Shown: in pieces, positions 1 through 45,011 of the stretch
Layout: each line of letters opens with the position of its first letter
Position numbering within the stretch: the stretch's first letter is position 1
Source of the DNA: Flavobacterium psychrophilum
Lineage (GTDB): Bacteria > Bacteroidota > Bacteroidia > Flavobacteriales > Flavobacteriaceae
Length of the DNA stretch: 45,011 nucleotides
NCBI GenBank assembly: GCA_945874225.1
Contig: CAMCFT010000029.1
Location: forward strand, 1 to 45,011
Reading direction: 5' to 3'
Made by a program: the position numbers and the translations under genes
Notes under the pieces: model-generated
The model's input: only the letters and a program-made list of their open reading frames with translations
Told to the model about the DNA's origin: nothing
Databases searched by the model: none

Positions 1-114
1 GAACTAAAGGATGAAATCAAAAAGTACATAAGCTACTACAATAACGTAAGAATAAAGTCAAACTTAAACAAAATGAGCCCGATACAATATCGAGCTCATT
101 ATTATCAAAATTAA
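1..114 (+). CDS. IS3-family transposase (OrfB), C-terminal fragment cut by the window edge
   Basis: The first frame is open from base 1 and ends at a TAA at 112-114, giving 37 visible residues. They contain YYNNVRIKSNL and MSPIQYR, which match the C-terminal tail of the IS3-family (IS150-like) DDE integrase-type transposase, where a tyrosine/asparagine-rich helix is followed by an S-P-x-x-Y/F-R motif. The protein would catalyse cut-and-copy transposition of its own element. The catalytic DDE residues lie upstream, outside the window, so it cannot be judged whether the gene is intact. The terminal repeat of the element follows directly. The family call rests on these short motifs only. Confidence 0.75.
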   Translation, partial: ELKDEIKKYISYYNNVRIKSNLNKMSPIQYRAHYYQN

Positions 115-148
115 TTATAAATTTGTCTAAACTTTTGGGTTCAGTCTA
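1..148 (+). mobile_element. Right end of an IS3-family insertion sequence
   Basis: The transposase tail is followed within 10 bases by a 25-base stretch (124-148) containing ACTTTTGGGTTCAGTC. This has the form expected of a right terminal inverted repeat of IS150-group elements, whose outer ends carry a GACTGAACCC-like sequence in the opposite orientation. The left end is outside the window, so neither the inverted repeat nor a target duplication can be confirmed. The exact last base is uncertain by a few positions. Confidence 0.6.
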
Positions 149-190
149 TTTTGGCGGTTTTTTTTTATTCTTCTTTTGTCTGACATTGTG

Positions 191-901
191 TCATTTTTCT
201 ATAGTTGGGAGTTTTTTGAATTCCACATTTTTGGTAAATAAAAAATCCATTAAACTCAATGGATTTGTGTTTTCTAAAGCGACTTTTGATTTGGGGTCAG
301 CATCACAAAACTCGAGAAAAAGTGCTATTTCTTCGGGTCTTAATTTTAAAGTTTTACAAAAAAAATCTTGATTGCAAGTGGTTGTGGCCACTTCCTTAAA
401 TTTAATTTTATGAATTTTCTTTCTGCTACTGGATAAATTTATAATCATCCCTATGCCATTTTCAATACTTCCATCATAAACATCTCGATTTTTGGATCTG
501 CTGGCTGTTTTTTCAATATTTAATTGGCTTGCAATATTTTTATCAAACTTTATTTTTGGTAATGAAATTTTTGTAATGACAACTTCCTCCAGTTGTTCAG
601 GTTTTCGTATCAATATAATTATTTGATTGATTTTGTCAACATCCTCTTTTTCTAAAAACAATCTTTTGTATTCATAATTTTTCGAAATAAACATGAGGGT
701 GTCTTTGGCTTTTGCCAAAACACTAAATCTACCATTAGTATTAGTAATCGTAGTCCTTTTAGAAGACAAATTGATGACTTCAATACCTTGAAGGGGGAAA
801 TCTTCACATATAACCTTGCCCTGTATGAGTTTCTCAGTTTGAGTAAAACCTAATTGAAACAGGAGTAAACATAAGATAACTAAGAGTTTGTTTTTTATCA
901 A
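191..901 (-). CDS. Exported carboxypeptidase-regulatory-like domain protein
   Basis: A 236-residue protein with an N-terminal signal peptide (K-rich start, hydrophobic residues about 5-18, likely cleavage after FTQ). Residues about 24-105 read as a carboxypeptidase-D regulatory-like beta-sandwich: a GKV start, an xxGIEVINL strand, a T-N-T-NGRFSV turn and an F-ISKNYEYK strand. This fold is common at the N terminus of TonB-dependent receptors and in stand-alone exported proteins of Bacteroidota. The sequence LEEVVIT near residue 105 resembles the linker that usually precedes a TonB plug, but no plug or barrel follows. The C-terminal 130 residues are not recognised. Function is unknown; a cell-envelope role is inferred. 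The stop codon is about 40 bases from the IS end, so any native terminator may have been displaced by the insertion. Confidence 0.7.
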   Translation of the reverse strand: MIKNKLLVILCLLLFQLGFTQTEKLIQGKVICEDFPLQGIEVINLSSKRTTITNTNGRFSVLAKAKDTLMFISKNYEYKRLFLEKEDVDKINQIIILIRKPEQLEEVVITKISLPKIKFDKNIASQLNIEKTASRSKNRDVYDGSIENGIGMIINLSSSRKKIHKIKFKEVATTTCNQDFFCKTLKLRPEEIALFLEFCDADPKSKVALENTNPLSLMDFLFTKNVEFKKLPTIEK

Positions 902-1365
902 TTTATAGTAATTTAATTACAAAAGTAATGGCGTCACTCATAAATAAATCTAAAAAGAATATAAATTTTTGTTAATTCACCTTTTTGAATACTATCACTT
1001 AGCTTCTATTTGCAAGTATGACTATTAAAAAAATGAAATTTTTTCAAAATATTTCTTGTTGCAATAGTTGAATTAATATTGGTTTTATTAAACAAAATAG
1101 AAATTGAAGTTTTTTGTTTATAATATTTTGTTAATACTCGTAAGTAAACTTGTATTATATAATTGAATTCTTATTTTTGTTAGCTATAAGTATAAAGAAT
1201 TCTTGACAATTGGTTATTAAAACAATTCTATTTCTTGATTCTTAAATGTATATTTGGTCAAAATTAATCAGGACTATTTTGCAATTGAATTCAATGCTGG
1301 TTTCACAATAATTTATAATTTAAATATAATATAATTTCAAAATAATGCTTTTAAAAACAATACAA
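902..1365. other. AT-rich intergenic region between divergent genes
   Basis: No open frame of useful length and no RNA gene is visible in these roughly 460 bases. The stretch separates the leftward exported-protein gene from the rightward peptidyl-prolyl isomerase gene, so it should carry two divergent promoters. One Bacteroidota-type promoter candidate is listed separately. A second TAnnTTTG box (1249-1256) lacks a correctly spaced TTG. Confidence 0.6.
1150..1179 (+). promoter_or_regulatory. Candidate Bacteroidota promoter for the isomerase gene
   Basis: TTG at 1150-1152, a 19-base spacer, and TATTTTTG at 1172-1179 match the TTG-N19-21-TAnnTTTG consensus of Bacteroidota housekeeping promoters. 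It would leave an untranslated leader of roughly 180 bases. The surroundings are very AT-rich, so a chance match is possible. Confidence 0.35.
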
Positions 1366-2778
1366 ATGAAATCTATAAATAATAAAATTGCGCTTACATT
1401 TTTTATGTTACTATTTTCGAGCGGTATCGTAATAGCACAAGAAATTATCAAAGAAAGTGTCGTTGATACAATTAAAAAAGTTGCTCCTTACAAGAAACAA
1501 AAAATAGATGGTGTAATTGCAAAAGTTGGGGATTACATTGTATTAGATTCTGATATTGATAAATCATACTTGGAAATTTCAAGTCAAGGGGGTTCCATAA
1601 AGGACATTACAAGATGTCAAATTTTAGGAAAAATATTGGAAGACAAATTGTATGCCCACCAAGCCATTCAGGATAGTTTAAAAGTAACAGATTCTGAGGT
1701 TAAATCGATGATGGATGAAAGACTGAGCTATATGGTAGAACAAATAGGTTCTATGGATAAAGTGGTGAAATATTACAAGAAAAATTCTGAAGAAGAGTTT
1801 AGAATATATTTCTTTGACGTATTGAAAGAACAAAAGCTTACTTCTGAAATGCAGAAGAAAATCATTGATGGAGTAGAAATTACTCCTGAAGAAGTTCGTA
1901 ATTTTTTCAAAAAAATACCTACAGCCGATCTTCCAGTTTTTGGTGCTGAAATGGAAGTAGCACAAATTATAGTAACTCCTAAAGTTTCTGAAGTAGAAAA
2001 GCAGAAAGTGATTGATAAGTTGAATGAGTTCAAAAAAGAAATTCAAGAAGGCGGATCAAGTTTTGCAACAAAAGCAGTTTTGTATTCTCAGGATCCTGGG
2101 TCCAGAGCAACGGGTGGTTATTATAAAATGAATAAAAAAACACCTTTCGTAAAAGAATTTAAGGATGTAGCTTTCAGCCTTGCTGAAGGAGAAATTTCTG
2201 CGCCTTTTGAGACTGACTTTGGATATCATATTATTTACATCGAAAAAATAAAGGGACAAGATGTAGAGTTGCGTCATATATTATTAATACCGTCAGTTAC
2301 TCCAGAGGATTTAAAAGAAGCTAAAGAAAAAATCACGTTAATTAGAAAAAGAATCGTTGACAAGGAAATTACTTTTGCTGAAGCAGCAAGAACTATGTCA
2401 GACGAAAAAGAGACCAAGGCAAACGGTGGTGCATTGATTAATCCGAAAACACAAGACACACGTTTTGAAATGACAAAAATGGATCCAGCTTTATACAGTC
2501 AGGTTTCTAATTTGAAAGATAATGAGATTTCTTTACCATTAATGGATGAAGACCAAAATGGAAAGAAAAAATTTAAGTTAATTACAGTTACTAATAGAAT
2601 AGATTCTCATACTGCTGATTACGCCAAAGATTATATCAAAATTAAAGATTTAGCTTTAAAAGAAAAACAAATTAAAGCTATCGGAAAATGGTTTGATGAG
2701 AAAATTAAAGACACTTATATCAAAATTATTGGCGAATATAGAGATTGTACTTTTACTAATAATTGGCTTAAGAAATAA
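1366..2778 (+). CDS. SurA-like periplasmic peptidyl-prolyl isomerase (two parvulin domains)
   Basis: Starting at the ATG at 1366 the protein has 470 residues and a clean signal peptide (MKSINNKIALTFFMLL, cleavage after IAQ). An upstream in-frame ATG at 1345 would add seven residues ahead of the positive cluster and is less likely. A SurA-N-like helical region covers about residues 45-165. Two PpiC-type rotamase domains follow, about 194-295 (ending GYHIIYIEKIKG) and 296-408 (starting ELRHILL, with a GGAL turn). Such proteins catalyse prolyl isomerisation and chaperone outer-membrane proteins in the periplasm; that role is inferred from the family. The gene lies upstream of moxR, separated by about 100 bases that hold repeats, so cotranscription is possible. 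Confidence 0.85.
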   Translation: MKSINNKIALTFFMLLFSSGIVIAQEIIKESVVDTIKKVAPYKKQKIDGVIAKVGDYIVLDSDIDKSYLEISSQGGSIKDITRCQILGKILEDKLYAHQAIQDSLKVTDSEVKSMMDERLSYMVEQIGSMDKVVKYYKKNSEEEFRIYFFDVLKEQKLTSEMQKKIIDGVEITPEEVRNFFKKIPTADLPVFGAEMEVAQIIVTPKVSEVEKQKVIDKLNEFKKEIQEGGSSFATKAVLYSQDPGSRATGGYYKMNKKTPFVKEFKDVAFSLAEGEISAPFETDFGYHIIYIEKIKGQDVELRHILLIPSVTPEDLKEAKEKITLIRKRIVDKEITFAEAARTMSDEKETKANGGALINPKTQDTRFEMTKMDPALYSQVSNLKDNEISLPLMDEDQNGKKKFKLITVTNRIDSHTADYAKDYIKIKDLALKEKQIKAIGKWFDEKIKDTYIKIIGEYRDCTFTNNWLKK

Positions 2779-2879
2779 GCCCATCCCAACCCTCCCAAAG
2801 GGAGGGAGTTAAAAATTAATAATTTAAATCCTGATTCCTCCTATCAGGAATTCCCCCTACGGGGGTTAGGGGGCTTTTA
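2779..2879. repeat. Two G/C-rich dispersed repeat copies in opposite orientation
   Basis: This otherwise AT-rich spacer holds two GC-rich palindromic elements. The first (2779-2810) reads CCCAACCCTCCC-AAA-GGGAGGGAGTT. The second (2851-2879) contains TTCCCCCTACGGGGG followed by TTAGGGGGC; its reverse complement matches the element at 27385-27412 (GCCCCCTAACCCCC..AGGGG). The first copy starts directly after the isomerase stop codon and the second ends at the moxR start codon. Each can fold into a stem-loop, so they could act as terminators or RNA-stability elements. The family name is unknown to me. Confidence 0.7.
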
Positions 2880-3832
2880 TGTCAGACGTTGCAGCAATAC
2901 ATAACTTGGTTCAAAAAAGGAACGAGCTAAAAGCCGAAATCGCAAAGATTATTGTGGGTCAGGATGCTGTCGTTGACCAAATTTTACTTTGCATTTTTTC
3001 TGGTGGGCACGCACTTTTGGTGGGAGTTCCAGGATTGGCAAAAACCTTGATGGTTAATACGCTCGCTTTGGCATTGGGACTAGATTTTAAAAGAATCCAA
3101 TTCACACCTGATTTGATGCCCTCGGATATTTTGGGAAGCGAAATATTGGATGAAAATCGCCAATTCAAATTCATTAAAGGACCTATTTTTTCGAATATTA
3201 TTCTGGCAGATGAAATCAACAGAACACCTCCAAAAACGCAGGCAGCTCTGCTTGAGGCAATGCAGGAACGTTCCGTTACTATTGCAGGTCAAAACTATAA
3301 ATTAGCTTTGCCTTATTTTGTTTTGGCAACCCAAAATCCTATTGAACAAGAAGGAACTTATCCTTTGCCGGAAGCTCAATTAGACCGATTTATGTTTGCT
3401 ATCAAACTGGATTATCCTTCTTTTGAAGAAGAAGTTCAAGTAGTAAAACGAACAACTTCCGATTCACATTCTACAATAAATCCTTTGTTTACTGCACAGG
3501 AAATTATCGATTTTCAACATTTGATTCGCAGGATTCCAGTTGCTGATAATGTTATTGAATATGCAGTTAGCTTGGTGAGTAAAACCCGTCCTGACAATCC
3601 ATTGTCAAACGAATTTGTAAAAAACTATTTGGATTGGGGAGCAGGACCTAGAGCCTCTCAAAATTTAATTTTGGCTGCCAAAGCAAATGCAGCTTTCAAT
3701 GGAAAATTTTCTCCAGACATCGAAGATGTGAAAGCCGTGGCTACAGGAATTCTCCGTCACAGAATCATAAAAAACTACAAAGCTGACGCCGAAGGAATTA
3801 CTGAAGAAATGATCATAGACAAATTAATTTAA
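2879..3832 (+). CDS. MoxR-family AAA+ ATPase
   Basis: A 317-residue protein of standard MoxR length. Walker A GVPGLAKT is at residues 49-56 and Walker B ILADEIN at 108-114; ATQNPIEQEGTYPLPEAQLD contains sensor 1 and the family signature. The C-terminal lid domain runs from about 230 to 317 (GAGPRASQNL motif). MoxR ATPases are chaperone-like motors thought to help assemble or activate partner proteins, often with von Willebrand factor A-domain proteins. In Bacteroidota they often precede a DUF58/Bat operon, but here no such gene follows: a terminator and then acnB do. The upstream isomerase is the only apparent partner. The start codon overlaps the end of a repeat element and has no Shine-Dalgarno sequence. 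Confidence 0.9.
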   Translation: MSDVAAIHNLVQKRNELKAEIAKIIVGQDAVVDQILLCIFSGGHALLVGVPGLAKTLMVNTLALALGLDFKRIQFTPDLMPSDILGSEILDENRQFKFIKGPIFSNIILADEINRTPPKTQAALLEAMQERSVTIAGQNYKLALPYFVLATQNPIEQEGTYPLPEAQLDRFMFAIKLDYPSFEEEVQVVKRTTSDSHSTINPLFTAQEIIDFQHLIRRIPVADNVIEYAVSLVSKTRPDNPLSNEFVKNYLDWGAGPRASQNLILAAKANAAFNGKFSPDIEDVKAVATGILRHRIIKNYKADAEGITEEMIIDKLI

Positions 3833-3853
3833 GAATCGATAACGTCAATTTAG

Positions 3854-3894
3854 AAAGAGTCTTTATTCAAATGGGAATAAAGCCTCTTTTTTTT
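3854..3894 (+). terminator. Rho-independent terminator after moxR
   Basis: AAAGAGTCTTTATTC pairs with GAATAAAGCCTCTTT across a short loop (one mismatch in 15 pairs), followed by a run of T. It starts 21 bases after the moxR stop codon. Confidence 0.85.
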
Positions 3895-4162
3895 GGTTAC
3901 ATAAATTCCAACTTTATAAATAATTAGAATTTATATTGTTGATAGCGCAATAGAATAATTTATTTTTATATATATCGCAATATTTTACGTTGAAAATCCT
4001 TATTTGGTAATAATAATTTTCAGAAAGCTGTCTTTTGTTATTTTTTTCATATTCTCATCTTAAATCCTTAAGTTTGCATCACAAATAAAAAAATTAATAT
4101 TTTGGCTTTTTGACTTTAAAATAATCAAGAAAATTTGCCATTAACATTGTAAATACATCATT
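3895..4162. other. AT-rich leader region before acnB, with a candidate -7 box
   Basis: Together with the moxR terminator this makes a gap of about 330 bases without a gene. A TAAGTTTG box at 4069-4076 fits the Bacteroidota -7 consensus TAnnTTTG, but no TTG lies at the proper distance upstream. It would give a leader of about 80 bases. No riboswitch or RNA gene was recognised. Confidence 0.4.
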
Positions 4163-6934
4163 ATGAACATTTATAACGATTACATCAAGGAGATCGAAGA
4201 ACGTGTAATTCAGGGACTTCACCCAAAGCCAATTGATGGTGCCGATTTGTTAAGCGAAATCATTGCGCAAATTAAAGATTTAGATAATGAATATAGAGAG
4301 GATTCTCTTAATTTCTTTATTTACAATACTATTCCAGGAACTACTAGTGCTGCTGGTGAGAAAGCTAAATTTTTAAAGGAGATTATTCTTGGTGAATCTA
4401 TTATAAAAGAAATCACGCCTACTTTTGCTTTTGAATTACTATCGCATATGAAAGGTGGTCCTTCGATTGAGGTGTTGCTTGATTTAGCTTTGGGTAGTGA
4501 TATTGCAATTGGCAAAGAAGCTGCAAAGGTTCTAAAGACACAAGTATATTTGTATGAAGCAGACATGTTTCGTCTTAAGGAGGCATTTGAAAAAGGTAGT
4601 GAAATTGCTAAGGAGATTTTAGAAAGTTACGCACAGGCTGAATTTTTCACAAAACTTCCAGAAGTAGCTGACGAAGTAAAAGTGGTTACTTATATTGCTG
4701 GCGAAGGAGATATTTCTACTGATTTACTTTCTCCAGGGAATCAAGCTCACTCAAGATCTGACCGTGAACTTCACGGAAAATGTATGATTACTCCTCAAGC
4801 GCAAGACGAAATCAAGGCGCTTCAAGCACTACATCCTGACAAAAGCGTGATGTTGATTGCTGAAAAAGGGACTATGGGTGTTGGTTCATCAAGAATGTCA
4901 GGTGTAAACAACGTGGCTCTTTGGACTGGTAAACAAGCAAGTCCATATGTACCTTTTGTTAATTTTGCTCCAATTGTTGCGGGAACAAACGGTATTTCTC
5001 CAATTTTCCTTACTACTGTTGATGTTACTGGAGGTATTGGTCTAGATCTTAAAAACTGGGTTAAAAAGCTTGATGAAAATGGTAATCCTATTCGCAATGA
5101 AAGTGGAGATCCTATTCTCGAAGAAGCCTACTCTGTTGCTACGGGTACTGTTCTTACGATTAATATAAAAGAAAAGAAACTTTATAATGGCGACCAAGTG
5201 CTGATAGATATTTCTAAAGCATTTACACCTCAAAAAATGGAATTCATTAAGGCTGGTGGGTCTTATGCTATTGTTTTTGGTAAAAAACTTCAAACATTTG
5301 CTGCTAAGACTTTAGGTATTGAAGCCCCTCTTGTATATGCTCCATCAAAAGAGATTTCTCACGAAGGGCAAGGTCTTACAGCAGTAGAAAAAATATTTAA
5401 TAAAAACGCTGTTGGTGCAACTCCGGGTAAAGTGTTACACGCTGGTTCGGATGTTCGTGTCGAAGTTAATATTGTAGGTTCACAAGATACGACTGGTCTT
5501 ATGACTGCCCAGGAATTAGAATCTATGGCGGCTACAGTAATTTCACCAATCGTTGACGGTGCCTACCAATCGGGTTGTCACACGGCTTCAGTATGGGATA
5601 AAAAAGCTCAGGCTAACATTCCAAAATTAATGAAATTTATGAACGCTTTCGGTTTGATAACTGCTCGTGACCCGAAAGGAGTTTATCACGCAATGACTGA
5701 TGTAATTCACAAAGTACTTAATGATATTACTGTAAACGAGTGGGCTATCATCATCGGTGGTGACTCTCATACAAGAATGTCTAAAGGTGTTGCTTTTGGT
5801 GCTGACTCAGGAACAGTTGCTCTTGCACTTGCTACTGGTGAGGCTTCTATGCCAATTCCTGAATCAGTGAAAGTGACTTTCAAAGGAGATATGAAGAGTT
5901 ATATGGATTTCCGTGATGTGGTTCATGCTACACAAGCTCAAATGCTTAAGCAGTTTGGTGGAGAAAATGTATTTCAAGGTAAAATTATTGAGGTTCACCT
6001 TGGAACTCTTAATGCTGACCAAGCATTTACGTTTACGGATTGGACTGCAGAAATGAAAGCAAAAGCTTCTATCTGTATTTCTGAAGACGCTACCTTAATT
6101 GAATCATTAGAGATAGCGAAGAGTAGAATTCAGATTATGATTAACAAAGGTATGGACAACCATATACAAGTACTGAAGGGCTTGATTGCTATAGCTGATA
6201 AGAGAATCGCCGAGATTAAATCAGGTGAAAAACCAGCTCTGACTCCAGATGCAAATGCGAAGTATTATGCTGAAGTTGTAATTGATTTGGATCTAATTGC
6301 TGAACCAATGATTGCTGATCCTGATGTGAATAATGCTGATGTTTCTAAGCGATATACTCACGATACCATTAGACCACTATCTTTTTATGGAGGAGTGAAA
6401 AAAGTGGATCTTGGATTTATCGGTTCTTGTATGGTTCACAAGGGAGATATGAAAATTCTTGCTCAAATGCTTAAAAATATTGAAGTTCAAAAAGGTAAGG
6501 TAGAATTTTTAGCACCGCTTGTGGTAGCGCCACCTACTTATAATATTGTAGATGAACTTAAAGCTGAAGGAGACTGGGAAGTTTTACAGAAATATTCTGG
6601 TTTCGAATTCGATGATAATGTTCCTAAAGCTGCGGCACGTACAGAATACGAAAATATGTTGTATTTAGAGCGTCCAGGTTGTAACCTTTGTATGGGTAAC
6701 CAAGAAAAAGCATCCAAAGGAGATACTGTAATGGCAACTTCTACACGTCTTTTCCAAGGAAGAGTCGTTGAGGATACTGAAGGTAAAAAAGGAGAGTCAT
6801 TGCTTTCGTCTACACCAGTTGTGGTTCTTTCTACAGTTCTTGGTAGAACTCCTACAATTGAGGAATATAAAACGGCAGTGGAGGGTATCGATCTAACTAA
6901 GTTTGCGCCTTCTCATAAGTTGTTAGTGAAATAA
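4163..6934 (+). CDS. acnB: Aconitate hydratase B / 2-methylisocitrate dehydratase
   Basis: A 923-residue protein with AcnB domain order: an N-terminal HEAT-like helical domain (about 1-155), the swivel-like domain next, then the aconitase catalytic core. The [4Fe-4S] ligands are visible as C756 (GSCMVHKGDM) and C840/C843 (CNLCMGNQ). GSSRMSGVNN in the swivel domain and GGDSHTRMSKG in the core are active-site stretches. The enzyme isomerises citrate to isocitrate in the TCA cycle and can also dehydrate 2-methylisocitrate. It is somewhat longer than the roughly 865-residue Escherichia coli enzyme. It has its own terminator, and a second, differently built aconitase gene follows. The start is supported by the conserved MNIYNDYIKEIEER beginning. 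Confidence 0.95.
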   Translation: MNIYNDYIKEIEERVIQGLHPKPIDGADLLSEIIAQIKDLDNEYREDSLNFFIYNTIPGTTSAAGEKAKFLKEIILGESIIKEITPTFAFELLSHMKGGPSIEVLLDLALGSDIAIGKEAAKVLKTQVYLYEADMFRLKEAFEKGSEIAKEILESYAQAEFFTKLPEVADEVKVVTYIAGEGDISTDLLSPGNQAHSRSDRELHGKCMITPQAQDEIKALQALHPDKSVMLIAEKGTMGVGSSRMSGVNNVALWTGKQASPYVPFVNFAPIVAGTNGISPIFLTTVDVTGGIGLDLKNWVKKLDENGNPIRNESGDPILEEAYSVATGTVLTINIKEKKLYNGDQVLIDISKAFTPQKMEFIKAGGSYAIVFGKKLQTFAAKTLGIEAPLVYAPSKEISHEGQGLTAVEKIFNKNAVGATPGKVLHAGSDVRVEVNIVGSQDTTGLMTAQELESMAATVISPIVDGAYQSGCHTASVWDKKAQANIPKLMKFMNAFGLITARDPKGVYHAMTDVIHKVLNDITVNEWAIIIGGDSHTRMSKGVAFGADSGTVALALATGEASMPIPESVKVTFKGDMKSYMDFRDVVHATQAQMLKQFGGENVFQGKIIEVHLGTLNADQAFTFTDWTAEMKAKASICISEDATLIESLEIAKSRIQIMINKGMDNHIQVLKGLIAIADKRIAEIKSGEKPALTPDANAKYYAEVVIDLDLIAEPMIADPDVNNADVSKRYTHDTIRPLSFYGGVKKVDLGFIGSCMVHKGDMKILAQMLKNIEVQKGKVEFLAPLVVAPPTYNIVDELKAEGDWEVLQKYSGFEFDDNVPKAAARTEYENMLYLERPGCNLCMGNQEKASKGDTVMATSTRLFQGRVVEDTEGKKGESLLSSTPVVVLSTVLGRTPTIEEYKTAVEGIDLTKFAPSHKLLVK

Positions 6935-6959
6935 TTACAATTAGTTTTGATCCTATTTC

Positions 6960-6993
6960 AAAAGCTCGAGTTTATTTAACTCGGGCTTTTTTT
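6960..6993 (+). terminator. Rho-independent terminator after acnB
   Basis: AAGCTCGAGTT pairs with AACTCGGGCTT (one mismatch) across a TATTT loop and runs into seven T. It lies 26 bases after the acnB stop and separates the two aconitase genes into distinct transcripts. Confidence 0.85.
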
Positions 6994-7057
6994 ATATAAC
7001 TGCTTAATTTTTTGTATCTTGTGTTGTTTAAAATGGAATAACGAAAACAATTATATT

Positions 7058-9325
7058 ATGGCATTTGATATTGAAATGATTAAAAAAGTGTACGCAAATA
7101 TGACAACTCGTGTGGACAAAGCACGCGAATTAGTTGGACGCCCACTTACATTGACGGAGAAAATTTTGTACAACCACCTTTGGGAAGGAAATCCGACACA
7201 CACTTTTACACGAGGTGCTGATTATGTAGATTTTGCTCCAGACAGAGTAGCTTGCCAAGATGCAACAGCTCAAATGGCTTTATTGCAATTTATGCACGCT
7301 GGAAAGAAAACGGTTGCTGTTCCAACAACGGTTCACTGCGATCACTTGATTTTAGCTAAAAATGGAGCAGAAAAAGATTTAGCTGTAGCCAATACGCAAT
7401 CAAAAGAGGTTTTTGACTTCCTTTCTTCAGTATCTAATAAATACGGAATTGGTTTTTGGAAACCAGGTTCGGGAATTATTCATCAAATCGTTTTAGAGAA
7501 CTATGCGTTTCCCGGAGGTTTAATGATTGGTACCGATTCGCATACTGTAAACGCAGGGGGATTAGGAATGTTGGCTATCGGTGTTGGTGGTGCTGATGCT
7601 GTTGATGTAATGTCAGGAATGTCTTGGGAATTGAAATTTCCAAAATTAATAGGTGTAAAATTGACAGGAAAATTATCTGGTTGGACGGCTCCAAAAGACG
7701 TAATTCTTAAAGTAGCTGATATTCTTACTGTAAAAGGTGGAACTGGAGCTATTGTTGAATATTTTGGAGAGGGAGCAACTTCAATGTCTTGTACAGGAAA
7801 AGGAACTATTTGTAATATGGGAGCTGAAATTGGTGCCACTACTTCTACATTTGGTTATGATGAATCCATGAGAAGATATCTTTCGGCAACAGGTCGTCAA
7901 GATGTGGTTGATGCTGCCGATAAAGTAGCTTCTTACTTAACAGCTGACCCAGAAGTTTATGCTGATCCCTCAACTTATTTCGACCAAGTAATAGAAATCA
8001 ACCTTTCGGAATTGGAACCACAAATCAATGGTCCTTTTACACCAGATAGAGGAACTCCGGTTTCTAAAATGAAAGAAGAAGCTGCTGCAAACGGATGGCC
8101 ATTGAAAGTCGAATGGGGATTAATAGGTTCTTGTACGAACTCTTCTTATGAAGATATGGCTCGTGCAGCGTCTATTGTAAACCAAGCGGTTGAATTAGGA
8201 ATTAGTCCAAAAGCGGAGTTTGGTATCAACCCAGGTTCGGAACAAATTAGATATACTATCGAAAGAGATGGTATTATTGCTACATTCGAAAAAATGGGAA
8301 CTAAAGTATTTACCAATGCTTGCGGACCTTGTATTGGACAATGGGATAGAGCAGGAGCAGACAAGCAGGAAAAAAACACCATTGTTCACTCTTTCAATAG
8401 AAACTTCTCTAAACGTGCCGATGGTAATCCAAACACACACGCTTTTGTAACTTCACCAGAAATGGTGGCTGCATTAGCCATTGCAGGTCGTTTAGATTTT
8501 AATCCTTTGACCGATACTTTAATAAATGACAATGGAGAGGAAGTAAAATTGACTGTGCCTTTTGGTGATGAATTACCAAAAAGAGGTTTTGCAGTTGAAG
8601 ATAATGGATTCCAAGCACCAGCAGCTGATGGTTCAAGCGTTCAAATTTTGGTAAGTGAAACTTCTGATAGATTACAACTTTTGGCACCTTTCGAAGCTTG
8701 GGATGGAAAAAATATCGTGGGAGCTAAATTGCTTATCAAAGCTTTCGGAAAATGTACTACTGACCACATTTCTATGGCTGGACCTTGGTTGCGTTTCCGA
8801 GGACATTTGGATAATATTTCAAACAATATGTTGATTGGAGCAGTTAATGCTTTCAACCAAAAACCGAATTCAGTAAAAAATCAATTGACAGGCGAATATG
8901 ATACTGTTCCTGCTGTAGCTCGTGCTTATAAAGCTGCCGGAATTGCTTCTGTAGTTGTGGGTGATCATAACTATGGTGAAGGTTCCTCACGTGAGCATGC
9001 TGCTATGGAACCTCGTTTCCTTGGGGTGAAAGCGGTTTTGGTAAAATCATTTGCTCGTATTCATGAAACAAATTTGAAAAAACAAGGAATGCTTGGGTTG
9101 ACTTTTGCCAATGAAGCTGACTACGAAAAAATTCAGGAAAATGACACTATTAATTTCGTTGATTTAGTAGATTTTGCTCCAGGAAAACCATTGACTTTAG
9201 AATTCGTTCACGCTGATGGAACAAAAGATATCATCTTGGCTAACCATACGTATAATGAAGGACAAATAGGTTGGTTCGTTGCTGGTTCAGCATTAAACTT
9301 GATTGCTGCCGCTGGAAAAGCCTAA
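7058..9325 (+). CDS. acn: Aconitate hydratase, mitochondrial type
   Basis: From the ATG at 7058 the product has 755 residues, as expected for the mitochondrial-type aconitase seen in many Bacteroidota. An ORF start 39 bases upstream would add a residue string unlike the family, so it was rejected. The iron-sulphur ligands are C359 (GSCTNSS) and C422/C425 (ACGPCIGQW). HCDH near the start, IGTDSHT, and the swivel-domain [15 protein letters not shown] with active-site serine and arginine are present. It interconverts citrate and isocitrate in the cytoplasm. It is encoded directly behind acnB although the two proteins differ in domain order and share only the distant superfamily core. Separate terminators suggest separate regulation, for example by oxidative stress or iron, which is inference. 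Confidence 0.95.
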
Positions 9326-9349
9326 AAATTTAAATACTTTTATTTCAAT

Positions 9350-9377
9350 AAACTCTCAAGATAACTTGGGAGTTTTT
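9350..9377 (+). terminator. Rho-independent terminator after the second aconitase
   Basis: AACTCTCAAG pairs with CTTGGGAGTT (one mismatch) around an ATAA loop, followed by TTTT-G-TTTT. It lies 25 bases after the stop codon. Confidence 0.8.
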
Positions 9378-9420
9378 GTTTTAAAATTTGTTAAATTGAA
9401 TATAAAGAGTTGTTTAAAAA

Positions 9421-9451
9421 TTGCGATATTTATATTTATTAGTTAAATTTG
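9421..9451 (+). promoter_or_regulatory. Bacteroidota-type promoter for the LysM/NlpC gene
   Basis: TTG at 9421-9423 and TAAATTTG at 9444-9451 are separated by 20 bases, a full match to the TTG-N19-21-TAnnTTTG consensus. It lies about 100 bases upstream of the start codon and just past the terminator of the previous gene. This is the best promoter match noticed in the window. Confidence 0.5.
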
Positions 9452-9555
9452 TTTTTCAAAATACTTTTTTGGTAAATTTTGCCGTTAAAGTAAAAAGAAT
9501 TATCAATTTTTTGGATAATAAATTGGTGATTAAAGGTGAAATTTAAATTGAGTTT

Positions 9556-11007
9556 ATGAAGTATTTTAGTTGTGTGTTTCTCTTTATTTTTTTTAGTAGT
9601 ATGAGTATTTTTTCGCAAGAAAAGTACACTCGACATACTGTTTCAAAGGGCGAAACTATCAGCGAAATTGCAGAGCAATACAATGTAAGTCCTAAAGCAA
9701 TCTACGAGCTAAATCCAAAAGCCAAGAAAGGAATAAAATCCCATACGGTTTTATTAATTCCAACTAAAGCTAAAAAACATCTAGTTTCAACTCCCGAAAT
9801 TGCAACCAATTATTCTGAAAGCACATACGAAGTTCAGACTAAAGAAACCGTTTATGGAATCGCAAAACAGCATAACATCAGTATTGAAGATTTGTATAAA
9901 TTCAATCCAGAGTTGGAAAAAGAAGGATTAAAAAAGGGACAAATAATTAAAATTCCTCAAACTGCTTTAGATAATTTGGTATTGTCAGAAGCACCTGAAA
10001 AGGCGAAAGAAATTCAAAAAACAAACGTTTCAGAAAAAATTATTCCAAAGCAAGAAGTTGTCGTTTTACCAAAATTTGTTGGGAAAGAGGAAGCTTCAAC
10101 CGAAGGAATTGTTCGCGAAGTTTTACCTAAAGAAACTTTATATTCTATTGCCAGACAATATGGAATTAAGGTCACCGATATTCAAAATGCCAATCCAACT
10201 ATAGGAACTAAACCTTTAAAAGTTGGGCAAAAGATTATTGTTCCTGTTAAAGCGGAAAGCAATTCAAATTTGGTGGCAGAAAAAGAGGCAGCTAAAACTG
10301 AAAAACACCAGAATAATATTGAGCAACCGAAGCAAGTTGCTGTTAATCCACAAACTGTTGTTAATGATAATTCAGCTGAAACTGAAATCACTCATACCGT
10401 TTTGCCAAAAGAAACCAAGTATGGAATTGCAAAGCAATATGGTATTACAGTTGCCGAATTGGAGAATCAAAACCCCAATATTGTAAAAAAACTTACTAAG
10501 GGAAGCGTACTAAAAATTCACACTTCTAAATTTATTGAATCTACTGTTCCTGTTGAAGAAGTTGTTGTCAAAGAGAAAGTTGTTAACGAGGAACCAAATG
10601 TTACAACAAGTATGGCGCATGATGACGCTTTTGTAGATCAATTGATATTGACCGCTTCCGAAAATATTGGGACGCGTTACCGTTCAGGAGGAACTACAAA
10701 AGATGGTTTTGATTGTTCCGGATTGATGTATTCTACCTTTGGCACTTTCGATATTAGGTTGCCAAGGTCATCAATTGAAATGTCCTCTTATGGTTCTAAA
10801 ATTAATTCTGAGAATGCTCAGAAAGGTGATTTAATATTCTTCAAAACTAACGGACGACGCCACATCAATCATGTGGGAATGGTAGTCGAAGTTTGTGACG
10901 GTGAAATTAAATTCATTCATTCTTCGAATCATGGTGGTGTCATAATTTCATCTACCAAAGAATCTTATTATGAGAGGAATTTGGTTCAGATTAATCGTGT
11001 ATTATAA
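9556..11007 (+). CDS. LysM-repeat NlpC/P60 peptidoglycan hydrolase
   Basis: A 483-residue exported protein with a signal peptide at 1-21 (cleavage after FSQ). Four LysM repeats follow at about 26-70, 90-136, 184-230 and 277-321, each with the H/Y-x-V-x-K-x-E-T pattern and an Asn-Pro near its end. A C-terminal NlpC/P60 cysteine peptidase domain spans about 360-483. The expected catalytic residues are visible: C387 (FDCSG), H439 (NHVGM) and a third polar residue near H455 (FIHSSN). LysM domains bind glycan strands, and NlpC/P60 domains usually cut the D-Glu-diaminopimelate bond in stem peptides, so the protein probably trims the wall during growth or division. Linkers between LysM domains are Lys/Glu/Val-rich and look flexible. 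The start fits the signal peptide and the promoter upstream. Confidence 0.92.
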   Translation: MKYFSCVFLFIFFSSMSIFSQEKYTRHTVSKGETISEIAEQYNVSPKAIYELNPKAKKGIKSHTVLLIPTKAKKHLVSTPEIATNYSESTYEVQTKETVYGIAKQHNISIEDLYKFNPELEKEGLKKGQIIKIPQTALDNLVLSEAPEKAKEIQKTNVSEKIIPKQEVVVLPKFVGKEEASTEGIVREVLPKETLYSIARQYGIKVTDIQNANPTIGTKPLKVGQKIIVPVKAESNSNLVAEKEAAKTEKHQNNIEQPKQVAVNPQTVVNDNSAETEITHTVLPKETKYGIAKQYGITVAELENQNPNIVKKLTKGSVLKIHTSKFIESTVPVEEVVVKEKVVNEEPNVTTSMAHDDAFVDQLILTASENIGTRYRSGGTTKDGFDCSGLMYSTFGTFDIRLPRSSIEMSSYGSKINSENAQKGDLIFFKTNGRRHINHVGMVVEVCDGEIKFIHSSNHGGVIISSTKESYYERNLVQINRVL

Positions 11008-11024
11008 AATTTGGTAAGATATTT

Positions 11025-11858
11025 TTACTTTTCCAATAGTAAAATTGCATTAGAAACAAGTCTTTCTCCTTCTTTATCACTCGGATAATTTATAATCCCC
11101 TTGTTTTTAATCCACATTGTTGTAGAACCTCCTCCGTCTAAATTTATGGCGTCATAACAGCCTAAATCCATTAGATATTTTTGCGTTTCAATTAGGCTCA
11201 TTCCTGCAGCTTGTTCTGATCTGCCATCAATAGCGACAAAAATCACAGATTCTTTAGTAATACACAAACATGTTCTGGGATGACGTTTGAACGTAAACTC
11301 CATTTTTGGTAATTTATGTAATTTTGAATGATAAACTAGCAAAGGTCCGGTTACCAAAACAGCGGCTTCTTCTTTTGATTCCTCATAAAATTGACTGGTT
11401 CTGGCTGGCTCAATTATTAATTTATGATTTTTGGTTAATACAATAGAGCCGTTTGTCAAACTATCAGGGACTGCCCATTTGATTTTGTCAGGTCTTTTTT
11501 GGCTAATAACGGAATCATTCAATTCAAAATAAGTTACGCTTCCTCCGTGGTCTCTATCGAAAAAACCTCCGTTAATTGCTGCGATAGCATTATTTTTCTG
11601 AGCAATTATGCTTGTTTTCACTAATTCCGGCTGGCTGTTGCCAATGACAATGGTATACCGTTTAAAGGATTTGTTTGGTAAAACCAATAGGTTTATAATT
11701 TGCTTGCTTTTAAATAAAGTATCAGTTTTAATTTGAACAGAATAGATAGAATCCTTGGTTGTTTTTAGGGACTCATGGGATGAATTATGAAAGGAGGAAC
11801 AACCATTGACAAAAATCAACAGAAGGAAAAAACGGAGTAAATAAAGTGTCTTTTTCAT
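11025..11858 (-). CDS. Phosphodiester glycosidase (NAGPA/DUF2233) family lipoprotein
   Basis: With the start at 11858 the product has 277 residues and a lipoprotein signal (hydrophobic FFLLLIF, lipobox VNGC), so it is probably anchored in the outer or inner membrane. An upstream in-frame ATG at 11900 would add 14 residues ahead of the signal and is unlikely. The body matches the phosphodiester glycosidase/DUF2233 fold: AINGGFFDRDHG, a GPLLV strand, RHPRTCLCI, a DGR turn and NLDGGGSTTMW. The human relative uncovers mannose-6-phosphate by removing N-acetylglucosamine. Bacterial relatives are proposed to act on exopolysaccharide or wall-linked sugar phosphodiesters; the substrate here is unknown. 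It is convergent with the LysM hydrolase 17 bases away. Confidence 0.85.
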   Translation of the reverse strand: MKKTLYLLRFFLLLIFVNGCSSFHNSSHESLKTTKDSIYSVQIKTDTLFKSKQIINLLVLPNKSFKRYTIVIGNSQPELVKTSIIAQKNNAIAAINGGFFDRDHGGSVTYFELNDSVISQKRPDKIKWAVPDSLTNGSIVLTKNHKLIIEPARTSQFYEESKEEAAVLVTGPLLVYHSKLHKLPKMEFTFKRHPRTCLCITKESVIFVAIDGRSEQAAGMSLIETQKYLMDLGCYDAINLDGGGSTTMWIKNKGIINYPSDKEGERLVSNAILLLEK

Positions 11859-12228
11859 ATTTTTTTTACTTTTTATATTGTTGGTTCTAATTTTACACAT
11901 TCGTTGCTAGCTCGAGCTTCTAGCTCGTGACTATTCCAATTTATTTTTATTGTTTTATTGCTTTTGTTTGTAGGCAAGAGCTAGAAGCTTGCGCTAGCAG
12001 GGGTTAATAGGTATTTCAAAATAGTCACCAACTTTTGATTAGAATAACAAAATCATCACAATCAACTCCTATTTGTGTGACTTTGTCTGAAAACAATCAT
12101 CCTTTTCTTATTGTAAAAATAGGAATAAATACTAACAAACCATCTCAACTAATTTTCTAATTTAAAACCAATTATTAGGCTGTTTCCAAAAAAAGTATAT
12201 CTTTAGCCAACCAAAAAAACCAAAAACT
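11859..12228. other. Intergenic region with an inverted repeat pair
   Basis: About 370 bases between the leftward glycosidase gene and the rightward permease gene. It holds the inverted repeat pair at 11906-11998 and otherwise AT-rich sequence. TATCTTTA at about 12198 is a one-mismatch -7 box for the permease, with no clear -33 element. No small gene or RNA was recognised. Confidence 0.5.
11906..11998. repeat. Inverted pair of a GCTAGC-type dispersed repeat
   Basis: The arm at 11906-11926 (GCTAGCTCGAGCTTCTAG plus CTC) and the arm at 11978-11998 (GAGCTAGAAGCTTGCGC plus TAGC) are reverse complements with two mismatches in 21. They are separated by about 50 AT-rich bases. Each arm is itself partly palindromic around AGCTT/CTAG. 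The arms are much more GC-rich than the flanks. The sequence looks like a repeat family dispersed in flavobacterial intergenic regions; that last point is recollection, not shown here. Confidence 0.65.
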
Positions 12229-13635
12229 ATGAAAGACGACAATCAGGAACATTTTAAAAGAGAACTCGGATTACTCGACGGAACGATGCTCGTTGTGGGC
12301 TCAATGATAGGTTCGGGAATATTTATTGTAAGCTCAGATATGGTGCGCCAACTGGGTTCTGCCGGCTGGCTTATTGCGATGTGGGTTCTCACAGGATTTA
12401 TTACCGTGATTGCTGCCGTGAGTTATGGCGAGTTGAGTTCGATGTTTCCCAAAGCTGGCGGACAGTATGTTTATATAAAAGAAGCCTACGGAAAACTGAT
12501 TGGGTTTTTATACGGTTGGAGCTTTTTTGCCGTGATACAAACTGGTACAATTGCTGCTGTGGGTGTTGCTTTTTCTAAATTTGCCGCTTATTTGTATCCA
12601 CCTGTGAGCGAAAAAAATGTTATTTTTGAGTTAGGTGATTTCAAACTTCACGCTGCCCAAATAGTTTCGATAATTACTATTATTTTATTGAGTTATATTA
12701 ATAGTCGTGGAGTGAAAAACAGCAAGATTCTGCAAACTGTCTTAACGGTTATCAAAATCGTGTCCATTTTTGGATTGATTATTTTCGGTTTTGTGGCTGC
12801 AAAAGCAGAAGTTTGGGATGCCAATTGGGCAAATGCCTGGACTTCACAATCTATGAATGTCGATACTGGTTCTTGGCTTCCTATTAGTGGAGTAGCTTTG
12901 ATTTCAGCAATGTCGGCTGCTTTAGTAGGTTCATTGTTTTCGAGTGTGGCTTGGGAAGGCGTGACTTTTATCGCTGGCGAAATTAAAAATCCAAAACGCA
13001 ATGTAGGATTGAGTTTATTTCTGGGAACTTTGATTGTAAGCTGTATTTATATTTTGGCAAACGTGATGTATTTAGCGGTAGTTCCATTGCAGGACATTGC
13101 AACTGCAGAATCAGATCGAGTAGCTGTTGTGGCATCACAAAATATTTTTGGAAATATTGGAACTATAATCATTGCCTTGATGATTATGATTTCGACTTTT
13201 GCTTGTAACAATGGATTGATTATGGCTGGTGCAAGAGTCTATTATACGATGGCAAAAGACGGCTTGTTTTTCAAAAAAGCATCACATCTTAATAGCGCAA
13301 GCGTTCCTGCTTGGGCATTGTGGGTGCAGTGTTTTTGGGCTTCGGCTTTGTGCTTGACAGGAAAATACGGCGACTTGCTGGACTTTGTAGTGATAATAGT
13401 TTTGATTTTTTATATTCTTACCATTTACGGTATTTTTATTCTTCGCAAGAAAATGCCCGATGCCGAAAGACCGTATAAAGCTTTTGGATATCCATTTTTA
13501 CCAGCACTTTATATTGTAATTGCAAGTGCTATTGGGATTGCTTTATTATATACTAAAACCAGTACTTGTGGTTGGGGAGTTTTGATTATGTTAATAGGAA
13601 TTCCAATTTATTATTTGACAAAACAAAAAGAGTAG
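12229..13635 (+). CDS. APC-superfamily amino-acid permease
   Basis: A 468-residue membrane protein with about twelve hydrophobic segments. The first helix carries the unwound substrate-binding motif GSMIGSGIF typical of amino acid/polyamine/organocation transporters. The following SYGELSSMFPKAGGQYVYI block and the later WEGVTFIAGEIKNPKRN loop with conserved glutamates match LAT-like and GadC-like members. It should move amino acids across the cytoplasmic membrane by exchange or proton symport. The substrate cannot be read from the sequence. It stands alone, with a strong terminator shared with the convergent GAPDH gene. The start is supported by the short polar N terminus directly before helix 1. 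Confidence 0.9.
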   Translation: MKDDNQEHFKRELGLLDGTMLVVGSMIGSGIFIVSSDMVRQLGSAGWLIAMWVLTGFITVIAAVSYGELSSMFPKAGGQYVYIKEAYGKLIGFLYGWSFFAVIQTGTIAAVGVAFSKFAAYLYPPVSEKNVIFELGDFKLHAAQIVSIITIILLSYINSRGVKNSKILQTVLTVIKIVSIFGLIIFGFVAAKAEVWDANWANAWTSQSMNVDTGSWLPISGVALISAMSAALVGSLFSSVAWEGVTFIAGEIKNPKRNVGLSLFLGTLIVSCIYILANVMYLAVVPLQDIATAESDRVAVVASQNIFGNIGTIIIALMIMISTFACNNGLIMAGARVYYTMAKDGLFFKKASHLNSASVPAWALWVQCFWASALCLTGKYGDLLDFVVIIVLIFYILTIYGIFILRKKMPDAERPYKAFGYPFLPALYIVIASAIGIALLYTKTSTCGWGVLIMLIGIPIYYLTKQKE

Positions 13636-13640
13636 AGCTC

Positions 13641-13759
13641 AGATAGCAGGTTGCAGATAGCAGAAAAAGGAAAATCCGTTTCAAAATTAATGAAACGGAT
13701 TTTCTTTTTTAAGGAAAATTTCTAAAATCTGCCATCTGCCATCTGCCTCCTGAAATCTA
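13641..13759. repeat. Inverted AGATAGCAGG/CCATCTGCC repeats around a terminator
   Basis: Left copy at 13641-13663 reads AGATAGCAGGTTGCAGATAG then CAG. The right copy at about 13728-13759 holds ATCTGCCATCTGCCATCTGC followed by CTCCTGAAATCT, the opposite orientation of the same motif. Related copies lie at 28306-28322 and 28735-28751. The right copy runs into the stop codon of the GAPDH gene (13757-13759), and the left one starts 6 bases after the permease stop. Confidence 0.6.
13668..13711. terminator. Bidirectional terminator between permease and GAPDH genes
   Basis: AAAATCCGTTTC pairs perfectly with GAAACGGATTTT around an AAAATTAAT loop. An A-rich stretch lies on the left and a T run on the right, so it can stop transcripts from both convergent genes. 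Confidence 0.88.
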
Positions 13760-15205
13760 ATAATAAGTAAAACGCCTTACTTTAGCAATATATTTTGCCA
13801 ACCGAATCACTTGGTGACTGTATCCATATTCGTTGTCATACCAAATATACAATACAATATTCTTCCCGTCTTTTGATACGATTGTCGCGTTGCTATCATA
13901 AATCGCCGGCGCCGAAGTTCCAATAATATCCGAAGAAACCAACTCATTATTCAGGGAATATTTTATTTGCTCTACTAATTCTCCTTCTAAAGCATATTTT
14001 TTCATAATCGAATTTACTTCGGCAATAGAGGTTTGTTTGGTCACTTCAAGATTTAAAACTACCAAGGAACCATTAGGAACTGGCACTCGAATGGCATTGG
14101 ATGTCAATTTACCATCCAATGAAGGCAAGGCTTTTGCAACGGCGGTCGCAGCACCAGTTTCGGTAATTACCATATTCAAGGCGGCTGCTCTTCCGCGGCG
14201 GTATTTTTTGTGCATATTATCGACCAAATTCTGGTCATTGGTATAAGCGTGAATGGTTTCTAAATGTCCTTTTACAACGCCCAAAGTGTCTTCGACCACT
14301 TTTAAAATCGGCGTTATAGCATTGGTAGTACACGATGCTGCCGAAAAGATATTGACTTCATCCGGATTGTATTCGTTTTGGTTTACACCATAAACAATAT
14401 TTGGAACGCCTTTTCCCGGTGCGGTAAGCAATACTTTTTGGGTTCCTTTTGAGGTCAAATGTCTTGTTAAAGCTTCTTCGGTTGTGAAAGCACCCGTGTT
14501 GTCAATTACGAGAGCATTCTCGATGTCGTATTTTGTATAATCAATTTCTTCCGGACTGTTTGCCGTGATTACATGAACTGTTGTTCCATTTATAATTAAA
14601 GCTTTGTTTTCAGAGTCAGCAACTACTGAACCCATGAAATCGCCGTGAACAGAATCATAACGCAATAGAGAAGCTCTTTTTTCCAATGAAACAGCATCGT
14701 TTTTGTCACGAGTTACAATGGCTCTCAATCGCAATTGATCCCCTTTACCTGTTTTTGACATCAATTCTCTGGCGAGCAATCGTCCAATTCTTCCAAAACC
14801 ATAAAGAACAACATCTTTGGGTTGAATTTCCTCAGTGTTTTTGGCATCTTTTAATTTGTCAATAACAAATTGAGTAGCGTTTTTAGATTTGTTATTTTCG
14901 AGTTGAAATTCATAGGTTATCTTTCCAATGTCTAGTTTAGAAGGAGGTAAATCCATAGTCAGAATTGCTTTTGCAATTTCAACCGAATCAAAAATTGAAA
15001 TTGGCTTGCCCACAAATTCACCTGCATATTCATGTAAGTTGATAATTTCACTTACGTTTCTATCGATTAATTGGTTTCTGAACAGAACAATTTCTATGGA
15101 TTTGTCATACCATAAATCACTTATGATTTTGATAAATTCTACTCCGGCTTTTCGTCTGTCGGTTTGAAATAAAACTTCTTTTTCGTATAAAAGGGTGTTT
15201 TTCAT
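13757..15205 (-). CDS. gap: Glyceraldehyde-3-phosphate dehydrogenase with N-terminal extension
   Basis: From the ATG at 15205 the protein has 482 residues, about 130-140 more than classical GAPDH. The NAD-binding Rossmann motif GFGRIGR is at residues 136-142, the catalytic cysteine is C292 in SAASCTTNA, and the substrate-binding stretch (RGRAAALNM) and the YDNEYGYSHQV C-terminal motif are intact. The enzyme oxidises glyceraldehyde-3-phosphate to 1,3-bisphosphoglycerate in glycolysis and the reverse in gluconeogenesis. The extension (1-130) is mostly helical and not recognised; similar long GAPDH forms are, from memory, normal in Bacteroidota. A -7 box lies upstream. An alternative ATG 39 bases upstream would add a chain unlike the family. 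The stop codon overlaps a dispersed repeat. Confidence 0.92.
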   Translation of the reverse strand: MKNTLLYEKEVLFQTDRRKAGVEFIKIISDLWYDKSIEIVLFRNQLIDRNVSEIINLHEYAGEFVGKPISIFDSVEIAKAILTMDLPPSKLDIGKITYEFQLENNKSKNATQFVIDKLKDAKNTEEIQPKDVVLYGFGRIGRLLARELMSKTGKGDQLRLRAIVTRDKNDAVSLEKRASLLRYDSVHGDFMGSVVADSENKALIINGTTVHVITANSPEEIDYTKYDIENALVIDNTGAFTTEEALTRHLTSKGTQKVLLTAPGKGVPNIVYGVNQNEYNPDEVNIFSAASCTTNAITPILKVVEDTLGVVKGHLETIHAYTNDQNLVDNMHKKYRRGRAAALNMVITETGAATAVAKALPSLDGKLTSNAIRVPVPNGSLVVLNLEVTKQTSIAEVNSIMKKYALEGELVEQIKYSLNNELVSSDIIGTSAPAIYDSNATIVSKDGKNIVLYIWYDNEYGYSHQVIRLAKYIAKVRRFTYY

Positions 15206-15241
15206 ATTGAAAATTTGAACAATGTTTTTTGAAATTTTGTG

Positions 15242-15249
15242 CAAAAGTA
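15242..15249 (-). promoter_or_regulatory. Candidate -7 box for the GAPDH gene
   Basis: On the minus strand this reads TACTTTTG, a full match to TAnnTTTG, about 37 bases before the start codon. The -33 region has no clear TTG, so only the -7 half is supported. Confidence 0.4.
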
Positions 15250-15298
15250 TGATTTAATAATGTTTTACGAAAACGATTTCGTAACTATTTTTTAAATA

Positions 15299-15340
15299 AA
15301 AAAAAGCCACCTTACATTTGCAAAATGGCTCCCATTTTTT
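15299..15340 (-). terminator. Terminator after the htrA-like gene
   Basis: On the minus strand AGCCATTTTGC..GTGGCT forms a short stem (AGCCA/TGGCT with partial internal pairing), followed directly by eight T. It sits about 10-50 bases beyond the protease stop codon and before the GAPDH promoter region. Confidence 0.55.
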
Positions 15341-15350
15341 TGAATTATAA

Positions 15351-16754
15351 TTATTGGATGATAATCCTAATTATTTCCCCCTTATTATTTATCATTTCCA
15401 TTTGGATGCTTTGGTTTTCTCCTTTACTATTCAAAAGTTTAGAAACGGTTTCTATATCTTTTACTTTTACATTATCAATACTAAGAATGATATTTCCCTT
15501 GAGTTGGCTTTCATATTGTTTCAAATTTTCATTGGTTATAGATATAATTTTTACGCCGTAATCAATATGAAAGTTGCTTTTATCAGTTGCATCAATATTT
15601 TCTAATTCCATTCCCTTGAACTCGGTACTAAAAAATTCTTTTTTGCTCAAAATTACCGGAAGGACTTTGTTTTTTCCTTCTCGGATAAAAGTGACTTGTA
15701 CTTTGTCGTTCGGTCTTTTGGTATTGATGTAACCCGAAAGGTCAGCATATGTGGCAATATTTTGATCGTCCAGTTTTATAATAATATCACCTTTTTCTAA
15801 TCCGCCTTTATCGGCACCGGAATTTTTAGAAACTTTTTGGATGTAAAAACCCTGTGTTTCCGGGACACCCAATTCTTTTGAAGCCAAAGCATTTAATTCG
15901 CCTCCTTCAACGCCTAAAATTCCTCTTTGTACATTTCCAAACTCCATTAAATCCTCAATTATTTTTCGGGCAAGATTTGAGGGAATTGCAAACGAATAAC
16001 CGGTATAGCTTCCTGTTGGCGATGAAATCATAGTATTGATTCCTATTAATTCTCCGCGAGTATTGACTAATGCGCCACCACTATTTCCTGGATTTACGGC
16101 TGCATCAGTTTGAATGAAAGATTGAATTCCGCTGGTATCCAAGTTTCTGGCTTTCGCCGAAATAATTCCCGCTGTCACGGTCGAAGTTAAGTTGTATGGA
16201 TTACCAACTGCCAAAACCCATTCTCCAATTTTCACCGAATCAGAATTGGCAAAAGCCGTATAAGGTAATTTTTCATCGGCATCGATTTTTAATAAGGCAA
16301 TGTCCATTTTTGAATCAGTTCCAATAAGTTTTGCTTTATATGATTTCTTGTTGTTCAATGTGATTTCAATTTCCGATGCGTCTTTTATCACGTGATTGTT
16401 GGTCACGATATAACCATCTTCAGAAATAATTACGCCAGAACCTGTTCCAACTTGTTCCTGCAATTGGTCTCCTCTATAGCCGTAGAAATATTCTAAAATA
16501 GGATTGGAAACACTTTTTCGGGAAACATTTTTTACGTGGACAACCGTATGAATAGTTTTTTCGGCGGCTTCAGTAAAATCAAGGGTTTCTGAAGATAATC
16601 CTACTTGTCTCCCATAGGAATTAGGAGCTAAAGTTACAACGGAGTTTTTGTTTTTAGAAAAATAGCCATTGTCGTCAAATAACAATTTGTAGGAACCAAG
16701 TGTGATAGCTCCACTTAACAATGACAGTAGTAATAGGCTTGAAAATCGTTTCAT
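15351..16754 (-). CDS. htrA: HtrA/Deg-type periplasmic serine protease
   Basis: From the ATG at 16754 the product has 467 residues, with an N-terminal hydrophobic segment (SSLLLLSLLSG) acting as a signal or anchor. The longer open frame upstream adds 41 residues that do not fit the family. The trypsin-like domain spans about 60-255 with the triad H121 (NNHVI), D151 (KMDIALLKI) and S225 (NPGNSGGAL). Two PDZ domains follow, about 265-365 and 375-467. HtrA proteases degrade or refold damaged envelope proteins. The second PDZ lacks an obvious GLGF-type loop and is more divergent. It is divergent from dapF with 135 bases between start codons. Confidence 0.93.
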   Translation of the reverse strand: MKRFSSLLLLSLLSGAITLGSYKLLFDDNGYFSKNKNSVVTLAPNSYGRQVGLSSETLDFTEAAEKTIHTVVHVKNVSRKSVSNPILEYFYGYRGDQLQEQVGTGSGVIISEDGYIVTNNHVIKDASEIEITLNNKKSYKAKLIGTDSKMDIALLKIDADEKLPYTAFANSDSVKIGEWVLAVGNPYNLTSTVTAGIISAKARNLDTSGIQSFIQTDAAVNPGNSGGALVNTRGELIGINTMISSPTGSYTGYSFAIPSNLARKIIEDLMEFGNVQRGILGVEGGELNALASKELGVPETQGFYIQKVSKNSGADKGGLEKGDIIIKLDDQNIATYADLSGYINTKRPNDKVQVTFIREGKNKVLPVILSKKEFFSTEFKGMELENIDATDKSNFHIDYGVKIISITNENLKQYESQLKGNIILSIDNVKVKDIETVSKLLNSKGENQSIQMEMINNKGEIIRIIIQ

Positions 16755-16861
16755 AGTTTTATAGTTATTTAAGAATTTACACTGTAAAATTATGAATTTT
16801 GCTATTTCAAAAAAACAGTTTAACGCTCGTTTAACATTCTTTAACGTATCATTAATATTTG

Positions 16862-16869
16862 TACTTTTG
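16862..16869 (+). promoter_or_regulatory. Candidate -7 box for the dapF operon
   Basis: TACTTTTG matches TAnnTTTG and lies 20 bases upstream of the dapF start. The -33 position has TTT rather than TTG. A transcript from here would have a leader of only about 14 bases. Confidence 0.35.
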
Positions 16870-16889
16870 TGCAACACAATTCAACTGAA

Positions 16890-17693
16890 ATGCAAATAGA
16901 ATTTTATAAATACCAAGGAACGGGAAACGATTTTGTGATGATTGACAATCGGTCGGATTTTTTTCCAAAGGAAAACGTTCAACTCATTGCGCATTTGTGC
17001 GACAGACGTTTCGGAATAGGCGGTGACGGACTGATTTTATTGGAAAATGATGAAGTTGCTTCGAAACTCGCAATGACCGCTGATTTCAGAATGGTCTATT
17101 ACAATTCCGATGGAAACCAAAGCTCTATGTGTGGCAATGGCGGTCGGTGTTTAGTGGCTTTCGCCAAAAAGCTGAACGTGATTAACAACAGTTGCACTTT
17201 TATAGCAACTGACGGTTTACATCACGCTACAATTGCCGAAAACGGGCAAGTTTCTCTCCAAATGATTGATGTTCCTAATGTAAAAATCACTCCAGAATAT
17301 ATCTTCCTCAACACGGGTTCGCCGCATCACGTGCAACTAGTAGAAGATTTGGAAAATTATAATATAAAAGAAAACGGTGCAGCCATTCGATATGGGGAAT
17401 TATATGGTAAAGCAGGAAGTAATGTAAATTTTGTAAAACAAATAAACGACAATACTTTTTCACTTCGTACTTATGAAAGAGGCGTGGAAGACGAAACGCT
17501 TTCTTGCGGAACTGGTGCAACCGCTGCAGCCATTGCGATGAATGCAACAGAAAAAACAAATTCAACCTCCATAAATTTAAATGTAGAAGGAGGAAAACTA
17601 GAAGTTTCTTTTGATAAAAAGGGCAATCAGTTTACCAATGTTTTCCTAATAGGTCCAGCAGAGTTTGTATTTAAAGGAGAAATTTCTATTTAA
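16890..17693 (+). CDS. dapF: Diaminopimelate epimerase
   Basis: From the ATG at 16890 the enzyme has 267 residues, the normal length. It converts LL- to meso-diaminopimelate, the last step before lysine and the cross-linking residue of peptidoglycan. The two catalytic cysteines are C81 (MCGNGGRC) and C206 (LSCGTGATA). The start MQIEFYKYQGTGNDF is typical. An ORF start seven codons earlier lies inside the promoter box and is unlikely. It heads a same-strand run with a GNAT gene, mltG and a DUF2279 gene. With mltG, a cell-wall theme is clear. Confidence 0.95.
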   Translation: MQIEFYKYQGTGNDFVMIDNRSDFFPKENVQLIAHLCDRRFGIGGDGLILLENDEVASKLAMTADFRMVYYNSDGNQSSMCGNGGRCLVAFAKKLNVINNSCTFIATDGLHHATIAENGQVSLQMIDVPNVKITPEYIFLNTGSPHHVQLVEDLENYNIKENGAAIRYGELYGKAGSNVNFVKQINDNTFSLRTYERGVEDETLSCGTGATAAAIAMNATEKTNSTSINLNVEGGKLEVSFDKKGNQFTNVFLIGPAEFVFKGEISI

Positions 17694-17697
17694 CCAA

Positions 17698-17731
17698 AAT
17701 TCGTATTTCGTAATTTCAAATTCGTAATTAT
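17698..17731. repeat. AATTCGTAATT-type dispersed repeat
   Basis: The dapF-GNAT spacer reads AATTCGTATTTCGTAATTTC and then AAATTCGTAATTATT, a tandem of the unit ATTCGTAATT. The same unit recurs at 30088-30170 before hisS. It starts four bases after the dapF stop codon. Confidence 0.55.
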
Positions 17732-17736
17732 TATAA

Positions 17737-18267
17737 ATGATAACACTTAAAGGCGAAAATATCTACCTCCGAGCACTCGAACCCAATGATTTGGAGTTTG
17801 TTTATGCTATGGAAAACGACCAAAGTATTTGGGAAGTAAGCAACACGCAAACACCATATAGTCGGTTTTTAGTGAAGCAATATCTCGAAAATGCGCAACA
17901 GGATATTTATGAAGCCAAGCAATTGCGATTGGCGATTTGCCAAGATCAGGATTTTCCGGCTTTGGGATTAATCGATTTATTTGATTTTGACCCGAAGAAT
18001 AATAGAGCAGGTGTTGGTATTGTCATTCAGGGAAATGAAAATAGAAAACAGAATATTGGTTCAGAAGCTTTAGAACTTTTGATTAAGTATTCTTTTCATC
18101 ATCTTAATTTACATCAATTGTATGCAAATATTGGCACAGAAAACGAAGCTAGTATTGCACTTTTTACTAAATTTGGATTTCAAAAAATTGGCACCAAAAA
18201 AGATTGGACTTTAGTCAATGGAGTGTATAAAGACGAGGCTGTTTTCCAATTAATTAATCAACTATAA
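17737..18267 (+). CDS. GNAT-family N-acetyltransferase (RimJ/RimL-like)
   Basis: A 176-residue protein of the acetyltransferase_3 type. It opens with LKGENIYLRALEPNDLEFVY, a hallmark start for RimJ/RimL-like enzymes, and ends with the NEASIALFTKFGFQKIGTKK segment common in this group. The acetyl-CoA loop is around residues 100-112 (QGNENRKQNIGSEAL), with a weaker Q-x-x-G-x-G motif than usual. It should transfer an acetyl group to an amine, possibly a protein N terminus or a small molecule; the target is unknown. It lies between dapF and mltG, 12 bases before the mltG start. Confidence 0.85.
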   Translation: MITLKGENIYLRALEPNDLEFVYAMENDQSIWEVSNTQTPYSRFLVKQYLENAQQDIYEAKQLRLAICQDQDFPALGLIDLFDFDPKNNRAGVGIVIQGNENRKQNIGSEALELLIKYSFHHLNLHQLYANIGTENEASIALFTKFGFQKIGTKKDWTLVNGVYKDEAVFQLINQL

Positions 18268-18278
18268 AAATTTTAGTT

Positions 18279-19319
18279 TTGAACTTAAAAAAAATCATAA
18301 CAATCGCATCCGTAGTTTTAATGTCAGTATTACTGATTTACGGATTTATCTTGGCAAAGCAAGTTTTTTCTAAAAACACCAAATTTTCCGAAAATGAATT
18401 ATACGTTCACGTGCCAACAGGCGCTACTTATGAAGATGTCAAGAAAATAATTGAACCTTTTGTGGAAAACATGGATCGTTTTGAAATGGTAGCCAACAAA
18501 AGAAGTTATCCTGAAAATGTAAAATCAGGGCGTTTTTTATTCACCAAAGGAATGAACAGTTATGATTTGGTCAAAGCTTTGAGAAGTAATGTTCCCGTGA
18601 AACTGGCTTTCAACAATCAAGAGCGCTTAGAGAATTTTGCAGGACGAGTGGGTTCCCAAATTGAACCAGATAGTTTGACTTTATTGAAAACCTTTAAAGA
18701 TTCAATTTTCCTTAAAGAAAATGGTTTTACCGAAGAAAATGTCTTAGCGGTTTTTATTCCGAATACTTACGAAGTATATTGGAATATTTCTGCTGAAAAA
18801 TTCCGTGATAAAATGATTAAAGAATATCGTAATTTTTGGAACAAGGAACGAACCGATAAAGCAGCAAAACAAGGTTTGACTCCAATTCAAGCAACTATTC
18901 TGGCTTCAATCGTTCACAAAGAATCTGTTAAAAAAGATGAAAGACCGAGAATCGCTGGGGTTTATTTGAATCGAATAAGACAAGGAATGCCGCTTCAGGC
19001 TGATCCAACAGTGATTTTTGCCATAAAAAAGAAATCAAATGATTTTGACCAAGTAATCAAAAGAGTCTTTTACAACGACTTGTTTTTGAATTCCCCATAC
19101 AACACCTATAAAGTGATTGGTCTTCCTCCTGGGCCAATTGCAATGCCTGATATTACGGCTTTAGAAGCAGTTTTGAATCCTGAAAAGAATAACTTCATTT
19201 ATTTCTGCGCCAGCGTAGATCGTTTTGGTTATCATGAGTTTGCCGCTACTTTAGAGGAACATAATAAAAATGCCAAGAAATATTCAGATTGGATCAACAG
19301 TCAAGGAGTAACAAGATAA
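18279..19319 (+). CDS. mltG: Endolytic transglycosylase MltG
   Basis: A 346-residue inner-membrane protein with one N-terminal transmembrane helix (about 6-26) and a YceG/MltG domain. It cleaves nascent glycan strands and is thought to end polymerisation. The conserved stretch ILASIVHKES holds E215, the probable catalytic glutamate, followed by RIAGVYLNRI, LQADPTV and GLPPGPIAMP signatures. The first codon of the frame is TTG at 18279, and the next in-frame ATG would cut into the transmembrane helix, so a TTG start is favoured. The gene follows the GNAT gene by 11 bases and overlaps or abuts the next one, consistent with an operon from dapF. Confidence 0.92.
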   Translation: MNLKKIITIASVVLMSVLLIYGFILAKQVFSKNTKFSENELYVHVPTGATYEDVKKIIEPFVENMDRFEMVANKRSYPENVKSGRFLFTKGMNSYDLVKALRSNVPVKLAFNNQERLENFAGRVGSQIEPDSLTLLKTFKDSIFLKENGFTEENVLAVFIPNTYEVYWNISAEKFRDKMIKEYRNFWNKERTDKAAKQGLTPIQATILASIVHKESVKKDERPRIAGVYLNRIRQGMPLQADPTVIFAIKKKSNDFDQVIKRVFYNDLFLNSPYNTYKVIGLPPGPIAMPDITALEAVLNPEKNNFIYFCASVDRFGYHEFAATLEEHNKNAKKYSDWINSQGVTR

Positions 19320-19321
19320 TT

Positions 19322-20236
19322 TTGAAATACAAATGTCAATGTTATTTTTTGTTTCTGATTGTGTTCCAAAGTGTTTTGGCGCAAAACTCATTTGAAAATT
19401 TTCTAAAACCATCCGATTCATTAAATAAGAAAAGACAAAACGCTGTGTTAATTTCCGAAGCAGTAGTAGCATCGGGAGCTTTGATTGGTTTGAACCAACT
19501 TTGGTATGCCGATTATCCTCAATCAAATTTTCATTTTATAAATGATAATTCTGAATGGATGCAAATTGATAAGGTGGGACATTTATTTTCTTCCTATCAA
19601 ATTGGGCGATTTGGTGCAGAAACGCTGAATTGGAGTGGAACCAGTAAAAAAAACCAACTTATTTACGGAGCCAGTTTAGGATTTGTATTCCTGACCGCTG
19701 TTGAGGTTATGGACGGATTCTCTGAAGAATGGGGAGCATCAATGGGCGATGTGATTGCTAATGCTTCGGGAACAGCTTTGTACGTTTCGCAAGAATTGAT
19801 TTGGAAAGAACAACGCATAACACCTAAATTCTCCTATCATAAAACCCAATATTCAAATTATAGACCTGATGTTTTGGGAAGCACAGTTCCGGAACAAATC
19901 CTGAAAGATTATAATGGGCAAACCTATTGGCTTTCTTACAATTTATATTCTTTTTCTAAAGGTTCTAAAATACCCAAATGGATTAATCTCGCTTTTGGTT
20001 ATGGAGCGGAAGGAATGATCGCCGGAAATAATGACAATAATTCTCCTTTTTTAACTCCAAAACCGGAAATATTCAGGCAGTTTTACCTCAGTTTGGATAT
20101 AGATTTGACAAAAATTGACACAAAATCCCACTTTTTGAAGACAATTTTTTCAGTTTTGAATACAGTGAAAATTCCAGCGCCAACGATTGAGTACTCGCCT
20201 CACAGCGGTTTCAAGTTTTACGCCTTGTACTTTTAG
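19322..20236 (+). CDS. DUF2279-family exported protein
   Basis: The likely start is a TTG at 19322, giving 304 residues and a signal peptide (hydrophobic FLFLIVF, cleavage after VLAQ). An alternative TTG at 19289, inside mltG, would give a poorer N terminus. No in-frame ATG precedes the signal sequence. The region about 25-155 reads as DUF2279: ASGALIGLNQLWYADYP, DKVGHLFSSYQIGR and EEWGASMGDVIANASG, with conserved His, Asp and Glu in predicted membrane-embedded helices. The C-terminal half is more beta-rich. The biochemical role is unknown. Its place behind mltG suggests an envelope function, which is inference. Confidence 0.8.
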   Translation: MKYKCQCYFLFLIVFQSVLAQNSFENFLKPSDSLNKKRQNAVLISEAVVASGALIGLNQLWYADYPQSNFHFINDNSEWMQIDKVGHLFSSYQIGRFGAETLNWSGTSKKNQLIYGASLGFVFLTAVEVMDGFSEEWGASMGDVIANASGTALYVSQELIWKEQRITPKFSYHKTQYSNYRPDVLGSTVPEQILKDYNGQTYWLSYNLYSFSKGSKIPKWINLAFGYGAEGMIAGNNDNNSPFLTPKPEIFRQFYLSLDIDLTKIDTKSHFLKTIFSVLNTVKIPAPTIEYSPHSGFKFYALYF

Positions 20237-20278
20237 ACAAGTTTAACAGCTTGATTTTCAGGTTTATGATTTTTATTG

Positions 20279-20286
20279 TATATTTG
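20279..20286 (+). promoter_or_regulatory. Candidate -7 box for the lysozyme-like gene
   Basis: TATATTTG is a full TAnnTTTG match 48 bases before the start codon. The -33 motif is weak (TTT at a 21-base spacing). Confidence 0.4.
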
Positions 20287-20333
20287 TACCGTAGAAATTT
20301 CAATACGGGACAGCGTTTGAAGAAAAACAATTT

Positions 20334-20969
20334 ATGATAAAGAAGTGGTCTTTTTATACAATTTTGACTCTTATTATTGCTTTTTTAAGCTCAGGTTTTA
20401 AGCCTTTCGATTTAGATACCAACCAATGGTTTCTTACAAATGACACCGATGGAACATCCTACTTATATCCATCTCAAAAACAAAACGATTACACAAATTT
20501 AAGTGTTCCTTATACAGGAAAATTCTTCATTGGTTATAAGGAAGCAATTGCTTTTAGGGAATCTCAAGGCAAATACAAAAAAATTAATTCTCTGGGTTAT
20601 TTGGGCAAATATCAGTTTGGTACTGAAACTTTAAAAACTGTTGGTGTAAATAATAGAAACCAGTTTTTGAACAGTCCTAATTTGCAGGAAAAAGCTTTTG
20701 TGGCACTTCTTTCTCAAAATAAATGGGAGTTAAGAGATGTTATCGACAAATATGAAGGTAGAATTATCAGTGGTATACGAGTTACTGAATCTGGAATACT
20801 AGCGGCAGCACATCTTGGCGGTGTAGGTTCTGTAAAAAAGTTTTTTAGAAATAATAGAGGTCGTTATTTTAAAGACGCTTACGGTACATCGATACGAAGT
20901 TATATGATCGATTTTGGAGGTTATGAAACTTCCGGAATTGTCGCTGATAGTAATGCAACAGTGCAATAA
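20334..20969 (+). CDS. Exported lysozyme-like (transglycosylase-type) protein
   Basis: A 211-residue protein with a hydrophobic N-terminal segment (residues 6-20) acting as a signal peptide or anchor. Residues 70-180 carry a lysozyme-superfamily pattern: E76 in AFRESQGKY, a candidate catalytic glutamate, followed by NSLGYLGKYQFG (85-96), which is like the E-S-x-G-x-Y and G-x-Y-Q-F/M-G pair of soluble lytic transglycosylases and phage lysozymes. A GILAAAHLGGVGSVKKFF helix follows. It could cut peptidoglycan glycan strands. No LysM or other binding domain is present. It lies just downstream of the mltG run but has its own -7 box. The family assignment rests on motif reading and is not certain. 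Confidence 0.65.
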   Translation: MIKKWSFYTILTLIIAFLSSGFKPFDLDTNQWFLTNDTDGTSYLYPSQKQNDYTNLSVPYTGKFFIGYKEAIAFRESQGKYKKINSLGYLGKYQFGTETLKTVGVNNRNQFLNSPNLQEKAFVALLSQNKWELRDVIDKYEGRIISGIRVTESGILAAAHLGGVGSVKKFFRNNRGRYFKDAYGTSIRSYMIDFGGYETSGIVADSNATVQ

Positions 20970-20991
20970 TTTAAGCTTATATAAATTTTTT

Positions 20992-21060
20992 AGCCACGAA
21001 TTACACTAATTTTCACGAATCAATTTGTGTAAATTAGTGTAATTCGTGGCTAACTTTTTT
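20992..21060. terminator. Long inverted repeat acting as bidirectional terminator
   Basis: The arms at 20992-21012 and 21031-21051 are perfect reverse complements over 21 bases (AGCCACGAATTACACTAA plus TTT on the left). The loop is 18 bases, and the right arm is followed by AACTTTTTTTT. It lies between convergent genes, 22 bases from one stop and 10 from the other. The AGCCACGAATTACAC motif looks like a member of a dispersed repeat family, from memory only. Confidence 0.8.
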
Positions 21061-21783
21061 TTACATTTTATGAATAATAAAAATCGTGGGGCGATTGTGT
21101 AAATCAACCTTAATTTTTTTCCAATCTGATGCTCTCATCGTTTTGATGAATTCCGTTGGCAAAGTGATGTCAGTGGCAACGCATAAATAAGTTGAAGGAT
21201 TTAAAGCCTGAACAATATCTTCGAGCATTTTGTTATTTCGAAAAGGAGTTTCAATAAATATTTGAGATTGATTTTTGTCCTGAGATAATTTTTCTAAGTT
21301 TTTTAAAGCAGTCTTTTTTTCGGCTTTGTCAATTGGAATATATCCGTTGAATGCAAAACTTTGCCCATTCATTCCAGAAGCCATAATGGCCAATAAAATA
21401 GAAGAAGGACCAACCAATGGAACCACTTGAATTCCTTTTTCGTGAGCCAATTTTACAATCACTGCGCCAGGATCAGCTACTCCGGGACAACCAGCTTCGC
21501 TCATTAAACCCACGTTTTTTCCTTCTAAACAAGGTTGTAGCATTTTGGCGTGTTCAGAAACTTCGGTGTATTTATTTAAAGCACTTAATCTGAGTGTAGC
21601 TTGAACCTTTTCAGGTTTAATGCTTTTTATGAATTTTCGAGCGGTTTTTTCATTCTCCACAATGTAATCATCAATGAAATCAATTGTTCTTTTTACAGTT
21701 TGTGGTAATACATCATTAGGATCACCTTCTCCTAAAGTTGTTGGGATTAAGTATAGTTTTCCTAGAAGAGGGTTTGGTTTCAT
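21061..21783 (-). CDS. RsmI-like tetrapyrrole-methylase-fold methyltransferase
   Basis: A 240-residue SAM-dependent methyltransferase of the tetrapyrrole (corrin/porphyrin) methylase fold. It begins GKLYLIPTTLGEGD, where classical RsmI has a GxLYxVxTPIGN motif. The cofactor-binding segments MSEAGCPGVADPGAVIV and VPLVGPSSILLAIMASG are present, as is the ETPFRNNKML motif. RsmI methylates the 2'-hydroxyl of C1402 in 16S rRNA. This protein is shorter than RsmI (about 280-290) and differs in its first motif, so it may be a paralogue with another target. It lies downstream of dnaA and the phosphatase gene on the same strand. Confidence 0.82.
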   Translation of the reverse strand: MKPNPLLGKLYLIPTTLGEGDPNDVLPQTVKRTIDFIDDYIVENEKTARKFIKSIKPEKVQATLRLSALNKYTEVSEHAKMLQPCLEGKNVGLMSEAGCPGVADPGAVIVKLAHEKGIQVVPLVGPSSILLAIMASGMNGQSFAFNGYIPIDKAEKKTALKNLEKLSQDKNQSQIFIETPFRNNKMLEDIVQALNPSTYLCVATDITLPTEFIKTMRASDWKKIKVDLHNRPTIFIIHKM

Positions 21784-21857
21784 TTGTGTGATTTTATTAT
21801 TCTTACTAGGTAACTGGTGCTTGAAAAGTTATAATATAAAAATTGAAAACATTCTAT

Positions 21858-22325
21858 TTAACAGTGTTTTTCGATAAGTTTTTTTGCAATTACATCACAG
21901 GCTTCATCGAGCATTTTATAAACGGAATCAAATCCATTGGGTATTCCAAAATAAGGGTCAGGAACATCTACATTTTCCTCTGGAAATAATTCATTCAAAA
22001 TGAGTTGTACTTTTTCGGTTTGGGCTTGATTATCAGCTAACTGAATGACATCCCAATAATTGGAATTATCCATGACATAGATGTAATTAAATGTGTCAAA
22101 ATCATTTGCAGTGAATTGTCGTCCTTTTTGATGCGAAATATCTAGTTTGTTTTTTTTTGCAATTGCAATGGAACGTTCATCAGGTTGATGACCTATATGC
22201 CAAGAACCTGTTCCGGCAGAATCTACCGTGAATTTGTTTTTTGGAAGTTTTGAGGCCAATATTCCTTCAGCCAAAGGTGACCGACAAATATTGCCCAAAC
22301 AAACCATTAAAATTTTTATGGGCAT
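21858..22325 (-). CDS. Low-molecular-weight protein tyrosine phosphatase
   Basis: A 155-residue protein with the phosphatase loop VCLGNICRSPLAEG at residues 8-21 (nucleophile C9, R15 in the CX5R motif) and the general acid D123 in VPDPYFG, both in the right places. It should dephosphorylate tyrosine or arginine residues in cytoplasmic proteins; in some bacteria it counteracts a tyrosine kinase for capsule export. No such kinase is in the window. The start lies seven bases after the dnaA stop codon, so it is almost surely cotranscribed with dnaA. Confidence 0.92.
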   Translation of the reverse strand: MPIKILMVCLGNICRSPLAEGILASKLPKNKFTVDSAGTGSWHIGHQPDERSIAIAKKNKLDISHQKGRQFTANDFDTFNYIYVMDNSNYWDVIQLADNQAQTEKVQLILNELFPEENVDVPDPYFGIPNGFDSVYKMLDEACDVIAKKLIEKHC

Positions 22326-22332
22326 AATGCGT

Positions 22333-23760
22333 TTATAGCGTTAATTTTTTGTTGATGTCTTCGACAAATTTTTTGAATTGTTTGTCAGTTGCAACTAAAT
22401 TGTCAACGGTTTTACAAGCATGTAATACAGTAGCGTGATCACGATCCCCTATTTGGGAGCCAATGTTTGCCAAAGAAGCTTTGGTGAATTTTTTAGCAAA
22501 AAACATGGCTAATTGACGAGCCTGAACGATATGTCTTTTTCTGGTTTTGGATTGAAGCGTTTCTAAATCCAATTGAAAATAATCGGAAACAATCTTTTGA
22601 ATGTAATCGATAGAAATTTCTCGTTTTACATTTTTAACAAATTTTTCAACCACATTTTTGGCAAGCTCAAGCGTCACTTCTTTTTTATTGAAAGAAGATT
22701 GGGCAATCAAAGAAATAATAGCGCCTTCCAGTTCTCGTACATTTGATTTGATATTTCGGGCTACATATTCTATAATTTCTTCAGGAATTTCAACACCATC
22801 ACGATATAAAATGTTTTTCAGGATTGAAATTCTGGTTTCATAGTCAGGTTGGTGCAGTTCTGCCGATAATCCCCATTTGAAACGAGATAATAATCGTTGT
22901 TCAATGTCTTGCATGTCAACTGGCGCCTTGTCCGAAGTCAAGATTACCTGTTTGCCATTTTGATGTAAAAAATTAAATATATGGAAAAACACATCTTGAG
23001 TTCCTGATTTTCCAGAAAGGAATTGAACATCGTCAATGATTAATACATCAATAAGTTGGTAGAAATGAATAAAATCATTTCGATTATTTTTCTTTACGGA
23101 ATCAATATATTGTTGAGTAAAAATTTCTGCTGAAATATATAAAACGGTCTTTTCGGGATATTTATCCTTGATTTCTACTCCAATAGCGTGTGCTAAATGG
23201 GTTTTACCTAGTCCAACACCGCCAAAGATTAATAATGGATTAAATGAAGTCCCGCCTGGCTTATTGGCTACAGCCATACCTGCTGAACGAGCTAGTCTGT
23301 TAGAATCTCCTTCAAGAAAATTGTCAAAACTATAATTTGCATTCAGTTGTGATTCGATTTTTAAATTTCGAATACCAGGAATGACAAATGGATTTCTTAA
23401 TTCTGGATTAAGATTCTTATATGGAGCATCAACATCTTGTGGTTTCATAGGCACACGATTAGCACTAGGCAATTGTTCCGTAAACGGTTGTTTATTGCCA
23501 TAAGTGTTTTCCATTTTGATTTTATAGAGTAACTTTGCATTTTTCCCGAGTTCTTTGGTTAGTGCTACTTTTAATAATTTAACATAGTGTTCTTCCAGCC
23601 ATTCGTAGAAAAATTTACTGGGAACTTGAATGTATAATGCATTATCGGTAAGCTCAACTGACTTAATAGGTTCAAACCAAGTTTTGTATGCTTGGTCTGC
23701 GATATTGTCTTTAATAAAAGATAAGCAGTTTTCCCATACTGATTGAGCAGTCTTGTTCAT
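22333..23760 (-). CDS. dnaA: Chromosomal replication initiator DnaA
   Basis: A 475-residue protein with all four DnaA domains: domain I (about 5-85), a linker (86-140), the AAA+ domain III (Walker A GGVGLGKT at 180-187, Walker B IIDDVQF at 241-247), and the DNA-binding domain IV (about 365-475) with the signature DRDHATVLHACKTVDN. It binds DnaA boxes and melts the origin. Its gene heads a leftward run with the phosphatase and the RsmI-like gene. One DnaA-box-like site lies in the 185-base upstream gap, which may reflect autoregulation. Confidence 0.97.
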   Translation of the reverse strand: MNKTAQSVWENCLSFIKDNIADQAYKTWFEPIKSVELTDNALYIQVPSKFFYEWLEEHYVKLLKVALTKELGKNAKLLYKIKMENTYGNKQPFTEQLPSANRVPMKPQDVDAPYKNLNPELRNPFVIPGIRNLKIESQLNANYSFDNFLEGDSNRLARSAGMAVANKPGGTSFNPLLIFGGVGLGKTHLAHAIGVEIKDKYPEKTVLYISAEIFTQQYIDSVKKNNRNDFIHFYQLIDVLIIDDVQFLSGKSGTQDVFFHIFNFLHQNGKQVILTSDKAPVDMQDIEQRLLSRFKWGLSAELHQPDYETRISILKNILYRDGVEIPEEIIEYVARNIKSNVRELEGAIISLIAQSSFNKKEVTLELAKNVVEKFVKNVKREISIDYIQKIVSDYFQLDLETLQSKTRKRHIVQARQLAMFFAKKFTKASLANIGSQIGDRDHATVLHACKTVDNLVATDKQFKKFVEDINKKLTL

Positions 23761-23844
23761 AAATTTGGTTAAATTATTTCGTTTGGTATTTGTTTTCTAA
23801 TAAAAAATGGGTTGAATTAGTATTGTTTTTCGGGATAACAAATA

Positions 23845-23853
23845 TGTGAATAA
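23845..23853 (-). promoter_or_regulatory. Single DnaA-box-like site upstream of dnaA
   Basis: The minus strand reads TTATTCACA, a match to TTATNCACA, 85 bases upstream of the dnaA start. No further perfect boxes were seen nearby, so this is more consistent with autoregulation than with a full origin. A nine-base match in AT-rich DNA can arise by chance. Confidence 0.35.
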
Positions 23854-23945
23854 AATTAACCAAAAAAAAATATTTTGTATGTAATTTTTATAAAATATTG
23901 TCGTATGGAGTTTTTAAATTTTTAATTTTTTTAATAAATAATTTA

Positions 23946-24350
23946 ATGGAATATCATCAAATTCAAATTCGGGTTCGCTATTCAGAAACGGATCAAATGC
24001 GTGTTGTTTATCACGGTAATTATGCCCAATATTTCGAAATAGGAAGGGTCGAATGGCTTAGAAACAAAGGGATTTCTTATAAATGGATGGAAGAAAACGG
24101 GATTATGCTTCCGGTGGTTTCCTTGACAATGAATTACAAAAAACCAGCTCGTTATGATGAGCTATTGACTTTGAAAACAATATTGAAAATAAGAACGTCT
24201 GTCAAGATTGAATTTGACTATGAACTTTATAATGAAAGTGATGAGTTGTTAACAACTGGCAACTCCATTTTGGTTTTTGTCGATATGAAAACAGGAAGAC
24301 CCGTTACTCCACCGCAATATATTTTAGAAATCTTGAATAGAACGGAATAA
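23946..24350 (+). CDS. Hotdog-fold acyl-CoA thioesterase (YbgC/4-HBT type)
   Basis: From the ATG at 23946 the product has 134 residues, the usual size. It has the 4-hydroxybenzoyl-CoA thioesterase/YbgC active-site motif YSETDQMRVVYHGNYAQYFE with the catalytic aspartate D16, followed by RVEWLR. An open frame beginning 16 codons earlier only adds hydrophobic residues from AT-rich DNA. These enzymes hydrolyse short- to medium-chain acyl-CoA thioesters in the cytoplasm. It is divergent from dnaA and convergent with yigZ. Confidence 0.88.
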   Translation: MEYHQIQIRVRYSETDQMRVVYHGNYAQYFEIGRVEWLRNKGISYKWMEENGIMLPVVSLTMNYKKPARYDELLTLKTILKIRTSVKIEFDYELYNESDELLTTGNSILVFVDMKTGRPVTPPQYILEILNRTE

Positions 24351-24358
24351 TGGCATTG

Positions 24359-24383
24359 CTTTTTTGATAATATGACAAAAAAG
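24359..24383. terminator. Weak AT-rich hairpin between thioesterase and yigZ genes
   Basis: CTTTTTTG pairs with CAAAAAAG across nine bases between two convergent genes. The stem is AT-only apart from its ends, so its strength as a terminator is doubtful. Confidence 0.35.
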
Positions 24384-24400
24384 ACTAATTTTTGATTGTT

Positions 24401-25003
24401 TTAAAGAAGCTTTATTTCTATCTCAAACATCGAATTAAAAATGTCGAAAATCATATCGGCATTTTTTTTTCGGGTGATAATTTCGATTTCGCAACTCAGT
24501 TCCATTTTTTGGGTTGCAATTTCTATGTTTTTTTCTTTGATCACTCGCATCACTTTATTGATGTTTTTATAGTCAAAGGAAACTAGATAATGAATATCTA
24601 TTGTTTTTTCGATTATTTCAGAAGATTCCAAAGTCATTTGAGCTGTAGTTCTATAAGCAGAAATTAAACCGCCAACTCCCAATTTAACTCCACCAAAAAT
24701 TCTTACAACTACAAGCAATACATTAGTCACTGCAAAAGACTGAATCTGTCCATAAATAGGCATTCCGGCTGTGTTACTTGGTTCGCCGTCATCATTTGCT
24801 CTGTAAACTATGGTATCAGTACCAATTTGATAAGCATAACAATAATGTCCAGCATTTGGATGTAGTTTTCGTAAAGTATCAATTATGGGTTTTACTTCTG
24901 CTTCAGATTGGATAGGAAAAGCGTAGCCAAAGAATTTGCTGTTTTTTTCTTTAAAAAGAATTTCATCCGATGGACAAGCTATGGTTTTGTATGTGTCTTC
25001 CAA
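24401..25003 (-). CDS. yigZ: YigZ/IMPACT family protein (UPF0029)
   Basis: A 200-residue protein of the YigZ/IMPACT family: the N-terminal UPF0029 domain (about 15-125) carries the family motifs DDGEPSNTAGMPIYG and VVVRIFGGVKLGVGGLI, followed by a small ferredoxin-like C-terminal domain (about 135-195). The eukaryotic relative IMPACT regulates the GCN2 kinase; the bacterial role is unclear, with ribosome or RNA binding proposed. It is the last gene of the leftward ribD - HAD - yigZ run, 40 bases after the HAD gene. Confidence 0.9.
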   Translation of the reverse strand: MEDTYKTIACPSDEILFKEKNSKFFGYAFPIQSEAEVKPIIDTLRKLHPNAGHYCYAYQIGTDTIVYRANDDGEPSNTAGMPIYGQIQSFAVTNVLLVVVRIFGGVKLGVGGLISAYRTTAQMTLESSEIIEKTIDIHYLVSFDYKNINKVMRVIKEKNIEIATQKMELSCEIEIITRKKNADMIFDIFNSMFEIEIKLL

Positions 25004-25043
25004 ATTTCTTAAAATCTGAATTTATGATTGCCATGGAAATTCT

Positions 25044-25652
25044 TCATTGCAGTAAATCATTTTTCGAAAATAGTTCCACAACATCTTCTTTACCTACTTG
25101 TAAATTCCAAACTTGGAAACCTAGCGAAAGTGCTGCATCAGTATTTTCCTTTTTGTCATCTACAAATAAAGTGCGTTTTGCAGATAAATCGTGTTTTTTT
25201 AATATGTAATTAAAAATTTCTTCATCCGGTTTTCGCATTCCCATTTCAAATGAAAAATAGATTTTTTCAAAACATTGGTAAAAATCACTGTAAAAGGAAA
25301 CGCCGTTTTCTTGTTCGAAAGTTTCTATGTGAATGGCATCAGTATTGCTTAAAAGAAACAGACGATATTTTTTTGAAAGTTTTTGGACAAACTCCAATCG
25401 GTATAAAGGAAAATCAAGAAGAATGGCATTCCAAGCATATAAAATTTCATCGATAGAAGCATTAGGGATATGTTTTTGAATACCGAGCAGGAAATTTTCT
25501 TGCGAAACTTGCCCTTTTTCAAATTGAAGATTCAATTGATCCAAGTCTTCATTCCATTGTGTCAATCCCAATTTCTTCAAGGAATTAATTGTAGCCTTTT
25601 TGTCTAAGTTGATGAAAACATCTCCAAAATCAAAAATAATAGTATTAATCAT
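25044..25652 (-). CDS. HAD-family hydrolase (subfamily IA)
   Basis: A 202-residue haloacid dehalogenase-like protein. Motif I is IIFDFGDVF with nucleophile D8; as in YihX-type members the residue two places on is glycine rather than a second aspartate. Motif II is LLSNTD, and motif III/IV includes K in MRKPDEEIF and FVDDKKEN. The helical cap lies between about residues 15 and 80. It probably removes phosphate from a small molecule such as a sugar phosphate or flavin intermediate. Its start overlaps the ribD stop by eight bases, so tight coupling to riboflavin synthesis is likely; a link to the missing flavin phosphatase step is attractive but unproven. Confidence 0.85.
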   Translation of the reverse strand: MINTIIFDFGDVFINLDKKATINSLKKLGLTQWNEDLDQLNLQFEKGQVSQENFLLGIQKHIPNASIDEILYAWNAILLDFPLYRLEFVQKLSKKYRLFLLSNTDAIHIETFEQENGVSFYSDFYQCFEKIYFSFEMGMRKPDEEIFNYILKKHDLSAKRTLFVDDKKENTDAALSLGFQVWNLQVGKEDVVELFSKNDLLQ

Positions 25653-26694
25653 TATTTCTAGAAATTATAAGTATATCGTTTCCAATGGAATGTTTTTTAA
25701 TGTTTTTTAAAGCTATAATTGGCGCTTTTGTTCCATTTTCGAAGCAGCTATTCCCAATGAATATCCGTGCTTCATCCCAAAGGTTTTCATTAATAAAAGT
25801 TTGCAAAGTCTGTAAGCCGCCTTCAATAATTACGGATTGAATTTTGTGTTTATATAATGCTTTCAGAATTTGTTGCGAGAGACTTTGTTCAAAATCAATT
25901 ATCTCAAAGGTAGTGTTTTCTTCATTATTAGCATTTGTCAAATTTGAAAAAATAATAGTTTTTACCTTGTTGTCAAATATATGACTGCCTTTAGGAATTC
26001 GATTATTTTGATCCAGGATTATCCTAATTGGGTTGTTTCCTTTCCAATCTCTAACATCTAATTTTGGATTATCATCAATAACAGTGTTGGTTCCCACAAG
26101 AATAGCTTGTTCTTCACTTCGCCATTTATGTACTAACTGGCGCGAAAACTCATTGGTTATCCAAACAGGTTTTTGTTCTTTGCGAATATTTTTCATTGGC
26201 GCAATAAAACCATCTTGACTTTCGGCCCATTTCAAAATCACATACGGTCTTTTCTTTAGGTGAAAAGTAAAAAAGCGGTTATTCAACTCCATGCATTCGG
26301 CTTCAAGAACTCCAACAGTGACGTTTTTGCCAGCTTCGATTAATTTTTTAATTCCGTTTCCTGCAACTTTTATATTGGGATCAACGGTTCCAATAACTAC
26401 ATTTGGAATCTCGTTTTCAATAATTAAATCACAACAAGGCGGCGTTTTTCCAAAATGACTACAAGGTTCTAAACTCACATAAATAGTCGATTTTTTTAAC
26501 AATGACTTGTCTTTTACGGAATTTACAGCATTGACTTCGGCGTGAGGTTCACCTGATTTTTTATGCCAGCCTTCGCCAATGATTTTGTTATTATACACAA
26601 TTACACTGCCTACTAATGGATTGGGATACGTTGTTCCCAAACCATTTTTTGCCAATTCTAGGCAACGTCGCATGTATTTTTCATCTTTTTTCAC
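25645..26694 (-). CDS. ribD: Bifunctional riboflavin deaminase/reductase RibD
   Basis: A 349-residue two-domain enzyme. The N-terminal cytidine-deaminase-like domain (about 1-145) has the zinc ligands H51 (PHAEVNA, with proton shuttle E53), C78 and C87 (PCSHFGKTPPCC). The C-terminal reductase domain (about 148-346) has KWAESQDGFIA and an EGG-L-TF end motif. It deaminates then reduces the pyrimidine intermediate in riboflavin biosynthesis. It heads a leftward run with the HAD and yigZ genes. A -7 box (TACTTTTG on the minus strand) at 26700-26707 is so close that the mRNA would be nearly leaderless if transcription starts there; an internal ATG seven codons on is an alternative start. Confidence 0.95.
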   Translation of the reverse strand: MKKDEKYMRRCLELAKNGLGTTYPNPLVGSVIVYNNKIIGEGWHKKSGEPHAEVNAVNSVKDKSLLKKSTIYVSLEPCSHFGKTPPCCDLIIENEIPNVVIGTVDPNIKVAGNGIKKLIEAGKNVTVGVLEAECMELNNRFFTFHLKKRPYVILKWAESQDGFIAPMKNIRKEQKPVWITNEFSRQLVHKWRSEEQAILVGTNTVIDDNPKLDVRDWKGNNPIRIILDQNNRIPKGSHIFDNKVKTIIFSNLTNANNEENTTFEIIDFEQSLSQQILKALYKHKIQSVIIEGGLQTLQTFINENLWDEARIFIGNSCFENGTKAPIIALKNIKKHSIGNDILIISRNND

Positions 26695-26699
26695 AAATA

Positions 26700-26707
26700 C
26701 AAAAGTA
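26700..26707 (-). promoter_or_regulatory. Candidate -7 box for ribD
   Basis: TACTTTTG on the minus strand matches TAnnTTTG and ends six bases before the start codon. No TTG is found at the -33 position. Confidence 0.3.
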
Positions 26708-26751
26708 ATGATTTTTGTGTTTAGGATTTAGTTTTGAATCTTTTGAAAATA

Positions 26752-26855
26752 ATACCGCTAGTTATTTCAAATTAGTCCAATGAAAATTGAACTAAATCAA
26801 ATATACAGCGGCATTATACAAAACCTTTGGACTAAAATATAATAAGTAATGGTAT
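26752..26855. repeat. Nested inverted repeats between ribD and the GNAT gene
   Basis: Arm 26752-26780 (ATACCGCTAG...TTAGTCCAA) and arm 26827-26855 (TTGGACTAAA...ATGGTAT) are imperfect reverse complements (about two thirds of 29 bases), best at their ends. Inside, TTAGTCCAAT and ATTGAACTAA (26773-26796) form a second dyad with one mismatch and a four-base gap. This could be an operator region or the remains of a small mobile element. Confidence 0.45.
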
Positions 26856-26871
26856 AACAATAAACAATATC

Positions 26872-26879
26872 TATTTTTG
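26872..26879 (+). promoter_or_regulatory. Candidate -7 box for the GNAT gene
   Basis: TATTTTTG is a full TAnnTTTG match 24 bases before the start codon. No TTG at -33. The nested inverted repeats lie directly upstream, where a regulator could act. Confidence 0.35.
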
Positions 26880-26903
26880 TACAATAAATTAGCATTTCAA
26901 AAA

Positions 26904-27395
26904 ATGGAAAATTGGGTCATCAGAAAAATTGAAAAAAAAGATAATCCTGCAGTTGCACAATTAATAAGAGCTGTTTTTGACGAATTAAATATTCCAAAAG
27001 TAGGAACCGCTTATGCTGATCCCTATTTAGATTTGATGTTTGAGGAATACAACAAACCAAAATCGATTTATTTTGTTGTTGAAAATGATGGCAAAATCGT
27101 TGGTGGAGCAGGAGTGGCACCACTTGAAAACGAAGCGGCAACTATTTGTGAATTGCAAAAAATGTATTTTCTGCCTGAGATTAGAGGATTAGGAATTGGA
27201 AGCCAAATGATGCACAACTGTTTGCAAGCTGCCAAGGATTTTGGTTTCGAAAAATGTTATCTCGAAACGATGCCTTTTATGTATGATGCCCAGAAACTCT
27301 ATAAAAAAGTGGGATTTGAATATATTTGTTCTCCTATGGGAAGCACAGGTCACGTATCTTGTCCGGTTTGGATGTTGAAGAATTTAGCCCCCTAA
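26904..27395 (+). CDS. GNAT-family N-acetyltransferase
   Basis: From the ATG at 26904 the product has 163 residues with a standard GNAT fold. The acetyl-CoA loop is LPEIRGLGIGSQMM (an R/Q-x-x-G-x-G motif), followed by CLQAAKDFGFEKCYLET and the tyrosine-bearing AQKLYKKVGFEYI. The substrate is unknown. The final residues LAP and the stop codon are encoded within a G/C-rich dispersed repeat, so the original end of this gene may have been different. prmC follows 35 bases later on the same strand. Confidence 0.88.
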   Translation: MENWVIRKIEKKDNPAVAQLIRAVFDELNIPKVGTAYADPYLDLMFEEYNKPKSIYFVVENDGKIVGGAGVAPLENEAATICELQKMYFLPEIRGLGIGSQMMHNCLQAAKDFGFEKCYLETMPFMYDAQKLYKKVGFEYICSPMGSTGHVSCPVWMLKNLAP

Positions 27396-27412
27396 CCCCC
27401 AAGAGGGGAATT
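27385..27412. repeat. G/C-rich dispersed repeat overlapping the GNAT stop codon
   Basis: TAGCCCCCTAACCCCCAAGA followed by GGGGAATT matches the reverse complement of the copy at 2851-2879 (GCCCCCTAACCCCC..AGGGGGAA). The GNAT stop codon (27393-27395) lies inside the element. It can fold into a C-run/G-run stem. Confidence 0.7.
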
Positions 27413-27430
27413 AAAAAACCAGAATAACTA

Positions 27431-28306
27431 ATGAAAATCAAAGATTACAGAGCCCAATTTATTCAAGAACTTTCGCCAATTTATGATTCTGGCGAAGCAG
27501 AGAGTTTCTTCTATTTGATTTTAGAAGAGATACAGCAATTGAAGAGAATTGATTTGGCTTTGAATCCCGATTTGACTTTTTCTAATGAAGAAATCCAGAT
27601 TTGGAATTCGATTTTAGAACAGTTACAACAAGAAATTCCAATTCAATATCTATTGGGGAAAACCAATTTTTATGGTTTGGATTTTGAGGTTAATGCTACT
27701 GTTTTGATTCCAAGACCAGAAACCGAAGAATTGGTGGAATGGATTATTGAAGATTGCGTCGTTCCTCGCAATGACAATGATTTAAAGATTCTTGACATTG
27801 GAACGGGAAGTGGTTGCATTGCTATTTCATTAGCAAAAAATATTCCGAATGCTCAGGTTTTTGCGATTGACGTTTCTGAAACAGCTTTGGCTACAGCCAA
27901 AAAAAACGCCAAAATCAATGAGGTAAATGTCACTTTTATTCAAAAAAATATTCTTGAAGTTGTCTCCCTGAGCGCAGTCGAAGGGTTAAATCATAAATTT
28001 GATATTATAGTTTCAAATCCACCGTACGTTCGAGAGTTGGAAAAAATGGAAATCAAGAAAAATGTTTTGGACAATGAACCTCATTTGGCTCTTTTCATAG
28101 ATGACAATGATGCTTTGGTATTTTACAAAAAAATAGCTGAATTAGCCCAGAAAAACCTATCCCAAAATGGACAACTATTCTTCGAAATTAATCAATATTT
28201 AGGAAAAGAAATGATTGATTTACTCGAAAAAATGAGTTTCAAAAATATCGAATTAAGGAAAGATATTTATGGAAATGACAGAATGATTAAGGCAAAAATC
28301 AGGTAG
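27431..28306 (+). CDS. prmC: Release-factor glutamine methyltransferase PrmC
   Basis: A 291-residue enzyme that methylates the glutamine of the GGQ motif in peptide-chain release factors. The N-terminal helical domain (1-85) is followed by the Rossmann methyltransferase: IPRPETEELVEWI (93-105), SAM motif I LDIGTGSGCIAISLA (121-135), and the catalytic SNPPYV at 195-200. Two loops look foreign: residues 108-117 (DCVVPRNDND) and 177-187 (VVSLSAVEGLN). Both are encoded by sequences resembling dispersed intergenic repeats inserted in frame. All catalytic motifs are intact, so the enzyme is probably active. The stop codon overlaps yet another repeat family. Cotranscription with the GNAT gene is likely. 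Confidence 0.93.
   Translation: MKIKDYRAQFIQELSPIYDSGEAESFFYLILEEIQQLKRIDLALNPDLTFSNEEIQIWNSILEQLQQEIPIQYLLGKTNFYGLDFEVNATVLIPRPETEELVEWIIEDCVVPRNDNDLKILDIGTGSGCIAISLAKNIPNAQVFAIDVSETALATAKKNAKINEVNVTFIQKNILEVVSLSAVEGLNHKFDIIVSNPPYVRELEKMEIKKNVLDNEPHLALFIDDNDALVFYKKIAELAQKNLSQNGQLFFEINQYLGKEMIDLLEKMSFKNIELRKDIYGNDRMIKAKIR
27752..27780. repeat. Dispersed repeat inserted in frame in prmC (copy 1)
   Basis: GATTGCGTCGTTCCTCGCAA followed by TGACAATGA resembles the repeat GATTGCTTCGTTCCTCGCAA..TGACA that I recall from intergenic regions of many bacteria. It encodes DCVVPRNDND in a surface loop between the ETEELVEWI helix and SAM motif I. It is palindromic around its centre only weakly. No second copy is visible in this window, so the repeat status relies on recollection. 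Confidence 0.55.
27961..27987. repeat. Dispersed repeat inserted in frame in prmC (copy 2)
   Basis: CCCTGAGCGCAGTCGAAGGG with flanking TGTCT and TT is the reverse complement of CCCTTCGACTGCGCTCAGGG, a sequence I recall as a common dispersed repeat in Bacteroidota genomes. It encodes SLSAVEG between the strand before the NPPY motif and the preceding loop. The core has CCCT/AGGG ends that can pair. Confidence 0.6.
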
Positions 28307-28322
28307 CAGATGGCAGGTTTCA
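28306..28322. repeat. Left arm of inverted repeats flanking the small lipoprotein gene
   Basis: GCAGATGGCAGGTTTCA is a perfect 17-base reverse complement of 28735-28751. It starts at the last base of the prmC stop codon and belongs to the same family as the copies at 13641-13759. Confidence 0.7.
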
Positions 28323-28341
28323 AACAGCAAATTCTCAAAAA

Positions 28342-28701
28342 TTATTTATTCCATTCAATAATTTTATAATCTTTAGCAATGGAATTATTATCCAAAATGA
28401 TAATTAAATCTTTGGTGTAAACAGGATCAATGTCCCAACCAAAATCAACTACAACATTAAAAAAGACTTCTTTTTTGTTTGAAGAGTCTATTTCAATTTC
28501 ACCAAAAAGTTTTTCTAATTCTGTAATGTTTAATCCCTTGATTTTATGATTTTCAAGTAAATCTTTTAGCATCGGTTCTCGATAAGAATAATAGCCAACA
28601 TCATCTTTAAGATTCCATTTTTGTTTATTGTATTTTTCTTGATTAAAAGAGCAAGAAGAAAAAAATAATATAAATATAATTGCTATATATTTTATTCCCA
28701 A
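28342..28701 (-). CDS. Small lipoprotein of unknown function
   Basis: A 119-residue protein with a lipoprotein signal peptide (hydrophobic YIAIIFILFF, lipobox FSSC with C17). The mature part has KWNLKDDVGYYSYREPML, an ITELEKLFGEIE segment that recalls the T-x-x-E-L-x-x-L-G-x-P pattern of BamE/SmpA-like lipoproteins, and a C-terminal YGWDIDPVYTKDL-like stretch (here FGWDIDPVYTKDL). I recall similar hypothetical lipoproteins in flavobacteria, but no function. The gene is bracketed by perfect 17-base inverted repeats and points opposite to prmC, with the permease gene upstream on the same strand. Confidence 0.65.
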   Translation of the reverse strand: MGIKYIAIIFILFFSSCSFNQEKYNKQKWNLKDDVGYYSYREPMLKDLLENHKIKGLNITELEKLFGEIEIDSSNKKEVFFNVVVDFGWDIDPVYTKDLIIILDNNSIAKDYKIIEWNK

Positions 28702-28734
28702 TAGTGTTCGTTTAAATCTTATTTTTCTATCATC

Positions 28735-28751
28735 TGAAACCTGCCATCTGC
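28735..28751. repeat. Right arm of inverted repeats flanking the small lipoprotein gene
   Basis: TGAAACCTGCCATCTGC, the perfect reverse complement of 28306-28322. It ends three bases from the stop codon of the permease gene (28755-28757). Confidence 0.7.
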
Positions 28752-28754
28752 AAA

Positions 28755-29996
28755 CTACTCATAGCGCAACGCTTCAATTGGATCCAGTTTTGCAGCTTTG
28801 ATAGCGGGATATAATCCAGAAACTATTGCTACGGCAAAACTTGTTATAAAGGCCGACATAATTGCAGCCCAAGGAATTACAAATACAAAATCCATTGCAG
28901 TTGCAATTGCAAAACCTATAGAAATACCGAAAACAATTCCCACTAAACCGCCCATTTGACCAATAAGCAATGTTTCTATAAAAAACTGAAATGCGATAGT
29001 GCTCTTTTTGGCTCCAAGTGCTTTTCGAACTCCAATTTCACGAGTGCGTTCTGTAACCGAAACAATCATAATATTCATAAGAGCAATTGACGATCCCAGA
29101 ATCGTAATAATACCAATAAACCAAGAGGCAATTCCCAAATATTGGGTAATGCCCAGGATTCTGTTTATAAGATCATCGCTTCGTACGACAGCAAAATCAT
29201 TGTCTTGTACTGGGCTTAATTTTCTAACTCTACGCATTGTACTGTTGGCGTTGTCGATGGCTTCGTCCAGCATTTCTTTTTTGGCAACCATAACACTCAT
29301 AGTGTAATTTATATTAGGTGCCGTAAATAGAGAACGTGCTACCTGAATAGGAATTAAAACCCTTAAGTCCTGGCTGTTGCCAAATGTGGAACCTTTCTCT
29401 TTTAGTACGCCAATAACTTTGAATTTGGCTCCGCGAATCGAAATTATTTTATCGATGGGATTTATATCTTTTAATATTCCTTTTTGAAAATCCGAGCCTA
29501 CTATGCAATTATAGGTATTGTTTTGGATGTCAAATCCAGTAAAATTTCTTCCTAAGCTAGTTTCTAAACCTGAGTTGACCATAAAATATTCATCAACCCC
29601 AACAATTGTATTTTCGGGATCAGTTTTAGTGGCTTCATATTTAATTTCGGCTGTAGAAGTTGCCGTAAAAGAAACCGAAGTTTCAGTAAGAGGAAATTTA
29701 TATTTGTTTTTAAAAGCTACCGCTTCAGGATATGAAATAATGGGATTTATAATTTCCCTTTCTTCGCCACCGTGTCTTCGAGAGGTATTCTCGTATTGAT
29801 TGATGTTGAAAGTATTCGCTCCCATCGAAGCAAAATCAGATGAAATGGTGTTCTCTAAAGCAGAAACAACCGTTAAAATTCCCACCAAAGCAGTAATTCC
29901 AATAGCAATAATCAGCACAGTAAGAATGGTGCGCAACAATTGGGTTCTGATTGAACCAAAAGCAATTCGGACGTTTTCTCGGAATAATTTAAACAT
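28755..29996 (-). CDS. MacB/FtsX-type ABC transporter permease
   Basis: A 413-residue inner-membrane protein. One transmembrane helix near the N terminus (about 22-45) is followed by a large periplasmic MacB-PCD domain (about 50-270) and three C-terminal helices (about 285-400) with the FtsX signature: VTERTREIGVRKALGAKK in the cytosolic loop and PAIKAAKLDPIEALRYE at the end. Such permeases pair with a LolD/MacB-type ATPase to drive lipoprotein transport, export or envelope remodelling by mechanotransmission. No ATPase gene is next to it in this window, so the partner must be elsewhere. The start is supported by FRENVRIAFGSIRTQLLRT, which is typical. Confidence 0.9.
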   Translation of the reverse strand: MFKLFRENVRIAFGSIRTQLLRTILTVLIIAIGITALVGILTVVSALENTISSDFASMGANTFNINQYENTSRRHGGEEREIINPIISYPEAVAFKNKYKFPLTETSVSFTATSTAEIKYEATKTDPENTIVGVDEYFMVNSGLETSLGRNFTGFDIQNNTYNCIVGSDFQKGILKDINPIDKIISIRGAKFKVIGVLKEKGSTFGNSQDLRVLIPIQVARSLFTAPNINYTMSVMVAKKEMLDEAIDNANSTMRRVRKLSPVQDNDFAVVRSDDLINRILGITQYLGIASWFIGIITILGSSIALMNIMIVSVTERTREIGVRKALGAKKSTIAFQFFIETLLIGQMGGLVGIVFGISIGFAIATAMDFVFVIPWAAIMSAFITSFAVAIVSGLYPAIKAAKLDPIEALRYE

Positions 29997-30087
29997 AGTG
30001 GCTATTTGACACGAAATTACAATTTTTGTTACAAGTTTGCTTTAGAAGATGTGATATTTATTTTAAAAACAAGATATTTGCAGTAAG

Positions 30088-30170
30088 AATTAAGAATTTC
30101 AAACAACGAATTACGATTTTGAATAAATCGATTTTATTTTTTGAAATTCATAATTCGTAATTCGTAATTT
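30088..30170. repeat. AATTCGTAATT-type repeat pair upstream of hisS
   Basis: The stretch 30091-30115 contains AATTTCAAACAACGAATTAC, and 30141-30170 contains TTGAAATTCATAATTCGTAA followed by TTCGTAATTT. The two are inverted with respect to each other and related to 17698-17731. They lie between divergent permease and hisS genes and end seven bases before the hisS start. Confidence 0.5.
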
Positions 30171-30176
30171 ATTAAA

Positions 30177-31547
30177 ATGGCTCAAAAACCTAGTATTCCA
30201 AAAGGGACAAGAGATTTTTCACCTGCAGAGGTGGCAAAACGTCAATATATTATATCCGTTATAAAAAGCAATTTCGAGAAATTTGGTTTTCAGCCGATAG
30301 AAACTCCTTCGTTCGAAAATTCCGAAACCCTGATGGGAAAATACGGTGAAGAAGGCGACCGATTGATTTTTAAGATTTTGAATTCGGGAGATTATTTGGC
30401 GAAAGCCGATGTCACATTATTGCAAAATAAGGAAAGCAATAAACTGACTTCAAGCATTTCTGAGAAAGCCTTGCGCTATGATTTAACTGTTCCGTTTGCT
30501 CGATATGTGGTACAACATCAAAGTGAAATTGAGTTCCCTTTCAAAAGATACCAAATACAGCCAGTTTGGCGAGCTGATCGTCCACAAAAAGGGCGTTTCA
30601 GAGAATTTTTTCAATGTGATGCTGATGTTGTAGGTTCAAAATCCTTGTGGCAAGAAGTTGAATTGGTACAATTATACGATTCGGTTTTTACGGAATTAGG
30701 TTTGGAAGGCGTGACGATTAAAATCAATAATCGCAAAATTCTTTCGGGAATTGCTGAAGTTATTGGAGCAAAAAATAAATTAATCGATTTCACGGTGGCT
30801 TTAGACAAACTCGACAAAATAGGCGAAGACGGAGTTAAAAAGGAAATGATTGAAAAAGGAATTTCTGAATCTGCGATTGAGAAAGTACAACCTTTATTCA
30901 ATTTCACAGGGACAATTTCGGAGAAAATCAGTAAACTTTCCACATTATTAGAAGCTTCCGAAGAAGGAATGAAAGGTGTTGAAGAGTTGCGATTTATTTG
31001 TGACAATGTGACAAATCTTGGATTGAACAAATCAATTTTAGATTTAGATGTGACTTTAGCTCGCGGATTAAATTATTATACAGGTGCTATTTTTGAAGTG
31101 GCTCCGCCAAAACAAGTTGCAATGGGTTCCATTGGTGGCGGCGGAAGATATGACGATTTGACCGGAATCTTTGGTTTGAAGGATATGAGTGGCGTTGGGA
31201 TTTCCTTTGGTTTGGACCGAATTTATTTAGTTATCGAAGAATTGAATTTATTCCCTGAAACAGTAACTTCAACATCAAAAGCATTGTTTATTAATTATGG
31301 TGAAATGGAAGCGTTGCATTCAATGAAAGCAATAACAAAATTGCGTAGTTTTGGAATAAAAGTGGAACTATATCCAGATAATGTGAAGGTGGGTAAACAA
31401 TTTCAGCACGCCGATAAACGAGGAATTCCCTATGCAGTGATTGTTGGGGAAACTGAAATGAAAGAGGGGAAATTTGCCTTGAAAAATTTAATTTCTGGCG
31501 AACAAGTTTTACTTGATTTTGAAGGTTTGAAAGAAGCGTTGTTGTAG
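30177..31547 (+). CDS. hisS: Histidyl-tRNA synthetase
   Basis: A 456-residue class II aminoacyl-tRNA synthetase. The family start [13 protein letters not shown], motif 2 region ([19 protein letters not shown], then REFFQCDAD), the histidine-specific [15 protein letters not shown] and GGGGRYDDL motifs, and motif 3 [12 protein letters not shown] are all present. The C-terminal anticodon-binding domain spans about 360-456. It charges tRNA-His. It stands alone with a strong terminator after it and a dispersed repeat before it. Confidence 0.97.
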
Positions 31548-31625
31548 GCTACAATTTTTAACCCTATAAGGAAATAAGTTGATTTAAGTTGAGGTATTTA
31601 TAGAAATACAGTTTTGATATAAACG

Positions 31626-31658
31626 AAAAATGTCTCGAGAATATCGAGACATTTTTTT
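31626..31658. terminator. Terminator between hisS and the small Cys-rich gene
   Basis: AAAAATGTCTCGA pairs perfectly with TCGAGACATTTTT around a GAATA loop, with further T after it. The flanking A and T runs allow it to work for both convergent genes. Confidence 0.9.
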
Positions 31659-31672
31659 GGGTAATCAGTAAG

Positions 31673-31891
31673 TTATGCTTTTTTAGCACAACAGCTTTTA
31701 GTCGTTTTTGCGCATTTTGCTTTTTCTTCAGCTATACATTTTGCTTTTTCTTCGGCAGTACATTTTTTAGTATTATTTTTTGCGCAACAAGCTTCTTTTT
31801 TTACAGGAGCTTTTGTAGTAGGTTTTGTTTCTTGAGCACTAACACTAATAGTGAAAAGGGCAATTGCTAAAACGGTAAATAAATTTTTCAT
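31673..31891 (-). CDS. Small exported Cys/Lys-rich protein
   Basis: A 72-residue protein with a clear signal peptide (MKNLFTVLAIALFTISVSAQ). The mature part of about 52 residues is extremely lysine- and cysteine-rich, with seven cysteines at 35, 36, 44, 52, 60, 67 and 68. Three of them are spaced exactly eight residues apart in a CTAEEKAK / CIAEEKAK / C repeat, flanked by CC pairs on each side. This suggests metal binding, disulfide cross-linking or both in the periplasm; it is not a recognised family. Similar small proteins may be under-annotated because of their length. A TATATTTG -7 box lies upstream at 31958-31965. The strong signal peptide and its own terminator argue that the gene is real. 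Confidence 0.75.
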   Translation of the reverse strand: MKNLFTVLAIALFTISVSAQETKPTTKAPVKKEACCAKNNTKKCTAEEKAKCIAEEKAKCAKTTKSCCAKKA

Positions 31892-31957
31892 TTTTTTTAT
31901 TTTTATTTATGGGGTTACTATTTATTTTTAATTCGGAATAACATTCAAAATCGGTAA

Positions 31958-31965
31958 CAAATATA
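31958..31965 (-). promoter_or_regulatory. Candidate -7 box for the small Cys-rich gene
   Basis: TATATTTG on the minus strand matches TAnnTTTG, about 66 bases upstream of the start codon. No TTG is found at the usual -33 spacing. Confidence 0.35.
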
Positions 31966-32033
31966 TTAAGAAAAAACACTATAAAAACACGAAACAAGTT
32001 AATATTTCCTTAATAAATTAGGTTTTATAATAT

Positions 32034-35000
32034 TTATTTGATGATAATTTTTTTGCTAATTTCACTTTTTGATGTTTTAACTTTTACAATATAAATTCCA
32101 GAAGGCATATTTTTAATTGGAATCTGAATATTAGTTTGCTCTTTGTCTTCAACATCCCATTTGTTGATAACCTGACCTATCATATTATAAAGGGAAACAG
32201 TATTTACTGTTGAATCCAGAATATTATTTCGGATTATTAATGTTTTATAGTTGTTAGAATACAACACGACAATTCCGTCACTCGAATCTGTTTCTACTAC
32301 GTCTAGAGTTTTCGTTTGACTTTCAAATCGCAATGAGAAGCGTTTGTTATATTCTCCTACTGCAAGTGCTATTTTTAAATCACTTGACTTAAGGTCGTGA
32401 TATATTCCTGTTAGCGTATCGTGTAAGTAAATTTTAGTATTGGAAGCAACATTTTCCAATTCATCAATTTTTATGGTTACTTCTCCTTCGTTTGCAATGA
32501 CTAAGCCTAAAGGAAGCACTTGATTAACATTAAAATCGGGAACACCTTGGATGACAAATTGACTACCGCTAATTTCCCAGAACATATCATTTTCATTGGT
32601 GTCAAACATTGGAGCATCATAACCAATATCAAAAAGATTGGTAGTATTAGGATCAGTTCCAACTAATAATTGTCTGTGCGCTCCAATTGGTGAGTCAAAG
32701 CCCAATCTAATTTTTTGTTTAACCTCTGAACTTGCTTTAGAAGTTCCTCTTTTTTTCATAAAAACAGAACTTGCTGCGGACTTAGCATCTGCATCTTCTC
32801 TTTTGAAAACACGCTGGCTGTTTTTGAAATTTAGGATTCCACCTGTAACTGTTGCTGTTCCACCTGATATTGAAGAATCTAAGTAGGCATCTACAAAAAA
32901 TCCTTGCCCCACAGGAATGAATTGTTGAGGTATAATTGATCCTCTGGCACCATCATTTAGATTTAAAGAACTGTTATTAATAGCTTCTACACCGCCAATT
33001 AATGTATAAGAAGCGTAGCCACCTTCATATTCAGCAAGGTTATGATTATTTGACAGTCCAAAATGATCCCAGAAATAGAGTGCTCCATTAAATATGTTGG
33101 AACTAGCTCTGCCTGCCAAGTTATCTAAAATAAATTCATTAGCATCAAGGGCAGATGGATATGGATTTCCTACTAAATAAGTTTGGTCAAAAGGTAACGA
33201 TAATGAAATAGTTCCGTTATTTGGTTTACCAACAAAAACATAGTTTTGAGTTGCATCAATTGTCGTAATTCCACCTGTTCCTTTCATAGTAAATCCTTCG
33301 CCTGTTTTTAAAAGCCCGATGTTTCCAATATAGTTCCATTGGAAATAATCTTCCCAGTCGGTATTCGTCTCGAGAGTTTGGGAATTGTAAGACCATATCC
33401 AACGGTTACTTGTTTTTATAGGGTTTGATAATGTTCCATCCGCAAAATAGGCGCCATCGCCAAATGTTATTGTGCTTGGACTAGCTGAATTTGTTCCATC
33501 TTTTAAAGAACTTGAAGGCGAGTATGTTGTATTGTTAATTACTCCTTGAATATTGCTTACTGGTGATGACCAATAATTGTAATTGTAGCTATTTTTTTTG
33601 CCTTGTTGATCACGCTCAATATATCCCGTACTAGTTACGTCTAAAATACTTTCGCTGAACTGAGTTGGGGTATATCTCTTTTCTAATAATTGTGATTCAC
33701 CCACAAGATCAATATTACCATTCAGTTTTAGATAATGGGTAATCCATAAACCTTGACCATCATTTTTTTCAATAGGTGTGGTTACTATTGGATCTGCAAT
33801 TGTTAATTTACCATCGGTTGAAATTAATCCTAATACTGTAATATCTTTATCTCCGGAACTAATGTTGTGAGAAGTTTGAACAATATTCCAATCAATTTGA
33901 GTTCCAAAAACCGTGCTATTTGGAGTATACCAAACAACAGGTTGTGCCCAGGTATTATTGTTATTCCAAAGACCGTTGTTAGCAGATTTGTATGGTAACG
34001 GAGCTGTTTCTTGTTGAGGTGAATAAATATTTCTTAATCTACCATTTAGGCTGCCTTTATATGGAGATAAATATCCACAATTCACAGTCATACGATAATA
34101 TCCATCTAAATCTGACCATAGTAAAGGGTCGTTATCATCATCGGTGCCATTTTGTGTTAGATCAGGACCATAAATTTTTATAGGTACTACTTCTCCCATC
34201 ACATTATCACCACCGTCCAGTTTTATTTCTTGATTCATCATTTGGCGAATATGCTCTATGTTTAGTGCTTTGTTCCAAATTCTTAATTCATCTATCCAAC
34301 CATAGTAATAGTTTACAGGTTTATTAGGAGCTTTATTCGCTTGATCCATAGCTCCTAATATGCATTGCATACTATTATTTGTAGGAGCGATACCATTTTC
34401 GCTTGCTTTTTCTACACCATCAATATATAATTTATAGGTAGTGCCATTAAAAGTTACTGCAATATGATGCCATGTTATTGCATCTATGGCATTACTTGAA
34501 ATAAAATTAGTAAGACCCCAATGAAATTCTACGTAGTTTCCATTTAATCTTAAATCGTATCCTGATGCTAAATTATTAGCATCACGTTTTGATATTAGAC
34601 TTTGAGTGCCTATTAAATCACCAGCTTTTATCCACATTTCAATACTAAATGGTCCTGTTTTATCATAATTATCTTTAAAAGTGATGTAGTCATTTACGCC
34701 ATCAAAATCAATCTGATTGCAACTATTAATAGTTACTTGTACGGTGCTAGCACATTCATTTACAGTCCATCTAAGAGTATATGTTCCTGGTTTTCCAGTA
34801 AATGTTGCATTAGGATCATTAGGATTAGAAAACGAAGTGGTTCCAGTACATGCAGTTGGCGCTGAAGCTATACTCCAAGTTCCAATTTTACCAGTGGCTG
34901 GGTAATCTGGTGAAAGTGGAGTTGCGTTAGGGACTTTATAATTATTATTGTAAACGCCTTTATCATAATTATATTGAGCCGTTTTAGTATTATCATAAGC

Positions 35001-38000
35001 AGACAAGGTTACTGTATCTTCACCACATTCACCAACAATTGGGTCTATGTTTTTACCTGCATAAGATAATGTAGCTTCTATTTTGATAAATTCCGTACCA
35101 GCTATATCGTCGCTCCTACAACCATTAATTAATGATGTTGCTCCATAATTTTGTATACCAGGAGTTACAGGTTTTATATTTACAGTAGAACCTGTTGCAA
35201 CTACTACGCCAAAGTCATCAGTCCATTCAATCACTTCAATCACAGGATTGTTTGGAATTTTAATATTATCAATCGCCCAAACACTGTTTGTCGTGCCACT
35301 ATATGTAAACCGAATTCTTAAATTTGTTAAACCAATATATTGTTGTAAGTCAATAATAACGTGATTATCATTAACTTTAGTTCCAGGGAGATTTCTACAT
35401 CCTCCAACAAAGCCAGGGTAGGGGTTTAAAAATCCGGTACTACTAGGTCCTGTATAATCATATGTCGGACCAGGATTTAATTCAGTCCAATCTACTCCAC
35501 CTCCATCTGTTGAGATTTCTATTTTTAGCCAAGCACCAGCTTCAAGATAGTAGGCTTGATCGAATTCCAATTGCATTGTGGTTAAACCCAAGGTGCTAAA
35601 AATAGGGGTTTCTAATGTTGATAAAGGGGTAATTTTATGAACGTCATTAGGCATATCGATATATTGCGGAATTCCTGCTACAACAGCAAATTTTTTATCA
35701 GTACTGTCATAACAACGACCGTTATATTCATTGGGGCCATTGGTTTCTTTCCAATAAGTATTCTTGCCATTGTCGGCTCCAGCAGACATTTCAGCTTCTC
35801 CATCTACTTGCCATCCTAAATTATTAAGATTGGCAGTATTAAACAAACCACCCTGGTTTACCTCTGAACCAACACCATATTCACTTTCTACAACTACTTG
35901 AACAGTAGCTCCCAAGCAAATAGTATTAAATTCTGTACCATTAATAATGGTAGGGGGTAAATCTGGAGGTATTACGCTTATAATAGCTATTGGTGAAAAA
36001 CCAAAACAATCACCTATCTTTATTACAGCTCTTACCAATGTAGTAACTTGAACATCAAGAACTGTGTAAGTAATATTTGTATTAGCTATTGCAGACCAAT
36101 TTAGACCACCATTTGTAGAATATTCCCAACGGTTTATGCTGCTAGACAATGCAGGATTTATATTCAATTTTAGAGCTACATCTTGTTGTATAGTATTGCC
36201 GTTAACATCTACGGGACAAGCTGTTATTAAAATCACATTAGAGGCATTCGCAATTGTTTGAGTTTGTACATTAAAACCAGTAAGTGTTCCACTATTAATA
36301 GTAGGTGCATTTATAGTAATAATAGTAGAGCACGTGTCGAAATTACCCTGACTGTCTGTAACTGTTAATTTTACAGTATTTGTGCCAATATTATTGCATC
36401 CAAAGGTATTCTTATCAAGGCTAAGCGTTATTGGACCACAATTATCTGTAGATCCATTGTTTATTTGGCTAGGTAAAATGGTTGCTGTGCCTGTAATGCC
36501 ATCTAAAGTAACAACAAGTATATAAGGACTAATACATCTTGCTATAGGTTTTATTGCATCGTTGACTGTTATTGTTTGTGTGACAGTTATAAAATTCCCA
36601 GCATTATCAGTTACCTTATAAATTCTAGTTACTATAACTGGACAAGTACCTAATGATGTATCGCTTACAAATGCAACTACCGGATTGGCAGTACAATTAT
36701 CTGTTTCATTGATAACCACTGTGATGTCAGGTGCTGGAGCAGATCCTGATGCAATAATTGGAACAGGGTTAGATGCAGTTGGTTTTTCATTATCGGTTAC
36801 GGTAACTGTTTGATTGCAAGGAAGAGAAATATTACCGTTCTGGTCAGTTGCTGTCCATACAACGGTAGTTGTCCCAGCTCCAAACAAGTAAGTGGCAGGG
36901 TTTATAATTGTTCCTCCAACTTTAGCAATAAAAGTGAAATTTCCAGCAGTAGTGCAGTTGTCTGAAGCTGTAGGAGTTCCTAATAAAACTGTGGTTGTAC
37001 AATTTCCTGAACCATCACTGTTAGTATTTGCTATTGCTGTTGCAGGACAAGTAATTGTCGGCGCTTGCGCATCTACTACTGTTACGGTTTGTGTTGAAGT
37101 TGTAGTTAAACCAGCTCCATCAGTTGCAGTCCAAGTTACGGTGTTTGGTCCTTTCACCAAACTTGCCGGTGAGCGAGTTACGATTACTGTTGTGCAATTA
37201 TCGGAAGCAGTTGGCGGAGTTAATTGGGAACTCGCATAAGTACAAACCCCAGCATCGGCGTTGACGCTGATGGCTGTTAAGGTTGCTATTGCCGGTGCTT
37301 GCGCATCTACTACTGTTACGGTTTGTGTTGAAGAAGCCGTCAAACCAGCTCCATCAGTTGCAGTCCAAGTTACGGTGTTTGGTCCTTTCACCAAACTTGC
37401 CGGTGAACGAGATACGATTACTGTTGTGCAATTATCGGAAGCAGTTGGCGGAGTTAATTGGGAACTCGCATAAGTACAAACCCCAGCATCGGCATTGACG
37501 CTGATGGCTGTTAAGGTTGCTATTGTCGGTGCTTGCGCATCTATTACTGTTACGGTTTGTGTTGAAGAAGCTGTCAAACCAGCTCCATCAGTTGCAGTCC
37601 AAGTTACGGTGTTTGGTCCTTTCACCAAACTTGCCGGTGAACGAGTTACGATTACTGTTGTGCAATTATCGGAAGCAGTTGGCGGAGTTAATTGGGAACT
37701 CGCATAAGTACAAACCCCAGCATCGGCGTTGACGCTGATGGCTGTTAAGGTTGCTATTGTCGGTGCTTGCGCATCTATTACTGTTACGGTTTGTGTTGAA
37801 GTTGTAGTTAAACCAGCTCCATCAGTTGCAGTCCAAGTTACGGTGGTATTTCCTAACGGAAAAGCCGCAGGAGCATTATTGGTAACCAAAGCTACCGAAC
37901 AATTATCACCACTAGTTGGAGTTCCCAAAGCAACACCAGTTGCAGTACAAGCGGTATTTGTAGTAGTATTTACATTGGCGGGAGCAACTATTGTTGGTAG

Positions 38001-39332
38001 AATAGTGTCATCCACAATTACGTTTTGGTTTGCAGTTGTAGAGTTTCCGTTTCCGTCATTAAAAGTCCAGGTTACAATGGTTGTTCCTTGGGTTGTTATT
38101 GGAAAAGTGGTTGCAGTTGTCCCTGTTATAGTTCCAGCGCAAGCATCGGTAGTAGTTGGAGCAACGGGAGTTCCGCTACATTGACCCACATTTACGTCTG
38201 CCAAGGTTGGGGTTACTGGCGCAACGGTGTCATCCACAATTACGTTTTGGTTTGCAGTTGTAGAGTTTCCGGAACCATCAGTTACCGTCCAAGTTACGGT
38301 GGTATTTCCTAACGGAAAAGCCGCAGGAGCATTATTGGTAATCAAAGCTACCGAACAATTATCACCAGTAGTTGGAGTTCCCAAAGCAACACCAGTTGCA
38401 GTACAAGCGGTATTTGTAGTTGTATTTACATTTGCGGGAGCAACTATTGTTGGATTTATATTGTCTGTAACAGTAACTGTATAAGAGCAGGTTGCAAAAT
38501 TTCCTGCAGCGTCTTCTGCTCTATTTGTAACTGTAGTTAATCCTAAATTAAATACTTGTGCTCCTAAATTATTAATACCTATTGATGCTGAACTTCCAAC
38601 GGTCGCTCCGGTTAATTCCCAAGTCAATTTTGTTATAAAACAGTTGTCCGCTATCGTTGGATTTGTAGTTATAATATTAGCAGTACATAGACTTGCGTCA
38701 ACATTCTGTATACTATTTGATGGACAAGTAATTGCTGGGCTAGATATTGTAAATTGAGCTTTGTAATTATTGCTATTATTACTAATATATTCAGTAGTTT
38801 CACAACTAGATGTGCTTATATGAGAACCAATATAGTCATAATAAATCTCAAGGGTATAAGTACCAGGAGCTAATCCGGTAGCAAAATTTGTAGTTAAAGT
38901 ATAATCTTTCCATTTTTGATCATTGTCTGAACACGGACCAAAACCATCTAGGAATGTGTTAATTACTGTGTCGCAATTATAAAGAGAAATTAAGGGAATA
39001 GTATTAAAAGTTCCAGAGGGAGAACCACTATAAACTCGCCAATATAAGTTAGCACTGCATACGTTACCACCACTATTTTTCCAAGTTTTAATTTCGCCGG
39101 CAGTTATTTTGGCACAACTAGAATTTGCTCCAAAAGCACCTAAATTTGCACCATCAAAATTGGATGCTCCTAAATCCGAATTGATTAAATTTGGCGCACT
39201 TCCAGTAGTATTATATATAGTATTATTTATTCTGATTCCAGATGCAAATTGACCAAAGTTTTGACCAAATCCGGCAGAGTAACTAAAGAAAAGTACAATT
39301 ATAAAGAGGTAATTTTTTCTCATAGTATTCAC
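32034..39332 (-). CDS. Giant T9SS-secreted HYR/LamG adhesin-like protein
   Basis: A protein of 2432 residues (2429 if translation starts at the second ATG, 39323). It has a signal peptide (YLFIIVLFFSYSAGFGQ) and an N-terminal secreted domain (about 25-200). About ten HYR-like beta-sandwich units of 75-90 residues follow (about 200-1010; typical DNC and TVTWTATDGAG motifs); units five to seven are near-identical 78-residue copies. Then come an Ig-like domain (about 1010-1130), a jelly-roll region (about 1150-1360), a LamG/concanavalin-like domain (about 1541-1700, FDGVNDYI to RIWNKAL), a long conserved C-terminal region, and a T9SS type A sorting domain (about 2350-2432; SLYNMIGQVI, PSGIYIVKV, KKIIIK). 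It is probably exported by the type IX system and attached to or released from the surface, acting in adhesion or polysaccharide binding (inference). Confidence 0.9.
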   Translation of the reverse strand: MNTMRKNYLFIIVLFFSYSAGFGQNFGQFASGIRINNTIYNTTGSAPNLINSDLGASNFDGANLGAFGANSSCAKITAGEIKTWKNSGGNVCSANLYWRVYSGSPSGTFNTIPLISLYNCDTVINTFLDGFGPCSDNDQKWKDYTLTTNFATGLAPGTYTLEIYYDYIGSHISTSSCETTEYISNNSNNYKAQFTISSPAITCPSNSIQNVDASLCTANIITTNPTIADNCFITKLTWELTGATVGSSASIGINNLGAQVFNLGLTTVTNRAEDAAGNFATCSYTVTVTDNINPTIVAPANVNTTTNTACTATGVALGTPTTGDNCSVALITNNAPAAFPLGNTTVTWTVTDGSGNSTTANQNVIVDDTVAPVTPTLADVNVGQCSGTPVAPTTTDACAGTITGTTATTFPITTQGTTIVTWTFNDGNGNSTTANQNVIVDDTILPTIVAPANVNTTTNTACTATGVALGTPTSGDNCSVALVTNNAPAAFPLGNTTVTWTATDGAGLTTTSTQTVTVIDAQAPTIATLTAISVNADAGVCTYASSQLTPPTASDNCTTVIVTRSPASLVKGPNTVTWTATDGAGLTASSTQTVTVIDAQAPTIATLTAISVNADAGVCTYASSQLTPPTASDNCTTVIVSRSPASLVKGPNTVTWTATDGAGLTASSTQTVTVVDAQAPAIATLTAISVNADAGVCTYASSQLTPPTASDNCTTVIVTRSPASLVKGPNTVTWTATDGAGLTTTSTQTVTVVDAQAPTITCPATAIANTNSDGSGNCTTTVLLGTPTASDNCTTAGNFTFIAKVGGTIINPATYLFGAGTTTVVWTATDQNGNISLPCNQTVTVTDNEKPTASNPVPIIASGSAPAPDITVVINETDNCTANPVVAFVSDTSLGTCPVIVTRIYKVTDNAGNFITVTQTITVNDAIKPIARCISPYILVVTLDGITGTATILPSQINNGSTDNCGPITLSLDKNTFGCNNIGTNTVKLTVTDSQGNFDTCSTIITINAPTINSGTLTGFNVQTQTIANASNVILITACPVDVNGNTIQQDVALKLNINPALSSSINRWEYSTNGGLNWSAIANTNITYTVLDVQVTTLVRAVIKIGDCFGFSPIAIISVIPPDLPPTIINGTEFNTICLGATVQVVVESEYGVGSEVNQGGLFNTANLNNLGWQVDGEAEMSAGADNGKNTYWKETNGPNEYNGRCYDSTDKKFAVVAGIPQYIDMPNDVHKITPLSTLETPIFSTLGLTTMQLEFDQAYYLEAGAWLKIEISTDGGGVDWTELNPGPTYDYTGPSSTGFLNPYPGFVGGCRNLPGTKVNDNHVIIDLQQYIGLTNLRIRFTYSGTTNSVWAIDNIKIPNNPVIEVIEWTDDFGVVVATGSTVNIKPVTPGIQNYGATSLINGCRSDDIAGTEFIKIEATLSYAGKNIDPIVGECGEDTVTLSAYDNTKTAQYNYDKGVYNNNYKVPNATPLSPDYPATGKIGTWSIASAPTACTGTTSFSNPNDPNATFTGKPGTYTLRWTVNECASTVQVTINSCNQIDFDGVNDYITFKDNYDKTGPFSIEMWIKAGDLIGTQSLISKRDANNLASGYDLRLNGNYVEFHWGLTNFISSNAIDAITWHHIAVTFNGTTYKLYIDGVEKASENGIAPTNNSMQCILGAMDQANKAPNKPVNYYYGWIDELRIWNKALNIEHIRQMMNQEIKLDGGDNVMGEVVPIKIYGPDLTQNGTDDDNDPLLWSDLDGYYRMTVNCGYLSPYKGSLNGRLRNIYSPQQETAPLPYKSANNGLWNNNNTWAQPVVWYTPNSTVFGTQIDWNIVQTSHNISSGDKDITVLGLISTDGKLTIADPIVTTPIEKNDGQGLWITHYLKLNGNIDLVGESQLLEKRYTPTQFSESILDVTSTGYIERDQQGKKNSYNYNYWSSPVSNIQGVINNTTYSPSSSLKDGTNSASPSTITFGDGAYFADGTLSNPIKTSNRWIWSYNSQTLETNTDWEDYFQWNYIGNIGLLKTGEGFTMKGTGGITTIDATQNYVFVGKPNNGTISLSLPFDQTYLVGNPYPSALDANEFILDNLAGRASSNIFNGALYFWDHFGLSNNHNLAEYEGGYASYTLIGGVEAINNSSLNLNDGARGSIIPQQFIPVGQGFFVDAYLDSSISGGTATVTGGILNFKNSQRVFKREDADAKSAASSVFMKKRGTSKASSEVKQKIRLGFDSPIGAHRQLLVGTDPNTTNLFDIGYDAPMFDTNENDMFWEISGSQFVIQGVPDFNVNQVLPLGLVIANEGEVTIKIDELENVASNTKIYLHDTLTGIYHDLKSSDLKIALAVGEYNKRFSLRFESQTKTLDVVETDSSDGIVVLYSNNYKTLIIRNNILDSTVNTVSLYNMIGQVINKWDVEDKEQTNIQIPIKNMPSGIYIVKVKTSKSEISKKIIIK
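37068..37769 (-). repeat. Three tandem 234-bp HYR repeat units
   Basis: Three direct copies of 234 bases (37068-37301, 37302-37535, 37536-37769) encode 78 residues each, from QAPTIATLTAISVNADAGVC to TVTVIDA. The copies differ at only a few bases, much less than the other HYR units in the gene. Recent duplication or gene conversion, and possible length variation between strains, are indicated. Confidence 0.9.
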
Positions 39333-39740
39333 ATTTTAAAATAAAATAATTCATGGTTTATGCCTTATTTGATCTATTGGGTAATACATACTTACTTCAA
39401 AATTAAGTATTTATAAAAACATTTAATTAAATTGGCGTTTATTTCCGATTAACTGATTTATTTTATCGATAAACGGGTTTTTTTAACAAATTATTTTTTT
39501 ATTTTTTGATATTAATGAAATTTTTTGCGCCTTATTTTTACTTTTAGAATAAGAATATTATATTTAATTGATAGAAAAATTTTGTTGCTATATCACATAA
39601 CACATTTGATATACAGTTCCTTATCTTTTTTATGGAGTGGTGAGGTAGCGTGATTAAAAGAGGTTCATAAACCGTTTGAAATTGCTCAATTAAGCTGTCT
39701 GTTAAGACAGCTTTCAATTTCTAATTATTGTAATTTCAGT
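39333..39740. other. Intergenic region between the two giant genes
   Basis: About 408 AT-rich bases with no open frame of note. A TAATTTTG -7 box on the minus strand (39398-39405) could serve the downstream giant gene, about 66 bases before its start, but has no good -33 element. A hairpin at 39679-39721 probably ends the upstream giant gene. No RNA gene was recognised. Confidence 0.5.
39679..39721 (-). terminator. Hairpin after the second giant gene
   Basis: AAGCTGTCT (39692-39700) pairs perfectly with AGACAGCTT (39705-39713) around a GTTA loop, and the outer GAAATTG/CAATTTC can extend the stem. There is no clear T run on the minus strand, so termination may be factor-dependent or the hairpin may protect the mRNA end. 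Confidence 0.5.
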
Positions 39741-42700
39741 TTACGGAATGATAATTTTTTTACTAAAGTCACCATTAGAAGTTTTTACTTTTGCGATGTA
39801 AATTCCTGAACTTAAATTTTTTATTGGCAGTTGTATGTTTTGTTGATCCTGATTTTCAATCTTCCAAGTGGAGATGGATTGACCAAGAATATTAAATAAA
39901 GTCACTTTTTGAACTGGTGCATCTATCGAATTATTATTAATCATAAGGATGTTATTATTCTTAATATAACTGATTTTTAAATTATTATTAATGATGTTCT
40001 CATCAAGGCTTAGTGTTTTATTATTGTTGTTACTGTATCTAAGAACAAAACGATTGTCGAAAGTGCCAACTATAGTATTGAAAACATAAGGTTTTTGCTT
40101 TAAATCATAAATAATATTGAGGTCTTTATCCTCTAAATAGATGTTTTGATTATCAAAAAGACCATCTAAATGATCAATACGAATAGAATAGTTTCCTTCT
40201 TTTGCGGCATTAAAACCTAAAGCAACAGTGTCATTTGAATCAAAAGGTAATGCACGACCTTGAATAGTTAAGTTTGCTTCTGGAATGATAGAGTAGAAGG
40301 TAACATCGTTTCCTCCAAAAGATTCTCCATCAAATCCTCTGTCCAAGCCTTGTGTTGCATCTGTAATATATCCAATTAATGTCTGACTGAAAGCGCCAGA
40401 ATTGTCGGTTAAATTTAACCAAATCCTGTGTTTTTCTTCTGCTATTGCAACTTTAGAGTTTTTACGAGATTTAAAGAAATCACTGTTTGTTCCTGTAGTT
40501 GGGTTTGCGTTATTTGTAACTCGCATACTATTATTAAAAGTTGCGTTTGCAGTAGTTCCGTTTAACCTAGTTGTTGCCGCTCTTACAAAGAATGCTTGTC
40601 CAGATGCAATATATCCTGTAGGCGCATTTCCACCGGTAGTAGCCGAGGATTTAGTTCCTGTTGCTCCAGTTTTGTTAAATGAAGCATAATCTTCGGAAGT
40701 GTAGTTTAATACATAATCACCATAAAATGGGTCTGGAGCCGCGGCACTTGGTTGTGTATTGTGTGTCCAAATGTATATTGTTCCATCAACAACTGGCACA
40801 TTAGCTGGTAAATCTAAGAATGCTTTTGCATCTAATCCTGAAGGATATGGATTACCTATAAGATTCCATTCATCATCTTCATCCGCAACCGATCCCACTC
40901 CTAAATTTGAATTAGATCCTTTAGATACAGGTGCTAATATTGGGCCATTGTTTGGTGTTCCAACAAAGGTTGCAGTGTATGCCTCTTTTGTAGATGGATT
41001 GCTAGAAAACGTATCCGGCGCTTTTACTATATATCCTTTAGTAGGGATAATTACTGTTGAAGGAGGTAGATTTATCCAATTTCCGCTACCGCCTGAAACT
41101 GTTGCGCTATAACTCCAAATGTCACTTGATGTACTAGGGGATAAACTTGCAAAAGTAAAATTTGATCCAGCAGTTACAGGTGAATTCCAATACGTATAAT
41201 CATAATTGTTCATAGGTTGAGTAATTCTTTCGATGTTTACATTCCCTGTATTTTGATCGTCGTTTATTTGCACAATACTGGCATTATTTTTTACATTGAA
41301 AACACCACCAGTTTCTACATGAATCCAGTCTTCAACAATTAAATTGTTCCCAGCTTGTAACTCAAAAGTACCGGTTGATTTAACCACTACATTTTTAGCA
41401 TGAGCAACTAAATTGGTACCAGAAATCAATGTATTTTCAGGTCCTATTACACAATTTGTTGCATCTGGCACTCCAACAGGTCTCCAGTTATTAGGATTGT
41501 TCCATTCTAAAGTTGTATCAGCAGTTCCTGTAACATCACCACGCCACACTTTAGTTTTATTAGCTACATTTATCAATTGAGAAACAGGACAACTATTATC
41601 TAAAGTAGCAGTTACTGTAATAGGGAAGATATCGGTTTCTAATTGTGATAAATCCGGTTTTAAATAAATAGTAGTAACTTTCGTTGCAGGATCATAAGGA
41701 ATTGTACAAGCAAGATTAGAATATGCATTTACGGTTGTACCAGGAGGACTAGTCCAAGAAAAGGCAGTATTTAATAATTTTGTTCCAAATAATCGTACAT
41801 CATCAATCGCCCATCCATCACACCAACCAGCGGTATATCTAAATCGGAACTTAAAGGTTTGTATGCCAACATACGCCGATAAATCTACAGTTTCTGTTTT
41901 GAATTTAGAGGCAGATCCTGTATCAGTGGTGTAGCTTGCCGCTACTACATCTACCCAAGAAGTACCATTATATACCTGAAGTTTTGCGTTATCTGCAGCA
42001 GAATAATTAGAATAATAATGATTAAACGTTAAGGTTAAGTTAACATAATTTCTAGTGTCAATATTTGTTGTGGTTTCCATATCAGTTACCAATGTACAGT
42101 ATGAATAATCAGATGAGGTAAAAGCAAAACCCTCACCAATGTTCCCAGAACTCATTGCCGGTTTCCAAACACTAGTGTCTGTAGGCTGATAGGTGTTTGT
42201 TTGTACTCTCCACGGAGCATTAGATTGAGGACTATCTCCGACATGATCGCCATTGGTATCATATAAATTTGTGGTAGTTGCGACAGAGAAATTTCCCAAA
42301 GTTTCATCTTCAAAACTTTCTACTAATAAGTTGACAATTTGGGTGTCACCAGCTGCATTTAGAGTTATAATGCTGTCTTCACCACAAGCCACAGGGTTTG
42401 CTGGGGTAAAAGATAATACAGTAGTTGGAACAATAGTGGCAACTACAGGAGTTCTCACTAAAGATTCGCAACTGCCATTAAAGGAAGTAACATAATATGT
42501 TGTTGTTACAGTTAAAGAAGGGGTAGTCCATGAACCAATTGTTGTTGTATCAAGTAGGGTTCCTCCTTTAGCGGCAGAATACCATCGATATTCAGTTGTT
42601 CCTCCAAGTCCAACTGCACTTAAAGCAACAGTGTGTGTGCCACATTCTGACCCATTAGTAACACTTTCTATTTTTGCTGCACAATCTCTAACCACTGCAA

Positions 42701-45011
42701 TTGTATAATCTTCGGTTTCTCCACTTGTATAATTAGTGCATAAAACAATAGCAGTACCATCGGCTATTTTAGATCGTACTCTCATTCTATAATTTGCTGG
42801 GGCTTGAGTTGTCGGAACTGGAAATCCAAAAGAGGTTTGCAAAAGTCCTGTAGTTCCTGTAGTATATACAGTTTCTCCAACATCTACAAAATCACCGTCA
42901 CCATTCCAGTCTACATAAGCGCTTAAATATTGTCTGTTAGCAGGATTTACTGTTTCTGTTGTTCCTAAGACAACCGAAAAATTCATACCACCACCCGGAA
43001 CTTGTGTAGCAATGGTTATGTTTGAATAATCATTATAAGCAACATTATTAGCAGAAGAACCAGTATATGACACATCATTTAAATTTCCTTCAGAAGCAAA
43101 GCTTGCTATCCAATAGGTTTTAAAAGTTGCTGGTGTTGCTCGCGAAATAGTACAATATGCAGAAATAGTAACCGTCAAAGTAGCAGTAGCACTAAGACTT
43201 GAGATACCACAGGCATTGCTAGCCGAAATCCTGTATTTATAACCACTCATATTGCCAGTTGCTCCATTAATTGTAAGTGTTGCTGTAGTTGCTGTTGAAT
43301 AAACACCGCCATTTGCGATAGGAGTAAAATTGATACCACCATCAGTACTTTCTTCCCATAAATAACTGGTAGGCGTGTTAGCAAATGTAGCAGTAAAAGC
43401 TGTATTCCCTCCATTTGCAATAGTAGTGTTAGCTGGATTTGAACTCACAGTGGGAGCTAGGCTACAAGTGGATGAAGATGTTACATTTAATGTATAATCT
43501 TCAAACGCCGCTTTAGTTTCATTGTCACTATGACAGGGCGTTGGTAGAACGTTGTTATTTTTACTACGTCGTGTTATCCCTATTCGCATTCTGTGGTTTC
43601 CTACGCTTGCTGTAGCTGGTATATTTATGTTACCACTACTTGTATTTGATGTATTGTCAGTAAACACTTGTTCGCCAGCATCTGCAAAATCTCCATCGTT
43701 GTTCCAGTCCACCCAAATTATAAGGTTGTACTTGTTTTTTCCTACACTGATTTTTACAGTAATAGGCATTGCTGAACCTTGAATCGCGGTGCCTATTTGT
43801 GCTGTATAATTATTGTAAACACCCGTATCGCTTGATGCATAATTTACAGAACTATAGGAAACATTGGTAATTCCTTTGTCGTCAACTCCGCTTGTAGTGC
43901 TAGGAGTGCAATAAGTGACACATGGAGAAGCTGCAGTTGTAAAAGTCCATTCGGTAGAACCTACAGCATCACCACACCCATTTTTTGCGACTACTTTCCA
44001 ATGATATGTCGTATTAGCTAATAAAGTGCCTGTTGTATAAGAGTTTGTTGTTACGTTTGATGTAACCGTTCCAGGTAAACTTCCTGCGCCAAAATATACA
44101 TCATAAGAAGTTGCTGTAGCTGTAGCAGCCCACGAAATACTTGTAACTGGACTTGCTCCTCCATAACAAACTCCTGTTGCAGCAGTCGCTGGAGAAGGGG
44201 TTATTGAAGGTGTTGGAGCTGAAATTTTTGTAATAATAACATCGTCAGTTGAAGCTCCGCATCGACCATTATTAATAGTCCAACGTAATGTTGCTGAACC
44301 AGATAATCCTGTTATTCCGGATGTTGGTGAATTAGGAGTAGTTATTGATGCTGTTCCTGAAACTAATGACCAAGTTCCTGTTGTTCCTGATGGTATTGCA
44401 CTACCAGCTAAAGTTGCTGTAGTAGTACATATTAATTGATCTGCTCCTGCAGCAGCAGTTTCTGATGGGCAAGTAAATGTTATTATCACTTTACCGTTGG
44501 CTCCATCTCCACCGCTTCTATTAGTAGCACTTGTTGTTTTACCTCCTGAACCACCACCACCGTATATATCACCGGCATTAGGGGTTGTAGAAGTTGAACC
44601 AGCTCCTCCGGCAGCACCTCCACCAGATGCACCACCATTACCACCTTTTGAACCGCCTGCCCCGGTTCCTTGTAAGCCTGCTAATCCATAAACATCGGAA
44701 GCTGTACCACCAATATTTCCAGTTGAGACCGCAGCACCTCCAGCAGCCGAAGTAGTATTTGAATTTGAGACTAAACCTCCATTTCCACCTACTGATTTAA
44801 TTATATAAGTCGTTGGCGTTAAGGTTAACGCAAACGTTGATGGATTACCATTTCCGCCATTTAACGATGAACTTCCTACACCACCAGTTCCAACGGTTAT
44901 AGAATATGATGTTCCAGGTATTACAGTTAAAGATATGTTTTTTACATAAGCTCCACCAGCTCCACCACCACCAGCAGAGGGGTTTCCAGTTGCACCACCA
45001 CCAGCACCACC
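39741..45011 (-). CDS. Giant T9SS-secreted multidomain protein, N terminus beyond the window
   Basis: The frame is open from the window edge to the stop at 39741, giving at least 1756 residues; an internal GTG at 44489 is not a credible start because the frame continues upstream. From the N-terminal side: a glycine-rich domain (44490-45011; runs of GG with VIPGTSYSITVGTGG), an FnIII-like domain (about 43930-44220), two GEVED domains (about 43480-43920 and 42690-43150; WVDWNNDGDF and YVDWNGDGDF) with an Ig-like domain between, another Ig-like domain, a jelly-roll region (about 41760-42340), a repeat-like beta region, then a C-terminal region and T9SS sorting domain related to those of the neighbouring giant protein (LFNILGQSIS, SSGIYIAKV, KKIIIP). 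It is probably exported by the type IX system to the surface. Specific ligand unknown. Confidence 0.88.
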   Translation of the reverse strand, partial: GGAGGGATGNPSAGGGGAGGAYVKNISLTVIPGTSYSITVGTGGVGSSSLNGGNGNPSTFALTLTPTTYIIKSVGGNGGLVSNSNTTSAAGGAAVSTGNIGGTASDVYGLAGLQGTGAGGSKGGNGGASGGGAAGGAGSTSTTPNAGDIYGGGGSGGKTTSATNRSGGDGANGKVIITFTCPSETAAAGADQLICTTTATLAGSAIPSGTTGTWSLVSGTASITTPNSPTSGITGLSGSATLRWTINNGRCGASTDDVIITKISAPTPSITPSPATAATGVCYGGASPVTSISWAATATATSYDVYFGAGSLPGTVTSNVTTNSYTTGTLLANTTYHWKVVAKNGCGDAVGSTEWTFTTAASPCVTYCTPSTTSGVDDKGITNVSYSSVNYASSDTGVYNNYTAQIGTAIQGSAMPITVKISVGKNKYNLIIWVDWNNDGDFADAGEQVFTDNTSNTSSGNINIPATASVGNHRMRIGITRRSKNNNVLPTPCHSDNETKAAFEDYTLNVTSSSTCSLAPTVSSNPANTTIANGGNTAFTATFANTPTSYLWEESTDGGINFTPIANGGVYSTATTATLTINGATGNMSGYKYRISASNACGISSLSATATLTVTISAYCTISRATPATFKTYWIASFASEGNLNDVSYTGSSANNVAYNDYSNITIATQVPGGGMNFSVVLGTTETVNPANRQYLSAYVDWNGDGDFVDVGETVYTTGTTGLLQTSFGFPVPTTQAPANYRMRVRSKIADGTAIVLCTNYTSGETEDYTIAVVRDCAAKIESVTNGSECGTHTVALSAVGLGGTTEYRWYSAAKGGTLLDTTTIGSWTTPSLTVTTTYYVTSFNGSCESLVRTPVVATIVPTTVLSFTPANPVACGEDSIITLNAAGDTQIVNLLVESFEDETLGNFSVATTTNLYDTNGDHVGDSPQSNAPWRVQTNTYQPTDTSVWKPAMSSGNIGEGFAFTSSDYSYCTLVTDMETTTNIDTRNYVNLTLTFNHYYSNYSAADNAKLQVYNGTSWVDVVAASYTTDTGSASKFKTETVDLSAYVGIQTFKFRFRYTAGWCDGWAIDDVRLFGTKLLNTAFSWTSPPGTTVNAYSNLACTIPYDPATKVTTIYLKPDLSQLETDIFPITVTATLDNSCPVSQLINVANKTKVWRGDVTGTADTTLEWNNPNNWRPVGVPDATNCVIGPENTLISGTNLVAHAKNVVVKSTGTFELQAGNNLIVEDWIHVETGGVFNVKNNASIVQINDDQNTGNVNIERITQPMNNYDYTYWNSPVTAGSNFTFASLSPSTSSDIWSYSATVSGGSGNWINLPPSTVIIPTKGYIVKAPDTFSSNPSTKEAYTATFVGTPNNGPILAPVSKGSNSNLGVGSVADEDDEWNLIGNPYPSGLDAKAFLDLPANVPVVDGTIYIWTHNTQPSAAAPDPFYGDYVLNYTSEDYASFNKTGATGTKSSATTGGNAPTGYIASGQAFFVRAATTRLNGTTANATFNNSMRVTNNANPTTGTNSDFFKSRKNSKVAIAEEKHRIWLNLTDNSGAFSQTLIGYITDATQGLDRGFDGESFGGNDVTFYSIIPEANLTIQGRALPFDSNDTVALGFNAAKEGNYSIRIDHLDGLFDNQNIYLEDKDLNIIYDLKQKPYVFNTIVGTFDNRFVLRYSNNNNKTLSLDENIINNNLKISYIKNNNILMINNNSIDAPVQKVTLFNILGQSISTWKIENQDQQNIQLPIKNLSSGIYIAKVKTSNGDFSKKIIIP

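What the first reader, a model, noticed from the sequence alone, without database searches (positions are those of the whole stretch)
27752..27987. Two different dispersed repeats appear inserted in frame inside prmC
The sequence shows two GC-richer islands in prmC: GTTCCTCGCAATGACA (27761-27776) and CCCTGAGCGCAGTCGAAGGG (27966-27985). Both match, from memory, repeats that normally lie between genes in Bacteroidota. They encode loops DCVVPRNDND and SLSAVEG that are not part of the PrmC consensus, in positions between secondary-structure elements, while the SAM-binding and NPPY motifs stay intact. A third repeat family overlaps the stop codon. This would be a protein-coding repeat colonisation similar in principle to Rickettsia palindromic elements, here with two families in one housekeeping enzyme.
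Basis: partly seen in the sequence, partly recalled or inferred. Interest (0 to 1): 0.75.

Follow-up and report, generated by a model that had tools for sequence, protein, structure and literature searches.

The report
Junk-DNA repeats building enzyme loops
In Flavobacterium, two surface loops of the housekeeping enzyme PrmC are built again and again from short repeats that otherwise litter the spaces between genes, so these two spots seem to work as landing pads where non-coding repeat DNA becomes protein.

Summary
Both stretches are real, in frame and made of dispersed repeats. The window's genome is not held, so copies were counted in the 30 genomes with the closest PrmC: the site-1 core (family A, 12-mer) occurs 193 times in 28 of 30 (reversed control 6), the site-2 core (family B, 17-mer) 54 times in 19 of 30 (control 0). 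In 90 prmC genes the same two loops carry, by lineage, A, B, a CCCGAAACTTCGGG palindrome, or tandem 7/8-base arrays. Period-7 arrays lie at site 1 in 22 of 90 and site 2 in 4 of 90, against 0 of 1732 overlapping windows in the rest of the gene body. Corrections: site 1 is mostly a same-length replacement (20 residues in 65 of 90); site 2 is a +6-residue insertion; family A also sits at the extreme C-terminus in 3 of 90. In one genome both loops hold 40-nt perfect inverted copies of an element whose 28-nt core occurs nowhere else there, so one loop probably templated the other. Family A is also in frame in DapF, with empty sites in relatives. It works like Rickettsia palindromic elements and intragenic REPs; the multi-family two-loop hot spot is a new variant. 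The copying mechanism is inferred.

The parts
27431..28306 (+). prmC (release-factor glutamine methyltransferase), 291 aa, host of both repeats
27751..27776 (+). site 1: short form of family A; bases 27752-27775 encode residues 108-115 (DCVVPRND), loop between helix 96-110 and the strand of the SAM-binding motif (118-123)
27961..27985 (+). site 2: family B copy encoding (V)VSLSAVEG, residues 177-185, loop between strand 168-171 and the strand (190-195) leading to NPPY; +6 aa relative to relatives without it
28301..28322 (+). third family: repeat of the 7-base type overlapping the prmC stop codon, left arm of an inverted pair
28735..28756 (+). right arm of the inverted pair of the third family (91% complementary to 28301-28322)
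27386..27412 (+). another repeat (AGCCCCCTAACCCCCAAGAGGGGAATT) that supplies the TAA stop of the gene upstream of prmC; inverted partner at 2849-2875 in the window (85% complementary)

Best explanation
Two surface loops of PrmC are landing pads for several families of short non-coding repeats. SHOWN: (1) the DNA of both loops in the window belongs to families dispersed through related genomes; (2) in other species the same two loops, and not the rest of the gene body, carry period-7/8 tandem arrays, and family A, B and palindrome copies within prmC lie at these two sites, apart from family A copies at the extreme C-terminal end in 3 of 90 genes; (3) a plain family B copy at site 2 adds exactly 6 codons, always in one frame and orientation; (4) state changes on the gene tree are many (at least 6 for 7 family-B carriers), and four divergent carriers share the repeat's silent bases more than the rest of the gene; (5) in one genome the two loops are exact inverted copies of each other over 40 nt. 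INFERRED: repeats are copied into new places by a DNA-level process (REP-type mobilisation or microhomology template switching, including copying from one prmC loop to the other on the opposite strand). Most landings in genes are harmful and lost; in-frame landings in these loops are tolerated, and the encoded peptide can later come under ordinary protein-level constraint.
For: Dispersal: A 193 copies in 28 of 30 genomes (control 6), B 54 in 19 of 30 (control 0), prmC copies included (sums in 50). Specificity: period-7 arrays 22 of 90 at site 1, 4 of 90 at site 2, 0 of 1732 overlapping 60-nt windows elsewhere; period 8: 8 of 90 at site 1, 0 of 1732 elsewhere; periods 5, 6 and 9 none. A/B/palindrome scan of the 90 ORFs, up to 2 mismatches: A at site 1 in 6, B at site 2 in 5 and at site 1 in 1, palindrome at site 1 in 2; elsewhere only A, exact in 3 C-terminal tails and with 2 mismatches in 2. 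Any repeat at either site: 42 of 90. Outside prmC, period-7 arrays lie almost only outside ORFs of 100 aa or more: 2 of 2 in the window, 2 of 2 in G140 stretches, 6 of 7 in G228 stretches once an N run is set aside. Site 2 lengths: 60 residues without repeat (77 of 90), 66 with plain B (6), 70 in 4 array carriers and 2 genes without a detected repeat, 75 in L040. Homoplasy: at least 4 changes for 6 A rows, 16 for 22 array rows, 6 for 7 B rows. Silent bases: four divergent B carriers agree at 6 of 6 third positions; elsewhere 75 of 182 same-residue codons agree in all four and 0 of 177 runs of six do; flanks are not unusually alike. Later constraint: L025/L027 differ from the repeat at 6 and 5 bases, all silent (18 of 63 single changes would be silent). 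Intragenic copying: 40-nt exact inverted match between the loops of L040; its 28-nt core, up to 3 mismatches, occurs only there in G140. Generality: DapF has a 13-residue loop in 49 of 53 loci and A-like inserts in 3 of 53; in-frame A/B copies also lie between Pfam domains of PDH E2, DprA and two glycosyltransferases.
Against: Site 1 length is 20 residues in 65 of 90 genes with or without a repeat, so simple insertion is not what is seen there; replacement or insertion plus compensating deletion is needed and was not observed directly. Family A also lies at the C-terminal end of 3 of 90 genes, so the two loops are not the only tolerant places. Several of the 8 period-8 cases are A/T-rich and partly overlap the native KIL codons, so they are the weakest class. 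No transposase is tied to A or B: 10 Y1-transposase loci have no A/B copy within the fetched flanks, and two genomes without a Y1 hit still hold copies; the only hint is a weak correlation of A with Y1 number (rho 0.41, p 0.026; B p 0.35). The gene tree is a quick one with 37 of 87 inner branches open, so change counts are approximate. Occupancy of the two sites is not significantly associated (7 of 90 both, Fisher p 0.19). The inverted-pair signal rests on four of 70 genes. No protein or expression data.
Confidence: 0.78

Rival explanations
1. Allele exchange: each repeat entered each loop once, long ago, and has been shuffled between species by recombination of prmC segments between Flavobacterium strains.
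For: Identical junctions (NILEVVSLSAVEGL) in distant lineages (L021 and the window) and mixtures of site-1 and site-2 states.
Against: Silent-site identity in the 21 codons on each side of site 2 between distant carriers is near the gene average (WIN-L021 10/13 and 9/16; WIN-L024 11/17 and 9/16; core 0.64-0.65), while the repeat is 6/6; tracts would have to be very short. It does not explain different families at one site or the inverted copies in G140.
Confidence: 0.3
2. Protein-level convergence: the loops are simply hypervariable, and the resemblance to repeats is a by-product of codon usage.
For: Loop length is conserved and many lineages have non-repeat loops (48 of 90 without any detected repeat).
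Against: Exact 12- to 17-mers shared with copies elsewhere in the genomes; period-7 DNA arrays, which are not periodic in codons; hairpin form of A in L015; 0 of 1732 such array windows elsewhere in the gene body.
Confidence: 0.04
3. The paired, facing repeats are functional nucleic-acid elements (mRNA hairpin or invertible segment) that regulate prmC.
For: Facing orientation at the two sites: A at site 1 has one orientation in 6 of 6 and B at site 2 one orientation in 7 of 7; arrays are purine-rich at site 1 (22 of 22 at least 0.53) and pyrimidine-rich at site 2 (4 of 4 at most 0.28); perfect 40-nt inverted pair in L040.
Against: In the window the two sites hold different families and are not copies of each other; inversion between the sites would destroy the SAM-binding core; of 42 genes with a repeat, only 7 have both sites filled.
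Confidence: 0.07

Closest known systems
Rickettsia palindromic elements (RPE; here as described in Di Nocera et al. 2013, PMC3733652)
   Same: Short palindromic repeats that are dispersed and also read in frame within proteins that are likely functional.
   Different: Different organism and sequences; here several unrelated families, including tandem 7-mers, hit the same two loops of one enzyme across a genus; site 1 is at most 21 residues longer than the usual 20 in the genes fetched.
CGTC-tagged REPs, intragenic members (Di Nocera et al. 2013)
   Same: Family A and B copies carry the TGTC variant of the tag next to an imperfect palindrome; that paper reports CGTC repeats in Bacteroidetes, without a dedicated transposase, mainly between genes but also inside them, mostly as head-to-head dimers; the two prmC copies of the window face each other head to head.
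   Different: Stems here are 4-6 bp for short A and B instead of 8-9 bp; the genes named in the parts read (uvrA, uvrB, recB, DNA polymerase I and others) do not include prmC or dapF.
Heptanucleotide direct repeats between genes (TAACTGA repeats of Beggiatoaceae, PMC4679880, search listing only; cyanobacterial STRR heptamers, recalled)
   Same: Tandem 7-base units mostly in intergenic space.
   Different: Here arrays also encode a loop of a conserved enzyme; four loop lengths in the fetched genes are 27 or 41, i.e. 20 plus multiples of 7 residues (21 nt, three units).
Intragenic enterobacterial RU repeats and Coxiella MITEs (PMC2759123, PMC5896051; search listing only)
   Same: Small mobile sequences found within genes, by their titles and abstracts.
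   Different: Larger elements (103-168 bp in the RU abstract) and other families.

Membership tests
CGTC-tagged REP (family A, B) | unpaired CGTC tag (TGTC or CCTC allowed) at one end | tested here: met
   consensus of 73 A and 38 B contexts in the fetched loci: A ends TGACA (reverse TGTCA), B starts TTGTCA
CGTC-tagged REP (family A, B) | stem of 8-9 bp, loop of 4-5 | tested here: not met
   short A 5-6 bp, B 4-5 bp with 12-base loops; the long A form has 5 + 8 bp with a 4-base loop
CGTC-tagged REP (family A, B) | dispersed, mainly between genes | tested here: met
   of 111 distinct contexts in the fetched loci, 16 copies (17 ORF rows) lay inside ORFs of at least 150 aa and more than 40 aa from the ends, 7 of the rows prmC because of the sampling; copies nearer ORF ends were not counted
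CGTC-tagged REP (family A, B) | no dedicated transposase nearby | tested here: met
   no A/B copy in the 10 Y1 transposase loci that one search returned; other Y1 genes not inspected
Rickettsia palindromic elements | in-frame insertion into conserved proteins with empty site in relatives | tested here: met
   prmC site 2: segment 60 aa in 69 and 66 aa in 51 of 120 homologues; DapF 49 of 53 empty, 3 filled, 1 unparsed
Rickettsia palindromic elements | sequence homology to an RPE family | not tested
   no RPE sequence was fetched; only the description in PMC3733652 was read
PrmC (release factor glutamine methyltransferase) | PrmC N-terminal domain, SAM motif and NPPY | tested here: met
   PF17827 hit, DIGTGSG and SNPPY intact, PDB relatives 1nv8 and 2b3t

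The most novel reading that the evidence does not exclude
The two prmC loops act as a self-renewing pair of coding cassettes: a repeat that lands in one loop is copied in inverted form into the other by template switching on the opposite strand, and 7-base arrays grow there in 21-base (three-unit) steps, so intergenic repeat DNA keeps generating new loop peptides in a housekeeping enzyme.
Probability: 0.35. Interest if true: 0.78.

Novelty: new variant of a known kind. Interest (0 to 1): 0.62.

Why it matters
How transposase-less REPs spread, and whether intergenic repeats feed protein evolution, are open questions. One conserved gene with two landing pads, many independent fillings, empty sites in relatives, a decayed copy with the peptide kept, and a genome in which one loop seems to have copied the other gives a natural experiment that strain sequencing or a reporter could turn into measured rates and mechanism.

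Tried and rejected
Counting repeats in the window's own genome: not held. A Y1/RAYT mobiliser: Y1 hits are in 28 of 30 genomes, but none of the 10 loci inspected has A/B nearby, and genomes G031 and G152 have copies without a Y1 hit; left open. Recombination of long prmC tracts: the flanks of site 2 are not unusually alike. Association of filling at the two sites: not significant. Strict CGTC-REP membership: stem length not met. 'Repeats only at the two loops': not quite, family A also lies at the C-terminal end in 3 of 90 genes. A literature search by short DNA strings gave 3,861 papers, of which the 30 listed were unrelated by title. Searches for in-frame palindromic elements (3 papers), Flavobacterium dispersed palindromic repeats (0), Rickettsia palindromic elements (20 of 11,155 listed), heptanucleotide repeats (15 of 157 listed), intragenic REPs in Bacteroidetes (5) and PrmC plus repeats (3) showed no title or abstract start describing this case. 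PMC3733652 was read in its outline and abstract, found passages, sections 6 and 15 and part 1 of 2 of section 17; all other papers by search listing only.

Rows dropped: L184 (motif not matched) and duplicate loci before the 90-gene counts; L003 (Chitinophagaceae) left out. DNA of prmC was examined for 90 of the 299 genomes (closest first, then a mixed tail), 89 of them counted, plus the window. The 30 genomes of the copy counts are those with the best PrmC matches, not a random draw. The scan of the gene body did not cover the last bases of each gene. L073 was not sent to Pfam; L086 and L171 gave no Pfam hit, so they are not counted as hosts. For DapF, loci of 53 genomes were read (61 and 30 genomes searched, partly the same); L233 was not parsed.

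Full report
What is there. prmC lies at 27431-28306 (+) and encodes 291 residues with intact SAM and NPPY motifs. Two GC-richer islands are read in frame: AGATTGCGTCGTTCCTCGCAATGACA at 27751-27776 (DCVVPRND, residues 108-115) and TGTCTCCCTGAGCGCAGTCGAAGGG at 27961-27985 (VVSLSAVEG). In the AlphaFold model (mean pLDDT 83.9) site 1 overlaps the end of helix 96-110 and the stretch before strand 118-123, and site 2 lies between strand 168-171 and strand 190-195, so both are essentially loops; mean pLDDT of the ten-residue blocks is 72 at 111-120 and 78-79 at 171-190.

Are they repeats? The window's own genome is not held. In the 30 genomes with the best PrmC matches the 12-mer core of family A occurs 193 times in 28 genomes (6 for the reversed pattern) and the 17-mer core of family B 54 times in 19 genomes (0 for the reversed pattern), copies in prmC included (sums). 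Consensus of the fetched contexts: A GAGATTGCTTCGTTCCTCGCAATGACA (73 contexts), B TTGTCAcCCTGAGCGcAGTCGAAGGG (38 contexts). Some A copies have a longer form with an inner hairpin, as in the prmC of G228 (L015).

Orthologues. Among the 120 best homologues, site 2 is a two-state character: the segment between the SAM motif and NPPY has 60 residues in 69 and 66 in 51; 50 of the 51 match the LSAVEG-type pattern and the last, P0004, reads LSAIEG. Site 1 varies in content: VPRND-type peptides, FDSAQDDS (family B read on the other strand, seen as DNA in L040), PETSG (the CCCGAAACTTCGGG palindrome) and array-encoded peptides. In the DNA of 90 genes (89 genomes plus the window; L184 dropped because its motif did not match) site 1 spans 20 residues in 65, with or without repeats. 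Here the repeat has mostly replaced the native loop rather than lengthened it. At site 2 the 90 genes have 60 residues without a detected repeat (77), 66 with a plain B copy (6), 70 in the 4 array carriers and in 2 genes without a detected repeat, and 75 in the composite L040.

Two loops, plus the tail. Scoring tandem periodicity blindly along each gene, period-7 arrays reach the threshold at site 1 in 22 of 90 genes and at site 2 in 4 of 90, against 0 of 1732 overlapping 60-nt windows elsewhere (the last bases of each gene were not covered); period 8 gives 8 of 90 at site 1 and 0 of 1732; periods 5, 6 and 9 give none. Several period-8 cases are A/T-rich and run into the native KIL codons. A scan for A, B and the palindrome with up to 2 mismatches finds A at site 1 in 6, B at site 2 in 5 and at site 1 in 1, the palindrome at site 1 in 2, and outside the two sites only A: exact copies, opposite orientation, within the last ten or so residues of 3 genes (L026, L037, L038) and 2-mismatch matches in 2. 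With the two decayed B copies counted, B is at site 2 in 7 of 90. Altogether 38 of 90 carry a repeat at site 1, 11 of 90 at site 2 and 42 of 90 at either. Outside prmC, 7-base arrays mostly miss ORFs of 100 aa or more: 2 of 2 in the window, 2 of 2 in the G140 stretches, 6 of 7 in the G228 stretches after setting aside a run of N. Loop lengths of 27 and 41 residues at site 1 (L023, L107, L118, L128) equal 20 plus multiples of 7, as frame-keeping growth of a 7-base array would give; three of the four are array-positive, but an array gene of 25 (L115) and the composite of 32 (L040) do not fit.

History. On a gene tree built without the loops, the fewest changes are 4 for the 6 A carriers, 16 for the 22 array carriers at site 1 and 6 for the 7 B carriers at site 2; the tree is a quick one with 37 of 87 inner branches open. 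Family A also fills site 1, in the same frame, in L191, whose PrmC is 68% identical to the window's. The four divergent B carriers WIN, L015, L021 and L024 agree at all six third positions of the repeat; elsewhere 75 of 182 comparable codons agree in all four and no run of six does (0 of 177). Pair by pair the excess is modest (0.04-0.15 per pair). Silent identity of the 21 codons on each side is ordinary. So the repeat looks younger than the gene split or refreshed from other copies. In L025 and L027, by contrast, the repeat has drifted at 6 and 5 bases, all silent, and TLSAVEG is kept; with 18 of 63 single changes silent, six of six silent has a chance of about 0.0006 under neutrality (the two are close kin, so this counts once, and the starting sequence is assumed to be the family form).

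Inverted partners. In L040 (genome G140, prmC on a single 4.5-Mb contig) the two loops match exactly as inverted copies over 40 nt, and a 28-nt core of that element, allowing 3 mismatches, occurs in the genome only at these two places. Across the 70 genes then in hand, site 1 resembles the reverse complement of site 2 of the same gene more than that of other genes (0 of 10,000 permutations reach the observed sum; four genes reach the score of 11: L040, L118, L128, L115). Arrays are purine-rich at site 1 (22 of 22 at 0.53 or more) and pyrimidine-rich at site 2 (4 of 4 at 0.28 or less); A at site 1 has one orientation in 6 of 6. Similar facing pairs exist outside prmC in the window: 28301-28322 with 28735-28756, and 7-base arrays at 13640-13664 and 13727-13747 around a hairpin between two converging ORFs. 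The simplest reading is that facing copies arise by a general inverted-copying process, not by a prmC-specific function. In the window itself the two loops hold different families.

Generality. In G228 family A is read in frame in DapF; 49 of 53 DapF loci have the 13-residue loop without it, 3 of 53 (L215, L246, L249) have an insert that is A or, by eye, a decayed A, one was not parsed. None of the 50 DapF loops parsed has a 7-base array (highest score 4 against a threshold of 10), so prmC site 1 is exceptional by that one comparison. A or B copies also lie in frame between Pfam domains of a PDH E2 component (L098), DprA (L069) and two glycosyltransferases (L056, L155), and beyond the domain of a DUF5675 protein (L085).

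Mechanism. Shown: repeat identity, position, frame, replacement or +6 gain, homoplasy, one exact inverted pair within the gene. Inferred: template switching or REP-type mobilisation as the copying process, loss of harmful landings, later protein-level constraint. Y1 transposase hits exist in 28 of 30 genomes, but the 10 loci inspected have no A/B copy, and the copy-number correlation is weak for A and not significant for B.

Known and new. Di Nocera et al. 2013 (PMC3733652; outline, abstract, passages, sections 6 and 15 and part 1 of 17 read; [quoted passage not shown] Families A and B share the TGTC tag but not the 8-9 bp stem. What I did not find in the listings is a genus-wide pair of loops in one enzyme filled by several unrelated repeat classes, with inverted copies between them.

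Noticed in passing
window 27386-27412 and 2849-2875: A CCCCCTAACCCCC repeat supplies the stop codon (TAA, 27393-27395) of the acetyltransferase-like (my reading) gene upstream of prmC; an inverted partner lies just before the ATG of the ORF at 2879.
   Followed up: partly
window 13640-13758: Two facing 7-base arrays (CAGATAG / ATCTGCC) flank a hairpin between two converging ORFs, the same layout as the 28301/28735 pair.
   Followed up: partly
window 37054-37845: 3.4 tandem copies of a 234-bp unit (96% match).
   Followed up: no
L086 1345-2208: An ORF without a Pfam hit (it looks NAD-epimerase-like to me) contains ITLSAVEG in frame and a second odd segment TANAPSASLRKPF, possibly two repeat-derived inserts in one protein.
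   Followed up: no
L171 3390-3984: A 7-base array of nearly 600 bases outside long ORFs in G140.
   Followed up: no
L026, L037, L038 (last ten or so residues of prmC): Exact family A copies in opposite orientation form the C-terminal end of prmC; in L038's genome G031 the copy abuts the end of the match. The window's third family overlaps the stop at the same end.
   Followed up: partly
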